From: Okeania sp. SIO2C9
GTDB lineage: Bacteria > Cyanobacteriota > Cyanobacteriia > Cyanobacteriales > Microcoleaceae
Assembly (NCBI RefSeq): GCF_010672455.1
Contig: NZ_JAAHGO010000051.1
Coordinates: forward strand, 1-58,789
Direction: 5' to 3'
Length of the DNA stretch: 58,789 nucleotides
In this document: piece after piece, positions 1-58,789 of the stretch
Layout: each line of letters starts with the position of its first letter
Position numbering within the stretch: the stretch's first letter is position 1
Program-made: the position numbers and the translations under genes
Notes under the pieces: generated by a model
Databases searched by the model: none
Told to the model about the DNA's origin: nothing
The model's input: only the letters and a program-made list of their open reading frames with translations

Positions 1-1
1 A

Positions 2-563
2 CACAAGAAACTTAGGTTAGCAGGGAAGTCTTTATCTAGAAAAACTAAAGGATCTAATAACTACCAAAAGGCTAGACTAAAAGTAGCCAGGATACACGCA
101 AAAATTAAAGATTCAAGGCTTGATTACGCCCATAAGCGCGCCTACTCAATTAATCGCCCGAAAATCAAACTGTTGTGGTTGAGGAAATAGCCGTAAAGAA
201 TATGGTCAAAAAGCGGTGCGACCCCGCGACCACGCCAGCTCGCTTGCGGAACGCGCACCAACAGACCATAAGTTAGCCAAAGCAATAAGTGATGCCAACT
301 GGGCAGAGTTAGTCAGACAGTTAGAATACAAGGCCGAATGGTATGGACGGGAATTAGTCAAGATTGACAGGTATTTTCCCAGTTCTAAGCGTTGTTCTAA
401 TTGTGGTCATGTAGTAGGAAAATTACCTCTAAGCGTGAGAGAGTGGGATTGTCCTGAATGTGCAACTCACCATGATCGAGACATAAATGCAAGTATAAAT
501 ATTTTGCGGATGGGAACCCGCGGGGTGCGTAATATCATGTCCGGTAGCATCGGTCTTGTATAG
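2..563 (+). pseudogene. tnpB: Decayed IS200/IS605-type tnpB, 3' two thirds (relic 1)
   Basis: This is the remnant of an RNA-guided TnpB nuclease gene running in from before the window. The first frame reads HKKLRLAGKSLSRKTKG and onwards, a typical middle region. The frame slips near 160-165, and the next frame reads NQTVVVEEIAVKNMVK, which contains the second RuvC motif (the E of VVEEI). A GC-rich 55-60 bp insert then intervenes, and the rest reads KLAKAISDANWAELV, the zinc ribbon CSNCG...CPEC and the third RuvC motif DRDINASINIL. At least one frameshift plus the insert make it non-functional. The C-terminal end is cut off by a miniature element at 535. Relative of the intact copy at 28673-29890. 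TnpB identity is confident; the exact subfamily is not known. Confidence 0.85.
214..272. repeat. GC-rich small interspersed repeat inserted in tnpB relic 1
   Basis: A block with a base composition unlike its AT-rich surroundings lies exactly between the NMVK and KLAKAIS codons of the tnpB relic, where homologues continue without a gap. It contains CGCGACCACGCCAGCTCGC and GGAACGCGCACCA. Closely similar strings recur at 672-775 (GCGACGACGCCAGCTCGC) and 8030-8165. I read it as a mobile or copied small repeat. Its exact ends cannot be fixed without an uninterrupted relative. Confidence 0.6.
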
Positions 564-669
564 TAAATAGGCAACAGGCAACAGGCAACAGGCAACAGGC
601 AAGAAAAAACTTAAATTTCCTGTAGATATCCACGCTAACTTTTACACAAACGATTGCCTTCGGACATGA
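535..669. mobile_element. Miniature inverted-repeat element, TCATGTCCG family, copy 1
   Basis: A 135-bp element with inverted ends TCATGTCCG / CGGACATGA, flanked on both sides by TA (533-534 and 670-671). The TA duplication is the mark of IS630/Tc1-mariner-type transposition. It contains four iterations of the heptamer GGCAACA. A second copy lies in inverted orientation at 13910-14033 with the same ends and interior but almost no heptamer repeats. It interrupts the end of the tnpB relic. It encodes no protein, so it would need a transposase in trans. Confidence 0.75.
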
Positions 670-779
670 TATAAGACGCAAGCGGTCAGACCCCGCGCCG
701 CCGACAGGCGCAAGCGGTCGGAACCCGCGACGACGCCAGCTCGCTTGTGGAACGCCGACCAAGAGAGGGAACGCCCACG

Positions 780-986
780 CTCGAAGGCTGCGGGAGGAGC
801 AGTGTCAGCGCCAGTCGCTCATGGGGGAGACCCCCTTTGGCGGCGCTGACTTGTCTGTGGAGCGCGCCTTTAGACCATCTGAGAGTAAATCTCGTTTATG
901 CGGGTGCGGCAGAAACAGAAAGTCCCTAACAGTGATGTTAAGGAATCCCGCGCTGTCTCGTGAGAGCAGCGTCGGGAGGATGTCAA
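780..986 (+). ncRNA. Right end and putative omegaRNA 3' part of tnpB relic 1
   Basis: TnpB elements encode their guide RNA over the end of the gene and the right end of the element. Here the last bases read AATCCCGCG, a hairpin GCTG-TCTC-GTGA-GAG-CAGC, then TCGGGAGGATGTCAA ending at 986. The same cassette (AATCCCG, hairpin, CGGGAG, TGTCAA) ends three other relics or elements in this window (6434, 28660, 35240). The predicted guide would start at 987, which is the first base of the mscS stop codon on the opposite strand. Bases 672-775 in front are GC-rich small repeat. Whether it is transcribed is unknown. Confidence 0.6.
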
Positions 987-2486
987 TTAAATACCAAAAA
1001 GAGTTTGAATCCGATTTCTAATCCTAGTAAAGGGAGTATTTTCTGAAGAACTACGATCAAGTAATCCTAATTCTTGTAATGCCTGTCGGCGTTCACAAAG
1101 CTTTCGAGAAATATCAGTAGCTAAACTAGGAGATTCTTCTAATAATCTTTGCAAATCATGTTGCTCTATTACAAATAAAATTGAATCTTCAAGAGTTTTT
1201 ACTGTAGCGGTACGAGGAGAACCCAATAACAAAGACATTTCACCAAAAAATTCTCCTTCGTGAAGAGTCGCAATATATTTACCAGTTTTTTCAGAAATTA
1301 CCTCAATAGCACCAGAAAGAATAATGTAAAAAGAATCTCCAACATCATTTTCTCTAAATATAATTTGCCCTTGAGGAAATAACTGTCTATAACCATATTC
1401 TATTAATTTTCTGAGTTTTAAATCCGTAAGACTTTCAAAATAAGTGACTCTTCTGAGTAGGTCTCGCAAAGTCCAATTATTGGGTGATTTTAATGCTGAT
1501 TTTTTAATTTTAGGTTGAATACTGCTCTGTTTTTGCTCAGAAGAAACACCATTTTGAGAAAAAACTTTACTTTCGCTAGTATTCGTAACAATACTACTGT
1601 TAAATAAGCTACTCAAATCTTGTGGATTTTTTAACCATAAATCTCTCTGAGGAAAGGGAATAACTATATCCTGCTGAGTCAATTCATGCTCAATTAAAAA
1701 ATTCAAAGAACTTTGAATTATATCGCTATCTTGAGGATGGTCAATCCAAACTAATAACTCAAAATCTAAAGAACTATCACCAAAACCTTTAAACCATACT
1801 TTAGGAGAAGGACGATTTAATACACTCGTTTCTGCCCGAGCAGCAGCTAATAATGCTTCCGTTACTAACAGTGGGTCACTACCATAAGCAACTCCAACTG
1901 GCATATGAAGACGACTTCTAGGATCTTTATAGCTCCAGTTAATAATATTATTTTCTACAAATTTTATATTAGGTACAATTACAAATATGCCGTCAAGAGT
2001 ACGCACAATTGTAGACCTAATAGAAATATTTTCTACTGTTCCTAATAAATTGTCTACTTCAATAAAATCTCCTACCTTAATAGGCTGTTCAAATAAAAGT
2101 GTTAAACCACTAATAAAGTTACTAGCAAGATTTTGTAATCCGAAGCCAAGTCCAATACCTAAAACCCCTGCTAAAACTGTAATGGTTCTCAGATCTATAC
2201 CAGCTCTTTGTAAAACAATTAAAATACCTAAAGTGGCAAGTATATAGATAATAACTGAAGCGATCGCTTCTCGATTACCTCGGTCTAAACCCATACGAGT
2301 TAGTAGTAATCTCTTGATTCCTTCTCCAATAGTACGAGCAATAATTAAGACTGCTACACCTAATAGAATTAGTCTGACAATAGCACTTATAGAAAGATGA
2401 TTATCTCCAATATAAAAAAGTGGAGTTGTTAATGCTCTAGATAAGTTTTGAAACCATTCTTTCCCTTGTAAAAAAATCCAATTCAT
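987..2486 (-). CDS. MscS-type mechanosensitive channel with C-terminal cyclic-nucleotide-binding domain
   Basis: A 499-residue inner-membrane channel. Hydrophobic segments lie near residues 33-50 and 75-92, and the pore-lining helix is around 100-130 (ITVLAGVLGIGLGFGLQNL), followed by the MscS beta domain (IKVGDFIEV...IRSTIVRTLDG...VPN) to about residue 250. After a polar linker, residues 349-465 form a cNMP-binding domain with the phosphate-binding cassette FGEMSLLLGSPRTATV at 414-429. MscS fused to such a domain is known as a cyclic-nucleotide-gated (bCNG) channel, so gating by cAMP or cGMP rather than tension alone is likely but inferred. A class III cyclase lies at 22569. The stop codon directly touches the right end of tnpB relic 1. 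No codirectional neighbour. Confidence 0.9.
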   Translation of the reverse strand: MNWIFLQGKEWFQNLSRALTTPLFYIGDNHLSISAIVRLILLGVAVLIIARTIGEGIKRLLLTRMGLDRGNREAIASVIIYILATLGILIVLQRAGIDLRTITVLAGVLGIGLGFGLQNLASNFISGLTLLFEQPIKVGDFIEVDNLLGTVENISIRSTIVRTLDGIFVIVPNIKFVENNIINWSYKDPRSRLHMPVGVAYGSDPLLVTEALLAAARAETSVLNRPSPKVWFKGFGDSSLDFELLVWIDHPQDSDIIQSSLNFLIEHELTQQDIVIPFPQRDLWLKNPQDLSSLFNSSIVTNTSESKVFSQNGVSSEQKQSSIQPKIKKSALKSPNNWTLRDLLRRVTYFESLTDLKLRKLIEYGYRQLFPQGQIIFRENDVGDSFYIILSGAIEVISEKTGKYIATLHEGEFFGEMSLLLGSPRTATVKTLEDSILFVIEQHDLQRLLEESPSLATDISRKLCERRQALQELGLLDRSSSENTPFTRIRNRIQTLFGI

Positions 2487-2524
2487 ACTTAGTTGTAAAA
2501 CTATTTTTACTTCCAGATTAAAAC

Positions 2525-2765
2525 TTACCGAATAATTAATAATTAATAATTAATAATTAAATAATTCTGGTTTAAAGCCTCCCCTTGGATAGGGGAAAAA
2601 GTGGTCGTTAGCGTAGCTTCCCGTAGGGTGGGATGGCGAGGTCTCGGAGCCATATCCAATCGACCAAGAGAAAAGAAATAATATCTCCTGATATTCAATC
2701 AAGGACGGTTTTAACCAGAGGTAATTATCAATTATCAATTATCCATTATCCATTATCAATTAATG
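2525..2765. repeat. Interspersed repeat family A, copy A1, with inner module
   Basis: The copy starts TTACCGAATAATTAATAATT, passes through a small hairpin (CCTCCCCTTGGATAGGGG) and ends in heptamer-like runs of ATTATCA/ATTATCC before TTAATGAAAG. It carries the inner module that starts near GTGGTCG, contains GCTTCCCGTAGGGTGGGAT and GGCGAGG, and ends ATATCCAATCGACC. Other copies lie at 11177, 40778, 41727, 42239, 47132, 50231 and 50811. The copy at 40778 lacks the module, so the module is separable. Confidence 0.8.
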
Positions 2766-3294
2766 AAAGCCTTTTGCACGACTAATTGTTACAGTAACAG
2801 CATTGAGTAAATAATAAGGTTTCATTTTTATCTTTGCTTATTGCTTTGATTTGAGCATTGTACTTAATTGTTATGCAAAGTACTGTATAGGGGTTGGCGA
2901 CTTTAATTAAATACATATGGGTTTTAGATAACAAGACACTGAGAACTTGACATTTCAATTGTTACTATTTCATCTAAAAATAAGTCAACGCTAAATTTTT
3001 AAATAAATTTAAATTTTTAATTATTATTTTAGTGGTTTGATGAATATTCAGCAAATAATAGTTATATATAGTAATTAGGAATCATATGTGAGAAACTGAT
3101 AGAGAAGTTATGGGAATTATAGATGGAAGAACTAGATGTTTTGATTGAATCTAATTGAAAACAAAAGGATTGACCAAAAGGAAAAATTTATCTTGTTTAT
3201 ACTTGTAGAGTGACAGCTCGTGGCACAGCCAGACAGAGGCTTTAAAGCTTAATTATTTAAGATTATAGTTATCTAGATAAAATTTAATTATTTA
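2766..3294. other. Gene-free AT-rich spacer
   Basis: No credible reading frame, RNA gene or recognised repeat was found between repeat A1 and the terminator-like hairpin. It probably holds the 5' region of the divergently placed mscS gene only at its far end; no promoter could be defined with confidence. Confidence 0.4.
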
Positions 3295-3313
3295 CCAGGG
3301 AAAAATTCCCTGG
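3295..3313 (-). terminator. Terminator-like hairpin after the VWA gene
   Basis: A perfect 8-bp stem CCAGGGAA/TTCCCTGG with a 3-base loop lies 24 bases past the stop of the minus-strand VWA gene. On that strand it is followed by a T-rich stretch, which fits an intrinsic terminator, although the T run is interrupted by A residues. Confidence 0.55.
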
Positions 3314-3336
3314 CTGAACTAATCAAAAAGTATCCT

Positions 3337-4575
3337 TTACTTTAAAATTGTTTTGGAGACAATTCTAGTTTTTTTCCGGTCTGATTCAGAAAGTTCCTCT
3401 CCATCTTGTAAACGAGTCGCACTGGTTTGTAAAACAGTTGCTGCTCCTGTATCTCCCATTTGTAATGCTGTTTTAGCAGCAGTTTGTAACATTGTAGCAG
3501 CACCCGCTCGATCGCCTTGTTGCAATTTTGTTTCAGCTATTTGAGTTTGCCTATATTTTGCTAAAGCTAAAATATGATTTTGTACTTCCGAATTAATTTG
3601 AGGCTGATATTTTTGCGTAACATTAGCTTCAACTAATATAGGTTCAGAAAGTAAATCTTCTTTACTTTGAGCAGGGTCATCATAACGAACTTGTAATTGG
3701 ACGATCGCCTGTTTTCCTTCAGGTAATTGCCCAATATAAAGATTAACTAGAACTACTCTTTCTACATCTTTCATTAAATCTCCCAGTCTGACCATAAAGC
3801 GGTCGTTCTCTTTTTGTACGGGCAATTCAATAGTATCTGGTGCAACTTGTGCAATAGGTTTAAGTTCTGCTAATCTAACTCTAGGCATCAGGGATAATCG
3901 CAAATAAGAATTAGTAAGTCCCACAGATTGAATCCGGTTAAACAGTCTACCAAATTCCTCTATTGCCTGTTCTGGACGTTGAATATAAGCAAGAGTCCCC
4001 CCACCTGCATCAGCTATTTTTTCCAGAACATCTTGATTCCAATCATCACCAAACCCTAGAGAATTTAAAGTCATACTATAGTCAGTAGCCAACTTTGCTA
4101 ATTTAAGACAACGGTCATTATCCCCATGCTCATTTTCCCCATCAGTTAATATAAAAGCCTGGGAAATAGCATCCTTTTGGCCTTTATCTAACTCTTCTAT
4201 TCCTAACTTCAAACCCTCATCAATAGCTGTACCACCAGAGGATCTTAATCTGTTAATCTCGCGCTTAATACTACCAGGGTCATTAATAACTTGATTAGAA
4301 ACAATCACCTTAGCTCTATGGTCAAAAGCCACAACTGAAAGGCGATCGCCCTCCTTCAATTTATCTACAAGTTGTCCTGCTGCTTGTTTTACAGTTTCCA
4401 GTGGCCTTCCTTCCATAGAACCACTATGGTCTAAAATCAAACATAGGTTTAGTGGTACAGTTCTTTCTAGCTCATCAGCTAGAGCTGAAATAGATATGGC
4501 CAGTTGACGTTGAGATGAAGATTGAGTGGCATCAATATTGGTATCGTTAAGAACCGAATGTAGATTAACTTTCAT
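3337..4575 (-). CDS. VWA-domain protein (metal-ion-dependent adhesion site)
   Basis: A 412-residue protein without a clear signal peptide or membrane helix, probably cytoplasmic. The von Willebrand factor A domain occupies about residues 40-220. All MIDAS elements are visible: DHSGS at 49-53 (D49, S51, S53), T116 in SSGGTAID, and D145 in FILTDGENE. The region to about 330 is beta-rich, as in bacterial relatives of Ca-activated chloride channel subunits and YfbK-like proteins. Residues 330-412 are helical and alanine/glutamine-rich (AETKLQQGDRAGAATMLQ), reminiscent of TPR or coiled coil. The family mediates Mg2+-dependent protein binding; the partner is unknown. The gene stands alone with a terminator-like hairpin behind it. 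Confidence 0.85.
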   Translation of the reverse strand: MKVNLHSVLNDTNIDATQSSSQRQLAISISALADELERTVPLNLCLILDHSGSMEGRPLETVKQAAGQLVDKLKEGDRLSVVAFDHRAKVIVSNQVINDPGSIKREINRLRSSGGTAIDEGLKLGIEELDKGQKDAISQAFILTDGENEHGDNDRCLKLAKLATDYSMTLNSLGFGDDWNQDVLEKIADAGGGTLAYIQRPEQAIEEFGRLFNRIQSVGLTNSYLRLSLMPRVRLAELKPIAQVAPDTIELPVQKENDRFMVRLGDLMKDVERVVLVNLYIGQLPEGKQAIVQLQVRYDDPAQSKEDLLSEPILVEANVTQKYQPQINSEVQNHILALAKYRQTQIAETKLQQGDRAGAATMLQTAAKTALQMGDTGAATVLQTSATRLQDGEELSESDRKKTRIVSKTILK

Positions 4576-4934
4576 AGATATACTAGAAATTTTACTACTA
4601 CTTATTTAAGGATATATACACAAATATAGGGAAAAATTTCGATATGAATACATAAAAATTAGGTTTCTTAATAAAGTTAATGACAGTCGAGTCTAGATAT
4701 AGACCAAGAAACCCAATCTATGCTAAGTATATTACCTAAAAAACGACAGAAGGCTCCCGGTATAATCTTTAATTTACCGGGAGATGAATGGTGACAACGA
4801 TAATTGTGGTTTCCGTTGGTCATGCTACCCCAAGGATGCCATAATTATCTACAAATCTTAACAGTTTATCCAGCAGATATTTTAGGTAAACTTAGTTATA
4901 ATAATCTTATTTTACAAGGAGTTAATCACAACGA
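4576..4934. other. Spacer with perfect hairpin, probably the left part of a tnpB element
   Basis: A 9-bp perfect inverted repeat CTCCCGGTA/TACCGGGAG spans 4754-4783 and is not followed by a T run. It may be a subterminal hairpin of the tnpB relic that starts at 4935, or a leftover terminator. I could not find the TTGAC motif that marks the left boundary of the intact relative, so the left boundary of this relic is unresolved. Confidence 0.4.
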
Positions 4935-5239
4935 GTGCTAGTAATTGAAGCCAAATTAAAAGGCAGTCAAAATCAGTACAAAGTTCTAGATGAAATGATT
5001 CTCGCTGGTCAGTTCATCAGAAACAGTTGTTTGCGCTATTGGATGGATAATAAAAACGTCAAGCGTAACGACTTACAAAAACTTTGTGCTGTACTAGCAA
5101 AGGATAAAAATTTTCCTTGGGCTAAGAAACTCAACTCTCAAGCCAGACAAGCGTCAGCCGATAGAACATGGCAATCAATACAACGATTTTATCGTAATTG
5201 TAGACAGAACTTACCAGGAAAGAAGGGTTATCCAAAATT

Positions 5240-5261
5240 TCCTTCGGAATGCTGCGCAAAC
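5240..5261. repeat. 22-bp small repeat (CCTNCGGAATGCTGCGCAAAC type) inside tnpB
   Basis: The string CCTTCGGAATGCTGCGCAAA lies in frame in the relic and adds about seven residues (PSECCAN) between YPKF and KKFTRSVEYK, where the intact TnpB reads YPKFKKHCRSVEYK. The same short sequence recurs as CCTAGGTCATGCTGCGCAAA or CCTGCGGAATGCTGCGCAAA near 11430, 14058 and 14130, and inverted near 17150, 41785 and 51165. Confidence 0.7.
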
Positions 5262-5502
5262 AAAAAATTCACTCGTTCTGTAGAGTACAAAAATACTGGC
5301 TATAAACTATCGACTGACAGAAAGAAAATTGAGTTTATAGATGGTTTTAAAGCTGGTGTATTTGAACTATGGACAACCAGGGATTTAGTCTGGTATTCTC
5401 AACAACAAATAAGTCGTGTTAGAGTTGTGAGAAGGGAGTCACGGTTATTATTGCCAATTCTTGGTCAACGTAGAGAGAAAAGAAACTCATAACTTTGAGG
5501 GT

Positions 5503-5630
5503 CATTTCAGTTATCAGTTATCAGTTATCAGTTATCAGTGAACCTCCGACTGAAGTCGGAGGCTTGAAATACTGAACTAAATATTTTTTTCATCCCCTTA
5601 AAAGGGGAGGCACATACCCTCATTTTTTGG
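5503..5630. repeat. Interspersed repeat family F, copy F1, inserted in tnpB relic 2
   Basis: The copy begins GTCATTTCAGTTATCAG with four TTATCAG-type heptamers, has a hairpin CCTCCGACT...AGTCGGAGG, then the hairpin CCCCTTAAAAGGGG, and ends ATTTTTTGGTAA. It interrupts the tnpB reading frame, so it arrived after the tnpB element. Other copies lie at 21577, 22303 and 24205. Family F shares its TTACCGAAAAAT end with family A. Confidence 0.75.
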
Positions 5631-5908
5631 TAATACAGTAGGAATTGATTTAGGTTTAAACGCTTTCTATACTGACAGTAATGGAAATGCTGTTGAAAAT
5701 CCTAAATATCTGAGAAAGTCAGAAAAACGACTTAATAAACTACAGCGTCGATTATCACGTCGCCATCAACTAGGTAAACCTCAGTCAAATAATTATCACA
5801 AAGCCAGAAAGCAACTAGGGCGGGCAAATCTCAAAATCAGTAGACAGCGTAAAGACTATGCAGTAAAGACTGCAAGGGCGTTAATTCAATCTCACGATTT
5901 GGTAGTCT

Positions 5909-5932
5909 AGACGCGGAGCGGCGCGCCGAAGG
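5909..5932. repeat. GC-rich small insert replacing the TnpB active-site region
   Basis: The bases AGACGCGGAGCGGCGCGCC lie where relatives have codons for YED. The reading frame is kept on both sides but a TAG stop appears. The composition contrasts sharply with the neighbouring AT-rich gene. Confidence 0.55.
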
Positions 5933-6333
5933 CAGATTTAAAGATTGCTAACCTAGTTAAAAACCATAATTTAGCTAAGTCTATATCTGATGCTTCGTGG
6001 TATCAGTTCACAGAATGGCTTAATTATTACGCTAAATTACATGGAATTGTCTGTGTTTCAGTACCTCCACATTTCACATCTCAAAATTGTTCAAATTGTG
6101 GTCAAACAGTTAAGAAATCATTATCAGTGAGGACTCATAAATGTCCCCATTGTGGGTATATTGCTCATAGAGACCACAACGCTGCAAAGAACATTTTGGC
6201 AAAGGGATTAGAAATATTAGGAGCGATAGTAAACAGTACCGAGGGGCACGCCTCTTACAGAGGAGCTGCGCTAACGGAAACTGGGGTCAAAAGCCCAAAC
6301 GCTACGGGAGAGTCCGACCTCTGGAGAGCGTGA

Positions 6334-6434
6334 TAGCAATATTGCGACCTCTAAGTTGTCTTGATGAACGTAGAATCATCAATGATGAGAATCCCGCATC
6401 ATAATCTTTGATTATGATGCTGGGAGTATGTCAA
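6334..6434 (+). ncRNA. Right end and putative omegaRNA 3' part of tnpB relic 2
   Basis: An 11-bp perfect hairpin GCATCATAATC/GATTATGATGC (6396-6420) sits within AATCCC...GGGAG and is followed by TATGTCAA ending at 6434. This matches the cassette seen at 986, 28660 and 35240. The predicted guide would begin at 6435 (TCAATTAATAATTAATA). Expression is unknown. Confidence 0.6.
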
Positions 6435-6655
6435 TCAATTAATAATTAATATAATTAATAGTAAGTACGCCATTTTTGCCAAATAATTATGGTGAAATCC
6501 ACACCTAGACAAAAAAACTTGGTTTTGTTAATGATATTTCAGAGTATTATAACTGAATTAAAAAAAATGGCTAATATCAATCATACCCGCTACAATAACG
6601 CTACAACACGCTAACATAATTTAAAGATAGTACAATCAATGTTAGGAATTATCTA

Positions 6656-7345
6656 ATGAACTCACAAATAAAAGCAGTTCAAGCAGGGAGTTACTACGGA
6701 GACACCTCTTTTCGTACACCACCCCCTGATTTAGAATCTTTAATGTTAAAAGAACGAATCGTTTATTTAGGGTTACCACTATTTTCATCAGATGAAGTAA
6801 AAAGAAATGTAGGCATTGATGTTACTCAATTAATTATTGCTCAACTACTTTATCTACAATTTGATAATCCAGAAAAACCAATTTATTTTTATATCAATTC
6901 TACTGGTACTTCTTGGTATACAGGAGACGCAATTGGTTTTGAAACAGAAGCATTTGCTATTTGTGACACCATGAGTTACGTTAAACCACCAATTCATACA
7001 ATATGTATTGGTCAAGCTATGGGTACAGCAGCAATGATTTTGTCGGCAGGAACAAAAGGATATAGGGCAAGTTTACCTCATGCTACCATAGTTCTTAATC
7101 AAGCTAAAACAGGAGCTAGAGGTCAAGCAACAGATATTTCAATTAGGGCAAAAGAAGTTTTAGCTAATAAGACAACTTTTTTAAATATTCTTGCTAGAAA
7201 TACGGGGCAATCAGTAGAAAAGATTGCAAAAGATACAGATAGAATGCTCTATATGACACCCGAAATAGCTAAAGAATATGGTCTAATAGACCAAGTTTTA
7301 GAAAGTAGAAAAGAACTACCAAAACCACTACCCGCTGCTGTTTAA
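6656..7345 (+). CDS. clpR: ClpR, catalytically inactive ClpP paralogue
   Basis: A 229-residue ClpP-fold protein that lacks the protease triad. Aligned with ClpP3 next door, the catalytic Ser is Gly123 ([14 protein letters not shown]) and the catalytic His is Asn148 (VLNQA). In cyanobacteria ClpR assembles with ClpP3 into a mixed-ring peptidase core that works with ClpC and is essential in Synechococcus; plant plastids inherited the same arrangement. The N-terminal extension and the loop [18 protein letters not shown] are typical of ClpR. It lies 40 bp before clpP3 and is probably cotranscribed. The ATG at 6656 lacks a strong ribosome site but fits the family's start. Confidence 0.95.
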
Positions 7346-7385
7346 GTTCTCAATAAAATCAAAAAAATTAAAGGTCAAAAAAATT

Positions 7386-7982
7386 ATGCCTATAGGTGTT
7401 CCTAGCGTTCCTTATCGTCTTCCTGGCAGTCAGTATGAGAGATGGATAGATATCTACACCCGTCTTGGTCAGGAAAGAATTATCTTTCTCGGTCAAGAAG
7501 TTACAGATGGGCTAGCTAATAGAATTGTAGCCTATATGTTGTATCTAGATTCTGATGACCCAAATAAGCCCATTTATCTTTATATTAACTCTCCAGGTGG
7601 CTCTGTAACTGCAGGTTTGGCCATATACGATACTATGCAGTATATTAAGGCAGATGTAATTACTATCTGTTTGGGTTTAGCTGCTTCCATGGGTTCTTTT
7701 CTATTAGCTGCTGGTACGAAAGGTAAAAGACTAGCTTTGCCCAATTCCAGAATTATGATTCACCAACCAATGGGGGGTACTCGTGGCCAAGCAACAGATA
7801 TTGAAATAGAAGCTAAGGAAATTTTGCGTGTTAGATCGCAGTTAAATAATATGCTCGTAGAATGTACTGGTCAATCTTTAGAAAAGATAGAAAAAGATAC
7901 TGATCGAGACTATTTTATGTCTGCTGAAGAAGCAAAAGAGTATGGTTTAATTGACCAAGTAATTGACGAACGTCAAAACTAA
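7386..7982 (+). CDS. clpP: ClpP3, ATP-dependent Clp protease catalytic subunit
   Basis: A 198-residue serine peptidase with the complete triad: Ser101 in GLAASMGSF, His126 in MIHQPMGG and Asp175 in DTDRDYF. Spacing matches E. coli ClpP (Ser97, His122, Asp171). The oligomer-forming loop YINSPGGSV is present. It forms the proteolytic chamber with ClpR and degrades proteins unfolded by ClpC. It has the usual ClpP length without a long propeptide. Start ATG at 7386, 40 bp behind clpR in the conserved cyanobacterial pair. Confidence 0.95.
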
Positions 7983-8009
7983 TAATTATAGCACTACTCA
8001 AATAGGGCG

Positions 8010-8165
8010 CGGACATTTATAAATGCGGATACGACCCCGGGACAATGACAGTCCCAAGCGGTCGGAACCTAGCGTTTTGCTTGGCAACGTATAAAGCGCA
8101 GCGGCTCTGCAAAAGCGGGTTTCCTCGCCATGGGAACGCCGACTAAGAGAGGGAACGCGCACCAA
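8010..8165. repeat. GC-rich small repeat cluster
   Basis: A block of GC-rich sequence behind clpP3 contains AAGCGGTCGGAACC, AACGCCGACTAAGAGAGGG and AACGCGCACCA, shared with 676-775 and with the insert at 214-272. No reading frame of interest. Confidence 0.55.
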
Positions 8166-8228
8166 GTAGTTCAAAGTAGGTCAAGTATAACTTCTGACTT
8201 CTGACTTGCGCGTAGCGCTATAGTAGTA

Positions 8229-8340
8229 GGGTGAATTAAGTAGGTAGGCAAATATAGATTGAAAAAAAATTTGTCTAAATTCTTGAGAATGCCCAAAATT
8301 AATGTGTAATTGATTTTACACAACTACTTAATATTCACCC
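8229..8340. mobile_element. Miniature inverted-repeat element, GGGTGAAT family
   Basis: A 112-bp element with ends GGGTGAATTAAGTAG / CTACTTAATATTCACCC, inverted repeats that differ by a 2-base gap. It is flanked by TA on each side (8227-8228, 8341-8342), as expected for an IS630-type target duplication. It ends 24 bp before the start of the J-domain gene, so it probably carries or displaces that gene's promoter. Confidence 0.75.
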
Positions 8341-8364
8341 TACTTTATTTTCTGTAAAAAAGAT

Positions 8365-9000
8365 ATGGATATTGGAGATTATTATCGACAATTAGGGTTA
8401 AATATAGGAGCTAGTTTAGGAGAAGTTAAGGCTTCTTATCGACGACTAGCACGGCTATATCATCCAGATGTTAACCCCGACCGGCAAGCTAAAGATAAAT
8501 TTATTGCAGTTACAGAAGCTTACAAAATCTTGTTGAAAATTGCTCCTACTCAAACAGAATTACCATACAATTATACTGTCAAATCAACAAAAAATAATTC
8601 AAAACCAGAAACTAAATCTCCACAAACTTCACCCTCAAAGCAAACAAAAGTTAAAGTAACTCGTAAGTCGAATCAACAGAAAAGTAAATCCCACTTATCG
8701 GAAGCAGAAAAACAACTGAAGCAAAATTATTATTTACATTTACAGCAATTATTAAAATATAAAAGATATCCTCGAGCGATCGCTCTAGTAGAAGGTTTGG
8801 CTCAAAGAATCCCTCAAGATTGGGAAATACGACAATGGCAAGCGATCGCCTATCAACGTTGGGCACGTCACCTCATTGGAGAAGGACAACTGGATAAAGC
8901 TAGAAACTATTTAAAGAAAGCACTCAAAACAGATCCCCACAACCGTGCCCTCTGGTCTGAGGTAGAACGTGATTTTCGTCAATTAGAAAAAATTTATTAA
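8365..9000 (+). CDS. J-domain (DnaJ-like) protein with C-terminal TPR-like region
   Basis: A 211-residue protein. Residues 5-57 form a J domain with the signature HPD at 33-35 (RLARLYHPDVNPDR), which stimulates the ATPase of DnaK-type Hsp70. A basic, Ser/Thr/Lys-rich linker follows (about 70-115). Residues 120-211 contain two helical repeats ending in EGQLDKARNYLKKALKTDP, a good TPR match. Zinc-finger and C-terminal DnaJ domains are absent, so this is a type III J protein that recruits Hsp70 to a specific client. The ATG at 8365 follows a miniature element by 24 bp. Confidence 0.88.
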   Translation: MDIGDYYRQLGLNIGASLGEVKASYRRLARLYHPDVNPDRQAKDKFIAVTEAYKILLKIAPTQTELPYNYTVKSTKNNSKPETKSPQTSPSKQTKVKVTRKSNQQKSKSHLSEAEKQLKQNYYLHLQQLLKYKRYPRAIALVEGLAQRIPQDWEIRQWQAIAYQRWARHLIGEGQLDKARNYLKKALKTDPHNRALWSEVERDFRQLEKIY

Positions 9001-9089
9001 TTATTTGTATATTCGACCAATCGTTGTATAATGTACCAAGTTTTTTTATTAGATAAAAATATAGGAATATTCGTTTAGTTTGTGACGTT

Positions 9090-9385
9090 ATCCCTCGTTA
9101 AGCTAGCGCTATAACTAGGGCTTCTCTCCCTCACGGAAAAGGGCTTCCTGCAATGCTTGCGCAACGCTGCGCGAACAAAGGTTGAGCATCCTCTTAAGCT
9201 CCACAGGCTGCAACGATGAGACCCACCGCCGTTTTGTACTGTCCAGTTCTGTACTCACCTAGCTACCTTCAAGATTTTACCGACAAATCGGAAATTACGC
9301 TTGACTTCACCAGTTGAACACCAGCTCTCGAGCTGTCTCGGTTCTGCAATTAGGTGCGTATTACCGCTATTCCTGATTAGATTAA
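9090..9385 (-). pseudogene. Probable tnpB 3' tail relic (relic 3), heavily decayed
   Basis: On the minus strand one frame reads LGEYRTGQYKTAVGLIVAACGA then stop. This resembles the ACG-containing tails common at TnpB C-termini. The stretch is much richer in GC than its surroundings and contains hairpin-forming strings (GAGACAGCTCGAGAGCTG). Small-repeat strings (TGCTTGCGCAACGCTGCG) lie at its low-coordinate end. At 9424-9456 the motif CCGTTAAATCAGAGATTATAA, flanked by CCTC/GAG, matches motifs at 46443 and 46743. It could also be an unrelated structured RNA; confidence is low. Confidence 0.35.
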
Positions 9386-9476
9386 TTATAGCATAATTCT
9401 TGTTACTTTACAGGTCGTGATTCCCCTCCCGTTAAATCAGAGATTATAAAGGGAGAGCCCTCGCGACATTTAGTTA

Positions 9477-9573
9477 GACATCTCCATAAAAGAGGGAGTA
9501 GGGAGTAGGGGGGGGAAAGAATTAATAAATAAGAGTGCAATAATTGATTGGATTTTTTATTATTGGAGATGTC
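9477..9573. mobile_element. Miniature inverted-repeat element, GACATCTCC family, copy C1
   Basis: A 97-bp element with inverted ends GACATCTCC / GGAGATGTC and TA duplications at 9475-9476 and 9574-9575. A second copy at 37941-38035 has the same ends and the same A/T-rich interior (ATAATTGATT...TTTTTTATT). The interior carries GGGAGTAGGGAGTAGG runs. Non-coding; IS630-type behaviour is inferred from the TA duplication. Confidence 0.75.
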
Positions 9574-9933
9574 TATTGAGAAAAAGAGAATAGAGAATAG
9601 GGTTAAAGGCTTCAAATTTTTTTCTCTGGTGCTAAATTATTTATCTATTTGACTAAAAGAATAGATTTTATTTCTCCTGACTAATGCTTGCCGTACTTCT
9701 TTAATCCGACAGTTCCCCTAACTGACTACTAAAAACACCTTAAGTATTTGTAGCAAACATTTATCTTTTATGTGGCGGGTTGAATACTCATGCAATTTTT
9801 CTTTCTGCCTTCTGCCTTATTAAAGAAAATGGTATAAAAGCTAATAGATTAAAATATATACTAATATTTTGATTTGCTTTAACAACAGTAATTTCTGTTT
9901 AAAATAAAAAAAAATAATCAAAAAAAACTAACA
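9574..9933. other. Gene-free spacer before the TPR-FkbM gene
   Basis: No reading frame or RNA gene was recognised. It shares short strings with other spacers (TTGTAGCAAACATTTATC, TTCTGCCTTATT) and is probably old repeat debris. The last 60 bases are A-rich and precede the gene start. Confidence 0.35.
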
Positions 9934-11178
9934 ATGACAGATATAAATCAAGATTTCCAAAAAGCTATAAATCTGCAAAAAGAGGGAAAACTAAAAGAAG
10001 CAGAGTCAATATATATTGACATACTCAAGTCTGATAGTAATCATGTACCCACCCTAATTAACTTAGGTTTAATAGAGCAAAACCAGGGCAAACTAGATGA
10101 AGCAAGTCAATTCTATAAATATGCTTTTTCCATAGAGCCAAACAATATATCTCTACTTTATCTCTTAGCCAAAATTACACAAGAATTAAATCAATTAGAC
10201 GAAGCTATTATCTATTGGCAAAAATTAGCAGAACTCAAACCAGATTCTGCCCTAGAATTTTATGGAAATATTGGTAATAGTCTAGTTCAACAAGGCAAAT
10301 TTGATGAAGCACTAAATTACTTTCATCGTGCCTTAGAAATATCGCCCAAAAGTTTTCAAGCTCATCAAGCGATCGGTAATTTATTAATTAGACAAGATAA
10401 ACTTTTGGAAGCTAAATCAGAATTTAGTCAAGCATTAGAAATTAATCCTAATTATCAAGTAGCTAAAGTTTGGTTAACTTTAGTTGATAAGTTACTCAAA
10501 AGAGACAATCTAGTTTCATTCAATTATCAAAACACCCCCATAAAATTTGAAATAACAGGAAAAAATCTAGCAGTAGAAATTGCTCATGTTGGTGGTAATT
10601 TTTATGAATTAGCCCAGTTAGAGTCGATCAGACAAAACTTAAAATCATTAAATCCAGTTATAGTTGATATTGGAGCAAATACAGGGAATCATTTAGTCTA
10701 CTTTGCCAAATTTATTCAGCCAGCAAAAATCATTCCCATAGAATTTCATCCAGAAATTATTGCAGCTTTGAAGAGGCATATATCAATTAACCAAGTCGGC
10801 AATATTGACTTATCTAAATTAGGCTACGCTATTGCTAAAAATCGTGGTAAATCTTTCATAAAAGAACATCCTGCTAAAGATTTATTTTTAACAGAAATTG
10901 ACAATGAAATCATCAATGCTCAAGAATTAGTAGTTTTTCCTTTAGATGAAATAATTACTGAAAAAGTAGACTTCATCAAAATTGATGTACAGGGCAAAGA
11001 AATAGATGTTTTGGAAGGAGCAAAAAATTTGATATCTAGCTATCAACCTGATATGTTAGTTGAAGTTGCCAAAAATAATATCAAGGATTTTAGGAAATTT
11101 TTAGCAGCAGTAAACTATCAAATAGTTAAAGCATTCGATCATGGAAGATATGTCAACTTCTATCTTAAACATACTTAA
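9934..11178 (+). CDS. TPR-repeat protein with FkbM-type methyltransferase domain
   Basis: A 414-residue fusion. Residues 5-175 contain five tetratricopeptide repeats (for example AINLQKEGKLKEAESIYIDIL and QQGKFDEALNYFHRALEISP). Residues 225-414 are an FkbM-family SAM-dependent methyltransferase, with motif I VDIGANTGNH near 243-252, an acidic residue after beta-2 (IPIEFHPE) and the FkbM hallmark DFIKIDVQGKEIDVLEGA near 345-362. FkbM enzymes O-methylate sugars or hydroxyls; the TPR part would bind a partner. The substrate is unknown. The stop codon runs directly into repeat A2. No codirectional partner gene. Confidence 0.88.
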   Translation: MTDINQDFQKAINLQKEGKLKEAESIYIDILKSDSNHVPTLINLGLIEQNQGKLDEASQFYKYAFSIEPNNISLLYLLAKITQELNQLDEAIIYWQKLAELKPDSALEFYGNIGNSLVQQGKFDEALNYFHRALEISPKSFQAHQAIGNLLIRQDKLLEAKSEFSQALEINPNYQVAKVWLTLVDKLLKRDNLVSFNYQNTPIKFEITGKNLAVEIAHVGGNFYELAQLESIRQNLKSLNPVIVDIGANTGNHLVYFAKFIQPAKIIPIEFHPEIIAALKRHISINQVGNIDLSKLGYAIAKNRGKSFIKEHPAKDLFLTEIDNEIINAQELVVFPLDEIITEKVDFIKIDVQGKEIDVLEGAKNLISSYQPDMLVEVAKNNIKDFRKFLAAVNYQIVKAFDHGRYVNFYLKHT

Positions 11179-11396
11179 TTAATGGATAATGGATAATGGA
11201 TAATTGATAATTACCTCTGGTTAAAACCGTTACGGAATTGAATATAAGGAAATATTATTTCTTTTCTTGGTCGATTGGATATGGCGAGGAGACCTCGCCA
11301 TCCCACCCTTCGGGAAGCTGCGAAGATCGACCGCTTTTTTCTCCTTAAAAGGGGAGGCTTTAAATCAGAATTATTTAATTATTAATTATTCGGTAA
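11177..11396. repeat. Interspersed repeat family A, copy A2 (inverted), with inner module
   Basis: The copy starts at the FkbM gene's stop codon with heptamers GGATAATGGATAATGG and ends CGGTAA at 11396. It contains the inner module (GGTCGATTGGATATGGCGAGG to GAAGATCGACCGC) and the hairpin CCTTAAAAGGGG. Its high-coordinate end touches family E debris. Confidence 0.8.
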
Positions 11397-11740
11397 GCAT
11401 TTAGCTATTAGCGGTCAGCTATTCCTAGGTCATGCTGCGCAAACAGCTTTTGAATGAATGAAATAAAAATTCGTTTAACTTGTACTAAATTTTTACCTAT
11501 CAATTTAAGCACAAGAAAGATTTGTTTTGAGTTTTTAACTTATATAATTCAAGGGAATGAAGCTGATAGCTGAATGCTTACGGAAGTGTTTAAATGAATA
11601 TAGACTTTAAGGTCAAAGGAACCTGCTTTTGTCAGATTTTATTATGACTATATTCTAGCTTAATAAGATTCCTTAATATAGGCTTTAAATCAAGTTCAAA
11701 AACAATAGCTGATAACTGACGACTATTTGCTTACAAAAAT
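11397..11740. repeat. Family E repeat, decayed, with a small-repeat insert
   Basis: Strings such as AGCTGATAGCTGAATGCTTAC and ATAGACTTTAAGG link this stretch to repeats at 48421-48615 and 50657-51165. Near 11430 a copy of CCTAGGTCATGCTGCGCAAA is inserted. No gene was seen. Confidence 0.5.
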
Positions 11741-11800
11741 ACTCACTAAAGCTTCAATTTGGATTGGCGACAAATATATGTAAATGGAAAGAAGAAACTA

Positions 11801-12751
11801 ATGCCAAACTTAATTATCTGGATCGTAATATTTATAGTCAGCTTATTCGTTCTGATTAAAGCTTCTGACTTCTTTACAGATGCAGCAGAAAAAATAGGTA
11901 TATCTTTAGGAATTTCTCCTTTTTTAGTAGGGGTAACAATAGTATCAGTAGGAACCTCTTTACCAGAGTTAGTATCATCTATTATCGCTGTATACCAAAA
12001 CTCCTCTGAAATTGTTTTTGGTAATGTCGTTGGTTCCAATATTGCTAATATTTTCTTGATTATTGGTACTGCATCATTGATAAGTAGTCCTTTAAGGATA
12101 CAATATGAACTAATTAATGTAGATTTACCACTATTTGTTGGTTCAGCTTTTTTATTAGGTTTAACAGTTTTAGATAATAATTTTTCTAAAAATGAAGCTA
12201 TTATTTGTATCTTGGGATATGTTATCTATGTTTTATACACTATTAGTAGTGGTAAGGAAGAACAAGAGTTAGAAAAAGATGGAAATAGAAACTCAAAGAA
12301 AACTTTACCAACCAAACAAATAGCCATTGTGATTGCTAGTTCATTATTTGTCTTTTTGGGGGCAACCTATACAATTGAATCAGTTACTAAAATTTCTGAA
12401 ATACTCAATATTGCTAAGGAATTAATTGCTTTAAGTGCAGTTGCCCTTGGTACATCATTGCCAGAGTTAATAGTTACAATTTCTGCTGCTAAAAAAGGGA
12501 ACCCTGAAATTGCCGTAGGAAATGTCTTAGGTTCTAATATTTTTAACTCATTAGTAGTAATGGGAATACCAAGATTAACAGGCAATTTAGTAATTCCTGA
12601 AGATGTTATTGGTGGTGGATTATTGGTTTTATTAGCAGGAACAATTATGTTCTTTTTTGTCACTCAAGATAAACAAGTAACTCGTTGGGAAGGATTAATA
12701 TTTTTCCTATTCTACGGGTGGTTTATTGGCAATATATTTGGGTTAGTGTGA
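11801..12751 (+). CDS. Ca2+/Na+ antiporter of the CaCA family (YrbG-like)
   Basis: A 316-residue membrane protein of two homologous halves, each with the alpha-repeat signature: VGVTIVSVGTSLPELVSSI followed by FGNVVGSNIANIF, and ALGTSLPELIVTI followed by VGNVLGSNIFNSL. About ten hydrophobic segments are visible and a charged loop (SSGKEEQELEKDGNRNSKK) separates the halves. The family exchanges Ca2+ for Na+ or H+ across the inner membrane. I chose ATG 11801 because the protein then starts directly with the first membrane helix (MPNLIIWIVIFIVSLFVL); an upstream TTG at 11759 would add 14 polar residues. Single gene between repeat-rich spacers. Confidence 0.9.
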   Translation: MPNLIIWIVIFIVSLFVLIKASDFFTDAAEKIGISLGISPFLVGVTIVSVGTSLPELVSSIIAVYQNSSEIVFGNVVGSNIANIFLIIGTASLISSPLRIQYELINVDLPLFVGSAFLLGLTVLDNNFSKNEAIICILGYVIYVLYTISSGKEEQELEKDGNRNSKKTLPTKQIAIVIASSLFVFLGATYTIESVTKISEILNIAKELIALSAVALGTSLPELIVTISAAKKGNPEIAVGNVLGSNIFNSLVVMGIPRLTGNLVIPEDVIGGGLLVLLAGTIMFFFVTQDKQVTRWEGLIFFLFYGWFIGNIFGLV

Positions 12752-12805
12752 CATCCTCCGAACTCCAATACTTGAATTTGTAATTCCTGGAACAATAGGG
12801 AGTAA

Positions 12806-12980
12806 TACCAATTTGAGAAATCTTTGTTACTATTTCTTGAGTAGGGGAATGAGGGAAAAGTAAACACAAGATTAATTAGGACTAACTAGGGTGCTAATTA
12901 TCAAAAAAGTTATTTTCTGGTATTAATCACTTAATAATTGAAGTTTCACCTAAGTATAGTATTCTTTTTTCAAATTGGTA
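12806..12980. mobile_element. Miniature element with TACCAATTTGA ends (family H), copy H1
   Basis: A 175-bp element with inverted ends TACCAATTTGAGAAA / TTTTTCAAATTGGTA (14 of 15 match) and a 3-bp TAA duplication (12803-12805, 12981-12983). The family recurs at 26323-26515 and 39085-39465. Confidence 0.7.
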
Positions 12981-13870
12981 TAATATAAAATCCTTTTATA
13001 CAGTAATCGCAAAATTACTTCCTCTTAATGGGACTTAAACAAAACAGATTCATAAAATAATCTCATACCATTTCTCAAAAACTTTTCTACATTTTATTTA
13101 GCTGGGGACTTAACCCTAAGAGCAAATTGATAAATGTTTGCTACAAATAGCTAGGATATTTCTTAGGAGTCAACTTACCCCTACTGCTCCCAGGAGAGGA
13201 AGTCAGGAGTCAGGTAGGGGAGTCGTCGGATTGGCGACGTACAGAATGAATGGCTTCAATACCATTTTTTAGGTCGGAAATCATCCTTTTTGTCAAAGGG
13301 TATATCCTATAAAGTCTTTTTATTCCTCTTACTGGCGCGTCAAGCTTGAAATAGTGTTTTAGGAAAATTCTCCAAACCTTGTCATAGCAAGAATTATACT
13401 AAAAAATTTAATACATCATTTTCAGCTTGACGCGCCATTACTATTCGTAACATTCTTTTTTTTAATTGGTATAATATCATTTCTCAAAAACTTTTCTACA
13501 TTTTCTTGAGCAGGGGACCCACCCCTCGCCCCTCCTGGGAGGGGAAGGGGAAGTGGTGGAGTGGGGGAGTGGGGGAGAAGCAAACACAAGAATAATTAAC
13601 ATGAACTTAGGTGAAATTATTAAAAAAGTGATTTTACTTGTGCTAATTAGTTAAGAACTGAAGTCTTGTCCAAGTATAGAATAATGCATGGGACTTGGTA
13701 TAACCCCTCCCAGGAGCGGTAGTTGGGGGAGTCGGAGAAAATTAAACATAAGAATAATTAACATTAACTGGGTTGCTAATTGGCAAAAAAGTTATTCGAC
13801 CGACGTTAATTACTTAATACTTGAAGTTTTACCTCAGTATAGGATTAATCCATGGGAACTGATATCAAAT
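12840..13870. repeat. Spacer with a block of about 130 bp in three copies
   Basis: Three diverged direct copies lie near 12848-12968, 13570-13690 and 13735-13868. Shared strings are AAACACAAGAATAATTAAC, GGTGCTAATT or TTGCTAATTGG, AAAAAAGTTATT, ACTTAATACTTGAAGTTTTA and AAGTATAG. G-rich runs (GGGGGAGTGGGGGAG) precede the copies. A CATTTCTCAAAAACTTTTCTAC string also occurs twice (13072, 13486). No protein-coding sense was found. It looks like a decayed mobile element family that spread locally. Confidence 0.5.
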
Positions 13871-13909
13871 ATATATAGGCACAGGGTTTCACGTCAAAGA
13901 GGTATAATA

Positions 13910-14033
13910 TCATGTCCGAAGGCAATCGTTTGTGTAAAAGTTGGCATGGATATTTGCAGGAAATTTAAGTTTTTTTCTTGCCTTCCGGAGCTGTTGCCTA
14001 TTTACTATACAAGACCGATGCTACCGGACATGA
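13910..14033. mobile_element. Miniature inverted-repeat element, TCATGTCCG family, copy 2
   Basis: Inverted relative to the copy at 535-669, with identical 9-bp ends and TA flanks (13908-13909, 14034-14035). In place of the GGCAACA heptamers it has TGCCTTCCGGAGCTGTTGCC, so the heptamer array length differs between copies. Confidence 0.75.
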
Positions 14034-14055
14034 TATAAATCCTTAACTGTCAGGG

Positions 14056-14160
14056 TTTTCCTAGGTCATGCTGCGCAAACAGTCATTTTTATCCCATCGA
14101 CGTAATTCCCTTATCTAGACCGAATTTTCCTGCGGAATGCTGCGCAAACAGTCATTTTTT
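14056..14160. repeat. Pair of small repeats (CCTAGGTCATGCTGCGCAAA / CCTGCGGAATGCTGCGCAAA)
   Basis: Two direct copies 69 bp apart share TTTTCCT, then ATGCTGCGCAAACAGTCATT, and differ only in the four or five bases AGGTC versus GCGGA. These two core variants recur elsewhere in the window, one of them inside tnpB at 5240. Confidence 0.65.
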
Positions 14161-14388
14161 GGTGGAAAAAATGTCTAAGTACCATTAATACAGATTTTCT
14201 ACTGAATAGGAATTTAAAAATTCATGCTATTCAAATTCTTTCTTTCTCCTGATATAGAATCCAGTTATACAGTGTATGTTCATAATTCTATAATTACTTC
14301 AATATTCAATCTCCCCACCTCCCCATCTCCCCACCCCCCCATCTCTACCAACTATATAATAAGTATTCAACCGAATTTGATATAACTC

Positions 14389-15495
14389 CTAACTCCTCAG
14401 CGAATAGCTAGTCTGAGCCAGAATATCGTAGAACCAATTTTCCATACGATTTCCATAAACTTGAATAGAATATTCAGCTTCCGCTTGTTGCCGACAAGCT
14501 AAACGATCAAGTTTGTCAAGATTGTTAATTGCTTTTACCAATTCCACTAGATTACCAGACTCAACTAGCCAACCTGTTTGGCCGTGACGCACAATTTCAG
14601 CAGGGCCTCCCTTATTATAGGTAATTACAGGCACACCACAAGCTAATGATTGAATGGCAGTCATGCCAAATGCTTCACTCCATCGATGGGTCATTAAGTA
14701 CCCTCGACTGCGCCGCAGTACTAACTGCATTTCCTTAACTGGGAGAAAACCCAAATATTCTACTGGCGCATCAGGATAATTTTGCTGGATACTCTCCCAG
14801 TAAGACTTATCCTGAAGCAAACCCATTATTTTCAAGGGAATACCAGTATTTTTTGTCGCCTCAACAGCATCTTCCAATCCTTTTTCAGGAGAAATACGCG
14901 CTACCCAAACCAAGTAATTATCTGGTTTATCGCAGTATTGGTAGTCTTTTAAGTCAATACCATTTCCCACAATTCGACATCTACTAGCAAATGGGAAAGT
15001 TTCTGCCTGAGTTTTTGTGTGAACAGCAATAGTACCAGGAAAACTAATACTGGTTTTTTCTATAATCTCATCCATTGCCTTTGACAGAGAACCCATACTT
15101 ACCAGATGGGCAATAGGGACATTCAAAAATAGAGATAAATAAAAGGGAAGCCAGTCATAAGCAAAGTTAACAATCAAATCGTAATTATTTTGCTCTTTTC
15201 CAATAAACTCCCACATTCTGGTAAGCACAGATTTAGGGATTATTGAAATGGGAGTATCACGATTTAATTGCTGAATACTAACTTGCAGCTCTCCGGTAAT
15301 TTCAATAATGGGACAATCTACTTTAGTTATAGAACCCTGTGGCGCAACTATATCTACCTTGTGTCCTCTGAGAATCATTTCTTGGGCAATATTTTGTAAT
15401 GTGAATTCGACTCCACCTCCAGTACCTGAACCAATAGCTCCCACAGGTGTAGAAGCAAATAATAATCGTAAGGGGTTAGCTTGAGTAGCTGCCAT
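14389..15495 (-). CDS. GT4-family glycosyltransferase, possible pteridine glycosyltransferase
   Basis: A 368-residue GT-B enzyme of the GT4/GT1 superfamily. The N-terminal acceptor domain begins LRLLFASTPVGAIGSGTGGGVE, with the glycine-rich loop of the fold. The C-terminal donor domain has WVARISPEKGLEDAVEA and the E-x7-E motif EAFGMTAIQSLACGVPVI that binds the nucleotide sugar. Cytoplasmic, no signal peptide. The N-terminal pattern reminds me of cyanobacterial UDP-glucose:pterin glucosyltransferases, and the neighbours (methyltransferase, SDR, PTPS-like enzyme) agree, but the acceptor is inference. The first 15 bases from the ATG are repeated at 17610-17624, just behind the SDR gene. Confidence 0.85.
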   Translation of the reverse strand: MAATQANPLRLLFASTPVGAIGSGTGGGVEFTLQNIAQEMILRGHKVDIVAPQGSITKVDCPIIEITGELQVSIQQLNRDTPISIIPKSVLTRMWEFIGKEQNNYDLIVNFAYDWLPFYLSLFLNVPIAHLVSMGSLSKAMDEIIEKTSISFPGTIAVHTKTQAETFPFASRCRIVGNGIDLKDYQYCDKPDNYLVWVARISPEKGLEDAVEATKNTGIPLKIMGLLQDKSYWESIQQNYPDAPVEYLGFLPVKEMQLVLRRSRGYLMTHRWSEAFGMTAIQSLACGVPVITYNKGGPAEIVRHGQTGWLVESGNLVELVKAINNLDKLDRLACRQQAEAEYSIQVYGNRMENWFYDILAQTSYSLRS

Positions 15496-15932
15496 TTTTT
15501 TTGCCTAAATTATCAAAGGGAACATAAAACCTACATTCCGCACAACAAAATGTAGTATAGAATCAGGAGTCAGGAGACAGGAGACAGGAGACAGAATTTT
15601 AGAAGAAAATCATAGCTGCCGTGATTGAGTCATTAATCAAGCAAGTATTTATGCGTAAATTTTTTACTCAGAATTTGATCGACGAAAAAAGTAATTGAGA
15701 TGATTTGCATAGTATAAATACTTACAAAGCTACGGATTTACATACTACTTTTAATGCTGCAAAATGACGTGCGGAATGTGGGATAAAACAGACAAGAAAA
15801 TCATTGAGCAACATTAGAGTCTGAGTCAAATTAGAACAAATCCAGGTTATATGAAGCTCTCAATATATTAAATTATCCCGATTCCTTTAGATATTAAGGA
15901 ATATTTTATAGATAGATACTTCTTTAAATACT
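15496..15932. other. Gene-free spacer with an AGGAGAC heptamer run
   Basis: Near 15563-15592 the heptamer AGGAGAC (with a first AGGAGTC) is iterated. The rest is AT-rich and holds no recognisable gene or structured RNA. Confidence 0.45.
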
Positions 15933-16670
15933 TCACAATTTTTGATAACATCTGGTTGTGATTAAATGGGGGTGAAATACTTCTAAAAAATGCGATTGTA
16001 GCGTTTGAAAAAAATATTTCACAATGGCTGTATCATCTAAATGAAAAGGATATTCGTTGCCAAAACCCTTAGAAAAATACCAATTAATTAGTAATTTTCC
16101 ATCAGAACTCAGAAGTTTATGAAACTCAATTAACTGTGATATTGGGTCTGGTAAATGTTCCATGACATCAAAACACATAATTGTGTCAAATGAGTTATCA
16201 ATTTCCAATTTTGATGTGACTTGAATTTTGTCAGATAACCCTAATTTTTCGGAGCGCTCCAGAACAAAATTGCAGTTAATCGGATTTACATCTAAGTACT
16301 GAACTTCGGTAACATTTGGACACAAAGCAGCCGCAAAGGAATGTGTTCCAATCCCCCCACCAAAATCCAAAACCCGACCTTTAGCAAAATCAGCAATTAA
16401 ATGTAGCATATTACCGATATAATCACAGCTTTTTAAATGCCACGCTGCTAACTCTAAGATATAGGTTGCTCCGACTTGGTCTCGATAAAATTCGATTGCC
16501 ATTTCCCAATCAAAGTTTTGTCCCAACTTAGTCATAGCTTGATTACTTTCCTGAATTCGAGTCTCAAGGGTATGTCGATCTATCTGCAAAAACTCCTGGA
16601 TGTGGTTTTTCAGATCGAAAGAATTGTCCCAATAAGCTTTGAGAAACTCAGGTTTAGCTGCAGTTAACAT
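15933..16670 (-). CDS. Class I SAM-dependent methyltransferase
   Basis: A 245-residue protein. An N-terminal helical region (1-90) precedes a Rossmann methyltransferase core with motif I RVLDFGGGIGTHS near 94-106, the acidic end of beta-2 (VQYLDVNPIN), motif II DTIMCFDVMEHLPDP and the post-motif LLSSDGKLLINWYFSKG. It falls in the UbiE/Methyltransf_11 broad group, which acts on small molecules, so O-methylation of a glycan or pterin sugar would fit the neighbourhood. The substrate is unproven. It lies 437 bp before the GT4 gene on the same strand. Confidence 0.8.
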   Translation of the reverse strand: MLTAAKPEFLKAYWDNSFDLKNHIQEFLQIDRHTLETRIQESNQAMTKLGQNFDWEMAIEFYRDQVGATYILELAAWHLKSCDYIGNMLHLIADFAKGRVLDFGGGIGTHSFAAALCPNVTEVQYLDVNPINCNFVLERSEKLGLSDKIQVTSKLEIDNSFDTIMCFDVMEHLPDPISQLIEFHKLLSSDGKLLINWYFSKGFGNEYPFHLDDTAIVKYFFQTLQSHFLEVFHPHLITTRCYQKL

Positions 16671-16754
16671 AGAAAATGACTCCTGAATTTTGTAAACTTC
16701 ATGTTGCCGTTCTTAGAGATATATGATAATCTATAGTTATCTGTTCTATTCTTG

Positions 16755-16915
16755 CTTCTACCTGGCAACGTCGGCGTTATCCAGTCCACAAGCTGACACG
16801 GACTTCGCGGAACGCGGAGCGTAGCTCTTACTGCCCCCCATAGCTAAATTTAACGCTGCATTTCCTACGGAATGCTTCCCTACGGGATGCTACGCAAACG
16901 CAAACAAGTCTTGAT
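16755..16915. repeat. GC-rich small repeats
   Basis: The stretch contains TTCGCGGAACGCGGAGCGTAG and CCTACGGAATGCTTCCCTACGG followed by GATGCTACGCAAACGCAAAC, a chain of small-repeat copies. No coding sense. Confidence 0.5.
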
Positions 16916-16920
16916 CGCAG

Positions 16921-17513
16921 CTAAAATTGCAGTGTTCGCAATTGAACAAACGATTCTGTTTTGATCTTGAAACTAATGAACCAGCGGTTAGCTTTTCTAC
17001 TAATAGTTACAGACGACAGATTGACATTATCTGGCAATATTTCAAAAGTTTTAACCCATTCAATTCTAGGTAATTTTATCTGACCCACCTCTCTTGCTCC
17101 CCTCCCAGGAGGGGATGGGGGTGGGTATTGAACCATCTAAAGTGTTTGCGTAGCATGACCTAGGAAAACTATCATCTTTGCCTTTTTTCTTTAATTTAGG
17201 CTAACCAGAGACTTTCTTAAAGTAACGCTTTCAAGATGATGACAAATATCTCAAAGCATATTGAGGTGCTGTTTTAGACACTTTATAGTACCAATAGTTT
17301 TGAGGTTTAACCATTGCTACCAAAAGCAAAGGCCAAGTCAATAGCAGTAGGAAATTTAATTTTGCTATCAGGATTAATAGAATTGTGATTAAGGATGTTT
17401 CTCGTCAGCCATAATCCCCAATTACAGGCATGACGAGCCACACCAGCCTGTTTGGCCAGTAATGTTTTTTGTTGATTTGTGGGTTTCAACTCAGTTTTGA
17501 ATCCTAGTAACAT
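16921..17513 (-). pseudogene. tnpB: Decayed tnpB, N-terminal half (relic 4)
   Basis: The start reads MLLGFKTELKPTNQQKTLLAKQ and ARHACNWGLWLTRNIL, a typical TnpB N-terminus. After frame slips the next readable parts are LVAMVKPQNYWYYKVSK, APQYALRYLSSS, KRYFKKVSG and KLKKKGKDD. A small repeat (CCTAGGTCATGCTACGCAAAC, inverted) and a G/C-rich string lie at 17095-17170, after which IKLPRIEWVKTFEILPD and KANRWFISFKIK continue. The catalytic half is missing. It belongs to a different subgroup from relics 1 and 2. It was inserted within or next to a copy of the start of the GT4 gene. Confidence 0.8.
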
Positions 17514-17609
17514 AAAACAGATAATCGGAGATTATTATAGATAATATCAGATTATAGGTAACAGTTACAAGTCCTTATCAACTCAATGACTAATCAGATA
17601 GTGATTAAG

Positions 17610-17624
17610 TTGAGTAGCTGCCAT
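17610..17624 (-). other. 15-bp copy of the GT4 gene start, 4 nt behind the SDR stop
   Basis: ATGGCAGCTACTCAA here is identical to the first five codons (MAATQ) of the glycosyltransferase gene at 15495-15481. It begins 4 nt after the SDR stop codon, a normal operon spacing. Only seven more codons follow before a stop. It marks where the glycosyltransferase gene probably started before the locus was rearranged. Confidence 0.7.
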
Positions 17625-17628
17625 CTTT

Positions 17629-18336
17629 TTATCTCTCTTTTTGCCCCATATTTGCATGGACTATTGCACCATTAATAACTGGGTTAGTAGCTGCAAAATA
17701 AATGGTTTGTGCAATCTCTGAAGCTTCGATTAAACGATTTTGAGCATTCATAGTTTTTATCTGCTCAATAATTGTCTCATCATGATTAAGATGATTTCGT
17801 AACATTGGGGTATCGGTAAAACCAGGACAAACACAAGCTGTATGAATACCTCGATCTATTAAATCCTGACAAGTGGCTCGCATTAACCCCACTGCTGCGT
17901 GTTTAGAAGTGACATAACTAAAGGCACCAGGCACAGCCTTTTCTGATAGAGTGGAACCCACATAAATAATAGCAGACCCCTTTGACATTTTTGGCATAAC
18001 TATCTGATTCAATATAGTTGGAGCAACTACGTTAATTTCCAGAATATCTCGTAAATTATTGGCTTGAATATTTTCTACATTATCCTTATCTAACCGAGCA
18101 GCATTGTGAACTAAAATCACTGTTTCAGAATTTTCTAATTGAGGCGGTAACTCTTTGTTCAAATTTTCCTCAAAACCTTTTGCAGCTAAATCTACCTGAA
18201 TATTAACTACATCTTTCAACGGACATAAATTTCTAGAAAGGTTAATAACCTGAAATTCCTTTTCCAGAAATAGTTTAGCTATTGCCAATCCTATGCCACT
18301 ACTTCCACCAGTTATAACCAAATATTTTTTGCTCAT
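17629..18336 (-). CDS. Short-chain dehydrogenase/reductase, possibly pterin-modifying
   Basis: A 235-residue classical SDR. The cofactor-binding TGGSSGIG is at 9-16, the NAA motif at 78-80 (VHNAAR) and the catalytic S128, Y141 and K145 lie in YVGSTL and SYVTSKHAA. S34/R35 after beta-2 (NLSRN) suggest NADP(H). The family includes sepiapterin reductases, and the gene overlaps the preceding PTPS-like gene by 4 nt (ATGA), so the two are translationally coupled. A role in making or modifying a reduced pterin is therefore likely, but it is inference from context. Start ATG at 18336. Confidence 0.88.
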   Translation of the reverse strand: MSKKYLVITGGSSGIGLAIAKLFLEKEFQVINLSRNLCPLKDVVNIQVDLAAKGFEENLNKELPPQLENSETVILVHNAARLDKDNVENIQANNLRDILEINVVAPTILNQIVMPKMSKGSAIIYVGSTLSEKAVPGAFSYVTSKHAAVGLMRATCQDLIDRGIHTACVCPGFTDTPMLRNHLNHDETIIEQIKTMNAQNRLIEASEIAQTIYFAATNPVINGAIVHANMGQKER

Positions 18337-18833
18337 TTTTTACTCCAAAAACTGCTACCTGACTGACCAGGACCAGAGAATATTTTAACTTCTATTGTGT
18401 GAATAAGATGCTCTTGATTTTCTTGTACATAAACAAGTAATTTTTGCAAAAACCAATGAGAAAGCTCCTCTACAGTAATATTTCGCACCGGAAGTAACTT
18501 TACATCTCGTTTAAGAAATGGTATTTTCTCTTTGCCACCATTGAACAAAGCATAGATATATTCATCGAATTCTTCTATTTTGAGATAAGGATTTTTTAAT
18601 GGTAGTAGAAAAACTTCATCAAGAAACTGACAAATATTAAGGATAATTTCTTTGTAAATACCATAGTCAAAGGTCATGCCATTATTTGTCACTTCAGCCT
18701 CGAACATGACATAAACTGAAAAACTGTGGCCGTGTAGGTTTTCCCGTTCACTCTCGGAAAATATAGTGAAATGACCAGCCGAAAAGTTCATTGCTTGTTT
18801 GAATAGTTCAATTTTAGTCAGTTGATTGTTCAT
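18333..18833 (-). CDS. 6-pyruvoyl-tetrahydropterin synthase family protein, PTPS-III-like
   Basis: A 166-residue member of the PTPS/QueD fold. The zinc ligands H21 (FSAGHF) and H34, H36 (LHGHSF) are present, as are FDYG (Asp of MTFDYG) and the C-terminal Glu of VKIFSGPG. The catalytic Cys found in PTPS and QueD before the HGH motif is absent; instead the sequence is SERENLHGH with E31 three residues before H34. Replacement of Cys by Glu is the hallmark of PTPS-III enzymes, which release 6-hydroxymethyl-dihydropterin from dihydroneopterin triphosphate. Overlaps the SDR by 4 nt, and lies 43 nt behind the mscS pair on the same strand. Confidence 0.85.
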   Translation of the reverse strand: MNNQLTKIELFKQAMNFSAGHFTIFSESERENLHGHSFSVYVMFEAEVTNNGMTFDYGIYKEIILNICQFLDEVFLLPLKNPYLKIEEFDEYIYALFNGGKEKIPFLKRDVKLLPVRNITVEELSHWFLQKLLVYVQENQEHLIHTIEVKIFSGPGQSGSSFWSKK

Positions 18834-18876
18834 ACAAAATTTAATAGGAAATTACACTAAGTTTAATTTAGCCAAA

Positions 18877-19998
18877 TTACATAGTCATGGGAGAATCAAC
18901 ATAAATATTTGGTTCTTGCAGATAAAATTCTATGCCCAAATTTTTCAATTCCTTAGAAATACTCTGATTTGCAACTTCCAAAAGTCGCTTTCTTAGCTGA
19001 ATAGAATTTTCACTTGAACCTAAAATAAAGAATGTTACCCTAGCGCGACTTTGATCGATAGTATCATGGTCAAATACTGCTATTTTTGTGCTACCTGGGT
19101 CAATACCAAATACTGAATCTGTACTATTTTTAACCACTTGCTGAACTAGAGCTTTTTCTCGTTCTATCAGTTTTTTAGTAAAGTCTAAATATAATAAGAC
19201 CATCACTTTTTTACCACGGGTAATATTCTCAATTCCTGCATTGGCTAATTGGTTATTAGGAACAATATATAGTGTACCCGTGGCGGCTTTCCTGATTTTT
19301 GTAGAGCGCAAACCAATAGATTCTACTCTGCCATACATCTCACCTTCTCCTAATGAGCAACGAATATAATCTCCAGGGATAAAAGGACGGTCTAAATATA
19401 ATACAACAGTACCAAATAATTGCTCCAAAGTTTTGGAAGCAGCAAAACTAATAGCTACACCACCAATAGATACTCCAGCTAACAAACCTGTCAATGGAAA
19501 TCTTTGACTTTGAGCATAACCTATTGCGGCAATAAATCCGATTGCTACATTTACTATTGTCTCAAATACTAACAGCAATTCATCAGCTTCTAAGCCAGAT
19601 TTACGAATAATTTCAATGCCATATATCCTGAGTAACTGCTGAAATAAACGGGAAGCTAACCAAGCAATGCCAATAACTACCGCAAGAACTATTAAAGGAT
19701 TAAAGAAACTGTATAAAGCATTATACTCTTTCAACCAAACTGAGGATAGAGAAATTAATATAAATGTTCCTGCAACTTGGAAAGGTTTTGTAAGTGGACT
19801 AATAAAGTTATTAGTAATTTCTTTGCCTAAATTCGGCATAAATCTATTAATCGTTAGTTGTACTATCCCTGGCGTATATTTTCCTATCAATAACGCTCCC
19901 AAGGCAAATATCAAAAAAATTAGATAGTGAGGAATGCTAGAACCTTCCAAAAAAATATATAGCTGATTTACCTTGTTAATTATATTTGAGAAAAACAT
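18877..19998 (-). CDS. MscS-family mechanosensitive channel (second of a tandem pair)
   Basis: A 373-residue membrane protein with four or five N-terminal hydrophobic segments (20-40, 65-85, 97-113, 147-165) and the MscS pore helix around 168-200 (LTGLLAGVSIGGVAISFAASKTLEQLFG). The beta domain follows (DRPFIPGDYI...GRVESIGLRSTKI...LYIVPNNQL). It protects against osmotic downshock or carries a signal-linked conductance. It starts 6 nt behind its paralogue at 20005-21108 and shares a matching tail (NIYVDSPMTM versus SIYVDSPITV), so the pair arose by duplication. Confidence 0.9.
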   Translation of the reverse strand: MFFSNIINKVNQLYIFLEGSSIPHYLIFLIFALGALLIGKYTPGIVQLTINRFMPNLGKEITNNFISPLTKPFQVAGTFILISLSSVWLKEYNALYSFFNPLIVLAVVIGIAWLASRLFQQLLRIYGIEIIRKSGLEADELLLVFETIVNVAIGFIAAIGYAQSQRFPLTGLLAGVSIGGVAISFAASKTLEQLFGTVVLYLDRPFIPGDYIRCSLGEGEMYGRVESIGLRSTKIRKAATGTLYIVPNNQLANAGIENITRGKKVMVLLYLDFTKKLIEREKALVQQVVKNSTDSVFGIDPGSTKIAVFDHDTIDQSRARVTFFILGSSENSIQLRKRLLEVANQSISKELKNLGIEFYLQEPNIYVDSPMTM

Positions 19999-20004
19999 AG
20001 AAAA

Positions 20005-21108
20005 TCAAACTGTAATTGGTGAATCAACATAGATACTTGGTTGCTCAATATCAAAACCAATACCATATTCTTTAAGTTTCAAAGTAATTCTTTGACTAGC
20101 ATTATCCAACATTTGACGACGTAAATTCATAGATACTTTACCAGAACCCAGGATAAAAAATGTAATCTGGGCTTGAGTTATATCTTGTAAGTTAGAATTC
20201 TGTGAATTTTTAAAGGTAATATCAGTATTACGAGGCTCGATGCCAAATACATCACTGGTACTTGCTAAGATTACTTGACGTATTAATGCTTGTTCTTCAA
20301 TATCTACCTGACGATAAAAAGTTAAGTATAGAATAGATATAACTTTCTTGGCTGCGGTAAAGTTTTCAATATTTACCTGTGTCAGAGAATTATTAGGAAT
20401 AATAATTAATGTACCTTTACCAGAAGAACGGATTTTAGTAGAGCGTAAACCAATTGATTCTACCCTACCAAAAGTACCATCTGGGAGACCAATATAATCA
20501 TCTACTACAAAAGGTCTATCTACATAAAGTACGATACCACCAAGTAATTGACTTAAAGTATTTTGAGCAGCAAAAGCAACTGCTACACCTCCTACTCCTA
20601 GACTAGCAATAATACCAAATACATTCACTTGGTGAGTCTGGGCAAAAATTATCAGACCTAATACAATAATGATAAAGTTAGCAATAAACTTACCAACTAT
20701 AAATAACTCACTATTAGCTTTCCGGCCGCTTCTAAATGCTGCTTCTATTAGATAAACATCAAAAAATTGTTTAGCAAATTGAAAACCTAACCAAGTAGTA
20801 GTAATAGTTAAGATTAAACTGAGAGTAATTTCTATAATATATACCTGAGAATATGGTGTAACAGCCAGAAGAGTTATCTCAGATATGGCTATGGCAATTA
20901 CTACTCCAATTAGTGATTTATTTGGAGATATGATGATTTTATATGCTTCGGAAATTTCTGTAGATATAATCCTCTCTATTAATTCAGGCAGTTTGCGAAT
21001 TCCTATAACTGCGACTATTCCTATGACTGCTATGGCAAGTATTTGCAGGATTGTACTAATATCTATTACTATTTGTTCAGGAATTTGAATAGTTTCGGTC
21101 ATCAACAA
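20005..21108 (-). CDS. MscS-family mechanosensitive channel (first of a tandem pair)
   Basis: A 367-residue channel. Hydrophobic segments lie near 15-40, 63-80, 87-110 and 135-155, and the pore helix is GIIASLGVGGVAVAFAAQN at about 165-183. The beta domain has DRPFVVDDYIGLPDGTFGRVESIGLRSTKI and LIIIPNNSL. The start may be the Met at residue 3 (MTETIQIPE). Downstream on the same strand come the paralogous channel (6 nt), the PTPS-like gene and the SDR, with small gaps, so all four could share one transcript. No cNMP domain is present, in contrast to the channel at 987. Confidence 0.9.
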   Translation of the reverse strand: MLMTETIQIPEQIVIDISTILQILAIAVIGIVAVIGIRKLPELIERIISTEISEAYKIIISPNKSLIGVVIAIAISEITLLAVTPYSQVYIIEITLSLILTITTTWLGFQFAKQFFDVYLIEAAFRSGRKANSELFIVGKFIANFIIIVLGLIIFAQTHQVNVFGIIASLGVGGVAVAFAAQNTLSQLLGGIVLYVDRPFVVDDYIGLPDGTFGRVESIGLRSTKIRSSGKGTLIIIPNNSLTQVNIENFTAAKKVISILYLTFYRQVDIEEQALIRQVILASTSDVFGIEPRNTDITFKNSQNSNLQDITQAQITFFILGSGKVSMNLRRQMLDNASQRITLKLKEYGIGFDIEQPSIYVDSPITV

Positions 21109-21576
21109 TCTTTATTTGAAAATTATTTTCTGAATTTGATTTAATTTTGATCTTTTAGTTTAATTTTTTATTATACTCTAAAATGTTTAAAATGTTGATT
21201 TATACTAAATTCGGTTATGATAAGCTACTTATATAAATAATCGCCAAATCCTCTTTAATCAAAGAATTTAATTTCTTTGAACATGGTCTAAGTAAACTTG
21301 AATGTATCACCCAGCTTACTTGAACAGCTACAATCCTTGTCTGTTTAAATTTAAGTTTTATCGAGGTTAAAACAGTGCATCACTCACTGATTTGAACCCG
21401 TTTATATCCTTTTTATGTATAACTTGAAAAGACTTGATTCAAGTAATTTACGAGGAAAGAGGATTTAGTCTGAGAAAATAGCGATCGCCTAAATTATATT
21501 ATTGATTAGACCTAGGTGTGAAAAAGATATAGATTTTTTGCAGGAGTAGGCAACAGGCAACAGCTCCGGAAGGCAA
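21109..21576. other. Spacer upstream of the mscS pair
   Basis: Probably carries the promoter of the minus-strand operon. A HIP1 site (GCGATCGC) lies at 21481. No gene was seen, and no promoter can be fixed by eye. Confidence 0.35.
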
Positions 21577-21716
21577 CAGGTCATTTCAGTTATCAGTTAT
21601 CAGTTATCAGTTATCAGTACCTCTTGCTTTAGCTAGAGGCTTGAAATCTGAAATATTCTCTTTTTTTATCCCCTTAAAAGGGGAGGCGCATACCCAGAAT
21701 TTTTCGGTAAGATCTT
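21577..21716. repeat. Interspersed repeat family F, copy F2
   Basis: The same structure as F1 at 5503: TCATTTCAG, four TTATCAG heptamers, a hairpin CCTCTTGCTTTAGCTAGAGG, CCCCTTAAAAGGGG and the end ATTTTTCGGTAA. The heptamer GGCAACA occurs just in front (21550-21580). Confidence 0.75.
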
Positions 21717-21897
21717 TTTACGCGCAAAGGCACTAAAAAGGATTTTTTAGGGTAAACTTTTTTTTCTTTAGCTTATCTAATTAAAAGATTTATTTATTTT
21801 CCAGCAGATGTCTATTAATTAATTAATTAAATTAATTAAAAAGTTGGCGATCGTGTCAGAGGTGCTGAACACTATCGCTTTTAACTTCATATTATTT

Positions 21898-22101
21898 TTA
21901 CTCAGGAAACTCAGGAATTACCCATTTAGGAGGAGCCATTCTTTTCTTCTTCACTGCTTCTTCAGCTATTTCCAACATTTTATCTAAGGGAGTATCATCA
22001 ATAAACTTTGATGTTTCTTTTACATATTGCTTATGAGGGCATTTGTCACCCAAAACACATCCATTAACACAAGCTTCTACACAATTTACAGTATTTTCCA
22101 T
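21898..22101 (-). CDS. Small cysteine-rich protein, conserved-looking, function unknown
   Basis: A 67-residue acidic protein. The N-terminus has four cysteines in the pattern C7-x3-C11-x3-C15-x5-C21 followed by P22-H23, a plausible metal or iron-sulfur site. The rest is helical and charged (DKMLEIAEEAVKKKRMAPP), ending WVIPEFPE. A good ribosome site (GAGGAAAATAGG) lies just before the ATG at 22101, so I think it is real. I recognise no named family. It stands alone between repeat-rich spacers, upstream of no obvious partner. Confidence 0.65.
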   Translation of the reverse strand: MENTVNCVEACVNGCVLGDKCPHKQYVKETSKFIDDTPLDKMLEIAEEAVKKKRMAPPKWVIPEFPE

Positions 22102-22302
22102 CCTATTTTCCTCTGGTAGTTTAGTAATTTTATAGCAGATAACTTTTTCTAATTATCCACTTCAGCAGTCATCATTTGACTTTCAATATTATCATAAGCT
22201 ATATTCTATCTCAATAGCTTTTTGTGGTTTGCTCTGATAGTTCAATTCATATTAACAAAAGGTACTTTTTGAACCTCTCTTCCAACCCTTCAACTCCCAC
22301 TA

Positions 22303-22508
22303 CCTTACTGAAAAATCGTGGTCTAAAACCTCCCCTTTTAAGGGAATAAAAAGCGGTCGATATTCGGAGCTTCCCGTAAGGTGGGATGGCGAAGTCTCCG
22401 AGTCATATCCAATCGACCAAGAGAAAAAAGAATTCCGTATTTTCGTAGCCTCCTTATTGCAGAGGTACTGATAACTGATAACTGATAACTGATAACTGAA
22501 ATGACTTT
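22303..22508. repeat. Interspersed repeat family F, copy F3 (inverted), with inner module
   Basis: Begins TTACTGAAAAATCGTGG, carries CCTCCCCTTTTAAGGG, then the inner module (GCGGTCGATATTCGG, CTTCCCGTAAGGTGGGATGG, ATATCCAATCGACC), then ATTCCGTATTTTCG and ends in four TAACTGA heptamers and AATGACTT. It lies about 60 bp beyond the cyclase stop codon. Confidence 0.75.
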
Positions 22509-22568
22509 CATAGCCAAAAAATTGAACGATGCGGTTGACATCAAGCTCCGCGAAGGCCGGATATACTG

Positions 22569-23996
22569 TTAAATTGACGAAGGATTATTTCTCTCCATTA
22601 AAAAATATGTATTCATCCTTCCTTTTCCCTTAATCATAATAGTTCCCCTGGGATTTAATATATATTTTTCTTTTAAATAATTAGAAGTTTTCTCTGTTAC
22701 TTGAATAGCATTAGGTACACCGTGAGATTCCATCCGACTTGCAGTATTAACAGCATCACCCCAAAGGTCATAAATAAATTTTTTTCTACCAATAACACCT
22801 GCAATAACAGGACCAGTATTAATGCCAATTCTAATACTAAGCTGCATATTATTTTTTTGATTAAAATCAACAATTGCCTGCTGCATATCCAGAGCCATTT
22901 CAGCAATGGCTTCAGCATGATCTTGTCTTGGATTTGGTAAACCTCCAACTACCATATAAGCATCTCCAATAGTTTTAATTTTTTCCAAACAATATTTATC
23001 AGTCAATTCATCAAAACAAGAAAATATTTCATTCAGTAAATTAACTAACTGTGTAGGAGGAATATTTTCTGATAACTGAGTAAAACCTACTAAATCAGCA
23101 AACAAAATAGTTACTTCTGCAAAATTTTCAGCAATATTATCCTGTTCTTCCTTTAATTTTTCTGCAATCGGTTTAGGCAAAATATTTAACAACAATCGTT
23201 CCGATTTTTTTTGTTCAGCAGATAATACTTTTTCTGTTTGCTTACGTTGCTCAATTTCTCTAGAAACTCGATCAAACATTTGATTAAAAGCCACCATTAC
23301 CTCTCCTAATTCATCTTGCCGTTGAACAGAAAGAGAATAAAATTTAATCCCATTACCATTTTTACTCAAAGCTTCTCCAGCAGCAATTAAATCATCTCTT
23401 AACCTCAAAATTGGAGAAATTAAACACACTCCTAAAACTAGCATCGTCACCAAAGTAACAAAAAGAGATATGACAATTACAAGAAGTGCAATTCTGCCAA
23501 TAAAAGCATATAACTTTGGCTGGATATTAGAAGTATCATGGCGGGCAATTAATGTATAATTGATTCCTAAATAATCTGCTGATAATGCCACATCATATCG
23601 TTTACCATCTCGACTTCTAACACGCAAAATATCTTTGTTTTTGAGGTCATCAAAGTCTATATCGGGAGCTTCACCAATAGTTTCTATTAACTTTCCCTGA
23701 GAATCATAAATTGTAACTCCCAAAACTACAGAGTCTTGCGTTAATGTTTTGACTTTTGCCTGAAACATACCATTAGACTTCATACTGGTTTGAGTTAAAC
23801 GCACAATAGAATTAAAAATCGCTCCAGAAACATCTTCTAGTTGGCGAAGAAGTTCATCTTCCCGACGCTTATAAGATGGAATTAAAATTACAGCCTCAAT
23901 TACTAAAATACTGGCAAATATCCACAATACTATTTTTCTAGATAAACGCGCTCTAAAAAAACAAAATAGTCCGGAAAATTTAATAAACATATACAA
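22569..23996 (-). CDS. Membrane-bound class III adenylate cyclase with HAMP domain
   Basis: A 475-residue protein that makes cAMP from ATP. Membrane helices lie at about 22-40 and 168-192 and enclose an extracellular sensor region. A HAMP domain (about 190-250, LISPILRLRDDL) and a short coiled coil (EQRKQTEKVLSAEQKKSE) lead to the catalytic domain at 290-470. Metal-binding D301 (ILFADLVGFT) and D345 (KTIGDAYM), the adenine-selecting K341 and D410 (YDLWGDAVN), and N417 and R421 of NTASRM are all present, so it should be an adenylate rather than guanylate cyclase. Possible effector: the cNMP-gated MscS channel at 987. Homodimeric catalysis is expected. Confidence 0.92.
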   Translation of the reverse strand: MYMFIKFSGLFCFFRARLSRKIVLWIFASILVIEAVILIPSYKRREDELLRQLEDVSGAIFNSIVRLTQTSMKSNGMFQAKVKTLTQDSVVLGVTIYDSQGKLIETIGEAPDIDFDDLKNKDILRVRSRDGKRYDVALSADYLGINYTLIARHDTSNIQPKLYAFIGRIALLVIVISLFVTLVTMLVLGVCLISPILRLRDDLIAAGEALSKNGNGIKFYSLSVQRQDELGEVMVAFNQMFDRVSREIEQRKQTEKVLSAEQKKSERLLLNILPKPIAEKLKEEQDNIAENFAEVTILFADLVGFTQLSENIPPTQLVNLLNEIFSCFDELTDKYCLEKIKTIGDAYMVVGGLPNPRQDHAEAIAEMALDMQQAIVDFNQKNNMQLSIRIGINTGPVIAGVIGRKKFIYDLWGDAVNTASRMESHGVPNAIQVTEKTSNYLKEKYILNPRGTIMIKGKGRMNTYFLMERNNPSSI

Positions 23997-24204
23997 TTTA
24001 TTTTTTGATAAATTTACTAATAGCTTGTACGACTAACCCTGAAATGAAAAATTAAAATATAATCAATATATCTGTTATAGCACTACAGAAAAAGTTCCGA
24101 ATATTGTAGAAATTTTATATTGTAGAAATTACCTTTTTTATCAACTATAGCAATTCCAAATGATTTGTAAAAACTCTAAGGATATATAAAAACTCTGAAA
24201 CTTT

Positions 24205-24520
24205 TACCGAAAAATCGTGGTCTAAAGGACTCCCTTTTAAGGCAGGGTCAATTTATTGTCACCAGATAAAAAAGGAGGGGGTGGGGAGTGTGGGGAGTAT
24301 GCGAAGCACAGGATCTAAACAAAATATAGGGTTGTAAATATTCTCTGACGACAAAGAATTAGCCCTACTCTTTTAAGGGGATAAAAAGCGGTCGATCTTT
24401 GGAGCTTCCTGTAGGATTGAATGGCGAGGAGACCTCGCTATATCCAATAGACAAAGAGAAAAGAGAATTCCGTATTTTCGTAGCCTCCTTATTGCGGAGG
24501 TACTGATAACTGAAATAACC
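24205..24520. repeat. Interspersed repeat family F, copy F4 (inverted), expanded
   Basis: Begins TTACCGAAAAATCGTGG and ends in a single TAACTGA heptamer. It carries the inner module near 24388-24455 in altered form (GGAGCTTCCTGTAGGATTGAA). About 100 bp not found in other copies (24245-24355, with GGGGAGTGTGGGGAGT) is inserted between two half-hairpins CTTTTAAGG. Confidence 0.6.
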
Positions 24521-24554
24521 CCTGTTGCATTTTAGGAGTTTTAATTTAGGTGGA

Positions 24555-24775
24555 GTATAATAAAAGTTATACGTAAATATAGTCATATATAGTCAAATAA
24601 TGTCAAATATCTTCGTTGATTTGTGCAAAAGAGCGCCTTTATATTTGACAAAATTTAATCACTCCAAGGCAATATGTTTAATAGTATAATGAAATTGGCA
24701 CGCTTAGTTCCAGACTAAATAATCATCAAAATTCCTAAATTATCGAATCCTAATATAATTTTAACCCCTTGATTT
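24555..24775 (+). mobile_element. Left end of the second TnpB-element type
   Basis: The stretch with ATATAGTCATATATAGTC, AAATAATGTCAAATATC and ATATTTGACAAAATTTAAT in front of the tnpB at 24776 is repeated in front of the truncated copy at 39571 (38985-39570, with miniature elements inserted). The matching right end carries ATTTGACTATATTTTTATG, in partly inverted relation. It therefore marks the left end of the mobile unit; the exact boundary is not resolved. Confidence 0.6.
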
Positions 24776-25994
24776 ATGAAATTAGTTGAGAGACATATTA
24801 TTCAAAAAAATCATCGGTTTTATGATGAAATTGACCGACTATGTTTCTTGTCGAAAAATCTTTATAACTATGGCAATTATTTAGTTCGTCAATCTTTCAT
24901 ATTTGAAAATAATTATCGTCACTATTACGACCTGCAAAAAACACTCTCTACTCAATCAGATTATCAAGCAATACCAGCTAAAGTCTCTCAACAAATCTTG
25001 ATGATACTAGATAGAAACACCGAAAAGCTTTTTAGCAGCAAACGAAGTTTATCTAAAGAACCCATCAAAGTTTAAATCTCGTCCTCGTCTTCCTGGATAT
25101 AAAAATAAAATAACGGGAAGAAATATTGTGGTTTATACCACACAAGCCATCAGCAAGAGACAATTAAAACAAGGAATTATTAATCCTAGTAAAACAGGAA
25201 TTTATCTAAAAACATTAGTACCTACTTCACAAATAAAACAAGTTCGTCTCGTCCCTAGACTTAACCATTATATAATTGAGGTCATTTATGAGAAATGTGA
25301 AAAACAATACGAGCTAGAGAAAAATCGTTGGGCAAGTATTGATATAGGATTAAACAACTTAGCTACATTAACTTTTAATCAAGCCGGAATCAAACCGCTC
25401 TTGATCAATGGCAGACCGTTAAAATCTATCAATCAATACTACAACAAAGTTAAGAGTTCTTTACAATCTCAACTCAAAGAAAATCAATGGAGTAAGAGGC
25501 TGAAAAAGCTTTGCAATAAAAGAGAATTTAAAATCAACGATTATCTTCATAAATCATCTCGTTTAATTATTAATACTCTAATTAATCAGAAAATAGGAAC
25601 ATTGATAATAGGGCACAATGAAGAGTGGAAGCAGAAGATAAATTTAGGGAAAAGAAATAATCAAAACTTTGTATATGTTCCCTATAACAAGTTAATTGAA
25701 ATGTTATCTTATAAAGCCAAGATGGTAGGAATAGATGTAATGATTACAGAAGAGTCTTATACCTCAAAAGCGAGTTTTATAGATAATGATTTGATTCCTG
25801 TTTACAAGGAAGGTGAGAAAAATCAAGTCACCTTTTCAGGAAAAAGAGTAAAAAGAGGCTTGTATCGTACCGCCAGCAAAAAATTAATTAATGCTGATGT
25901 CAACGGTTCTCTGAACATTATGAGAAAAGCAGTCCCAAATGCATTTGACTATGGGATAGAGGAGCCAGTGCGTTGGGCGGGTCCCCCGACTTAA
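24776..25994 (+). pseudogene. tnpB: tnpB of a second subgroup, broken by one frameshift
   Basis: About 405 codons in total. The first part reads MKLVERHIIQKNHRFYDEID and LYNYGNYLVRQSF; a one-base slip near 25055 gives PIKV-stop, and the other frame continues NPSKFKSRPRLPGYKNKI. The second part has RuvC I SIDIGLNNLATL, RuvC II region IGTLIIGHNEEWK, then SYTSKASFID and RuvC III INADVNGSLNIMRKA. The classic second CxxC pair of the zinc ribbon is not visible, as usual for this subgroup. Except for the frameshift it looks recent, so it may be a sequencing error or a young lesion. The right end with ATTTGACTATATTTTTATG at 26058-26085 would hold the omegaRNA end. Confidence 0.85.
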
Positions 25995-26090
25995 AGCAAC
26001 TGGCGTGGTGTTGTAGTTCACCCAGTCAGGGTAACTCCTGCAAAATAAGGATGTGTCATATTTGACTATATTTTTATGAACTATATAGAC
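25995..26090 (+). ncRNA. Putative omegaRNA 3' part and right end of the 24.8-kb tnpB element
   Basis: The stretch behind the stop codon contains GGCGTGGTGTTGTAGTTCAC, ACTCCTGCAAAATAAGGATG and TGTCATATTTGACTATA. The last part recurs at 54277-54325 without a tnpB, which shows that this right end has moved on its own or survives as a remnant. The guide border cannot be set by eye. Confidence 0.4.
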
Positions 26091-26322
26091 TCTAATACTA
26101 CTTCTCTATTAAGCTACCCTGAATCAAAGATGATAATTGTCAGTTTAATAATAAGTACCTGTGAAAAAATTGTTTAATATTTGTAAGTAGGGAGTAGAGA
26201 TTAAATCAATTAAAAATTAACAGTTAACAGTTAGTCTTCTAGATTGGAATTGTTTTAACAAGTATAACAGAAGGAAGAAATAAGAAGGAAAAATTTTAAG
26301 CTTTTAATCTGTTCTAATCTAA
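26091..26322. other. Gene-free AT-rich spacer
   Basis: AT-rich, with runs of AAGGAAGAAATAAGAAGG shared with spacers near 26345 and 48785. No gene recognised. Confidence 0.35.
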
Positions 26323-26515
26323 TACCAATTTGATAAATGTTTGTTACAAATTGCAGAAGAAAGAAAGAAGGAAGAGAAAAGAAGGAAGAAAGGATAAATT
26401 TTGAAAAAAAGGGGGAAACGATATAAATTACTATCTAAAATGAACTGAATTAGCTATTTTTCAGCATATCCAATCAAGGTCTACTTTTTTGTAGCATTCT
26501 TTTTTTAAATTGGTA
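26323..26515. mobile_element. Miniature element with TACCAATTTGA ends (family H), copy H3
   Basis: 193 bp, ends TACCAATTTGATAAAT / TTTTTTTAAATTGGTA, flanked by TAA (26320-26322, 26516-26518). The interior (GGATAAATTTTGAAAAAAAG, TCTAAAATGAACT) is shared with 48820-48945. Gene-free. Confidence 0.7.
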
Positions 26516-26518
26516 TAA

Positions 26519-26973
26519 AACCCGAGAATTTTATACTTTATCTACTTTGAAAATTTTGAAAATGTTGTAAATTTAGGTTTTTGTTATACTAAATCTTTCT
26601 TGCTTGTATAGATTATTTTTATTTATGAAGTGAAGAAGTGGAAAACAGAGAAAAATTATAACTCTACTTTGAGAAGCTAGGCTTAATATAATTAGGTTTT
26701 TACTATAAAATCAAAAATCAAACTCGTTCAAATGCTCAGAAATCAAAGTAATACTCAGAATAATGGAATTGATAATAGTTGTAGGGGAATTCAAACTCTG
26801 TTTAATGGATGCACCGTAGGTAACGCTTAGATATGAAACTAATGGTAGAGAAGGTAGACACAATTAATATTTCCCTACTCCCAACTTCTCTACACAAAAA
26901 GTGGATAATTTACTAGATATCAATTTTAAAGAAACCTAAAATTACCCATAAATGTTGATAATTTAACTGCGGC
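26519..26973. other. Gene-free spacer behind the phage-holin-like gene
   Basis: No gene, RNA or clear repeat was recognised in these 455 bases. One GGATGCACCGTAGGTAACGC string is slightly GC-richer than its surroundings. Confidence 0.35.
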
Positions 26974-27345
26974 CTAACTTGCTATTCCTTTGCTAAGTAA
27001 CTCATAAAGAAAAGAGTTAATAAAAGTTAGTCCTAAAGAACCAATTAACGCACTCCAAAGTCCCCAACGTAGTCGAAATCCACTTACTAGCCAAGCAGCT
27101 AAACCAAAGATAATAAGATTAACAACTAGAGTAACTAAACCAGGAACAAGTATGTTAGCTGGCAGAGCTAAAGTATTCAAAACTGGACGTATAACTACAT
27201 TCAAAAGACCAAAAATCGCCGAAGAAGTTAACGCAATATTAAAATTATCTATTTCTACCCCAGTAGGCAACTTAGAAATAATAAATAAACTAACAGCAGT
27301 AATCAACCACAGAACAATCAGTCTAACAATCTCTTCAGTACCCAT
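26974..27345 (-). CDS. Small four-helix membrane protein of the phage holin IV-type family
   Basis: A 123-residue protein with four hydrophobic helices at about 8-25, 33-58, 62-85 and 92-116. Motifs include ALTSSAIFGLLNVVIRPVL and NLIIFGLAAWLVSGFRL, characteristic of the Phage_holin_4_2 / YvlD-like family. Despite the name these proteins are common in bacterial chromosomes and no phage genes are nearby; their function is not settled. It lies 28 bp behind ychF on the same strand and may be cotranscribed. A ribosome site (AAGGAGAAAAAAA) precedes the ATG at 27345. Confidence 0.85.
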   Translation of the reverse strand: MGTEEIVRLIVLWLITAVSLFIISKLPTGVEIDNFNIALTSSAIFGLLNVVIRPVLNTLALPANILVPGLVTLVVNLIIFGLAAWLVSGFRLRWGLWSALIGSLGLTFINSFLYELLSKGIAS

Positions 27346-27373
27346 TTTTTTTTCTCCTTAAATTAATAAAAAT

Positions 27374-28465
27374 CTAAACATTAAATCGGAAGAGCAAAAC
27401 ATCTCCTTCCTTCACAACATAATCCTTACCTTCACTCCTCATCAGACCCTTTTCTTTAGCAGCACTCATCGAACCAGTAGCTACTAAATCATTATAAGAA
27501 ATTGTTTCTGCTCGAATAAAACCACGTTCAAAATCAGTATGAATTACACCAGCAGCTTGAGGAGCTAACATTCCAGCTTGAATTGTCCAAGCCTTAGTTT
27601 CTTTCTCTCCAGTAGTAAAATAAGTGCGCAATCCCAATAATTCATAAGTTGCTTTAATTAGAGATTTCAACCCACCTTCTTCTACTCCTAAAGATTCTAA
27701 ATAATCAGCTCTTTCTTCCTCCGGTAACTCAATTAATTCTGATTCTACCTGAGCTGAAATTATCACAACTTGAGCATTTTCCACCGCAGCAATATTGCGG
27801 ACTTTTTCAACCCAGTCATTTCCACTAGCTAAATCATCCTCAGATACATTAGCAGCATAAATTATCGGCTTAGAAGTTAACAGATTTAAAGGCTTAATTA
27901 AAAAAGATTCATCTTCATTTAAGTCAGCCATTCTCACCGACTTACCTTCATTTAAAATCCCCTCTAATTTTGTCAAAACTTCTAACTCTGCCTGAGCATC
28001 TTTACTGGTACGAGCTTGTTTTTTAGTCCGTTCAATTCTGCGTTCAACTTGAGCTAAATCCGACAAAGCCAACTCTAAATTAATTACCTCAATATCTCGC
28101 ACTGGATCGACAGAACCAGAAACATGAATAATATCCTCACTATCAAAACAACGGACTACTTGAACAATTGCATCAACCTCTCGAATATTAGACAAAAATT
28201 GATTCCCTAATCCCTCTCCTTTACTAGCACCTTTTACCAAACCAGCAATATCAACAAACTCAATTCTAGTAGGAACAGTTTGGGCAGAATTAGAAATTTT
28301 AGTCAGCACATTTAACCGCTCATCTGGCACCGACACCACACCAACATTGGGTTCAATTGTGCAAAATGGAAAGTTAGCAGCTTCCGCTTTAGCATTAGCA
28401 ACCAAAGCATTAAATAAGGTAGATTTTCCGACGTTGGGTAGTCCGACAATTCCAGCTCTGAGCAT
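27374..28465 (-). CDS. ychF: YchF, ribosome-binding ATPase of the Obg family
   Basis: A 363-residue P-loop protein with G1 GLPNVGKST at 8-16, G3 DIAGLVKGAS and, at the G4 position, NVSEDD instead of NKxD. That change is the known reason YchF prefers ATP over GTP. Residues about 130-190 form a coiled-coil insertion (QVERRIERTKKQ), and the C-terminal TGS domain runs from about 280 (YFTTGEKETKAWTI) to VLLFRFNV. It binds ribosomes and is involved in translation and oxidative-stress responses. Full family length, start ATG at 28465. Followed at 28 bp by the small membrane protein. Confidence 0.96.
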   Translation of the reverse strand: MLRAGIVGLPNVGKSTLFNALVANAKAEAANFPFCTIEPNVGVVSVPDERLNVLTKISNSAQTVPTRIEFVDIAGLVKGASKGEGLGNQFLSNIREVDAIVQVVRCFDSEDIIHVSGSVDPVRDIEVINLELALSDLAQVERRIERTKKQARTSKDAQAELEVLTKLEGILNEGKSVRMADLNEDESFLIKPLNLLTSKPIIYAANVSEDDLASGNDWVEKVRNIAAVENAQVVIISAQVESELIELPEEERADYLESLGVEEGGLKSLIKATYELLGLRTYFTTGEKETKAWTIQAGMLAPQAAGVIHTDFERGFIRAETISYNDLVATGSMSAAKEKGLMRSEGKDYVVKEGDVLLFRFNV

Positions 28466-28659
28466 AAATTTAAGTCAAAAGTAAAAAATCAAAAGTAAAA
28501 AGTTCAAGAAATTACAGTTTGTATTTATATCCGAATTACCATACAACTGCTTTATCTAGTTAGGATAGCAGAAGGAAAGAAGAATCTTGATTTCTTAGCT
28601 AAGTCCTAATCAAAATTCAAAATTAAAAAATGGACTTTCCTTTTCAGGTCATTCCACAA

Positions 28660-28800
28660 TTGACACTCCCCGCTAATCGCGAGACGGGGATTCTTGGCTC
28701 AACGACTCGCCATCACCTAGCAGGATTTCTCCAACTAAGCCAGAGGGCGTGTCTCCCCAAGCGTAAGTTCCGGTATGCCCTACCGTACATAGCGCTTTTT
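28660..28800 (-). ncRNA. Putative omegaRNA 3' end of the intact TnpB element
   Basis: Reads AATCCCCGTCTCGCGATT, AGCGGGGAGTGTCAA, forming a CCCCG/CGGGG stem, and ends at 28660. The guide would be the flank on the minus strand from 28659 (TTGTGGAATGACCTGAAA). It overlaps the 3' end of tnpB. The 5' end of the RNA cannot be set by eye. Confidence 0.6.
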
Positions 28801-29890
28801 GTAGGATGTTTCTTGCAGCATTCACATCTCTATCTGCCTCATACCCACAATGAGGGCAAACATGAGTTCTCACAGATAGAGACTTTTTGACAACTTCCCC
28901 ACAGTTAGAACAGTTCTGACTTGTATAGTTAGGTGGTACCGCTACTGTAGCCTTCCCATACTTAAAACCAAAATACTCTAACCAACCACGGAAAGTTGAC
29001 CAGGCAACATCACTGATTGATTTAGCTAGTCTTCGATTTCTTACCATGCCTTTTACATTTAAGTCTTCATAAGCCACCAAGTCGTTAGAATGGATTACGC
29101 AATATGCTACTCTCTTAGCGTATTCTTTACGTTGCCTACTTATTCTCAAATGCTTCCGTGCATATCTATTTCTAGCTTTATGGTAGTTGTTTGACTGCGG
29201 TTTAGCTCCTTTCTTGTACTTCTTAGATTTTTGACGATTTGCTCTATTTAACTGCTTTTCAGACTTTCTATAAAACTGAGGGTTTTCTATAGTCTTGCCA
29301 TTACTATCAGCCAAGAAATATTTAATTCCTACATCTAAACCTACTGCTTTTCCTGTTGGTTGAGACTCAATTTTTAAATCTATTTGAATAGCAAATTGAG
29401 CATAATAACCATCAGCACGTTTAACTAACCTTACTCGTTTTATTTGGTTGAGTTGATAGTAGTTTAAATCGTAAGTACCTTTCAATTTTAAAGTACCTAT
29501 ATTTTTCTTGTCTGAAAAAGTAATTGCTTTTCTGTTTGATGACAATTTCCAACCAGAAGTTTTATATTCTACAGAACGACAATGTTTTTTAAATTTAGGA
29601 TAACCCTTTTTACCTTTGACTTTTTTCTTGCAGTTATCGTAAAATCTAGATATAGAAGACCAAGCTCTTTCCGCAGCCGATTGTCGAGCCATTGAATTGA
29701 GTTCGTTAGCAAATTTAAACTCTTTAGCCAATACTTTACAATGTTTATTGAGGTCATATTTGCTCACCTTTTTGTTGTCCATCCAATATCTCAAGCATTT
29801 ATTTTGAATAAACTGAGATGTCCTAATAGCCTCATCTATTGCTTTATATTGCTGTGGTTTAGCTTTGACTTTAAACTCGTAAATTATCAT
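28673..29890 (-). CDS. tnpB: TnpB RNA-guided endonuclease, intact
   Basis: A 405-residue TnpB, the ancestor group of Cas12. The N-terminal region (FKVKAKPQQYKAIDEAIRTS, CLRYWMDNKKV) holds the wedge and recognition parts. RuvC I has the catalytic Asp of VGLDVGIKYFLAD; RuvC II the Glu of LVAYEDLNVKGM; the zinc ribbon is CSNCGEVV...CPHCG; RuvC III the Asp of ADRDVNAARNIL. All three acidic residues and four cysteines are present. It should cut DNA matching its omegaRNA guide next to TTGAC, as shown for relatives, which helps the element survive excision. The last 60 codons overlap the presumed omegaRNA. Confidence 0.95.
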   Translation of the reverse strand: MIIYEFKVKAKPQQYKAIDEAIRTSQFIQNKCLRYWMDNKKVSKYDLNKHCKVLAKEFKFANELNSMARQSAAERAWSSISRFYDNCKKKVKGKKGYPKFKKHCRSVEYKTSGWKLSSNRKAITFSDKKNIGTLKLKGTYDLNYYQLNQIKRVRLVKRADGYYAQFAIQIDLKIESQPTGKAVGLDVGIKYFLADSNGKTIENPQFYRKSEKQLNRANRQKSKKYKKGAKPQSNNYHKARNRYARKHLRISRQRKEYAKRVAYCVIHSNDLVAYEDLNVKGMVRNRRLAKSISDVAWSTFRGWLEYFGFKYGKATVAVPPNYTSQNCSNCGEVVKKSLSVRTHVCPHCGYEADRDVNAARNILQKALCTVGHTGTYAWGDTPSGLVGEILLGDGESLSQESPSRD

Positions 29891-30136
29891 TTTGGCTCGA
29901 CCTACCTTTTTATTTTTATGCCGTACATAATAGCATAATTTATGAACGAAAATGTCAAGAGAAAATCAGATATTTTCTACAGGTGAGTGAAGTCCCACGT
30001 TTTGCTGACGTATAAATTCGTTAACGCTGCATGACATGAAACGCTCTTCATCCATGGGCTGAAGCGATATGGTTTTCAAGAAAAGCGAACTCCTGTTATT
30101 ATCTAATATCTAAACTTAAACTACAAAGAACGACAG

Positions 30137-31504
30137 ATGAATGATGCTGTGAAAAATCAAGCCCTTGTAGATGCTTTGGTAAATCTTCCGGAGGACGCAA
30201 GTGAACCGGAAGTTAGTAATATTTTTGCATCTAAATTATTTAATTTTTTAGGTTTTGAAGAAAATGAAAGAGTACCTGAATTTTCTACAGGAACTGGTAC
30301 TCAAGCGGTCGATCATGCTCTACGTCAGAATAGAGAAAATGACATATTTAATCAAACCAGAACTAATCCAGATGTGCTTGTAGAATTGAAAGCTCGGAAT
30401 ATTAATTTAGCTGCTGGTTCAAAAGGATATAAAGAGATTTATAAACAAATAAAACGGTATTTATTAGGAGAAAATTGTAGATCGGCGAAGTGGGGAATAA
30501 TTAGCAATGCTAATCACATCCAATTATTTAGAAAGCATGGAAAAGTTATCCATCCGGTGACAGTTTGTCTGGAAATTAATTCAGAAAATATTATCAATAT
30601 CGCTACATTAATTAAAGAAAAAATTGATAAACCACGAAAAGTATTAACAGTAGCAGTTTATAACGATAAAGGCGGGGTAGGAAAAACTACAACTATAGTT
30701 AATACCGCAGCCACCCTATCACTCCCACCGTATCACAAAAAAGTTTTGGTTGTTGATTTTGATCCGAATCAAAGAGACTTGACAAATTCTCTACCAATTG
30801 AACCTAGTACACCTACTTTTTTTGATTGCTTAATAGATAAAAATATTAATGTTAGAGATGTAATTAAACCCTACAACCAGTTAATTAACTTTAGAGGAGG
30901 CAAACAAAAATTTGGTTTTCATGTAATTCCTGTACATAAAGATACTGATTGGAATGATATTGGACAAAAAATTACTTTTGACCGATTAAGCAAAAAATTA
31001 GAGCCACTAAAAAATTACTACGACTATATATTTATTGATTCTCCTACTAATTGGCAAATTTTTAGTCAAAGTGCTGTTTATGCAGCAGATGTAGTTTTAA
31101 TACCAGTAAAACATCTATGTTTAGCCTCCCTAGAAAATGCAGCTATAACTATCAAGGAATATATACCAAAAGTTCAACAAGTAAGAAGAAAAAATCAAGA
31201 TTTCGGACCTATGGCTTTGCCGATTTTTTTCAATGGGGGAAACATGAGCGAAGCTCAAAAGAGACGTGTTCAAATCCATATTAATCAATTGATTAAATAT
31301 GCTCAAAATAATCGAAATAATAAGTTTAATCTTACACCATATTTTTATCCTCGCTATACAACAGGAAAAAATATGGAAATATTTGAGTTGCGTCATTATG
31401 CACCTATAGCAAGTTCTGCTTTTGATGGTGTACCTGCTGTTTATAAAAATAAGATAGCTCGTGAATATTATAAGAGTTTGGTTAAGGAATATTTTCTGCA
31501 ATGA
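30137..31504 (+). CDS. ParA/MinD-type ATPase with N-terminal PD-(D/E)XK nuclease-like domain
   Basis: A 455-residue fusion. Residues 20-145 look like the HsdR-N type I restriction nuclease fold: EPEVSNIFASKLFNFLGF, AVDHAL at 57-62, then NPDVLVELKAR, giving D79 and E83-x-K85 of a PD-(D/E)XK site, followed by YKQIKRYLLGENCRSAKWGI. Residues 168-450 are a ParA ATPase with deviant Walker A DKGGVGKTTT (signature Lys178, P-loop Lys183), the A' motif VLVVDFDPNQ and Walker B YIFIDSPTNW. ParA enzymes bind DNA as ATP dimers and are stimulated by ParB-like partners. The stop overlaps an ATG (ATGA) of a ParB-like gene. A nuclease-ParA fusion in a chromosome is unusual; activity is inferred from motifs. 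Confidence 0.85.
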   Translation: MNDAVKNQALVDALVNLPEDASEPEVSNIFASKLFNFLGFEENERVPEFSTGTGTQAVDHALRQNRENDIFNQTRTNPDVLVELKARNINLAAGSKGYKEIYKQIKRYLLGENCRSAKWGIISNANHIQLFRKHGKVIHPVTVCLEINSENIINIATLIKEKIDKPRKVLTVAVYNDKGGVGKTTTIVNTAATLSLPPYHKKVLVVDFDPNQRDLTNSLPIEPSTPTFFDCLIDKNINVRDVIKPYNQLINFRGGKQKFGFHVIPVHKDTDWNDIGQKITFDRLSKKLEPLKNYYDYIFIDSPTNWQIFSQSAVYAADVVLIPVKHLCLASLENAAITIKEYIPKVQQVRRKNQDFGPMALPIFFNGGNMSEAQKRRVQIHINQLIKYAQNNRNNKFNLTPYFYPRYTTGKNMEIFELRHYAPIASSAFDGVPAVYKNKIAREYYKSLVKEYFLQ

Positions 31505-31675
31505 GCAATTTAAGTAAAATTGGTAAGTTCATATATCTATAATATGGATGAAATTGAACTCGGAGATGGAAAAAATTATCCTGAATTTATAATTTCATCG
31601 ACAGCAAAAGTTCTGAATGAAACTAATGAAAAAACTGGGTATCTATGATTGTTAAAGTTGGAGAAGAGTATTATA
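31501..31675 (+). pseudogene. Truncated tandem copy of the ParB-like gene's 5' end
   Basis: This starts with the ATG that overlaps the stop of the ParA gene and reads MSNLSKIGKFIYL, stop, then in another frame MDEIELGDGKNYPEFIISS and TAKVLNE, and breaks off with a copy of TTAAAGTTGGAGAAG. The intact gene at 31676 repeats the same 5' region. So the original start overlapped ParA, and a partial duplication of about 175 bp separated the intact copy from it. Base changes between copies show the duplication is not brand new. Confidence 0.8.
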
Positions 31676-32470
31676 ATGAGCAATTTAAGTAAAATTGGTA
31701 AGTTGATACATTTATATATGGATGAAATTGAACTGGGAGGTGAAACAAATACTCCAGAATTTATAATTACATCAACAGCAAAAGTTCTGAATGAAACTGG
31801 TGGGAGAAACTGGATACCTATCATTGTTAAAGAAGTGGGAGAAGATCGATATCAAGTAATTGGTAATTCTTTTATTTTTGCCGTAGCTGAAGCTGCTGGT
31901 TTAGAAAAAGTTTGGTGTATTATTGCTGACAAAAGTGAAGAAACTGAAAAAATTAGCAAAATTTTGTCTGGAGAAAAAATACCACAAATAAATCTTTCCA
32001 CCGCCACGAGAGACGAAATTAAAACAGCACTTCAATACTTAATTGAAAAACCAGACAGTCAACTTAAAGGAGTCAAACTAGCAGTAGCCACAAATCGTAT
32101 TGATGAAGCACCACGTCAATATTGGAAAGATTTTCAACCCATCACAAAATTAAAGTGTGGAATTACAACTTCTAAAGTAAATGCTTTGAAAGAAGTTTTT
32201 TATCTGAGTCCTCAACCAATACCCGAACTAGAAAAAGTAAATCTTTCCACTGCTACAAAAGACGAAATTCAAGCAGCACTTAAATATTTAATAGAAAAGC
32301 CAAATAGTCAACTTAAACAAGTTGAATTAACAAAAGCCACAGAACGTATTGCTGAAGCTCCACGCCAAAATTGGAAAAGCTTAGAACCAATTACAAAATT
32401 AAAGTGTGGAATTGGAAAAGCCAAGATTAATGCTTTAAAAGAAATATTTTATCTAAGGAACGTAAATTAA
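31676..32470 (+). CDS. ParB-like N-terminal domain protein with duplicated C-terminal helical repeat
   Basis: A 264-residue protein that probably works with the preceding ParA-type gene. Residues 25-88 resemble the ParB/Srx (ParBc) fold: IPIIVKEVGEDRYQVIGNSF and FAVAEAAGLEKVWCIIAD, matching the usual pattern of an R/N-x-P-I-x-V strand, YxVI turn and AA-x-AG helix. The GHRR catalytic-type motif is replaced by GNSF. Two near-identical repeats of about 72 residues follow (106-177 and 189-260), each with NLSTAT-x-DEI, YLIEKP, EAPRQ and ITKLKCGI; they recall DNA-binding helix-hairpin-helix elements. ATG 31676 was chosen because it matches the start of the duplicated copy and has GAG upstream. Confidence 0.75.
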   Translation: MSNLSKIGKLIHLYMDEIELGGETNTPEFIITSTAKVLNETGGRNWIPIIVKEVGEDRYQVIGNSFIFAVAEAAGLEKVWCIIADKSEETEKISKILSGEKIPQINLSTATRDEIKTALQYLIEKPDSQLKGVKLAVATNRIDEAPRQYWKDFQPITKLKCGITTSKVNALKEVFYLSPQPIPELEKVNLSTATKDEIQAALKYLIEKPNSQLKQVELTKATERIAEAPRQNWKSLEPITKLKCGIGKAKINALKEIFYLRNVN

Positions 32471-32701
32471 ATAAGACCGGAAATTTCTGGTTTAGGCTTT
32501 GGAAACCTATTTAAGTTAATTAATTTTCTCCGGTTTTAATTTGTTCTCGTTCCCTAACCACTCAACCAATGTCATAAACATAAAAGAAAACCAGAATATG
32601 AAAACTAGAGATTCATACCAATGCTCAAAAAGAATGCTAGAAAAAAGAAAGCCAGAAATTTATGTATAGAATTAGCTATTTTCCATCCTCTAGTCTACTT
32701 A
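32471..32701. other. Gene-free spacer after the ParAB-like pair
   Basis: No terminator hairpin stands out. An ACCAATGCTCAAAAAGAATGCT string resembles family H debris. Nothing else was recognised. Confidence 0.35.
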
Positions 32702-32933
32702 GGACTGGCTGATTAACTATCAAAGCCTTTACATATAAATGCTGTACCCTTTTTCGAGCGAAAAAAGTGCAAGCTTTTCGGTCTGCTCAAGCTCAAAAAG
32801 TTAGCATTTTGAGCAGATAAGGGCAGAAAAATAATTCTTACAATTCTTCCTCCTAGCTCCTTTATAATTCCTATTTATTCTGAGTTATAAGTTCTGACTC
32901 CTACCCTCATTCATAAAATTTTTCAGCAAACCT
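32702..32933. mobile_element. Miniature element, GGGCTTGCTGA family (B), diverged copy B4
   Basis: The ends GGACTGGCTGATTAA / TTTTTCAGCAAACC and inner strings AGCTCAAAAAGTTAGCATTTT tie it to the copies at 33278, 39153 and 50281. The ends have diverged, so this copy is older. Non-coding. Confidence 0.55.
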
Positions 32934-33277
32934 TACTTATAGATAGATACTTCAGATAAGATAAAAATTTATCCGGTCGGGAACGTAAAGATCGGCTTTT
33001 GCACATTACAGATTTGCTCAAAAAATTCTTAACTGAAGCGTATTTACTTAATAGATAGGATTTTCAAATCTAAGATAAGTATCATTTGCAAGTTTTTTTT
33101 AAAATTGGCTTTGATGTGAAAATTTACTCCCAAATTTAATTTTCTACTATAGCTAAATCAAAATTTTCCCATTCTTCTGACTCCTGCTCAAAAAACTTAA
33201 TCTTATATCAAATTAAAAAAAGGTCGTTACAGTAAAAAAGATAGTAGGGAGTAGATAAAACCCTTGCTCTTTATTTA
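32934..33277. other. Gene-free AT-rich spacer between two B elements
   Basis: No gene or RNA was recognised in this stretch; only short AT-rich debris and a GAGTAGATAAAA string. Confidence 0.35.
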
Positions 33278-33509
33278 GGGTTTGCGCTCAAAAGTCTTTT
33301 TGCTGAGGTAGGAGACAGGAGACAGGAGACAGGAGAAATGGGGAATTTAAAGGAGGCAGTAGGAAGAATTATCCCTTGATTTTTCTGCGATAGTCAACCC
33401 AAAATCCTAGCTTTTTGAGTTCCCTAGAACGAAAACCTTGTACTTTTTCAAGACCCAAAAAGGCACTTATCAATATAAGTCAATGCTTTTATATTTATTC
33501 AGCAAGCCC
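33278..33509. mobile_element. Miniature element, GGGCTTGCTGA family, copy B1
   Basis: 232 bp, ends GGGTTTGCGCTC / TTCAGCAAGCCC, TA duplications at 33276-33277 and 33510-33511. The interior has the heptamer run AGGAGACAGGAGACAGGAG and the strings AAGTCTTTTTGCTG and AGGCACTTATC. A sister copy is at 39153-39402. Confidence 0.7.
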
Positions 33510-33674
33510 TATTTAATTTTTCTATATGGCAAAATCAAGGTCTTCCCTAACTACAAAAAAACTTAATCTAGCAGTATCTTTTGAAACTGGTATTAGTCAA
33601 GATACTAAATTAGTTAAATAGGTTTTACATCTATTATTTTTCCCTTAATTTATTCCTTCCTTTTCCTTATCTCA

Positions 33675-35243
33675 ATGCTCGACCAAAACAAAGCACCAAT
33701 AATTCAAACTCTCAAAAATCTTACCCAAAAATCTCATGCTCCTTTCTACGCACCAGGACATAAACAAGGAAAAGGCATTCCACAAGCACTTAATGACTTA
33801 TTAGGTAAAAAAGTATTTCTAGCAGACTTACCAGAATTACCAGAATTGGATAACTTATTTGCTCCAGAAAGTGTAATTAAAGAAGCTCAAGAATTAGCAG
33901 CAGAAACTTTTGGAGCATTACAAACCAAATTTCTAGTCAACGGTTCAACTACAGGAATTATCGCTGGAATATTAGCTACTTGTGGCAATGGGGATAAAAT
34001 TATTTTGCCTCGGAATATTCATCAGTCAGTAATTTCTGGGCTAATTATTTCTGGAGCAATTCCCATTTTTATCCATCCTGAATATGACTCAGATTGGGAT
34101 ATTGCTCTGAGTGTCACTCCTGAATCTATTGCCCAAACCTTAGCAAAACATCCAGATGCCAAAGCAGTGATGGTAATTTATCCTACCTATCATGGTGTCT
34201 GTGGAGATATTGCAGCGATCGCCCAAGAAGTCCACAAATATAATATTCCCCTATTAGTAGATGAAGCTCACGGCCCACATTTTGCTTTTCATCCAGAATT
34301 ACCAACTCCAGCATTAGTTGGTGGAGCAGATTTAACAGTACAATCCATTCATAAAGTATTAGGGGCAATGACTCAAGCCTCAATGTTGCATCTTGGCAGT
34401 AAGCGTATAGACTCCTACCGACTCAGCCAAGCCTTACAAATGCTACAGTCTAGTAGTCCAAATTATTTACTTTTGGCATCTCTTGATGCTGCTCGCCAAC
34501 AAATGGCTTTGTTTGGTCAAGAACTAATGAGTCAGACTTTAGAATTAGCTAAGGATGCTAGAAATAGAATTAGTCAACTGCCAAATTTTTCTGTATTTGA
34601 TAGAGAAAGAAGAAGCTTGACTAGCTCAACAGGAAATTCAGACTTATCAACTGATGAGGGGAAAAGATTACCTTTCTGGATAAAAGGCAGAAAAGTTGAT
34701 GAAAGTTATATCAATTCTGGATTTTTTGCTCTTGACCAAACCAGATTAACAGTAAAAGTCTCTAATATTGGTTTGAGCGGGTATGAAGCTGATGAAATTT
34801 TACATCAGAAATTAGGTGTTACTTGTGAGTTACCAAGTTTCAAAAGTCTGACATTCATTATTTCTCTGGGAAATATAAAGGCAGATATTAACCAGTTAAT
34901 AGATGCTCTAGTAAATTTAGCAGAGCAAAATTGTAGAAATAAATTTAACCATATCACTGACTTTAAGACAGAAATTGACAATTATTTAATTGATTCCTCA
35001 ATTCCTTTATCTCCCAGAGATGCCTTCTTTGCCCAGAAAGATTATTTGCCCATAGAACAATCTTTAGGTTGTATCAGTGCTGAACTTATTTGTCCCTATC
35101 CACCGGGTATTCCAGTATTAATGCCTGGAGAAATTATTACTCAACAGCATTTGAAAATACTTGAACAAGTCCGAACATTGGGTGGGATAATAACAGGGTG
35201 TAGTGACCCAACTCTCAAAACCATGAAAGTGTGTAGATTTTGA
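33675..35243 (+). CDS. Orn/Lys/Arg decarboxylase family, PLP-dependent
   Basis: A 522-residue fold-type I PLP enzyme, most like the short arginine/lysine decarboxylases of cyanobacteria and Gram-positives. The PLP site is complete: D196 and H199 in LLVDEAHGPH, and the Schiff-base K227 in SIHKVLGAMTQAS; the phosphate loop GSTTG is at 90-94. The C-terminal domain has CPYPPGIPVLMPGE. It feeds polyamine synthesis by making agmatine or cadaverine. A polar stretch at about 310-348 (ERRSLTSSTGNSDLST...) looks like an insertion in an otherwise compact region. The stop codon TGA is supplied by the right end of a tnpB relic (35240-35244), so the natural C-terminus has probably lost a few residues. Confidence 0.9.
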   Translation: MLDQNKAPIIQTLKNLTQKSHAPFYAPGHKQGKGIPQALNDLLGKKVFLADLPELPELDNLFAPESVIKEAQELAAETFGALQTKFLVNGSTTGIIAGILATCGNGDKIILPRNIHQSVISGLIISGAIPIFIHPEYDSDWDIALSVTPESIAQTLAKHPDAKAVMVIYPTYHGVCGDIAAIAQEVHKYNIPLLVDEAHGPHFAFHPELPTPALVGGADLTVQSIHKVLGAMTQASMLHLGSKRIDSYRLSQALQMLQSSSPNYLLLASLDAARQQMALFGQELMSQTLELAKDARNRISQLPNFSVFDRERRSLTSSTGNSDLSTDEGKRLPFWIKGRKVDESYINSGFFALDQTRLTVKVSNIGLSGYEADEILHQKLGVTCELPSFKSLTFIISLGNIKADINQLIDALVNLAEQNCRNKFNHITDFKTEIDNYLIDSSIPLSPRDAFFAQKDYLPIEQSLGCISAELICPYPPGIPVLMPGEIITQQHLKILEQVRTLGGIITGCSDPTLKTMKVCRF

Positions 35244-35400
35244 CATCCTCCCCGGCCTAAAGGCACGGGGATTCCTACTGAGCCGTAGCTCTTCGGCGGG
35301 TTGACGCTTCACAGGGTGCTGCTTCCTTGGCGGTAGTCTGACGCTTCCCTCCACGTCCATTTAGAGTTTCCGAGTGCCCCCCGGCAACTAATAATACTGT
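35240..35400 (-). ncRNA. Right end and omegaRNA 3' cassette of a lost tnpB element (relic 5)
   Basis: On the minus strand it reads CCGAAGAGCTACGGCTCAG, AATCCCCGTGCCTTTAGGC, CGGGGAGGATGTCAA and ends at 35240. It has the same cassette as the elements ending at 986, 6434 and 28660, with a GCC-TTTA-GGC inner hairpin. One frame upstream matches a TnpB C-terminal tail only weakly; the rest of tnpB is gone. The flank that would form the guide is AATCTACACACTTTCATGG, antisense to the decarboxylase's last codons. Confidence 0.65.
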
Positions 35401-35474
35401 AGCATATATTCAATTCACTTGCAAATAAAATAAAAAGTCGCCCTACAAGGGCGAGGCTTTAAACCCAATTTTTC

Positions 35475-35720
35475 GGTCAGCACCCCGCTCTAAAGAGACG
35501 GGGCTTCGGGCCTCGTTAATTTAGGTAGCTGACCCGCCTAAGTCTTAACTGACTACGTTGCATTTAAGTGCCAAAGTTCTCACCTTGGGATGCTCCACCA
35601 GTCCTGAGCTTCTGAAACCAGATAATTAAAAGTTTACGAGGGGTAAAGCGGTGTTATTTGGATGTGCCGGAATGCAACATTGGCCAGGTGGCCATTACCC
35701 TAGCAATAGGAGATTTTTCA
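35475..35720 (+). ncRNA. Putative omegaRNA upstream of iscB
   Basis: IscB guide RNAs are encoded just before the gene with the guide at the 5' end. Here GGTCAGC (35475-35481) pairs with GCTGACC (35528-35534), enclosing a CCCCG-CTCT-AAAG-AGA-CGGGG hairpin (35483-35503) and GCTTCGGGCC. Further structured strings follow (TGCCAAAGTTCTCACCTTGG, GGCCAGGTGGCC). The left flank that would act as guide is a piece of the family A/F repeat end (GCGAGGCTTTAAACC, AATTTTTCGGT). Ends are estimates. Confidence 0.6.
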
Positions 35721-37022
35721 ATGAGTAAAAATTCAGTTTTTGTGCTGGATACAAATAGAAAACCCTGTAATCCAGTTCATCCTGCTGTTGCCAGAAAGTT
35801 ATTAACTCAACGAAAGGCAGCAGTATTTCGCAGGTATCCTTTGACAATTATTTTGAAGGAGGAATCAAAAAATCAACCGAAGGAATTAAGAATTAAGATT
35901 GACCCCGGTGCTAAGATTACTGGTTTAGCTTTAGTATCAGATACCAACATTGTCTGGTGTGCTGAGTTGGAACATCGAGGGTTTCAAATCAAGGACAATT
36001 TAAGCGACAGACGAGCCAGAAGAAGGTCAAGACGCAACCGTAAAACTCGTTATCGTCAGCCCAGATTTCTGAATAGAAAACGACGGGATGGTTGGTTGCC
36101 TCCATCGTTAATGTCGAGGGTTTTTAACATTGAATCTTGGGTGAAAAAGCTGTGTCGATTAGCTCCTATTTCTACTATCAGTATGGAGTTAGTTCGATTT
36201 GATACACAGAAAATGGTTAATCCAGAAATTAATGGGATAGAGTACCAAAAAGGCGAACTATTTGGTTATGAGATAAGAGAATATCTGCTTGAGAAGTTTA
36301 ATCGCACTTGTGTTTATTGCAATACAAAAGAAGGGCCTTTTAACTTGGACCATTTCTATCCTAAATCTAAGGGAGGTAGCGATAGAGTTTCCAATTTAGT
36401 ATTGAGTTGCGTTAAGTGCAATCAGAAAAAGGATAACCAATTGCCTGTTGATTTCTTAAGGGATCAACCCAAGCTTTTAGCATTAATTGAAAAGCAGAGA
36501 AAACAACCTTTAGCTGATACTGCGGCTGTTAATGCAACTCGCTGGAAATTAAAGGAAACCCTCGAAGCTATGGGTTTACCTGTTGAAGTTGGTTCTGGAG
36601 GATTAACTAAGTTTAATCGAAAACGTCTAGGTATTAGTAAAAGTCACTGGACTGACGCTGCCTGCGTTGGCACTTCTACTCCTGATAGTTTGAACATCAA
36701 AGGATACCAACCCTTGCTAATTAAAGCTATGGGACGTGGTTCTCGTCAAATGGTTAACTCTGATAAGTACGGTTTTCCCATCGTAGCACCTAAGCTGAGA
36801 CAGAAATCATTCTTTGGCTTTCAGACTGGAGATATTGTCAAAGCTGTTGTCAAGAAAGGTAAAAAGATTGGTACTTATGTTGGTCGAGTTGCTGTGAGAA
36901 AAACTGGCAGTTTTAATATCAAAACTAAAACTGAACTTATCCAGGGAATTAGTCATAAATATTGCCAACATACCCATAAATCTGATGGATTTAGTTATGG
37001 ATTTGGGGAAGTGGTTCAATAA
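35721..37022 (+). CDS. iscB: IscB, RNA-guided nuclease of ISC elements (Cas9 ancestor family)
   Basis: 433 residues from ATG 35721, preceded by TAGGAGA; an upstream GTG at 35658 is less likely because it lies within the RNA. The PLMP-type start (VFVLDTNRKPCNPVHP, ARKLL) leads to RuvC I with D61 (IKIDPGAKITGLAL), an arginine-rich bridge helix (RRARRRSRRNRKTRYR), RuvC II with E156 (SMELVRFD), an HNH insert with CVYC...LDHFYPKSKGG...CVKC (C197, C200, H211, C230, C233) and RuvC III with H309 and D312 (KSHWTDAACVG). All catalytic residues are present, so the nuclease should be active. No transposase is linked; the element lies between the decarboxylase and cbiT. Confidence 0.93.
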   Translation: MSKNSVFVLDTNRKPCNPVHPAVARKLLTQRKAAVFRRYPLTIILKEESKNQPKELRIKIDPGAKITGLALVSDTNIVWCAELEHRGFQIKDNLSDRRARRRSRRNRKTRYRQPRFLNRKRRDGWLPPSLMSRVFNIESWVKKLCRLAPISTISMELVRFDTQKMVNPEINGIEYQKGELFGYEIREYLLEKFNRTCVYCNTKEGPFNLDHFYPKSKGGSDRVSNLVLSCVKCNQKKDNQLPVDFLRDQPKLLALIEKQRKQPLADTAAVNATRWKLKETLEAMGLPVEVGSGGLTKFNRKRLGISKSHWTDAACVGTSTPDSLNIKGYQPLLIKAMGRGSRQMVNSDKYGFPIVAPKLRQKSFFGFQTGDIVKAVVKKGKKIGTYVGRVAVRKTGSFNIKTKTELIQGISHKYCQHTHKSDGFSYGFGEVVQ

Positions 37023-37149
37023 AAAGTTAAGGTTGTTAAACTAATAATTAGTCAACCAACTAATTCTACTCAACTCAACCTTTTTGATAGCACTGAATGT
37101 TCCATTCAAACCACCAACACCAAAACTCAACGCACTTTTAAATCGAAAA
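37023..37149. other. Spacer between iscB and its 3' structured region
   Basis: Contains GTTGTTAAACTAATAATTAG and other AT-rich sequence; no gene. It is probably the inner part of the right end of the ISC-like element. Confidence 0.4.
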
Positions 37150-37239
37150 GAACGGAAGGGGAACAATTAAGTTGATTCGGCGATTAAAATCGCCTGGGTC
37201 GAACTTCCTCCGCGTACTAAAGTAACGCGGCTTCCGTTC
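37150..37239 (+). other. Three-way-junction-like structure behind iscB
   Basis: A perfect 9-bp stem GAACGGAAG/CTTCCGTTC (37150-37158 and 37231-37239) encloses two perfect hairpins: GGCGAT-TAAA-ATCGCC (37179-37194) and CCGCG-(11)-CGCGG (37210-37230). It could be the folded right end of the ISC element, which transposes as single strand, or a small RNA. No reading frame is present. It ends 42 bp before the cbiT start. Confidence 0.6.
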
Positions 37240-37281
37240 TCCCACCCTTTTTTCGTGAATTACTGCTAAAAAAAATATCCT

Positions 37282-37884
37282 ATGCCTTCTCCACTTTGGC
37301 CTTATGTTACTCCAGGCATCTCCGATGACCTATTTGAACGTTTACCAGGCATTCCTATGAGTAAGCGAGAAGTCCGCTTACTGTTAATATCTTATTTACG
37401 ATTACAATCAGACTCTATTGTTTGGGATATTGGGGCAGGAACAGGCACCATACCAGTAGAAATTGGATTGATATGTCCCGAAGGCCGCATTATTGCTATA
37501 GAAAGGGATCGAGATGTAGCAAATTTAATTCGGAGAAACTGCGATCGCTTTGGGGTAGAGAATGTGAAAGTAATTGAAGGTAATGCTCCTGAATGTCTTG
37601 ATGGTTTAGCTGAGGCGCCTAGTCGTGTCTGTATAGAGGGAGGCCGTCATATCAAAGCCATACTCCAGGAAGTTTGGAAAAGGTTATTACCACAAGGCAG
37701 GGTCATAGCTACTGCTGCTAATCTAGAAAGTCTTTATGCTGTGTCTGAAAGTTTTGCTGATTTACAGGTTCGCAATGTAGAAGTAGTTCAACCTGCACTT
37801 AATCGTTTGGAGACAAGAGGTATACATCAGACTTTTGCAGCAATTAATCCCATATTTATCCTTAGTGGTGAGAAAATAGACTGA
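37282..37884 (+). CDS. cbiT: CbiT-type precorrin methyltransferase (decarboxylating subunit)
   Basis: A 200-residue SAM-dependent methyltransferase of the cobalamin pathway that methylates C15 and removes the C12 acetate carboxyl of the corrin ring. Start MPSPLWPYVTPGISDDLF and GIPMSKREVRLLLIS are the CbiT/CobL-C signatures; motif I is VWDIGAGTGTIPVE at 47-60, then IIAIERDRD, and IEGGRHIKAIL near 118-128 in place of the usual VGGSG region. The length fits stand-alone CbiT, so CbiE is encoded elsewhere. No other cob/cbi gene is in the window. Start ATG at 37282, 43 bp behind the iscB structure, so its promoter may lie in the mobile element. Confidence 0.9.
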   Translation: MPSPLWPYVTPGISDDLFERLPGIPMSKREVRLLLISYLRLQSDSIVWDIGAGTGTIPVEIGLICPEGRIIAIERDRDVANLIRRNCDRFGVENVKVIEGNAPECLDGLAEAPSRVCIEGGRHIKAILQEVWKRLLPQGRVIATAANLESLYAVSESFADLQVRNVEVVQPALNRLETRGIHQTFAAINPIFILSGEKID

Positions 37885-37940
37885 ATTTTACTGGAACATT
37901 TAACGCTGCATTATTGGAGCAAAAACTTAACCTATCATTA

Positions 37941-38035
37941 GACATCTCCTCCAAAAGAGGGAATAGATATGGAGGGGGAAAGAACTGATAATTTCTGTAC
38001 GATAATTGATTTTATTTTTTATTTTTGGAGGTGTC
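37941..38035. mobile_element. Miniature inverted-repeat element, GACATCTCC family, copy C2
   Basis: 95 bp, ends GACATCTCC / GGAGGTGTC, TA duplications at 37939-37940 and 38036-38037, like C1 at 9477. It ends 44 bp before the cdsA start and so sits where the promoter should be. Confidence 0.75.
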
Positions 38036-38079
38036 TATTATATATATTATCATATATAATATCTAAATTTGTACATATT

Positions 38080-38958
38080 ATGTCTTGGTCTCGTATTATT
38101 AGTGGATTGGTGGCGATCGCTGTTGCTCTGGGAATGATTATTTTCGGGGGATGGTGGTTTACAGTAGGCATGGGAGCGATCGTTTACTTAGGCCAACTAG
38201 AATATTTTCAACTAGCACGCACCAAAGGTATTGCACCAGCAGCCAAAACCACCCTAGCATTAAGTCAAGTTATGTTGGTAGTAGCTGCTCTAGCCCCTGA
38301 TTTAGTAGATGCTATATTTACATTAGCAGGAACTCTAATTTGTTTTTATCTACTATTTCAGCCAAAATTAGCTACAATCGCTGATATAGCATCATCAATT
38401 TTAGGTCTATTTTATGGTGGATATCTACCGAGTTATTGGATTAGACTCAGAGTTGGACTAGAAGCTCAGTTACAGACACCTCACACAATTCCACTAGGAA
38501 GTTACTGGGATATTTCATGGATAGACCCTTTGAGTTGGCCTCCGAGTTTAACATTTACTCTACTTGGTTTTTGCTGTATATGGGCTGCTGATATTGGTGC
38601 TTATTTTGTGGGAAAATTCTTTGGCCGAATTAGACTTTCAGAAATAAGCCCCAAAAAAACTGTTGAGGGTGCAGTGTTTGGAGTTTTGGGTAGTGTAGGA
38701 GTAGCGACAGTAGGTTCTTGGTACTTAGGTTGGCCTGGTTTGCCTTGGACAGGTGCTGCTTTGGGTTTGGTAGTAGGTATTGCCAGTCTACTTGGAGATT
38801 TGACTGAATCGATGATGAAACGAGATGCAGGCGTGAAAGATTCTGGACAACTAATTCCTGGACACGGAGGGATTCTTGACCGCACGGATAGTTATGTTTT
38901 TACTGCACCTCTCATATATTATTTTTTTACTCTACTTTTACCACTTCTCAATACTTAG
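38080..38958 (+). CDS. cdsA: Phosphatidate cytidylyltransferase (CDP-diglyceride synthase)
   Basis: A 292-residue membrane enzyme that turns phosphatidic acid and CTP into CDP-diacylglycerol, the precursor of phosphatidylglycerol. The C-terminal signature is complete: SMMKRDAGVKDSGQLIPGHGG followed by ILDRTDSYVF. Eight or so hydrophobic segments are visible from residue 9. I chose ATG 38080 (MSWSRIISGLVAIAV) because it begins right before the first helix; a longer frame from 37969 would read through the miniature element C2. Essential for phospholipid synthesis; acts in the inner membrane. Confidence 0.95.
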   Translation: MSWSRIISGLVAIAVALGMIIFGGWWFTVGMGAIVYLGQLEYFQLARTKGIAPAAKTTLALSQVMLVVAALAPDLVDAIFTLAGTLICFYLLFQPKLATIADIASSILGLFYGGYLPSYWIRLRVGLEAQLQTPHTIPLGSYWDISWIDPLSWPPSLTFTLLGFCCIWAADIGAYFVGKFFGRIRLSEISPKKTVEGAVFGVLGSVGVATVGSWYLGWPGLPWTGAALGLVVGIASLLGDLTESMMKRDAGVKDSGQLIPGHGGILDRTDSYVFTAPLIYYFFTLLLPLLNT

Positions 38959-39084
38959 AATTTAGTATAGTAAACGTTGTACATAAATATAGTCTTATGT
39001 AGTCAAACAATGTCAAATATCTTCGTTTATTTGTACAAAATAGCTACTAAATATTTGACAAAATTTAATAACTCAAAGGCCTTA

Positions 39085-39465
39085 TACCAAATTGAAATGA
39101 AGCTGCATAGAATAATATTTCAATCATAATTGACTGTAGGTAAGCTTAGATAGGGTTTGCGCTCATAAAGTCTTTTTGCTGGGGTAGGAGACAGGAGACA
39201 GGAGAAAGGAGACAGGAGAAAGGAGAAAAGGGTCGGGAGCGAGGAGATAGGAGTAAGAATTTTCCCAAGATTGTTCTGCCCAACTCTTATCTAAAATACT
39301 AACTTTTTGAGCGTTTTAGACGTGATATAAGGCACTTTTTAAATGCCCCAAAAAGGCACTTGTCTTTATATGTCAATGCTTTTAGATTTAATCAGCAAGC
39401 CCTAGAAAAAGATAGATAGATTTAATGAATTTCATCATTCTATGCAACCTCATATCAAACTGGTA
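39085..39465. mobile_element. Family H miniature element, copy H2, split by a nested B element
   Basis: Ends TACCAAATTGAAATGAAGC... / ...GGTTGCATAGAAT on the reverse; 24 of 29 end bases pair. TTA duplications lie at 39082-39084 and 39466-39468. It is inserted in the left end of tnpB relic 6 and itself contains B2 (39153-39402). Confidence 0.75.
39153..39402. mobile_element. Miniature element, GGGCTTGCTGA family, copy B2
   Basis: 250 bp, ends GGGTTTGCGCTC / ATCAGCAAGCCC, TA duplications at 39151-39152 and 39403-39404. It contains AGGAGACAGGAG heptamers. Nested in H2, so it is the youngest of the three layers here. Confidence 0.75.
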
Positions 39466-39707
39466 TTATGTTTAATGGTACAATCAAACCTACCTGAGAA
39501 TTAAAGACTAAGTCACAATAATAAAGATTAATAAATACTCGAATCCTTTAGTAATTTTAATCCCTTGATTTATGAGATTAGTTGAGAGACATATCCCATA
39601 CAAAAAATCATCGGTTTTATGCTGAAATTGATAGACTGTGTTTCTTGTCTAAAAGTCTCTATAACTATGGTAATTATTTACTTCGTCAGTCTTGGATATA
39701 GTTGAAG

Positions 39708-40556
39708 TTATGGGTTGACTGTTAAGCGACCTTGACAACTAAGTTGACCAGAATTTAGTGTTAATTCTTTTAATTCAACATCAGATCCTAAGTCAATTTT
39801 TATATTATTTGAAAAGTCATAACTAGGCTTTTGCAAAATCTGAATATCTAGATTGTCTAACAATAGTTCAGAGCTACTAGCAAGCTTCAAATCAGTATGC
39901 AAAGTTAAGGAAATCTTTTCATCTGATGTAGACAAAAAATTAGCAAATAAATTTATCCTGTCTGTAAAAATTTCAGCTTTCTGGTCATACAAACTAATTG
40001 GTTGTTCTAGCTGTTCTAAAAAATCTGGCGGTAATAATGGAGTTAAAAATTCAACGACCGCTTGAGCTAACAGAGGAGATTGTAGACTAGTATTAAGGTC
40101 AGATTGTAGTAATTTAAGCTTACCAAATAAAGGAAAAGATTCTAATATTTGTAATGGTTTACCCTTGATAACTTGACCAATATTAATCTTAATTCCAGTT
40201 GCAGATAAATCTATCTCTGTTAAATTTAATCCTCGAAAAACCACATTAGAAGCAGCAACAGAAACCTGCGGAATTTTTCCTGTCAGAATTTGGCGATCGC
40301 CACCTTCAATCAGAACTTTTAATTGTTCTACCTGTTCTAGTTGAGATTTTAACCAAAATTTCAATGCAGGGGATAAAAATCTACTAACAATTCTACTTTT
40401 TCTTGGAGTTGATATTTCATCTTGACTTTCAATAGCAACATCAGAATTAGAAATTTGATTCTCTTGTGGTAAATTTTTATTCATCAAAGGCACCATTAGG
40501 TTAGTATAGTAAGTCTTATAATTACTTCTAGAGACGGAGAATATATAAACTAGCAT
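39708..40556 (-). CDS. DUF2993 (LmeA-like) lipid-binding protein family
   Basis: About 258-282 residues. The DUF2993 core runs from about residue 65 to the end, with KFWLKSQLEQVEQLKVLIEGG, VSVAASNVVFRGLNLTEIDL, FGKLKLLQSDLNTSLQSPLL and LTLNSGQLSCQGRLTV. Cyanobacterial genomes carry several copies. Related proteins have a tubular lipid-binding fold; the job in cyanobacteria is unknown. No signal peptide is clear at the first Met; the likely start is the Met at residue 25 (MNKNLPQENQ, base 40484), since the upstream 24 residues look like spacer. A tnpB relic lies directly behind the stop. Confidence 0.85.
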   Translation of the reverse strand: MLVYIFSVSRSNYKTYYTNLMVPLMNKNLPQENQISNSDVAIESQDEISTPRKSRIVSRFLSPALKFWLKSQLEQVEQLKVLIEGGDRQILTGKIPQVSVAASNVVFRGLNLTEIDLSATGIKINIGQVIKGKPLQILESFPLFGKLKLLQSDLNTSLQSPLLAQAVVEFLTPLLPPDFLEQLEQPISLYDQKAEIFTDRINLFANFLSTSDEKISLTLHTDLKLASSSELLLDNLDIQILQKPSYDFSNNIKIDLGSDVELKELTLNSGQLSCQGRLTVNP

Positions 40557-40777
40557 ATTTTATAGCAGAAGATAAGAAGGAAGAAGGAAAAATCTGGCGT
40601 TGTCTGACTAAGCTTTTTATATGTCCTAGCCTTTCCTTCAAGTGCTATACCAGGATTGGATTGAAAAACTCTGTATTTCTAGACAAGCTTTGATATTTAT
40701 TTGAGCTGATACAAATTTAATGTGAGGCTGAAAAGAATTATACAATTCATTCATTCTAAGCACTTAAACAAAATTAA
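40557..40777. other. Spacer upstream of the DUF2993 gene
   Basis: Gene-free. An AGAAGGAAGAAGGAAAAATC string resembles other AAGGAAG runs. No promoter could be fixed. Confidence 0.35.
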
Positions 40778-40936
40778 TTACCGAATAATTAATAATTAAT
40801 AATTAAATAATTCGCGCCTTGAAGCCTCCCCTTTCAAGGGGAAAATAAAGAAATAATATTTCCTTACATTCAATTCCGTAACAGTTAAAACCTGAGGTAA
40901 TTATCCATTATCAATTACCAATTATCAATTAATGAA
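40778..40936. repeat. Interspersed repeat family A, copy A3, without inner module
   Basis: Begins TTACCGAATAATTAATAATT, has CCTCCCCTTTCAAGGGG, then goes straight to AATAAAGAAATAATATTTCC, and ends with ATTATCCATTATCAATTACC and TTAATGAA. The AGCGGTCG...CGACC module of other copies is missing here, which shows the unfilled form. Confidence 0.8.
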
Positions 40937-41055
40937 ATATTCTTGACCTAAATTGTCCAGGATTTTGTTCGGGTATTTAAGTAAGCAAGACCAACTCTCA
41001 TAAGCATCTACTTTAATCCATTCATATTTAATAAATTTCTATCAAATTGTGATTA

Positions 41056-41144
41056 TAGTCATTCTGAATAAGACTGGAACACTTTTTCAGCTGAAACTCT
41101 TTCAAGGCAAGAAACCCTTGTCTCAATCTTAACTGGAATGACTA
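41056..41144. mobile_element. Miniature inverted-repeat element, TAGTCATTC family
   Basis: 89 bp, ends TAGTCATTCTGAATAAGAC / AATCTTAACTGGAATGACTA, flanked by TA (41054-41055, 41145-41146). One copy only in this window. Non-coding, IS630-type by its duplication. Confidence 0.6.
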
Positions 41145-41726
41145 TAAGTTGTGCTTTGGTGAGTAATGAGGTAGCCAAAATATGTTAAATTTTTTTGTTC
41201 TTATTCTTCTAGCTTTTCTATCAAACTTTGGCTAGTATTAATTGACACTCAATCCATGAAAACTACAGTAAGCTTAATTGGAATTAGACAAAAATTAGGC
41301 AAAAAAGTCCTCAAGTCTATAGAAGCCATTTGGTATCTTTGCAGGTGATATGTGCTTTTGTCTGCCTTCCTCAGTCGGTGGTGAAGTCAGGAAATTTAGA
41401 AATAGAATAGGTGAAAGGGGAAAAAGGTAGAAAAATGCTCCCATTTCCCCTACTTCCCCACTCCCCTACTCCCCTACTCCCTTTTCCTTCTTTCTTCTTG
41501 AATGTTGAAACTTTTTCTTGCCAATAATAGGGAATTGGTAGCATTAAATAAATTTCTCTTTTTCACCTTGTGAAGCAGCTACACAAAATTAATTACACAT
41601 TTTTTAAGATTAAGTTCCTGATATTCTCAGCATTATATAGAATCATAGTAGGCTAATAATTTTGTTTAGGTGCTTAAATAAGCTCTAACAACTTGTGGAT
41701 TTTGAACTATTCCCATAAATCAGGTT
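41145..41726. other. Gene-free spacer with CTCCCC-type runs
   Basis: A run CTTCCCCACTCCCCTACTCCC lies near 41450-41480. I saw no gene, RNA or clear repeat ends in these 580 bases. Confidence 0.4.
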
Positions 41727-41934
41727 TTTTACCGAAAAATTGTGGGTATGCGCCTCCCCTTGGATAGGGGATAATAAGCGGTCGTTTGCGCAGCATGACC
41801 TAGGATGGGATGGCGAGGTCAAAGGAGCTATATCCAATCGACTCCTGTGAAGAAAAATTATCATTATATGTCAATCCTCTTCTTTCAAGGAGAGGTAATT
41901 ATTCATTATTCATTATTCATTATTAATTGTTGAA
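41727..41934. repeat. Interspersed repeat, A/F hybrid copy A4 with small-repeat insert
   Basis: Starts TTACCGAAAAATTGTGG (family F start) but ends with ATTATTC heptamers (family A-type end). In the inner module, GTTTGCGCAGCATGACCTAGG replaces the usual GCTTCCCGAAGGG part, so a small repeat has inserted or recombined there. Confidence 0.65.
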
Positions 41935-42238
41935 TCAGTCCCATTTGCATAATTTCCCCAATCATATTGAACTTTTTTGGAATGCTTTTGATCGTTTATT
42001 TGCTCACATTAACTCCCCACTTTTTTGAGGGTTTTTGGATATTATTTAATCCACTGTTTTACTGGCTCTTTTTTCCACTGACTTAACTTAGCTTTTATGC
42101 CTCCTCCTTTTCTATATGGCCATAAAAAACTATCTATTTCCCCATGGGGTTAACTAATTGTCAAAAGTTATTTTGCTGACTCCAAATAGTTTGATTAATT
42201 CAAGGATAGAAAACTCTTTATCGTTCAACATTATAAAT

Positions 42239-42516
42239 TTACCGAATTATTAATTATTAATAATTAATAATTAAATAATTCAGGTTTAAAGCCTCCCCTT
42301 TTAAGGGAAAAAAAGCGGTCGAGGGATGGCGAGGAGACCTCGCCATATCCAATCAACCAAGACAGCGGTCGATCTTCGCAGCTTCCCGAAGGGTGGGATG
42401 GCGAGGAGACCTCGCCATATCCAATCGACTCCTGTGAAGAAATAATATCTCCTTATATTCAATCAAGAGCGGTTTTAACCAGAGGTAATTATCAATTATC
42501 CATTATCCATTAATGA
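42239..42516. repeat. Interspersed repeat family A, copy A5, with two tandem inner modules
   Basis: After TTACCGAATTATTAATTATT and CCCCTTTTAAGGG, one short module (AGCGGTCGAGGGATGGCGAGG to ATATCCAATCAACC) and one full module (AGCGGTCGATCTTCGC to ATATCCAATCGACTCC) stand side by side. The copy then continues AAATAATATCTCC and ends TTATCCATTAATGAA. Confidence 0.8.
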
Positions 42517-42873
42517 ACTGTATTTCTCGGTTGAGAGAATTGGCTTAAGCAAGTGTCATTTTTTTTCTTGCCAGAAACTATGAACTCTGTCAAACTTTAA
42601 CTGGTCTATTTGCTATTCAGTCGCTCCTTCAAATATCTGATTTTATGTTTATATCTCAAATTCAAATGCTAAAAACTATATATTGCTTTTATTATAAATT
42701 CAGAACAATATAACACTCCCTGTCGGAGTTGTAAAAAATTTCCATGTATTTATTTTTTCTTCTACCTTCCACCTAATATCTACAACCTACCTACACCAAA
42801 AATTTACGATTCAAATAGGATTACTATATATTGACTAATAATCTGAATCGACAAAAGTGATGAACTGAAAAGT
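42517..42873. other. Spacer upstream of the pseudouridine synthase
   Basis: Gene-free. CACTCCCTGTCGGAGTTGT forms a weak hairpin near 42714-42733. No promoter fixed. Confidence 0.35.
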
Positions 42874-43641
42874 ATGGTTGAAAGAGTACAAAAAATATTA
42901 TCTCAGTGGGGAATAGCCTCTCGACGTCAAGCCGAACAAATGATTATAGCTGGACGAGTAAGGGTGAATGGTATAGTTATCCCATTAGGTGAAAAAGCCA
43001 ATCCGGAATTGGACAGAATTGAAGTTGACGGTTTGCCCCTCCGACCAGAAAACCGTCCTAAATCTATATATTTATTGCTCAATAAACCGATGGGAGTGAT
43101 TTCCACTTGTTCGGAACCTAGTAGACGTAGTAAGGTTCTAGATATTCTAAGTTCAGAACTACAAAATGGGAAGGGAATTCATCCAGTAGGACGCTTAGAT
43201 GCAGATTCTACAGGAGCGTTACTCCTCACAAATGATGGTCGAGTCACATATTGTTTGACCCATCCCAAACATTGTCTTCCCAAAACTTATCAAGTATGGG
43301 TAGAAGGTCATCCGCAAGAATTGACATTAAAATTGTGGCGTCAGGGTATTATCTTATCTGGTAAAAAAACTTTACCTGCTCGGGTTAAAGTCCTAGAAGA
43401 AAGTGATAATTCTCAAACTCTTTTAGAAGTGGTTATCTCTGAAGGTAGAAATAGGCAAATTCGTAGAGTTGCAGAAAAATTAGGACATCCTGTTGTGAAA
43501 CTACACCGTACGGCAATTGGCCAAATCCAGTTGCAGGTACCTGGAGAGTCTGTTTTGCCTAGTGGTCATTACCGACCTCTAAAAGATTTTGAAATTAACT
43601 TTTTGCATGACCAAATCAATAAAAGTTCTCAATTAAGCTAA
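42874..43641 (+). CDS. 16S/23S rRNA pseudouridine synthase, RsuA/RluB family
   Basis: 255 residues. An N-terminal S4 RNA-binding domain (1-58: ERVQKILSQWGIASRRQAEQ, GRVRVNG) is followed by the synthase domain with LLNKPMGVIST, the catalytic D109 in VGRLDADSTGALLLTNDG and the C-terminal VISEGRNRQIRRVAEKLGHPV. It isomerises a uridine in ribosomal RNA; RluB versus RsuA cannot be decided by eye. ATG at 42874; single gene, followed by a weak AAAACT/AGTTTT hairpin at the stop. Confidence 0.92.
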   Translation: MVERVQKILSQWGIASRRQAEQMIIAGRVRVNGIVIPLGEKANPELDRIEVDGLPLRPENRPKSIYLLLNKPMGVISTCSEPSRRSKVLDILSSELQNGKGIHPVGRLDADSTGALLLTNDGRVTYCLTHPKHCLPKTYQVWVEGHPQELTLKLWRQGIILSGKKTLPARVKVLEESDNSQTLLEVVISEGRNRQIRRVAEKLGHPVVKLHRTAIGQIQLQVPGESVLPSGHYRPLKDFEINFLHDQINKSSQLS

Positions 43642-43930
43642 AACTTAGAGAGTTTTAAGAGTTTGATTTAAGTGGGTATACTAAGCAAGACATCCACATA
43701 GAATTTCATAATTTTTTCTAGATAAATCTTGCTGATTTGATCGCAATACATCTAGTAGAAAGCTTTTGAAACAATAGTATGAGCAATATATTTAGGAGTT
43801 ATAAAATTAAAATTAGTGATTAAAATGATGACAGAAAATCAAGAATATTATTGATATCAATAAATTAATTATTATCCTATAATTATCACTCTCATAATGA
43901 CAAAATTAATAGTTTTTATAAATTAAATCA
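43642..43930. other. Gene-free spacer before the RodZ-like gene
   Basis: AT-rich, no recognised repeat. Probably carries the promoter of the following gene. Confidence 0.35.
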
Positions 43931-44830
43931 ATGGTAAATTTTACAGCAATAAAAAATATCAAAAACAGTTTATTTTTATTACAATTTAACAAACGCTTTC
44001 ATCAAGAAAAGGAACTGTCTTTTGAAGAAAAACAAAACCAAATATTAGTAGATATAGGATATAAATTAAAAAGATTTCGAGAGAAACATTCTATTTGTTT
44101 AGAAAGAGTGGCAATAGTAACAATGATTAGAATTAATTTGCTAGAAGCTATAGAAGAAGGTAATCTAGAAAAACTACCTGAGCCTGTTTATATCCAAGGT
44201 TTAATCAAGCGATATGCAGATGCTATGGGATTAAATGGAGAGCAATTAGCAAATCTGTTTCCGACTGAAAAAACTCAAGAAACTAGCAAACAATCTCTCC
44301 TGAATCTATCAATGCCTCAGCTACGACCACATCATCTCTACCTCTTATATGTATCTATTGTTTTATTGTCAGTTAGTTTATTGCCTCGTCTAATGAGTAG
44401 CTATTATATACTAGGGAAAAAATATGAAATTAATAATTATAGAAAAGAAAAAAACCAAAGTGATCTAGCTCAGGCATCTTCAGGTAATATTAAAATTGAG
44501 GAAAAATCTACAGACCAAATAACAAAAGCAAAGTTAGAAAAACAAAATAAAAAACAATCTTTAGCAGTGAGTGTAATTGTCAAAGAAGACTCCTGGGTAT
44601 CAATAGAAATAGATGGAAAAATAGCATTTGAAGGGACTTTAGTGCAGGGAACTCAAAAGACCTGGGAAGCTCAAGAACAATTAGTTTTCTTTGCAGGAAA
44701 CGCCGGAGGAATATTAATACCTATTAATAACGGACAAACAATGCAACTGGGAAAAACAGGAGAAGTAAAAGAAGTTGTTTTTACTCCTACTGATACTAAA
44801 ATTTCCCAGTCCAGCAATACTAAAAATTAA
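43931..44830 (+). CDS. RodZ-like membrane protein with HTH and DUF4115-type domains
   Basis: A 299-residue protein. Residues 38-120 form an Xre-like helix-turn-helix of the RodZ type (IGYKLKRFREKHSICLERVA, LLEAIEEGNLEKLPEPVYIQGLIKRYADAMGL). One membrane helix follows near 136-155 (LYLLYVSIVLLSVSLLP), then a Lys/Gln/Ser-rich linker and a periplasmic DUF4115-like beta domain (SWVSIEIDGKIAFEGTL...GNAGGILIPINNG). RodZ links MreB to the cell wall machinery; cyanobacterial versions are less studied. The N-terminal 35 residues are additional to the E. coli pattern. Convergent with malQ, the stops only 3 bases apart. Confidence 0.85.
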   Translation: MVNFTAIKNIKNSLFLLQFNKRFHQEKELSFEEKQNQILVDIGYKLKRFREKHSICLERVAIVTMIRINLLEAIEEGNLEKLPEPVYIQGLIKRYADAMGLNGEQLANLFPTEKTQETSKQSLLNLSMPQLRPHHLYLLYVSIVLLSVSLLPRLMSSYYILGKKYEINNYRKEKNQSDLAQASSGNIKIEEKSTDQITKAKLEKQNKKQSLAVSVIVKEDSWVSIEIDGKIAFEGTLVQGTQKTWEAQEQLVFFAGNAGGILIPINNGQTMQLGKTGEVKEVVFTPTDTKISQSSNTKN

Positions 44831-44833
44831 AAA

Positions 44834-46348
44834 CTATGAATCTTCATTTTGTGGCTCACGACCATAAATTTCTGTGACTTCTCTAAGGCGATCGCTTACC
44901 TCTGGAGTTAATATTTCCGGTTGGTAGCGCCAGCTCCAATTTCCTTCAGCAACTCCAGGTTGATTCATCATAGTTTCTTCTCCAAATCCGAAAATATCTT
45001 GTAGGGGAAAAATTGCCATAGAAGCCACCGAAGACATAGCCAAACGAATTAAATCCCAATGAATTCCATTACCACAAGTACAACCAAGAAAACGAGTAAC
45101 TCGTTTTTGTTCTTCAGGAGAACGGTTATTGAACCAGCCCACAGTAGTATTATTATCGTGAGTGCCAGTATAAACAACCCAATTAGGAGAAACGTAGTTG
45201 TAGGGTAAATAGGGATTTTCATGGCCTGAGTCAAAAGCAAAATGCAGAATCTTCATACCAGGAAGTTCAAACTTATCGCGCAATTCTTCGACATCAGGAG
45301 TAATCAACCCTAAATCTTCAGCAATGATTGGCAGAGAGCCTAACTTTTCATTAATAGTTTCAAAAAAAGCCTCACCTGGTGCCTCGATCCATTCACCATT
45401 TATGGCTGTAGTTTCACCTTGTGGCACTGCCCAATAAGCTTTCAAACCACGAAAGTGGTCAATTCTAATCAAATCTACTTTATTCAGCATTGATTGAATG
45501 CGTTGCACCCACCACAGAAAATCTTCCTGTTCTAATCTATCCCATTTATAAACTGGGTTGCCCCATAGTTGACCAGTCTCACTAAAATAATCTGGGGGGA
45601 CACCTGCCATCAAAGATGCTTCACCTGTTTCTGCATCTAGACAGAATATTTCTGGATGTGCCCAAACATCAGCACTATCATGGGCAACATATATAGGAAT
45701 GTCGCCAAAGATTTTTATTCCTTGTTCATTGGCATAATTTTTCAGCTCATCCCATTGTTGGAAAAACTCAAATTGAACGAATTTATGATACTGAATTTCA
45801 TCGGCCAAACGTTGCTGCCATTCTTTTAATGCTGCTGGTTGACGACGGGCAATTTCCTGCTCCCAGGTATGCCAACTAGCTCCTTGGTGGGCTTCTTTTA
45901 GGGCCATATAAAAAGCATAATCATCTAACCAAAAAGCTTTACTGACACAAAAATCATAGAATGCTTGTTTTTCTTCAGATTCTTTTGTTTGAAAATTATC
46001 GTAGGCTTTTTGTAATAGAGGACGTTTGACTTCCCGGACTAAATCAAAATCTACTTGATCGTTTGGAAACTCTGGCAAATTAGATAAGTCTTCCTCACTG
46101 AGTAACTCCTGGTCTTGTAATTTATCTGGACTAATTAGCAGAGGGTTTCCTGCCATTGCCGAATAAGCTAGATAGGGAGAATTACCAAAACCTGTTGGTC
46201 CTAGTGGTAGAATTTGCCAAATTTGCTGTCCACTGTCTCTTAAAAAGTTGACAAAATTGTATGCTTCATGACCTAAGTCACCAATTCCAAAGCGACTTGG
46301 GAAGGAAGTAGGGTGCAGTAGAATACCGCTAGCTCTTGAAAGTGGCAT
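44834..46348 (-). CDS. malQ: 4-alpha-glucanotransferase (amylomaltase), GH77
   Basis: A 504-residue amylomaltase of glycogen metabolism. It transfers maltosyl or longer glucan units between chains. Signatures: SGILLHPTSFPSRFGIGDLG at the start, nucleophile D297 in IRIDHFRGLKAYW, acid/base E344 in AEDLGLITPDVE, D398 in GTHDNNT. The length is that of the plant/Thermus-type enzyme without N-terminal extension. Start ATG at 46348. Monocistronic by appearance. Confidence 0.96.
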   Translation of the reverse strand: MPLSRASGILLHPTSFPSRFGIGDLGHEAYNFVNFLRDSGQQIWQILPLGPTGFGNSPYLAYSAMAGNPLLISPDKLQDQELLSEEDLSNLPEFPNDQVDFDLVREVKRPLLQKAYDNFQTKESEEKQAFYDFCVSKAFWLDDYAFYMALKEAHQGASWHTWEQEIARRQPAALKEWQQRLADEIQYHKFVQFEFFQQWDELKNYANEQGIKIFGDIPIYVAHDSADVWAHPEIFCLDAETGEASLMAGVPPDYFSETGQLWGNPVYKWDRLEQEDFLWWVQRIQSMLNKVDLIRIDHFRGLKAYWAVPQGETTAINGEWIEAPGEAFFETINEKLGSLPIIAEDLGLITPDVEELRDKFELPGMKILHFAFDSGHENPYLPYNYVSPNWVVYTGTHDNNTTVGWFNNRSPEEQKRVTRFLGCTCGNGIHWDLIRLAMSSVASMAIFPLQDIFGFGEETMMNQPGVAEGNWSWRYQPEILTPEVSDRLREVTEIYGREPQNEDS

Positions 46349-46366
46349 AGCTAAACCTAGAAAATA

Positions 46367-46790
46367 TTAATCAAAAAAATTGCTGGCATTAAACACCAGC
46401 TTAAATTTTATTCTACGATGAAGAGAGTATTTTTTGTTGAGACTCTCTACCGTTAAATCAAAGATTATAACGAGAGATTTTTGTATCACAGATTCTCGGG
46501 CTAGATGACAAATCAAATAAGTTGAGTTCACCCCCGCTACTACCATCTCCACAAGCTTTCTTGCTCCGTCTTTACGCCCTTAGAAACCTCAGGGCAGGCG
46601 GTGCGCTTTTATTCAACCGTGTGCCCCACGGCTATTGATAAAATTATAACACCAAAAATGTTTCACGTATTGCTCAATTATTTTTCTGGTTAAAATTTAT
46701 GAGGGGCTGTCTGCGTGGATTTCCCGCGCAGTTTATACGCCCCCTCTCACCGTTAAATAAGAGCGATTATAACAAGAGTCTTCTTTCAAC
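46367..46790 (-). pseudogene. Decayed tnpB 3' tail and right-end hairpins (relic 7)
   Basis: On the minus strand one frame reads ACGDGSSGGELNLFDLSSSP, a TnpB-like C-terminal tail. Behind it is the hairpin motif CTCTCGTTATAATC, TTTGATTTAACGGTAGAGAG (46443-46478), ending TCTCAA like an IS605 right end. A second copy of the motif lies at 46743-46780, next to GAGGGGC...GCCCCCTC. A related motif occurs at 9424. The catalytic part of the gene is not recognisable. Confidence 0.4.
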
Positions 46791-47131
46791 ATTTATGATA
46801 GTTAAAATTTTGTTGAGTATTCTATCTAATTAAAATATTAAATTTCTATATGAGAGCCATAAATTTTAGTATTAAGTACAGTTTTTATACTTGATGTCAG
46901 AAAAATTATTACCACATCTTAATAGCTAACTTTTTTTAGTTACTTTCCTAAAATTTTGATATTTATTTGGATTCAATTTATATGATTAAGATAATCATTT
47001 TTTACAAACTTAATCTGTGACTTTTAATGATTTGATAATTTGAGGAAATTATCGGGTTTGCATATTAGTTTGAAAATCGCTCATATAATTTTTTTAGACT
47101 AAAAATTATCTTAATTATCTGACACTACCGG
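46791..47131. other. Gene-free AT-rich spacer
   Basis: No gene, RNA or repeat end was recognised in these 340 bases. Confidence 0.4.
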
Positions 47132-47325
47132 TTACCGAATAATTAATAATTAAATAATTAAACAATTCGGCTAATTCCGCCTCCCCTTTCAAGGGGAAAA
47201 AAGCGGTCGAGGGATAGCGAGGAAACCTGCGCCATATCCAATCGACCAAGAGAATAAATTTTTTCCTTATTTGTCAATCCTCTCCCTTTTAGGGAGAGGT
47301 AATTATCAATTATCCATTAATGAAA
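47132..47325. repeat. Interspersed repeat family A, copy A6, with short inner module
   Basis: TTACCGAATAATTAATAATT start, CCTCCCCTTTCAAGGGG hairpin, a short module (AGCGGTCGAGGGATAGCGAGG to ATATCCAATCGACC), then GTCAATCCTCTCCCTTTTAGG and TTATCCATTAATGAAAGC. It ends about 70 bp behind the bestrophin gene. Confidence 0.75.
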
Positions 47326-47395
47326 GCTTTCCTCGTTGTATTAAGCATTTAATTTTCTGTTCACAACTCTCAAAACTAGAAAGCCTTCTCTATAT

Positions 47396-48298
47396 TTATT
47401 CAACTAAATATTCCTTTCGAGAATCAGAACTCATTAACTCCTCAATATCCCACAACAGTCGATTACACATATTATCTAAAGGTAAGTCATTCGGATCGTA
47501 ACCAAAAGGATTTTCTATTTCTAGCCCTATTGCTTCAATTCCTAATAAAGCAAAGCTAATTACTCCTGTAGCAGGAATAGTTATCCAAGATAACTCAGCT
47601 ACTAATTGAAAAGGTAGAGCAAAACAATACAAAAATAATAAATGTTTTAAGTGAGTTGCATAAGCTAAAGGAATAGGCGTATTTAAAATTCTTTCGCAGC
47701 CAGTTTCATCTTTTACCATTAAATCTAAAATTTGATTATAAGTAGATAGCTGAATACTGTCTATGTAATTAAGGTCATAGATTTTTCGGAAATAATCTCC
47801 AATCCATTTAGCAATTCTCAGAGGTATATGATTAACTTCTTTCAGTTCTAAATATTGATTATTGCTAATAATTGACTGAAGTTGCCCATCGATACTTTCA
47901 TTTCTTAAATGTAATTTTGTTCCTATCAGAAAACCAGCTAAAAGTAAAATTGCTGCCTTCTTCTGTTCTGTATCTGTTGGAGTTTTCTCAGGAATATTTA
48001 CCCACATTTGTCTTGATAAAGACCGACCTGAAATTATTATCCCCCCAATCAGTTTTCGCCCTTCCCAGAATTTATCATAAGATGTATTTGTTCTAAAAAC
48101 TAATAACAAACCCAAAACAACACCGGGGATTAAACTAGCTAAAATTGGTTGATGAATCCACAGAAGTCCACTCTGATAAATAATGGTAACTATTAGGGAA
48201 AAAGTCATTGCAACTACTACCCGTTGCCAAACTCTAGGTATGACAGACCCTTTTAATGTCAACACTAATTCTATCCAGTTTTTCTTATGAAAAGGCAT
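47396..48298 (-). CDS. Bestrophin-family anion channel (UPF0187)
   Basis: A 300-residue membrane protein. It starts MPFHKKNWIELVLTLKGSVI, has helices near 28-48, 52-72, 218-240 and 242-262, and carries family motifs LLVFRTNTSYDKFWEGRK near 63-80 and NPFGYDPNDLPLD near 263-275. Bacterial bestrophins form pentameric anion channels; relatives in algae and plants sit at thylakoids and move chloride or bicarbonate. Which anion is used here is not decided by sequence. ATG at 48298. Single gene. Confidence 0.9.
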   Translation of the reverse strand: MPFHKKNWIELVLTLKGSVIPRVWQRVVVAMTFSLIVTIIYQSGLLWIHQPILASLIPGVVLGLLLVFRTNTSYDKFWEGRKLIGGIIISGRSLSRQMWVNIPEKTPTDTEQKKAAILLLAGFLIGTKLHLRNESIDGQLQSIISNNQYLELKEVNHIPLRIAKWIGDYFRKIYDLNYIDSIQLSTYNQILDLMVKDETGCERILNTPIPLAYATHLKHLLFLYCFALPFQLVAELSWITIPATGVISFALLGIEAIGLEIENPFGYDPNDLPLDNMCNRLLWDIEELMSSDSRKEYLVE

Positions 48299-48420
48299 AT
48301 TTACTTAACAAGTCATTAGTAGTGTATAAATTAAAATTACCATAAAAAAAATTTACTAGTGCAGGATGACGGAAATAACTGACCAGTTACAAAATACTAA
48401 AACAATTACAAATCAATACG
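48299..48420. other. Short spacer upstream of the bestrophin gene
   Basis: AT-rich; no gene. Probably carries the bestrophin promoter. Confidence 0.3.
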
Positions 48421-48615
48421 TAAGCATTCAGCCGTCAGCCATCAGCTATCAGCTATTGTGCTTTTAATTTAGGATAAAAGCAATATTTAATTGTCTTACT
48501 ACAAAAGTTGGCTCCCTTGCCCTTAAAGTCTATTTTAATTTAAACACTGTCCTATATGAGAGAGTCTTGTTGCTGATAGCTCACAGCAGTCAGCCATCAG
48601 CTATCAGCTATTTGT
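48421..48615. repeat. Interspersed repeat family E, copy E1
   Basis: Starts GTAAGCATTCAGCCGTCAGCC and ends with CAGTCAGCCATCAGCTATCAG, both with AGCTATC heptamers. The interior has TAATTTAGGATAAAAGC, TTAATTGTCTTACTAC, TAAACACTGTCCTATATGAG and GAGTCTTGTTGCTGATAGC. An inverted sister copy, split by repeat A8, lies at 50657-51165. Confidence 0.7.
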
Positions 48616-48779
48616 TATTAACTCATTATCATACTAGAGGGAAATTATCCAGCAAAGAGCAATTTTAATTCATTAATGAAATTGCCTATAACCTAACCTT
48701 AGCTCTTGCTTGAATATGTTCATACATCTTATTGCTGTTTGCGGAGCATGACAAACGGAAATGCTAATAGCTGAATGCT

Positions 48780-48946
48780 TAGGAAGTAAGAAATAAGGAA
48801 GAAGCAAGAAGGAAGAAGGGATAAATTTTGAAAAAAAAGGGAATACTATAGATATAACCATCTAAAATGAACTAGAGAAACTATTTTTAGGCAGATCCGA
48901 TAGAGATGCACTTTTTATAGCATTCTTTTTTCAAACTGGTAGTATA
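48780..48946. repeat. Family H debris (partial copy H4)
   Basis: GGATAAATTTTGAAAAAAAAG, TCTAAAATGAACT and the end ATTCTTTTTTCAAACTGGTA match the interior and right end of H3 (26323-26515). The left end is replaced by AAGTAAGAAATAAGG. The reading frames here are repeat-derived. Confidence 0.5.
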
Positions 48947-49079
48947 TAGCAATAGAAAGATAGGGCGTTGACATAAACTGATAATTATCTTTAGACAGGG
49001 AATTTTTTTTTCTATTGTTCCCTGTTAAAGGTTCCCTGTTTCCTGCTATAAAAACTCCGATGTGAATACTAATAAAATT

Positions 49080-50210
49080 ATGCAAATCTTTGATCGATTA
49101 AAATCTCTGTTTATAAAAGTTCCATTCCAGGAAACTGAGAATGAACTTGATGAACTACCAAAAAATTTTGTTTTTAGTTTAAATCAACAAATTCAGGCTT
49201 TGCCTTGTCATCCTAAATATATCAAAATTTTGCAATCTACTTTAGAAGAAGCATTATGCCAATGGCAAGATAATCCAGAAGCTAATGAACTGGTAATTCT
49301 AAGCAGTTCTATAGAACCTTTATCTCAAATTATCCAGACAGCTTTAGTTAATTGGAGTCATGAAAATATCAGAGATATAAAATTATTATCCTGGTCAAAT
49401 AGACCTAAAGATTTCCTGAAAATTGTCTCCAAATTACAAAATGATTTAGGTTTGTCTGCAAAGTTAGATGTTGATTGTAATTCTGGCAAATTTCAGGAAT
49501 TAATAGTTATTCCTTGTTTGGAATTTTGCTTTCTACGACATATACATGGTTTGGATGGAATTGAGTTTTTAAGAAATAGAATCTTTCAAGATCATTCTCG
49601 ATTTTGGTTAATTGGTTGTAATTCTTTAACGTGGCAGTATCTTGACTATATTTATAATATTAATTCTTACTTTGAAAAGACTCTATTCTTACCGACTATT
49701 ACAGGAGAAGAGCTGATGGAATGGCTCAGTCCTGTATTTACTAAAATAGAGTTCAATAAAAATGACTTAGATGAAGAAAAACAATTTGCTAAAATGCAAG
49801 AACATTTTGATTATTTATCCCATACTTCTCAAGGTTTAAGTTCAGCAGCTTCTCAATTATGGGTAAAATCTTTGAGTATGATAAATACGGAAAATATTGA
49901 TTATCAAGAAACAGAAAAAGAGAATATTTTAGTAGAGTATCATCAAATTAGATCATTAGATTTACCAGAATTAAGCAGTAGCGATCGCTATCTTTTATTT
50001 TCTATGCTTTTGCACAAAGAAATTAATTTATCTAACCTTGCCTTGAGTTTGGGAGAATCTGAAAGTATAATTCAATTCCAAATTCAACAATTATTACGCA
50101 TGGAGGTAATTCAACGTTTGAATAATCTTTTTAGTATTCATCCTGCATATTATCCAAAGCTGCGTAAGCATTTAAAAAAATATAACTTTATTACTGATTT
50201 AATAGAATAG
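49080..50210 (+). CDS. Protein of unknown function with C-terminal winged-helix-like region
   Basis: 376 residues from ATG 49080 (GTG 49062 would add six). I recognise no named family. The N-terminal half alternates helices and strands (ELVILSSSIEPLSQIIQTALVNW, IRDIKLLSWSNRP), followed by LIVIPCLEFCFLRHIHGLDGIEFL and WLIGCNSLTWQYLDYIYNI, which read like the core of an alpha/beta domain without a P-loop. A glutamate/asparagine-rich linker (about 240-310) leads to SSDRYLLFSMLLHKEINLSNL and IIQFQIQQLLRMEVIQRLNN, a plausible winged-helix DNA- or partner-binding domain. No membrane segment. The next gene on the strand, 1.06 kb on, is an MscS channel; linkage is uncertain. Confidence 0.7.
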   Translation: MQIFDRLKSLFIKVPFQETENELDELPKNFVFSLNQQIQALPCHPKYIKILQSTLEEALCQWQDNPEANELVILSSSIEPLSQIIQTALVNWSHENIRDIKLLSWSNRPKDFLKIVSKLQNDLGLSAKLDVDCNSGKFQELIVIPCLEFCFLRHIHGLDGIEFLRNRIFQDHSRFWLIGCNSLTWQYLDYIYNINSYFEKTLFLPTITGEELMEWLSPVFTKIEFNKNDLDEEKQFAKMQEHFDYLSHTSQGLSSAASQLWVKSLSMINTENIDYQETEKENILVEYHQIRSLDLPELSSSDRYLLFSMLLHKEINLSNLALSLGESESIIQFQIQQLLRMEVIQRLNNLFSIHPAYYPKLRKHLKKYNFITDLIE

Positions 50211-50230
50211 ACTTCTTGCAGAAATCAGAG

Positions 50231-50656
50231 AATAATGAATAATGAATAATGAATAATGAATGATTAATAATTAATAATTAGGGCTTGCTGATTAAATCTA
50301 AAAGCATTTACAAATAAAGGTTTTAGCCTTTTTAGGTCTGTAATACCTTGGTTTTCAGCTCTTCATGCTCAAAAAGTTAGCATTTTTGCTGCTGAGTTGG
50401 GCAAAACAATTCTCCCCTACTCCTGAAGAAAGACTTTTTCAGCAAACCCTAATTACCTCTGGTTAAAACCCTTCTTGATTAAATGTCAGGAAATATTATT
50501 TCTTCTCTTGGTCGATTGGATATGGCGCAGGTTTCCTCGCCATCCCACCCTTCGGGAAGCTGCGAAGATCGACCGCTTTTTTTCCCTTGAAAGGGGAGGT
50601 AGAGTAAGCTGAATTATTTAATTAATAATTATTAATTATTAATTTTTCGGTAAGTA
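50231..50656. repeat. Interspersed repeat family A, copy A7 (inverted), split by element B3
   Basis: Starts with AATAATGAATAATG heptamers, is interrupted at 50281-50449 by B3, and resumes ATTACCTCTGGTTAAAACC. It carries the full inner module (TCGATTGGATATGGCGCAGG to GAAGATCGACCGC) and ends TTTTTCGGTAA at 50654. Confidence 0.75.
50281..50449. mobile_element. Miniature element, GGGCTTGCTGA family, copy B3
   Basis: 169 bp, ends GGGCTTGCTGA / TCAGCAAACCC (10 of 11 pair), TA duplications at 50279-50280 and 50450-50451. It lies inside repeat A7, so it is younger. The interior shares AGCTCTTCATGCTCAAAAAG and AAGTTAGCATTTT with the other B copies. Confidence 0.8.
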
Positions 50657-51165
50657 TTTAGCTATTATCTGTCAGCTATCAGCAACAAGACTCTCTCATA
50701 TATGACAGTGTTTAAATTAATACTATTTCTCCATGAAGTTCCGCTTAATAAAAGATAACAGCTATTAGTAAAATTCAGGTTTTGGTAATAATTATTAAGC
50801 GCAGGGAATAATTAATAATTAATAATGAATAGTGAATAATGAATGATTACCTCTGGTTAAAACCGTTATTGATTGAATGTAAGGAAATATTATTTCTTCT
50901 CTTGGTCAATTGGATATGGTTAGGAAACCCATCCATCCCACCCAACGGGTGCGCTCCGAAGATTGACTGTTTTTTTTCCCTTGAAAGGGGAGGCAGAGTA
51001 AAAAGATAACAGTTATTAGTAAAATTCAGGTTTTGGTAAGAATTATTAAGGGCATCGTGACAAATAAAGAAATGGTATAACAACTGACTTTAAGAGCAAG
51101 GAAGGCAATTTTTGCAGTAAGACAATTAATAAAGCTTTTATCCTAAACTAAAAGCAATAGCTGTT
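50657..51165. repeat. Interspersed repeat family E, copy E2 (inverted), split by repeat A8
   Basis: The first part TGTCAGCTATCAGCAACAAGA, CTCTCTCATATATGACAGTG and the second part AGTAAGACAATTAATAAAGC, TTTTATCCTAAACTAAAAGC together rebuild E1 in reverse. Between them lies A8, with two direct copies of a 50-60 bp stretch (AAAAGATAACAGCTATTAG ... TTCAGGTTTTGGTAA) at 50751-50812 and 51001-51055. Confidence 0.65.
50811..51040. repeat. Interspersed repeat family A, copy A8 (inverted), nested in E2
   Basis: AATAATTAATAATTAATAATG start with heptamers, then ATTACCTCTGGTTAAAACCG, a decayed inner module (GGTCAATTGGATATGGTTAGG to GAAGATTGACTG), CCCTTGAAAGGGG and the end TTTTGGTAAG. It carries the unusual string CCAACGGGTGCGCTCC in the module. 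Confidence 0.7.
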
Positions 51166-51267
51166 TGCGCAGCATTCCGCAGGAAATTCTTACATAGGGA
51201 ATGGTGAGATTAAATTACTGATTTCATATCTTGAATTGATTTAATTAGTTTTTTTGCAAGAGGTATA

Positions 51268-52122
51268 ATGATTTTCAACTATCTAGGGTTAACATTCTTT
51301 TTTCATTTTCATCTACTTACAGTAGCGGCAGGATTAGATGGAATAGGTATTAAAGATATAAATCTTCGGACTATTCTACAAACAGTAATTGCTTTAGCTC
51401 TTGCTTATGGTTTTCTTATTAGCGTTAAATTTTTGAGTAAGTGGTTATCAGAAAGAGTTCCTTTAAGATTTCGAGCAGCAGCCAAACAATCAGAACCTTT
51501 TTTGCAAGCCTTAATTTTATTGACTTCCACAATATATATATTGAGTTTGTTCTTGCAACTTTCGACTGAAAATTTATTAGCTATCACTGGAACAATTGCT
51601 GTAGCTTTAGGTTTTGCTTTTAAAGATTATGTTAGTTCTCTAATTGCTGGAGTAGTAGCTCTATTTGAAATTCCTTATCGAGTAGGAGATAGAGTTCAAA
51701 TTGGAGAAAATTATGGCGAAATTATTACTTATGATTTGCGGGGAATACGTTTACAAACTGTTGAAGATAATCTGATATTTATTCCCCATAACAAAATCTG
51801 GAATGAGCCAATATCTAATGCTAATAGTGGTGCTTTAGAAGCTCAAGTCACAACTGATTTTTATTTGGCTCATGGAGTTGATTCTGAAATGGTTATTAAA
51901 ATTTTACATCTGGCTGCTTATACCAGTAAGTACACTCAATTAAAACTTCCAATTACTGTATTAGTTGAGGAAAAACCTTGGGGAACTCAATATCAGTTAA
52001 AGTCTTATCCTATAGATGCTAGGGATGAATATATTTACAAAACTGATTTAGTGAGACGAGTTAAACAAGCTTTTGCTAAACATAATTTTAATTACCCTAA
52101 AAGTAATTTTAGTCAAGAGTAG
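51268..52122 (+). CDS. MscS-family mechanosensitive channel, short form
   Basis: A 284-residue channel with two membrane helices before the pore helix (about 30-52 and 73-92), then LLAITGTIAVALGFAFKDYVS at about 103-123, which is the MscS pore pattern. The beta domain carries YRVGDRVQIGENYGEIITYDLRGIRL and LIFIPHNKIW. No extra domain at either end, so it is the minimal type. Fourth MscS gene in this window. AGAGGT precedes the ATG by 4 nt. Possibly transcribed with nothing else; the next gene is a broken PPC gene. Confidence 0.88.
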   Translation: MIFNYLGLTFFFHFHLLTVAAGLDGIGIKDINLRTILQTVIALALAYGFLISVKFLSKWLSERVPLRFRAAAKQSEPFLQALILLTSTIYILSLFLQLSTENLLAITGTIAVALGFAFKDYVSSLIAGVVALFEIPYRVGDRVQIGENYGEIITYDLRGIRLQTVEDNLIFIPHNKIWNEPISNANSGALEAQVTTDFYLAHGVDSEMVIKILHLAAYTSKYTQLKLPITVLVEEKPWGTQYQLKSYPIDARDEYIYKTDLVRRVKQAFAKHNFNYPKSNFSQE

Positions 52123-52304
52123 GGGAGTAGGGGAGTAGGGAGTTAGGACGCTCTACCTTCTACTGATAACCTATCATTAATCATTCTAAGATTATATAAA
52201 TGTAAAATATGTAGGTTAAATTTCGTCATTTTCTATAAAATTAAATATATTACCTTAGCATCCATTAACATGAAAATATTTTTCAATTTCAGGAGGCATA
52301 TATA

Positions 52305-54147
52305 ATGGAAATTAACTCATTATTGAGCACCGTAGAACTTGATGCCATACACACAAATAATGATTTATTCTCAACCCCTGGAGATAAAATTCATTATTCG
52401 GATAGTAGTGAACCTGTATTACTAGAGAACTATTTAACTTTAAAATATGATATAAACTCTGCCGACGATCTGTTTTTATCTCAAGATTCATTGGTCGCTT
52501 AATTTAGATGATATCTCGAGAAATTCTGCCAGTGTTAACAACAATCAAGGAACCGATCCAATTACAGGTGAAAGTATAGAACCAAGAAGTATTAACAAGT
52601 CAGATAATAGTATTAAAACTGCAACAAACCTGGGTGAAATATCTAGTGAAAAATTGAGAACAAAGGAAAAAATAGGCTTAAAAGAAGGTGGCAAACGGGA
52701 CAAATATGATTATTATAGCTTTACCTTACCTGAAGAGACTGAAGTCAGTATTACCCTCGATAAAATTAGGAAAAATGCCAATCTGCACTTATTTGATGAA
52801 GATAGCAAAACGGTATTAGAAAAGTCTACTAGAAAAGGCAAAAAAGCTGAAAATATTACTGAATATTTAGATGCAGGAACTTATTATTTGCGAGTTTCTA
52901 ATGTTGGTCAAGCACAAACTCCTTATCGCCTAAATCTAGAATCAATTCCTGATGATAATACTATTGATGTAGCTAATAATTTAGGAAGATTATCTAACAA
53001 AAAACTGACATAAAAAGATAATATTGGTTTCAAAGAAGGTGGTGGAAGAGACAAAGTAGACCTCTATACTTTCGACCTGAATCAACAACGTGAGGTTAAT
53101 ATTACTCTGAATAAACTTAGGGGAAATGCCAATGTCAAGTTAATTGATGAAGACGGCGAGACAGTTTTGGATAAATCTACTAACAAAGGTAAAAAGTCAG
53201 AGAGAATTAGGGAAGTTTTAGAGCCTGGCAGTTATTATATAGAAGTATCTGTTCCGGGTAATAATAAAACTAATTATCAGCTCAGTTTAAGTTCTGAAAA
53301 AATTGATAATGTAGTATATCCACCAAAAAAAGAAGAGATTTATAAAGCTGGTACATGGGTGGCATTTGAAAACCGAGTTGGCTTGCAAATACCAAAAGGA
53401 TGGGTTGGTGGAGTAACAAGTAATTATGATGAGACATTAATTTTAGCTTCATCTAAAAAATATCCAGATGTTTATGTAGAAGTAGATACCGGAAGTTCTT
53501 ACTTGACAGGTTCAATGGGAGAATTAGCTAATAACTGGAGCCAGCCTTTTGAACTTAATGGAGCTACCTTTCAACCACAAGGAAAAGCAAAAATAAAAGG
53601 TAATCAAATTACTAATACTTATGTTGCTAAAGGTTCTGAACTTGAAGAAAAATTTTATTTAGTTGCCACGGTAGGACCAAATTATGAGGTAGCTACTGTT
53701 CTGGTAGGAGGAACAGAGAATAAATTAAAAGACTATAAAGATATAGCAAATAATGTAGTTAACAATTTAGATTTTCCCGAACCAACTGACTGGGAATCAT
53801 ATTTGAGCGATCGGTGGTTATTTTTCTATTTTAATAGTGACTTGTTGGAGATTGACTTGAATTTTAATGGGGTTATCGATCCTTGGGAAGAACATGAAGA
53901 CCTGGAAATATCTACAGGAATATTTTTAAACGGCGATCGTTCGTTTAGTTATCATTATGATAGCTACAATGAAATTATAGGAACTACACAATTTATTTTA
54001 TCTGGCATTTGGGATATTACTAACAAAAACGAGTTAGCTTTATATTATGAAGATGGCAGTGTAACTGTGGAACCAATTTTTGGTCCCGATCTAGATAACG
54101 AAGTTCTTTATAGCGATGATGTTTATTCAGTTCATAATATTAATTAG
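52305..54147 (+). pseudogene. Broken gene for a secreted PPC-domain protein
   Basis: A strong ribosome site (AGGAGG) precedes the ATG at 52305. The first frame (MEINSLLSTVELDAIHTNND) stops at 52500; about 10 bases earlier the other frame continues HWSLNLDDISRNSASVNNN. Two pre-peptidase C-terminal (PPC) beta domains follow: KEGGKRDKYDYYSFTLPEET...ITLDKIRKNANLHLFDED and KEGGGRDKVDLYTFDLNQQ...ITLNKLRGNANVKLIDED. An in-frame TAA at 53011 separates them. Downstream lies a domain with VGLQIPKGW and SYLTGSMGELANNW, then an acidic end (DLNFNGVIDPWEEHED, EF-hand-like). PPC domains sit in exported proteins. One frameshift plus one stop break it, unless they are sequence errors. Confidence 0.75.
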
Positions 54148-54977
54148 TAGTAAAACTTAAGTTGTTTAAATAGGCGGATAAATATTTCTCTCCCACCTGT
54201 TGAAAAAAATAGTGAAAAGTTTTTAGTGCTACGCAATTCAAACAGATTTACCAAAAATTCCTGAAGAGCTAACACCTGCGAAGTAAGGATATGTCATATT
54301 TGACTATATTTTTATGAACTATAGCTTAACGATCGCGCCTACTTGCAGGTAGTTTCTATACCACAAAATCTTGATTACGTCAAATAGACTGATTATCGGT
54401 TTGAAAAAATAGTTATATATTGAGGCGATGGCACAGCACTCAGTTACTACTTTCTAGCTATCTCAGGAACGAAAATACTTAGGTTTGAGCCTATTATTTC
54501 TTCACTATTTTTAAAGGTAGTCACAACATTGGCAGCATATCATTGTTTTTCAGTATACCAAATCCCTGAAAAAACGCAAGTTCGTAGAAATACAAAGCAA
54601 AATTTTTACCGAATTTGATGACTCATATTTAAAATTTAAAACAAATATTGTGTTTTGTACAAATTTTATTTATATATACTTTTCTCAGACTTTCTCAAAT
54701 CTGAAATTCAAATCTGTAATATTTTCATCAAATTTTGCTAATTTTATAAATCGAGATATTTTTTCAAGTACATAAAACTGTTATAGTTACTTGAAATTTA
54801 ATACTAATTTAAACTTAACCAAATCTTAAACAGAAAAATGTGTCATCAATTATAAAAAAAGTACAAAAAAATAGATAAAATAATTCAAGTCAACCCCACA
54901 AAAAAAGAACAGAACTATAATATCAACAGATATCAAACCAGCCCCAGAAAAATCCCAAATTAGGGCAAGGAGAGAAT
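54148..54977. other. Long leader before adhE with a solo tnpB right end
   Basis: At 54277-54325 the string GCGAAGTAAGGATATGTCAT, ATTTGACTATATTTTTATG copies the right end of the tnpB element at 24776-26090, without any tnpB. The remaining 600 bases in front of adhE are AT-rich and contain no gene; they probably hold the adhE promoter and a long 5' leader. Confidence 0.5.
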
Positions 54978-57641
54978 ATGAAAGTAACAAACGAACAAGA
55001 ACTTGAAGAGCTGATCAAAAAAGTAAAACAAGCTCAAGAAAAATACGCCACTTATACTCAAGAACAAGTAGACTACATATTCAAAAAAGCCGCCCTAGCA
55101 GCCAACGCAGCTAGAATTCCCCTAGCAAAAATGGCAGCCACAGAAACAGGGATGGGATTAGTAGAAGACAAAGTAATCAAAAATCACTTTGCTTCAGAAA
55201 TAATATATAACAAATATAAAGGCGAAAAAACCTGTGGAGTTATCGCAGAAGACAAATCTTTTGGCTTTCAAAAAATCGCCGAACCAGTAGGAATTCTTGC
55301 CGGGATAGTTCCCACAACTAATCCCACATCAACAGCAATTTTTAAATCATTAATAAGTCTCAAAACTCGTAACGCAATTATATTTTCTCCTCACCCCAGA
55401 GCAAAAAAATGTACCTGTGAAGCAGCTAGGGTAGTTCTCGAAGCAGCCGTTGCAGCAGGGGCACCAGAAGAAATAATCGGTTGGATAGATGAACCAACAC
55501 TTCCACTATCCCAACAACTGATGCAGCATTCAGAAATTAAATTGATTCTTGCTACTGGTGGACCGGGAATGGTTAAAGCTGCTTACTCCTCCGGTCATCC
55601 ATCTCTAGGAGTTGGTGCTGGTAATACTCCAGCTTTGATAGACGAAACTGCAGAGATAAAAATGGCAGTCTCTTCAATTATCCTCAGTAAAACCTTCGAC
55701 AATGGGATGATTTGTGCCAGCGAACAATCAGTAGTTGTCGTTGATAGTGTTTATGATACAGTCAGACAAGAATTTATTGACCGAGGCGCTTATTTCTTAA
55801 CTCCAGAAGAAAAAGACAAACTAAGAAGCAAAATTATAGTCAACGGACGGTTGAATGCAGAAATTGTCGGTCAACCTGTGCAAAAAATTGCCGAAATGGC
55901 AGGTTTCTCCATTCCAGAAAATACTAGAGTAATTATTGGTGAAGTAGAAAATATTAATAAAGAAGAACCATTTGCCCACGAAAAACTGTCCCCTATCTTG
56001 GCAATGTATCGGGCAGATACTTTTGAAGAAGCTGTAGACAAAGCCGAAAGTTTAGTCGAATTTGGTGGACGTGGACATACAGCAGCTTTATATACTTCTC
56101 CTGCTAATGCCGACCATATTAAACGATTTGAAGATACTGTCGAAACAGCCAGGGTTCTAATTAATACTCCTTCTTCCCAAGGAGCGATCGGCGACATCTA
56201 TAATTTCCGCCTTGATCCTTCCTTAACTCTAGGTTGTGGAACATGGGGTGGTAACTCTGTTAGCGAAAATGTCGAACCACACCATTTGCTAAATATAAAG
56301 ACAGTGGCAGAACGTCGAGAAAATATGTTGTGGTTCCGCGTTCCACCAAAAATTTACTTTAAATATGGTGCTTTACCTACTGCTATGCGAGAGTTGGCAG
56401 GTAAACAACGAGCATTCATTGTCACTGACAAACCCATATATGAACTTGGGATGACTCGCGGTTTAGAAAATGTGCTGGATGAAGTTGAGGTTAAGTATGA
56501 CATTTTTTATGATGTAGAACCTGACCCTTCCTTGGACACTGTAAACCGGGGTTTGGATATGATGCGGAAATTTAATCCTGATGTGATTATTGCCATTGGT
56601 GGTGGTTCTCCGATGGATGCTGCCAAAATTATGTGGTTGATGTACGAGCATCCAGAAATTGAGTTTGAAGGTTTGGCAATGCGGTTTATGGATATCCGTA
56701 AACGGGTTTATGATTTACCACCTTTGGGAGAGAAAGCTATTTTGGTGGCAGTACCTACTACTTCTGGTACAGGTTCGGAAGTTACACCTTTTGCTGTGGT
56801 GACTGACCGCCGAAATAATATTAAGTATCCTCTGGCAGATTATGCTTTGACTCCCAGTATGGCAATAGTCGATCCAGAGTTGGTGTTAAATATGCCGAAA
56901 AGTTTGACTGCTTTTGGTGGAATAGATGCTTTGACTCATGCGGTGGAAGCTTATGTTTCTGTTTTAGCTTCTGAATATACTAATGGTCTGGCATTGAAAG
57001 CTGTTGGATTAATTTTTAGATATCTGCCTTCTGCTTATAACAATGGTGCTAATGACCCCAAAGCACGAGAAAAAATGCACTACGCTGCAACAATTGCAGG
57101 TATGGCTTTTGCTAACAGTTTTTTGGGAATTTGCCATTCTATTGCTCACCAGTTAGGAGCTATTTTTCATATTCCTCACGGTTTGGCAAATGCGTTGATG
57201 ATTTCTCATATTATTCGTTACAACTCTACCAATGCGCCGTTCAAACAAGCAACTTTCTCCCAGTATAAGTATCCTAATGCTAAATGGCGTTATTCTCAAA
57301 TTGCTGATTATTTGCTATTGGGTGGAGAAACTGAGGATGAAAAGGTAGATTTGTTAATTGCTGCTATTGAAGAGCTGAAGAGTCAGGTGGGTATTCCTAA
57401 AGCTATTAAGGATGTGGTCTCTGTGAGTGAAGCTGAATTTTTTGCTAAGTTGGATGATTTAGCAGACCAAGCTTTTGACGATCAATGTACTGGTTCAAAT
57501 CCTCGTTATCCTTTGATTAGTGATATTAAGCAGTTGTTGACTAATGCTTATCATGGTGACTTGGCTACTTCTGGGGAGTTAAATGGTGATGGTGCTGCGA
57601 TTATTCCTCCAAGTACACCTGTCGGGGGGGGAGTAAAATAA
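54978..57641 (+). CDS. adhE: Bifunctional aldehyde/alcohol dehydrogenase AdhE
   Basis: An 887-residue fermentation enzyme that reduces acetyl-CoA to acetaldehyde and then to ethanol with two NADH. The N-terminal aldehyde dehydrogenase half (to about 440) has the catalytic Cys of NGMICASEQSVVV and the NAD-binding GVGAGNTP. A linker leads to the iron-dependent alcohol dehydrogenase half (about 455-870) with AIGGGSPMDAAKIMWLMYEHP, GTGSEVTPFAVV and the metal ligands in GIDALTHAVEAY, SIAHQLGAIFHIPHG. Such enzymes form helical spirosomes. AGGAGAG precedes the ATG at 54978. An eight-G run lies near the stop (VGGGVK). AdhE is uncommon in cyanobacteria and suggests fermentation in dark anoxic periods. 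Confidence 0.95.
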   Translation: MKVTNEQELEELIKKVKQAQEKYATYTQEQVDYIFKKAALAANAARIPLAKMAATETGMGLVEDKVIKNHFASEIIYNKYKGEKTCGVIAEDKSFGFQKIAEPVGILAGIVPTTNPTSTAIFKSLISLKTRNAIIFSPHPRAKKCTCEAARVVLEAAVAAGAPEEIIGWIDEPTLPLSQQLMQHSEIKLILATGGPGMVKAAYSSGHPSLGVGAGNTPALIDETAEIKMAVSSIILSKTFDNGMICASEQSVVVVDSVYDTVRQEFIDRGAYFLTPEEKDKLRSKIIVNGRLNAEIVGQPVQKIAEMAGFSIPENTRVIIGEVENINKEEPFAHEKLSPILAMYRADTFEEAVDKAESLVEFGGRGHTAALYTSPANADHIKRFEDTVETARVLINTPSSQGAIGDIYNFRLDPSLTLGCGTWGGNSVSENVEPHHLLNIKTVAERRENMLWFRVPPKIYFKYGALPTAMRELAGKQRAFIVTDKPIYELGMTRGLENVLDEVEVKYDIFYDVEPDPSLDTVNRGLDMMRKFNPDVIIAIGGGSPMDAAKIMWLMYEHPEIEFEGLAMRFMDIRKRVYDLPPLGEKAILVAVPTTSGTGSEVTPFAVVTDRRNNIKYPLADYALTPSMAIVDPELVLNMPKSLTAFGGIDALTHAVEAYVSVLASEYTNGLALKAVGLIFRYLPSAYNNGANDPKAREKMHYAATIAGMAFANSFLGICHSIAHQLGAIFHIPHGLANALMISHIIRYNSTNAPFKQATFSQYKYPNAKWRYSQIADYLLLGGETEDEKVDLLIAAIEELKSQVGIPKAIKDVVSVSEAEFFAKLDDLADQAFDDQCTGSNPRYPLISDIKQLLTNAYHGDLATSGELNGDGAAIIPPSTPVGGGVK

Positions 57642-57652
57642 GAAGTCAGTAG

Positions 57653-57683
57653 GGTGCTGAAGCGCGATAGCGTAACGCACCCA
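57653..57683 (+). terminator. Inverted repeat behind adhE
   Basis: GGGTGC...GCACCC encloses TGAAGCGCGATAGCGTAAC. It lies 12 bp behind the adhE stop and could end transcription, but lacks a T run. The sequence type (AGGGTGC...CGTAACGCACC) looks like a common dispersed cyanobacterial repeat. Confidence 0.45.
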
Positions 57684-57800
57684 TTGGTCAGGAATCAGGA
57701 GTCAGAATGAAAGAAGAAGACAGGAGCTTTGACTTAGTTGACAACTAACGTTATAAAGCAGTATAGTACGCTAGTTATCTCTGGGTATTGAAAATACAGT

Positions 57801-58789
57801 CGTCAACTGCTAGTTTATTCATAATACCTTTAACATGAGTTTTAAAAGTTACTATGATCAGGATAAGCGACCGCTCTTCAATCAACAGTAAAAAATAGGC
57901 GATCGCTAAAAAACAGACAGCCAAAAACAGGGGGTCTGGACTATTTCATCAATTTCTCGGTAAACAATTATTCTTATCAGCTGTTTCTTGTTATAACTTG
58001 ATAATTTACAACTATATTTTTCCTGTTTCTAACTTGTCTGCGCCAAATTCCAATTTGCCTACTAAAAATACAAAGAGTAGCTCCCACCCAACAAATTTCT
58101 ATAAAAGATATAAATCCCTGATACTTCATTTTTTCCCCTACCTCTAATTAGATAAAAATTTATTTATTTTATAAATTAATTACAGTCAAATTCACACCAA
58201 ACCAGTTCTCAAAGCAACAACAGCTGCTTTAACTCGGTCGTCAACTGCTAGTTTATTCATAATACCTTTAACATGAGTTTTAAAAGTTACTATGATCGGG
58301 AAAAGCGGCCGCTCTTCAATCAACAGTAAAAAATAGGCGATCGCTAAAAACAGACAGCCAAAAACAGGTGTTCTGGAATGTTTCATCAATTTCTCGGTAA
58401 ACTATTATTTTTATCTGCTGTTTCTTGTTATAACTTGATAATTTACAACTATATTTTTCCTGTTTCTAACTTGTCTGCGCCAAATTCCAATTTGCCTACT
58501 AAAAATGCAAAGAGTAGCTCCCACCCAACAAATTTCTATAAAAGATATAAATCCCTGATACTTCATTTTTTCCCCTACCTCTAATTAGATAAAAATTTAT
58601 TTATTTTATAAATTAATTACAGTCACATTCACACCAAACCAGTTCTCAAAGCAACAACAGCTGCTTTAACTCGGTCGTCAACTGCTAGTTTATTCATAAT
58701 ACCTTTAACATGAGTTTTAAAAGTTACTATGATCGGGAAAAGCGGCCGCTCTTCAATCAACAGTAAAAAATAGGCGATCGCTAAAAACA
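57801..58789. repeat. 437-438 bp tandem repeat, three copies, running off the window
   Basis: The string CGTCAACTGCTAGTTTATTC occurs at 57801, 58239 and 58676, so units are 438 and 437 bp long. Each carries the HIP1-like GGCGATCGCTAAAAA, then TCATCAATTTCTCGGTAAAC, TGTTTCTTGTTATAACTTG and AGTAGCTCCCACCCAACAAA. Units two and three are nearly identical (differences at single bases such as CAAATTC/CACATTC). The first unit is truncated on its left. The last continues past the window. Confidence 0.9.
58192..58287 (-). pseudogene. C-terminal fragment of a NarL/LuxR-type response regulator, in tandem copies
   Basis: The minus strand reads TFKTHVKGIMNKLAVDDRVK and AAVVALRTGLV-stop, the last helix-turn-helix part of a LuxR-family output domain. 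The same 30 residues recur in the third unit (58629-58724); the first unit retains only the MNKLAVDD region at 57801-57850. Upstream of these codons each unit has unrelated sequence, so only the gene's end is duplicated. The complete gene may lie beyond the window, on the minus strand. Confidence 0.75.

Follow-up and report, generated by a model that had tools for sequence, protein, structure and literature searches.

The fusion gene and its partner

The window, a stretch of 58,789 nucleotides, carries two adjoining genes on the forward strand, the first joining a PD-(D/E)XK nuclease domain to a ParA ATPase and the second encoding a ParB-like protein (Table 1). The contig that bears the pair is 66.9 kb long and belongs to a genome of 10.9 Mb, whose nearest relatives among named records are Okeania, a filamentous marine cyanobacterium. 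An earlier note on this DNA had described one frame composed of an HsdR-N-like domain and a full ParA, and both parts were recovered when searched with profiles; the end it gave for the two-gene stretch, position 32470, is correct. The pair is flanked by a TnpB-type protein and an RRXRR-HNH protein. No HsdM or HsdS was seen among the six flanking proteins scanned and, as the earlier note had observed, no plasmid genes were seen among the scanned neighbours.

Table 1. Features of the fusion gene and its partner, in window coordinates.
Feature	Position	Strand	Basis
Fusion gene, PD-(D/E)XK nuclease domain and ParA ATPase, 455 aa (coordinates include stop)	30137–31504	+	Single open frame, Pfam, AlphaFold2
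N-terminal HsdR-N-like PD-(D/E)XK domain, residues 1–165	30137–30631	+	HSDR_N_2 E 6e-4; hhalign probability 98.7%, E 2e-16
D59 codon, predicted metal-binding aspartate	30311–30313	+	59/63 rows, 22/22 cousins; pairs with D of HSDR_N_2 members
E83-x-K85, predicted catalytic ExK	30383–30391	+	E83 63/63, K85 61/63; each 22/22 in cousins
Q104, taken as Q of the HsdR-type QxxxY motif	30446–30448	+	62/63 close relatives, 1/22 cousins
ParA ATPase domain, residues 170–455	30644–31501	+	AAA_31 E 1.6e-24; Foldseek best Soj/ParA
Deviant Walker A DKGGVGKTT	30665–30691	+	K178 61/62, K183 62/62 core rows; each 22/22 cousins
Broken partial duplicate of partner 5′ end, with original ATGA overlap start	31501–31675	+	Alignment to gene start at 31676; remnants in L038, L088
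ParB-like partner gene, 264 aa (coordinates include stop)	31676–32470	+	Model pLDDT 90.6; Foldseek ParB, Noc, PadC, sulfiredoxin
Partner ParB_N-like domain, residues 1–100, without GERRxRA box	31676–31975	+	ParB_N E 0.002, 18.6 bits, below cut-off; N64 63/63
Partner repeat 1, residues 105–177	31988–32206	+	Matching segment after ParB-like domain in aligned relatives
Partner repeat 2, residues 188–260	32237–32455	+	Many relatives have a Rho_N/SAP-like domain instead at the same place

The C-terminal part of the fusion is a complete ParA ATPase, and Soj and ParA were the top structures when the model of the fusion was searched with Foldseek. The motifs tested, a deviant Walker A with its signature lysine and a Walker B aspartate, are present; in addition to the lysines in Table 1, D209 was kept in 61 and D301 in 62 of the 62 core rows, and both in all 22 cousins.

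The N-terminal nuclease domain

Matches of single sequences to HSDR_N_2 were weak, with the window protein at 20.3 bits and seven proteins ranging from 19.3 to 24.6 bits, all below the Pfam cut-off of 25, and two plasmid cousins (L042 and L044) gave no HSDR_N_2 match at E 0.1. The hhalign result in Table 1 compares an 84-row family profile with 12 HSDR_N_2 members, against which the ParA domain and the partner, used as controls, reached probabilities of 0.3% and 0.2%. These 12 members derive from 25 loci, 22 of which were listed, and the 10 of the 22 that were excluded were all minus-strand matches that were not open at the assumed position.

The AlphaFold2 model of the fusion has a pLDDT of 93.4 and a pTM of 0.93. 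Its N-terminal domain is modelled with a helix (residues 23–37), three strands (45–50, 57–62 and 80–84), a second helix (96–109) and a further strand (119–123), an alpha-beta-beta-beta-alpha-beta arrangement that, read by eye, is the core order of the PD-(D/E)XK fold. The structural check proposed in the earlier note therefore returned the nuclease core order rather than its absence. The best 50 rows of the Foldseek search were ParA/MinD-type chains, with none for the N-terminal domain itself, and when PDB sequences were searched with the profile of this domain just three matches appeared, at chance level.

The predicted active site is conserved and comprises D59, E83-x-K85 and Q104, the last of which we take to be the Q of the HsdR-type QxxxY motif. 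Alongside the counts in Table 1, E23 was kept in 61 of the 63 aligned sequences, and the 22 distant cousins, in which the aspartate and the ExK are invariant, are just 17–26% identical to the window sequence in the nuclease domain. The earlier note had placed the site at D79 and E83-x-K85; the ExK stands, but D79 was ruled out as the catalytic aspartate because in its column 30 of the 63 sequences have Y, 12 have F and 9 have D, and the conserved aspartate is D59. This aspartate is also present in L043 in the alignment that includes the cousins. Among the close rows, L093 carries D59G and K85T and retains its partner, L102 carries D59H and K85R with no partner found, L099 carries E23Q, and L103 has an incomplete N-terminus and K178Q. 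The acidic and lysine residues whose retention in homologues the earlier note had made its test are otherwise kept, L093 and L102 being degenerate single relatives. Judging from the alignment and the model, the fused domain probably adopts a PD-(D/E)XK fold with an intact-looking site, and DNA cleavage is predicted.

The ParB-like partner and the gene junction

The second gene had been called ParB-like in the earlier note, and the Foldseek matches of its model (best E 5e-7) bear this out, indicating a ParB/sulfiredoxin fold. The ParB_N match of the window partner falls under the Pfam cut-off of 26.3 bits, and three of six partners scanned from a related group, class B, exceed it. The CTP-binding GERRxRA box is absent from the partners, which in addition to the invariant N64, found at the place of the box in canonical ParB, have F or L at position 66 in 61 and Y, F or L at position 68 in all 63. 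No HTH families were found in Pfam scans of the partners.

The partners are laid out as a ParB-like domain followed by a 73-residue segment. In the window this segment is present twice, with 52 of 73 residues identical, so that of the two near-identical 72-residue repeats reported earlier the duplication holds and the near-identity does not. An HhH identity for the repeat was dropped, as hhalign gave it no support. When the C-terminal ends of 60 partners were typed by pattern, 34 were Rho_N/SAP-like, 18 were a second copy of the segment and 8 were neither, although by eye five of these 8 end in a repeat-like manner. Rho_N was above its cut-off in two partners (L092 and L109) and some terminate in HhH modules; the C-terminal module varies from clade to clade.

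As the earlier note had recognised, the original start of the partner overlaps the stop of ParA in an ATGA at 31501–31504. Since bases 31501–31675 are a broken duplicate of the 5′ end of the gene, the start now in use is 31676, and the listed partner frame of 273 residues (start 31649) opens too early, the start in relatives corresponding to 31676. Remnants of the duplicate remain in two Okeania relatives (L038 and L088); L087 has a gap of 624 bases, and the only partner in L085 is a shortened one.

Linkage, distribution and replicon location

In 61 of the 63 loci the partner directly follows the fusion in the same orientation, none being found at L047 and L102, which supports the two-gene unit envisaged in the earlier note. 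Counting duplicates, 54 of 67 rows show overlapping frames, and beyond the partner no neighbour is common to more than 12 of the 63 loci. Conservation in tens of genomes excludes chance as the origin of the fusion and the pair.

Close matches (E 1e-80 or better) were found in at least 107 of the 388 genomes of the order, with fragments in further genomes, some at contig ends, and a profile search of the phylum found 40 of 292 genomes at 1e-40, a few of them via distant cousins. Presence is patchy among genomes, and copies with stops or splits occur in at least six (G241, G377, G374, G233, G065 and G081). Outside cyanobacteria the search covered collections of plasmids, phages and viruses together with one contig scan for close relatives, and the family may be spread more widely. 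Both genes are present on one IMG/VR contig, amid repressor, Erf-like and anti-repressor genes.

Replicon location was counted in genomes of at most 10 contigs with a near-full-length copy among the matches listed (n = 23, with G184 excluded for its shorter match). The copy was on a contig of at least 2.8 Mb in 22 of these, making the location mostly chromosomal, with one of the 22 having a stop near the start (G040) and another having no partner (G309). The remaining genome, Nostoc sp. UHCC 0870, has copies on two plasmids.

Cousins, class B and nuclease-free relatives

The fusion is in one frame in 22 of 23 distant cousin loci (all except L108), and a partner recognised by profile is present in 21 (all except L108 and L112). 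Class B, a second and distant class, was examined at 25 loci, four of which are also among the 23 cousin loci. Its nuclease motif reads EAK at every one of the 25 and RLDF at 24. All 25 have a downstream frame that begins within 250 bases; at 24 loci this frame is ParB-like from the outset, and at the other (L322) it begins past the ParB-like domain. Of 292 genomes, 52 matched the class B profile at 1e-60, and in 35 of these the match spanned almost all of it. The window genome itself also holds a class B pair, on contig C245, whose partner is split into two frames, and a canonical ParA/ParB pair on contig C56.

Nuclease-free sisters came from 15 loci picked for partial, weak or double class B matches. 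In five of these (L326, L327, L328, L329 and L339) the ParA protein begins directly with its ParA domain and adjoins the partner, and no nuclease domain was found among the frames of at least 50 residues in the stretch; at a further locus (L330) the partner accompanies a ParA whose N-terminal extension is unrelated. Since five relatives keep the partner without the nuclease, the core formed by ParA and the ParB-like protein can stand alone, and the nuclease is optional to it.

Evolution and gene neighbourhood

A gene tree of 63 sequences, built by a quick method, required 23 changes of taxonomic family, compared with a minimum of 13 and a shuffled mean of 41.3. Inheritance is partly vertical and partly exchanged or anciently duplicated. 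The position of the locus is identical in five compared genomes of one genus. The two domains gave dN/dS values of 0.1 to 0.9 over 12 pairs, apart from a single 1.3 that came from a short distance, and the window against two near relatives gave 0.39–0.71.

The earlier note had proposed checking whether the pair lies in defence islands, and such a setting was not borne out. In the surroundings of 20 complete-chromosome copies, PADLOC families at 1e-12 numbered 29 among 139 neighbour proteins as opposed to 51 among 133 control proteins, and a defence-island location was not supported, for want of enrichment over control regions. Isolated strong hits did occur among the families listed, for instance one type II methyltransferase and one type II restriction enzyme. 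For the window pair itself the only PADLOC match was PDC-M28B (E 1e-5), over the ParA core only; five cousins also matched PDC-M28B, and PADLOC matches in cousins were otherwise weak and stray.

Possible role of the pair

Our tentative reading is that the pair is a ParA/ParB-like module that may bring a predicted nuclease to DNA, with DNA conflict a likelier setting than ordinary segregation, and with similar caution we suggest an accessory conflict or maintenance function. The partner would bind a DNA feature and communicate with ParA, ATP-bound dimers of which would sit on DNA, and the ParA cycle would set two nuclease domains on the bound DNA and gate cutting. The function would be directed against particular replicons, such as plasmid or phage DNA or DNA without the right partner complex, instead of serving housekeeping segregation. 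A sharper version, which we consider rather doubtful, is that a ParA with a built-in nuclease and a ParB-like protein reading replicon identity would cut DNA that does not carry a proper partition complex, thereby excluding rival plasmids and phages.

In favour of a nuclease-bearing module we count the near-universal D59, E83 and K85, kept in all 22 distant cousins as well, along with the HSDR_N_2 profile match, the core order and the intact ParA motifs. The tight linkage to the partner, the overlapping frames and the exchangeable C-terminal modules, some of DNA-binding types, point the same way, as do the mostly chromosomal, patchy and sometimes broken copies, the excess of family changes in the tree, the coexistence of two classes with a canonical ParAB in the window genome and the dN/dS of the window against its two near relatives. 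Counted against it are the absence of defence-gene enrichment among neighbours, the five nuclease-free class B relatives, which indicate that cutting is not needed by every version, and the retention of a partner by L093 despite loss of both D59 and K85. Plasmid carriage fits partition, the locus is constant in the five genomes of one genus, and old duplications could also yield the pattern of the tree.

The main rival reading, possible though somewhat doubtful, is that the pair is a partition cassette in which ParA and its ParB-like partner act as in ParABS to move DNA or retain it, with the nuclease-fold domain serving autoregulation, DNA processing or dimer handling, and the chromosomal copies being integrated plasmids or having a local positioning role. 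The ParA-ParB logic and overlapping frames would suit such a cassette, as would the partner kept by the five nuclease-free sisters and the carriage by plasmids. Seven records of the plasmid collection carry the partner and are the same seven that head the fusion match list (two being equal-length plasmids of two Leptolyngbya boryana strains), one relative's plasmid is just 12.6 kb and has a replication gene, and on plasmid ABRG53g the pair is the sole partition-like pair seen among 18 annotated genes. However, two carrier plasmids have ParM and a third a separate ParA/ParB, so the pair is not their only segregation system, and the canonical ParAB is already present in the window genome.

The chromosomal copies also sit poorly with partition, as their distances from dnaN in 22 chromosomes (related genomes included) were not different from uniform (KS p 0.13). 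Segregation linked to the chromosomal origin was rejected on these distances. A clade effect was observed, with all nine f7 chromosomes within 16% of dnaN and the seven of f33, f19 and f17 at 30–48%. No consistent parS-like site emerged from a repeat and palindrome scan of the upstream (59 loci) and downstream (61 loci) regions; palindromes and repeated 10-mers exceeded Markov shuffles, the sole comparison, on both sides, and were scattered. Conservation of the nuclease site to the degree seen would, moreover, be unnecessary for partition. The nuclease-free sister pairs and plasmid carriage support a segregation-like core; chromosomal copies, their patchy presence and their occasional breakage speak for a role that is accessory or lies in conflict.

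We consider it unlikely that the pair serves polyploid cells as a machine for DNA processing or repair, in which ParA would bring a structure-selective nuclease acting on junctions, dimers or ends to partner-bound DNA. Junction resolvases belong to the PD-(D/E)XK superfamily, some partners have HhH or Rho_N/SAP-type ends and the locus is constant within a genus, all of which would agree with such a machine, but patchy presence is odd for a repair function and the partner is the only neighbour common to the loci. Least probable is a non-cutting domain with a DNA-binding or dimer role and residues kept for metal or fold reasons. L093 and L102, which have naturally lost both D59 and K85 while their ParA frames are otherwise open, would suit it, but the D-ExK triad is otherwise almost invariant across distant classes, and L102 has no detectable partner either.

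Whichever role applies, a recurrent cyanobacterial pair joins an ATPase of the DNA-segregation type, a predicted cutting domain and a ParB-like partner. With versions that naturally lack the nuclease at hand, it can be asked directly whether partition machinery has been turned to recognising and destroying foreign DNA, or whether polyploid cyanobacteria use a nuclease in partition.

Comparison with known systems

In keeping with the earlier note's view of the pair as new, no description of a nuclease-ParA/ParB-like pair was found in the available portions of the literature searched, which included PMC10853773, PMC5512222, PMC7159879, PMC5379612 and PMC1913061 and excluded most subscription papers and bioRxiv. 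Immunity based on a partition complex, or incompatibility by cutting, was likewise not found in these portions or in the defence library searched. GmrSD type IV restriction and ParB-HNH fusions combine a ParB-type fold with a nuclease (PMC12839542, PMC12704722) but differ from our pair, which has no HNH and carries a PD-(D/E)XK nuclease on ParA. ParB-CTPase fold proteins outside ParABS have a diverged ParB fold and lineage-specific partner domains (PMC12704722), whereas the partner here is paired with a nuclease-ParA, a pairing that the accessible part of that paper does not mention. The PADLOC candidate PDC-M28B is alike in its ParA region, and the nuclease domain and the partner have no match to it.

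ParA/ParB pairs move DNA and HsdR-N domains cut DNA. The present pair resembles ParABS of the Soj/Spo0J type in the fold and motifs of its ParA and in a ParB-fold partner just downstream, often with an overlapping start. Unlike ParABS, it has a PD-(D/E)XK domain fused to ParA, and its partner has no GERRxRA box, no HTH found in the Pfam scans, repeat, Rho_N/SAP or HhH modules, and no established parS. The ParA of P1, a Type Ia plasmid ParA, has an N-terminal extension, a winged helix, ahead of ParA, and the fusion is similar in having an extra domain at this end, though with a nuclease fold in place of the winged helix. With the N-terminus of the Type I restriction protein HsdR (HSDR_N_2, PF13588) the fusion shares aligned D...E-x-K...Q positions, but its nuclease is joined to ParA while that of HsdR is joined to a helicase.

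The genome that holds the window carries a second nuclease-ParA fusion, of the distant class B, on contig C245 (locus L273). The end of this fusion is overlapped by a ParB_N-like ORF, and the partner appears as two ORFs. A separate ParB_N protein lies ~6.6 kb from the pair, with no adjoining ParA among its neighbouring ORFs of at least 100 aa. At another locus, L340, a fusion stands beside a second ParA.

Features in the window and at two loci
Feature	Locus	Position	Strand
TnpB-type protein (OrfB_IS605, Cas12f1-like TNB domain)	window	28673-29890	-
RRXRR + HNH protein	window	35658-37022	+
375-aa protein, ParB_N + coiled coil + Rho_N	L273	4246-5373	-
Class B nuclease-ParA fusion	L273	12910-14427	-
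Class B partner, two ORFs	L273	12557-12910 and 11987-12511	
Full nuclease-ParA fusion and adjoining ParA without nuclease domain	L340	2330-3706 and 4065-4943	-

Between two loci (L087 and L089), the nuclease domains are near-identical (dN 0.02) but the ParA domains have diverged (dN 0.18), and this difference suggests that recombination has occurred between the two domains. A complete class A pair, with regulators on both sides, is also found on a 58 kb predicted viral contig from IMG/VR (L125), which has Erf-like and anti-repressor genes as well.

The window pair itself is flanked by a TnpB-type protein on one side and, on the other, by the RRXRR + HNH protein, which we take to be IscB-like.
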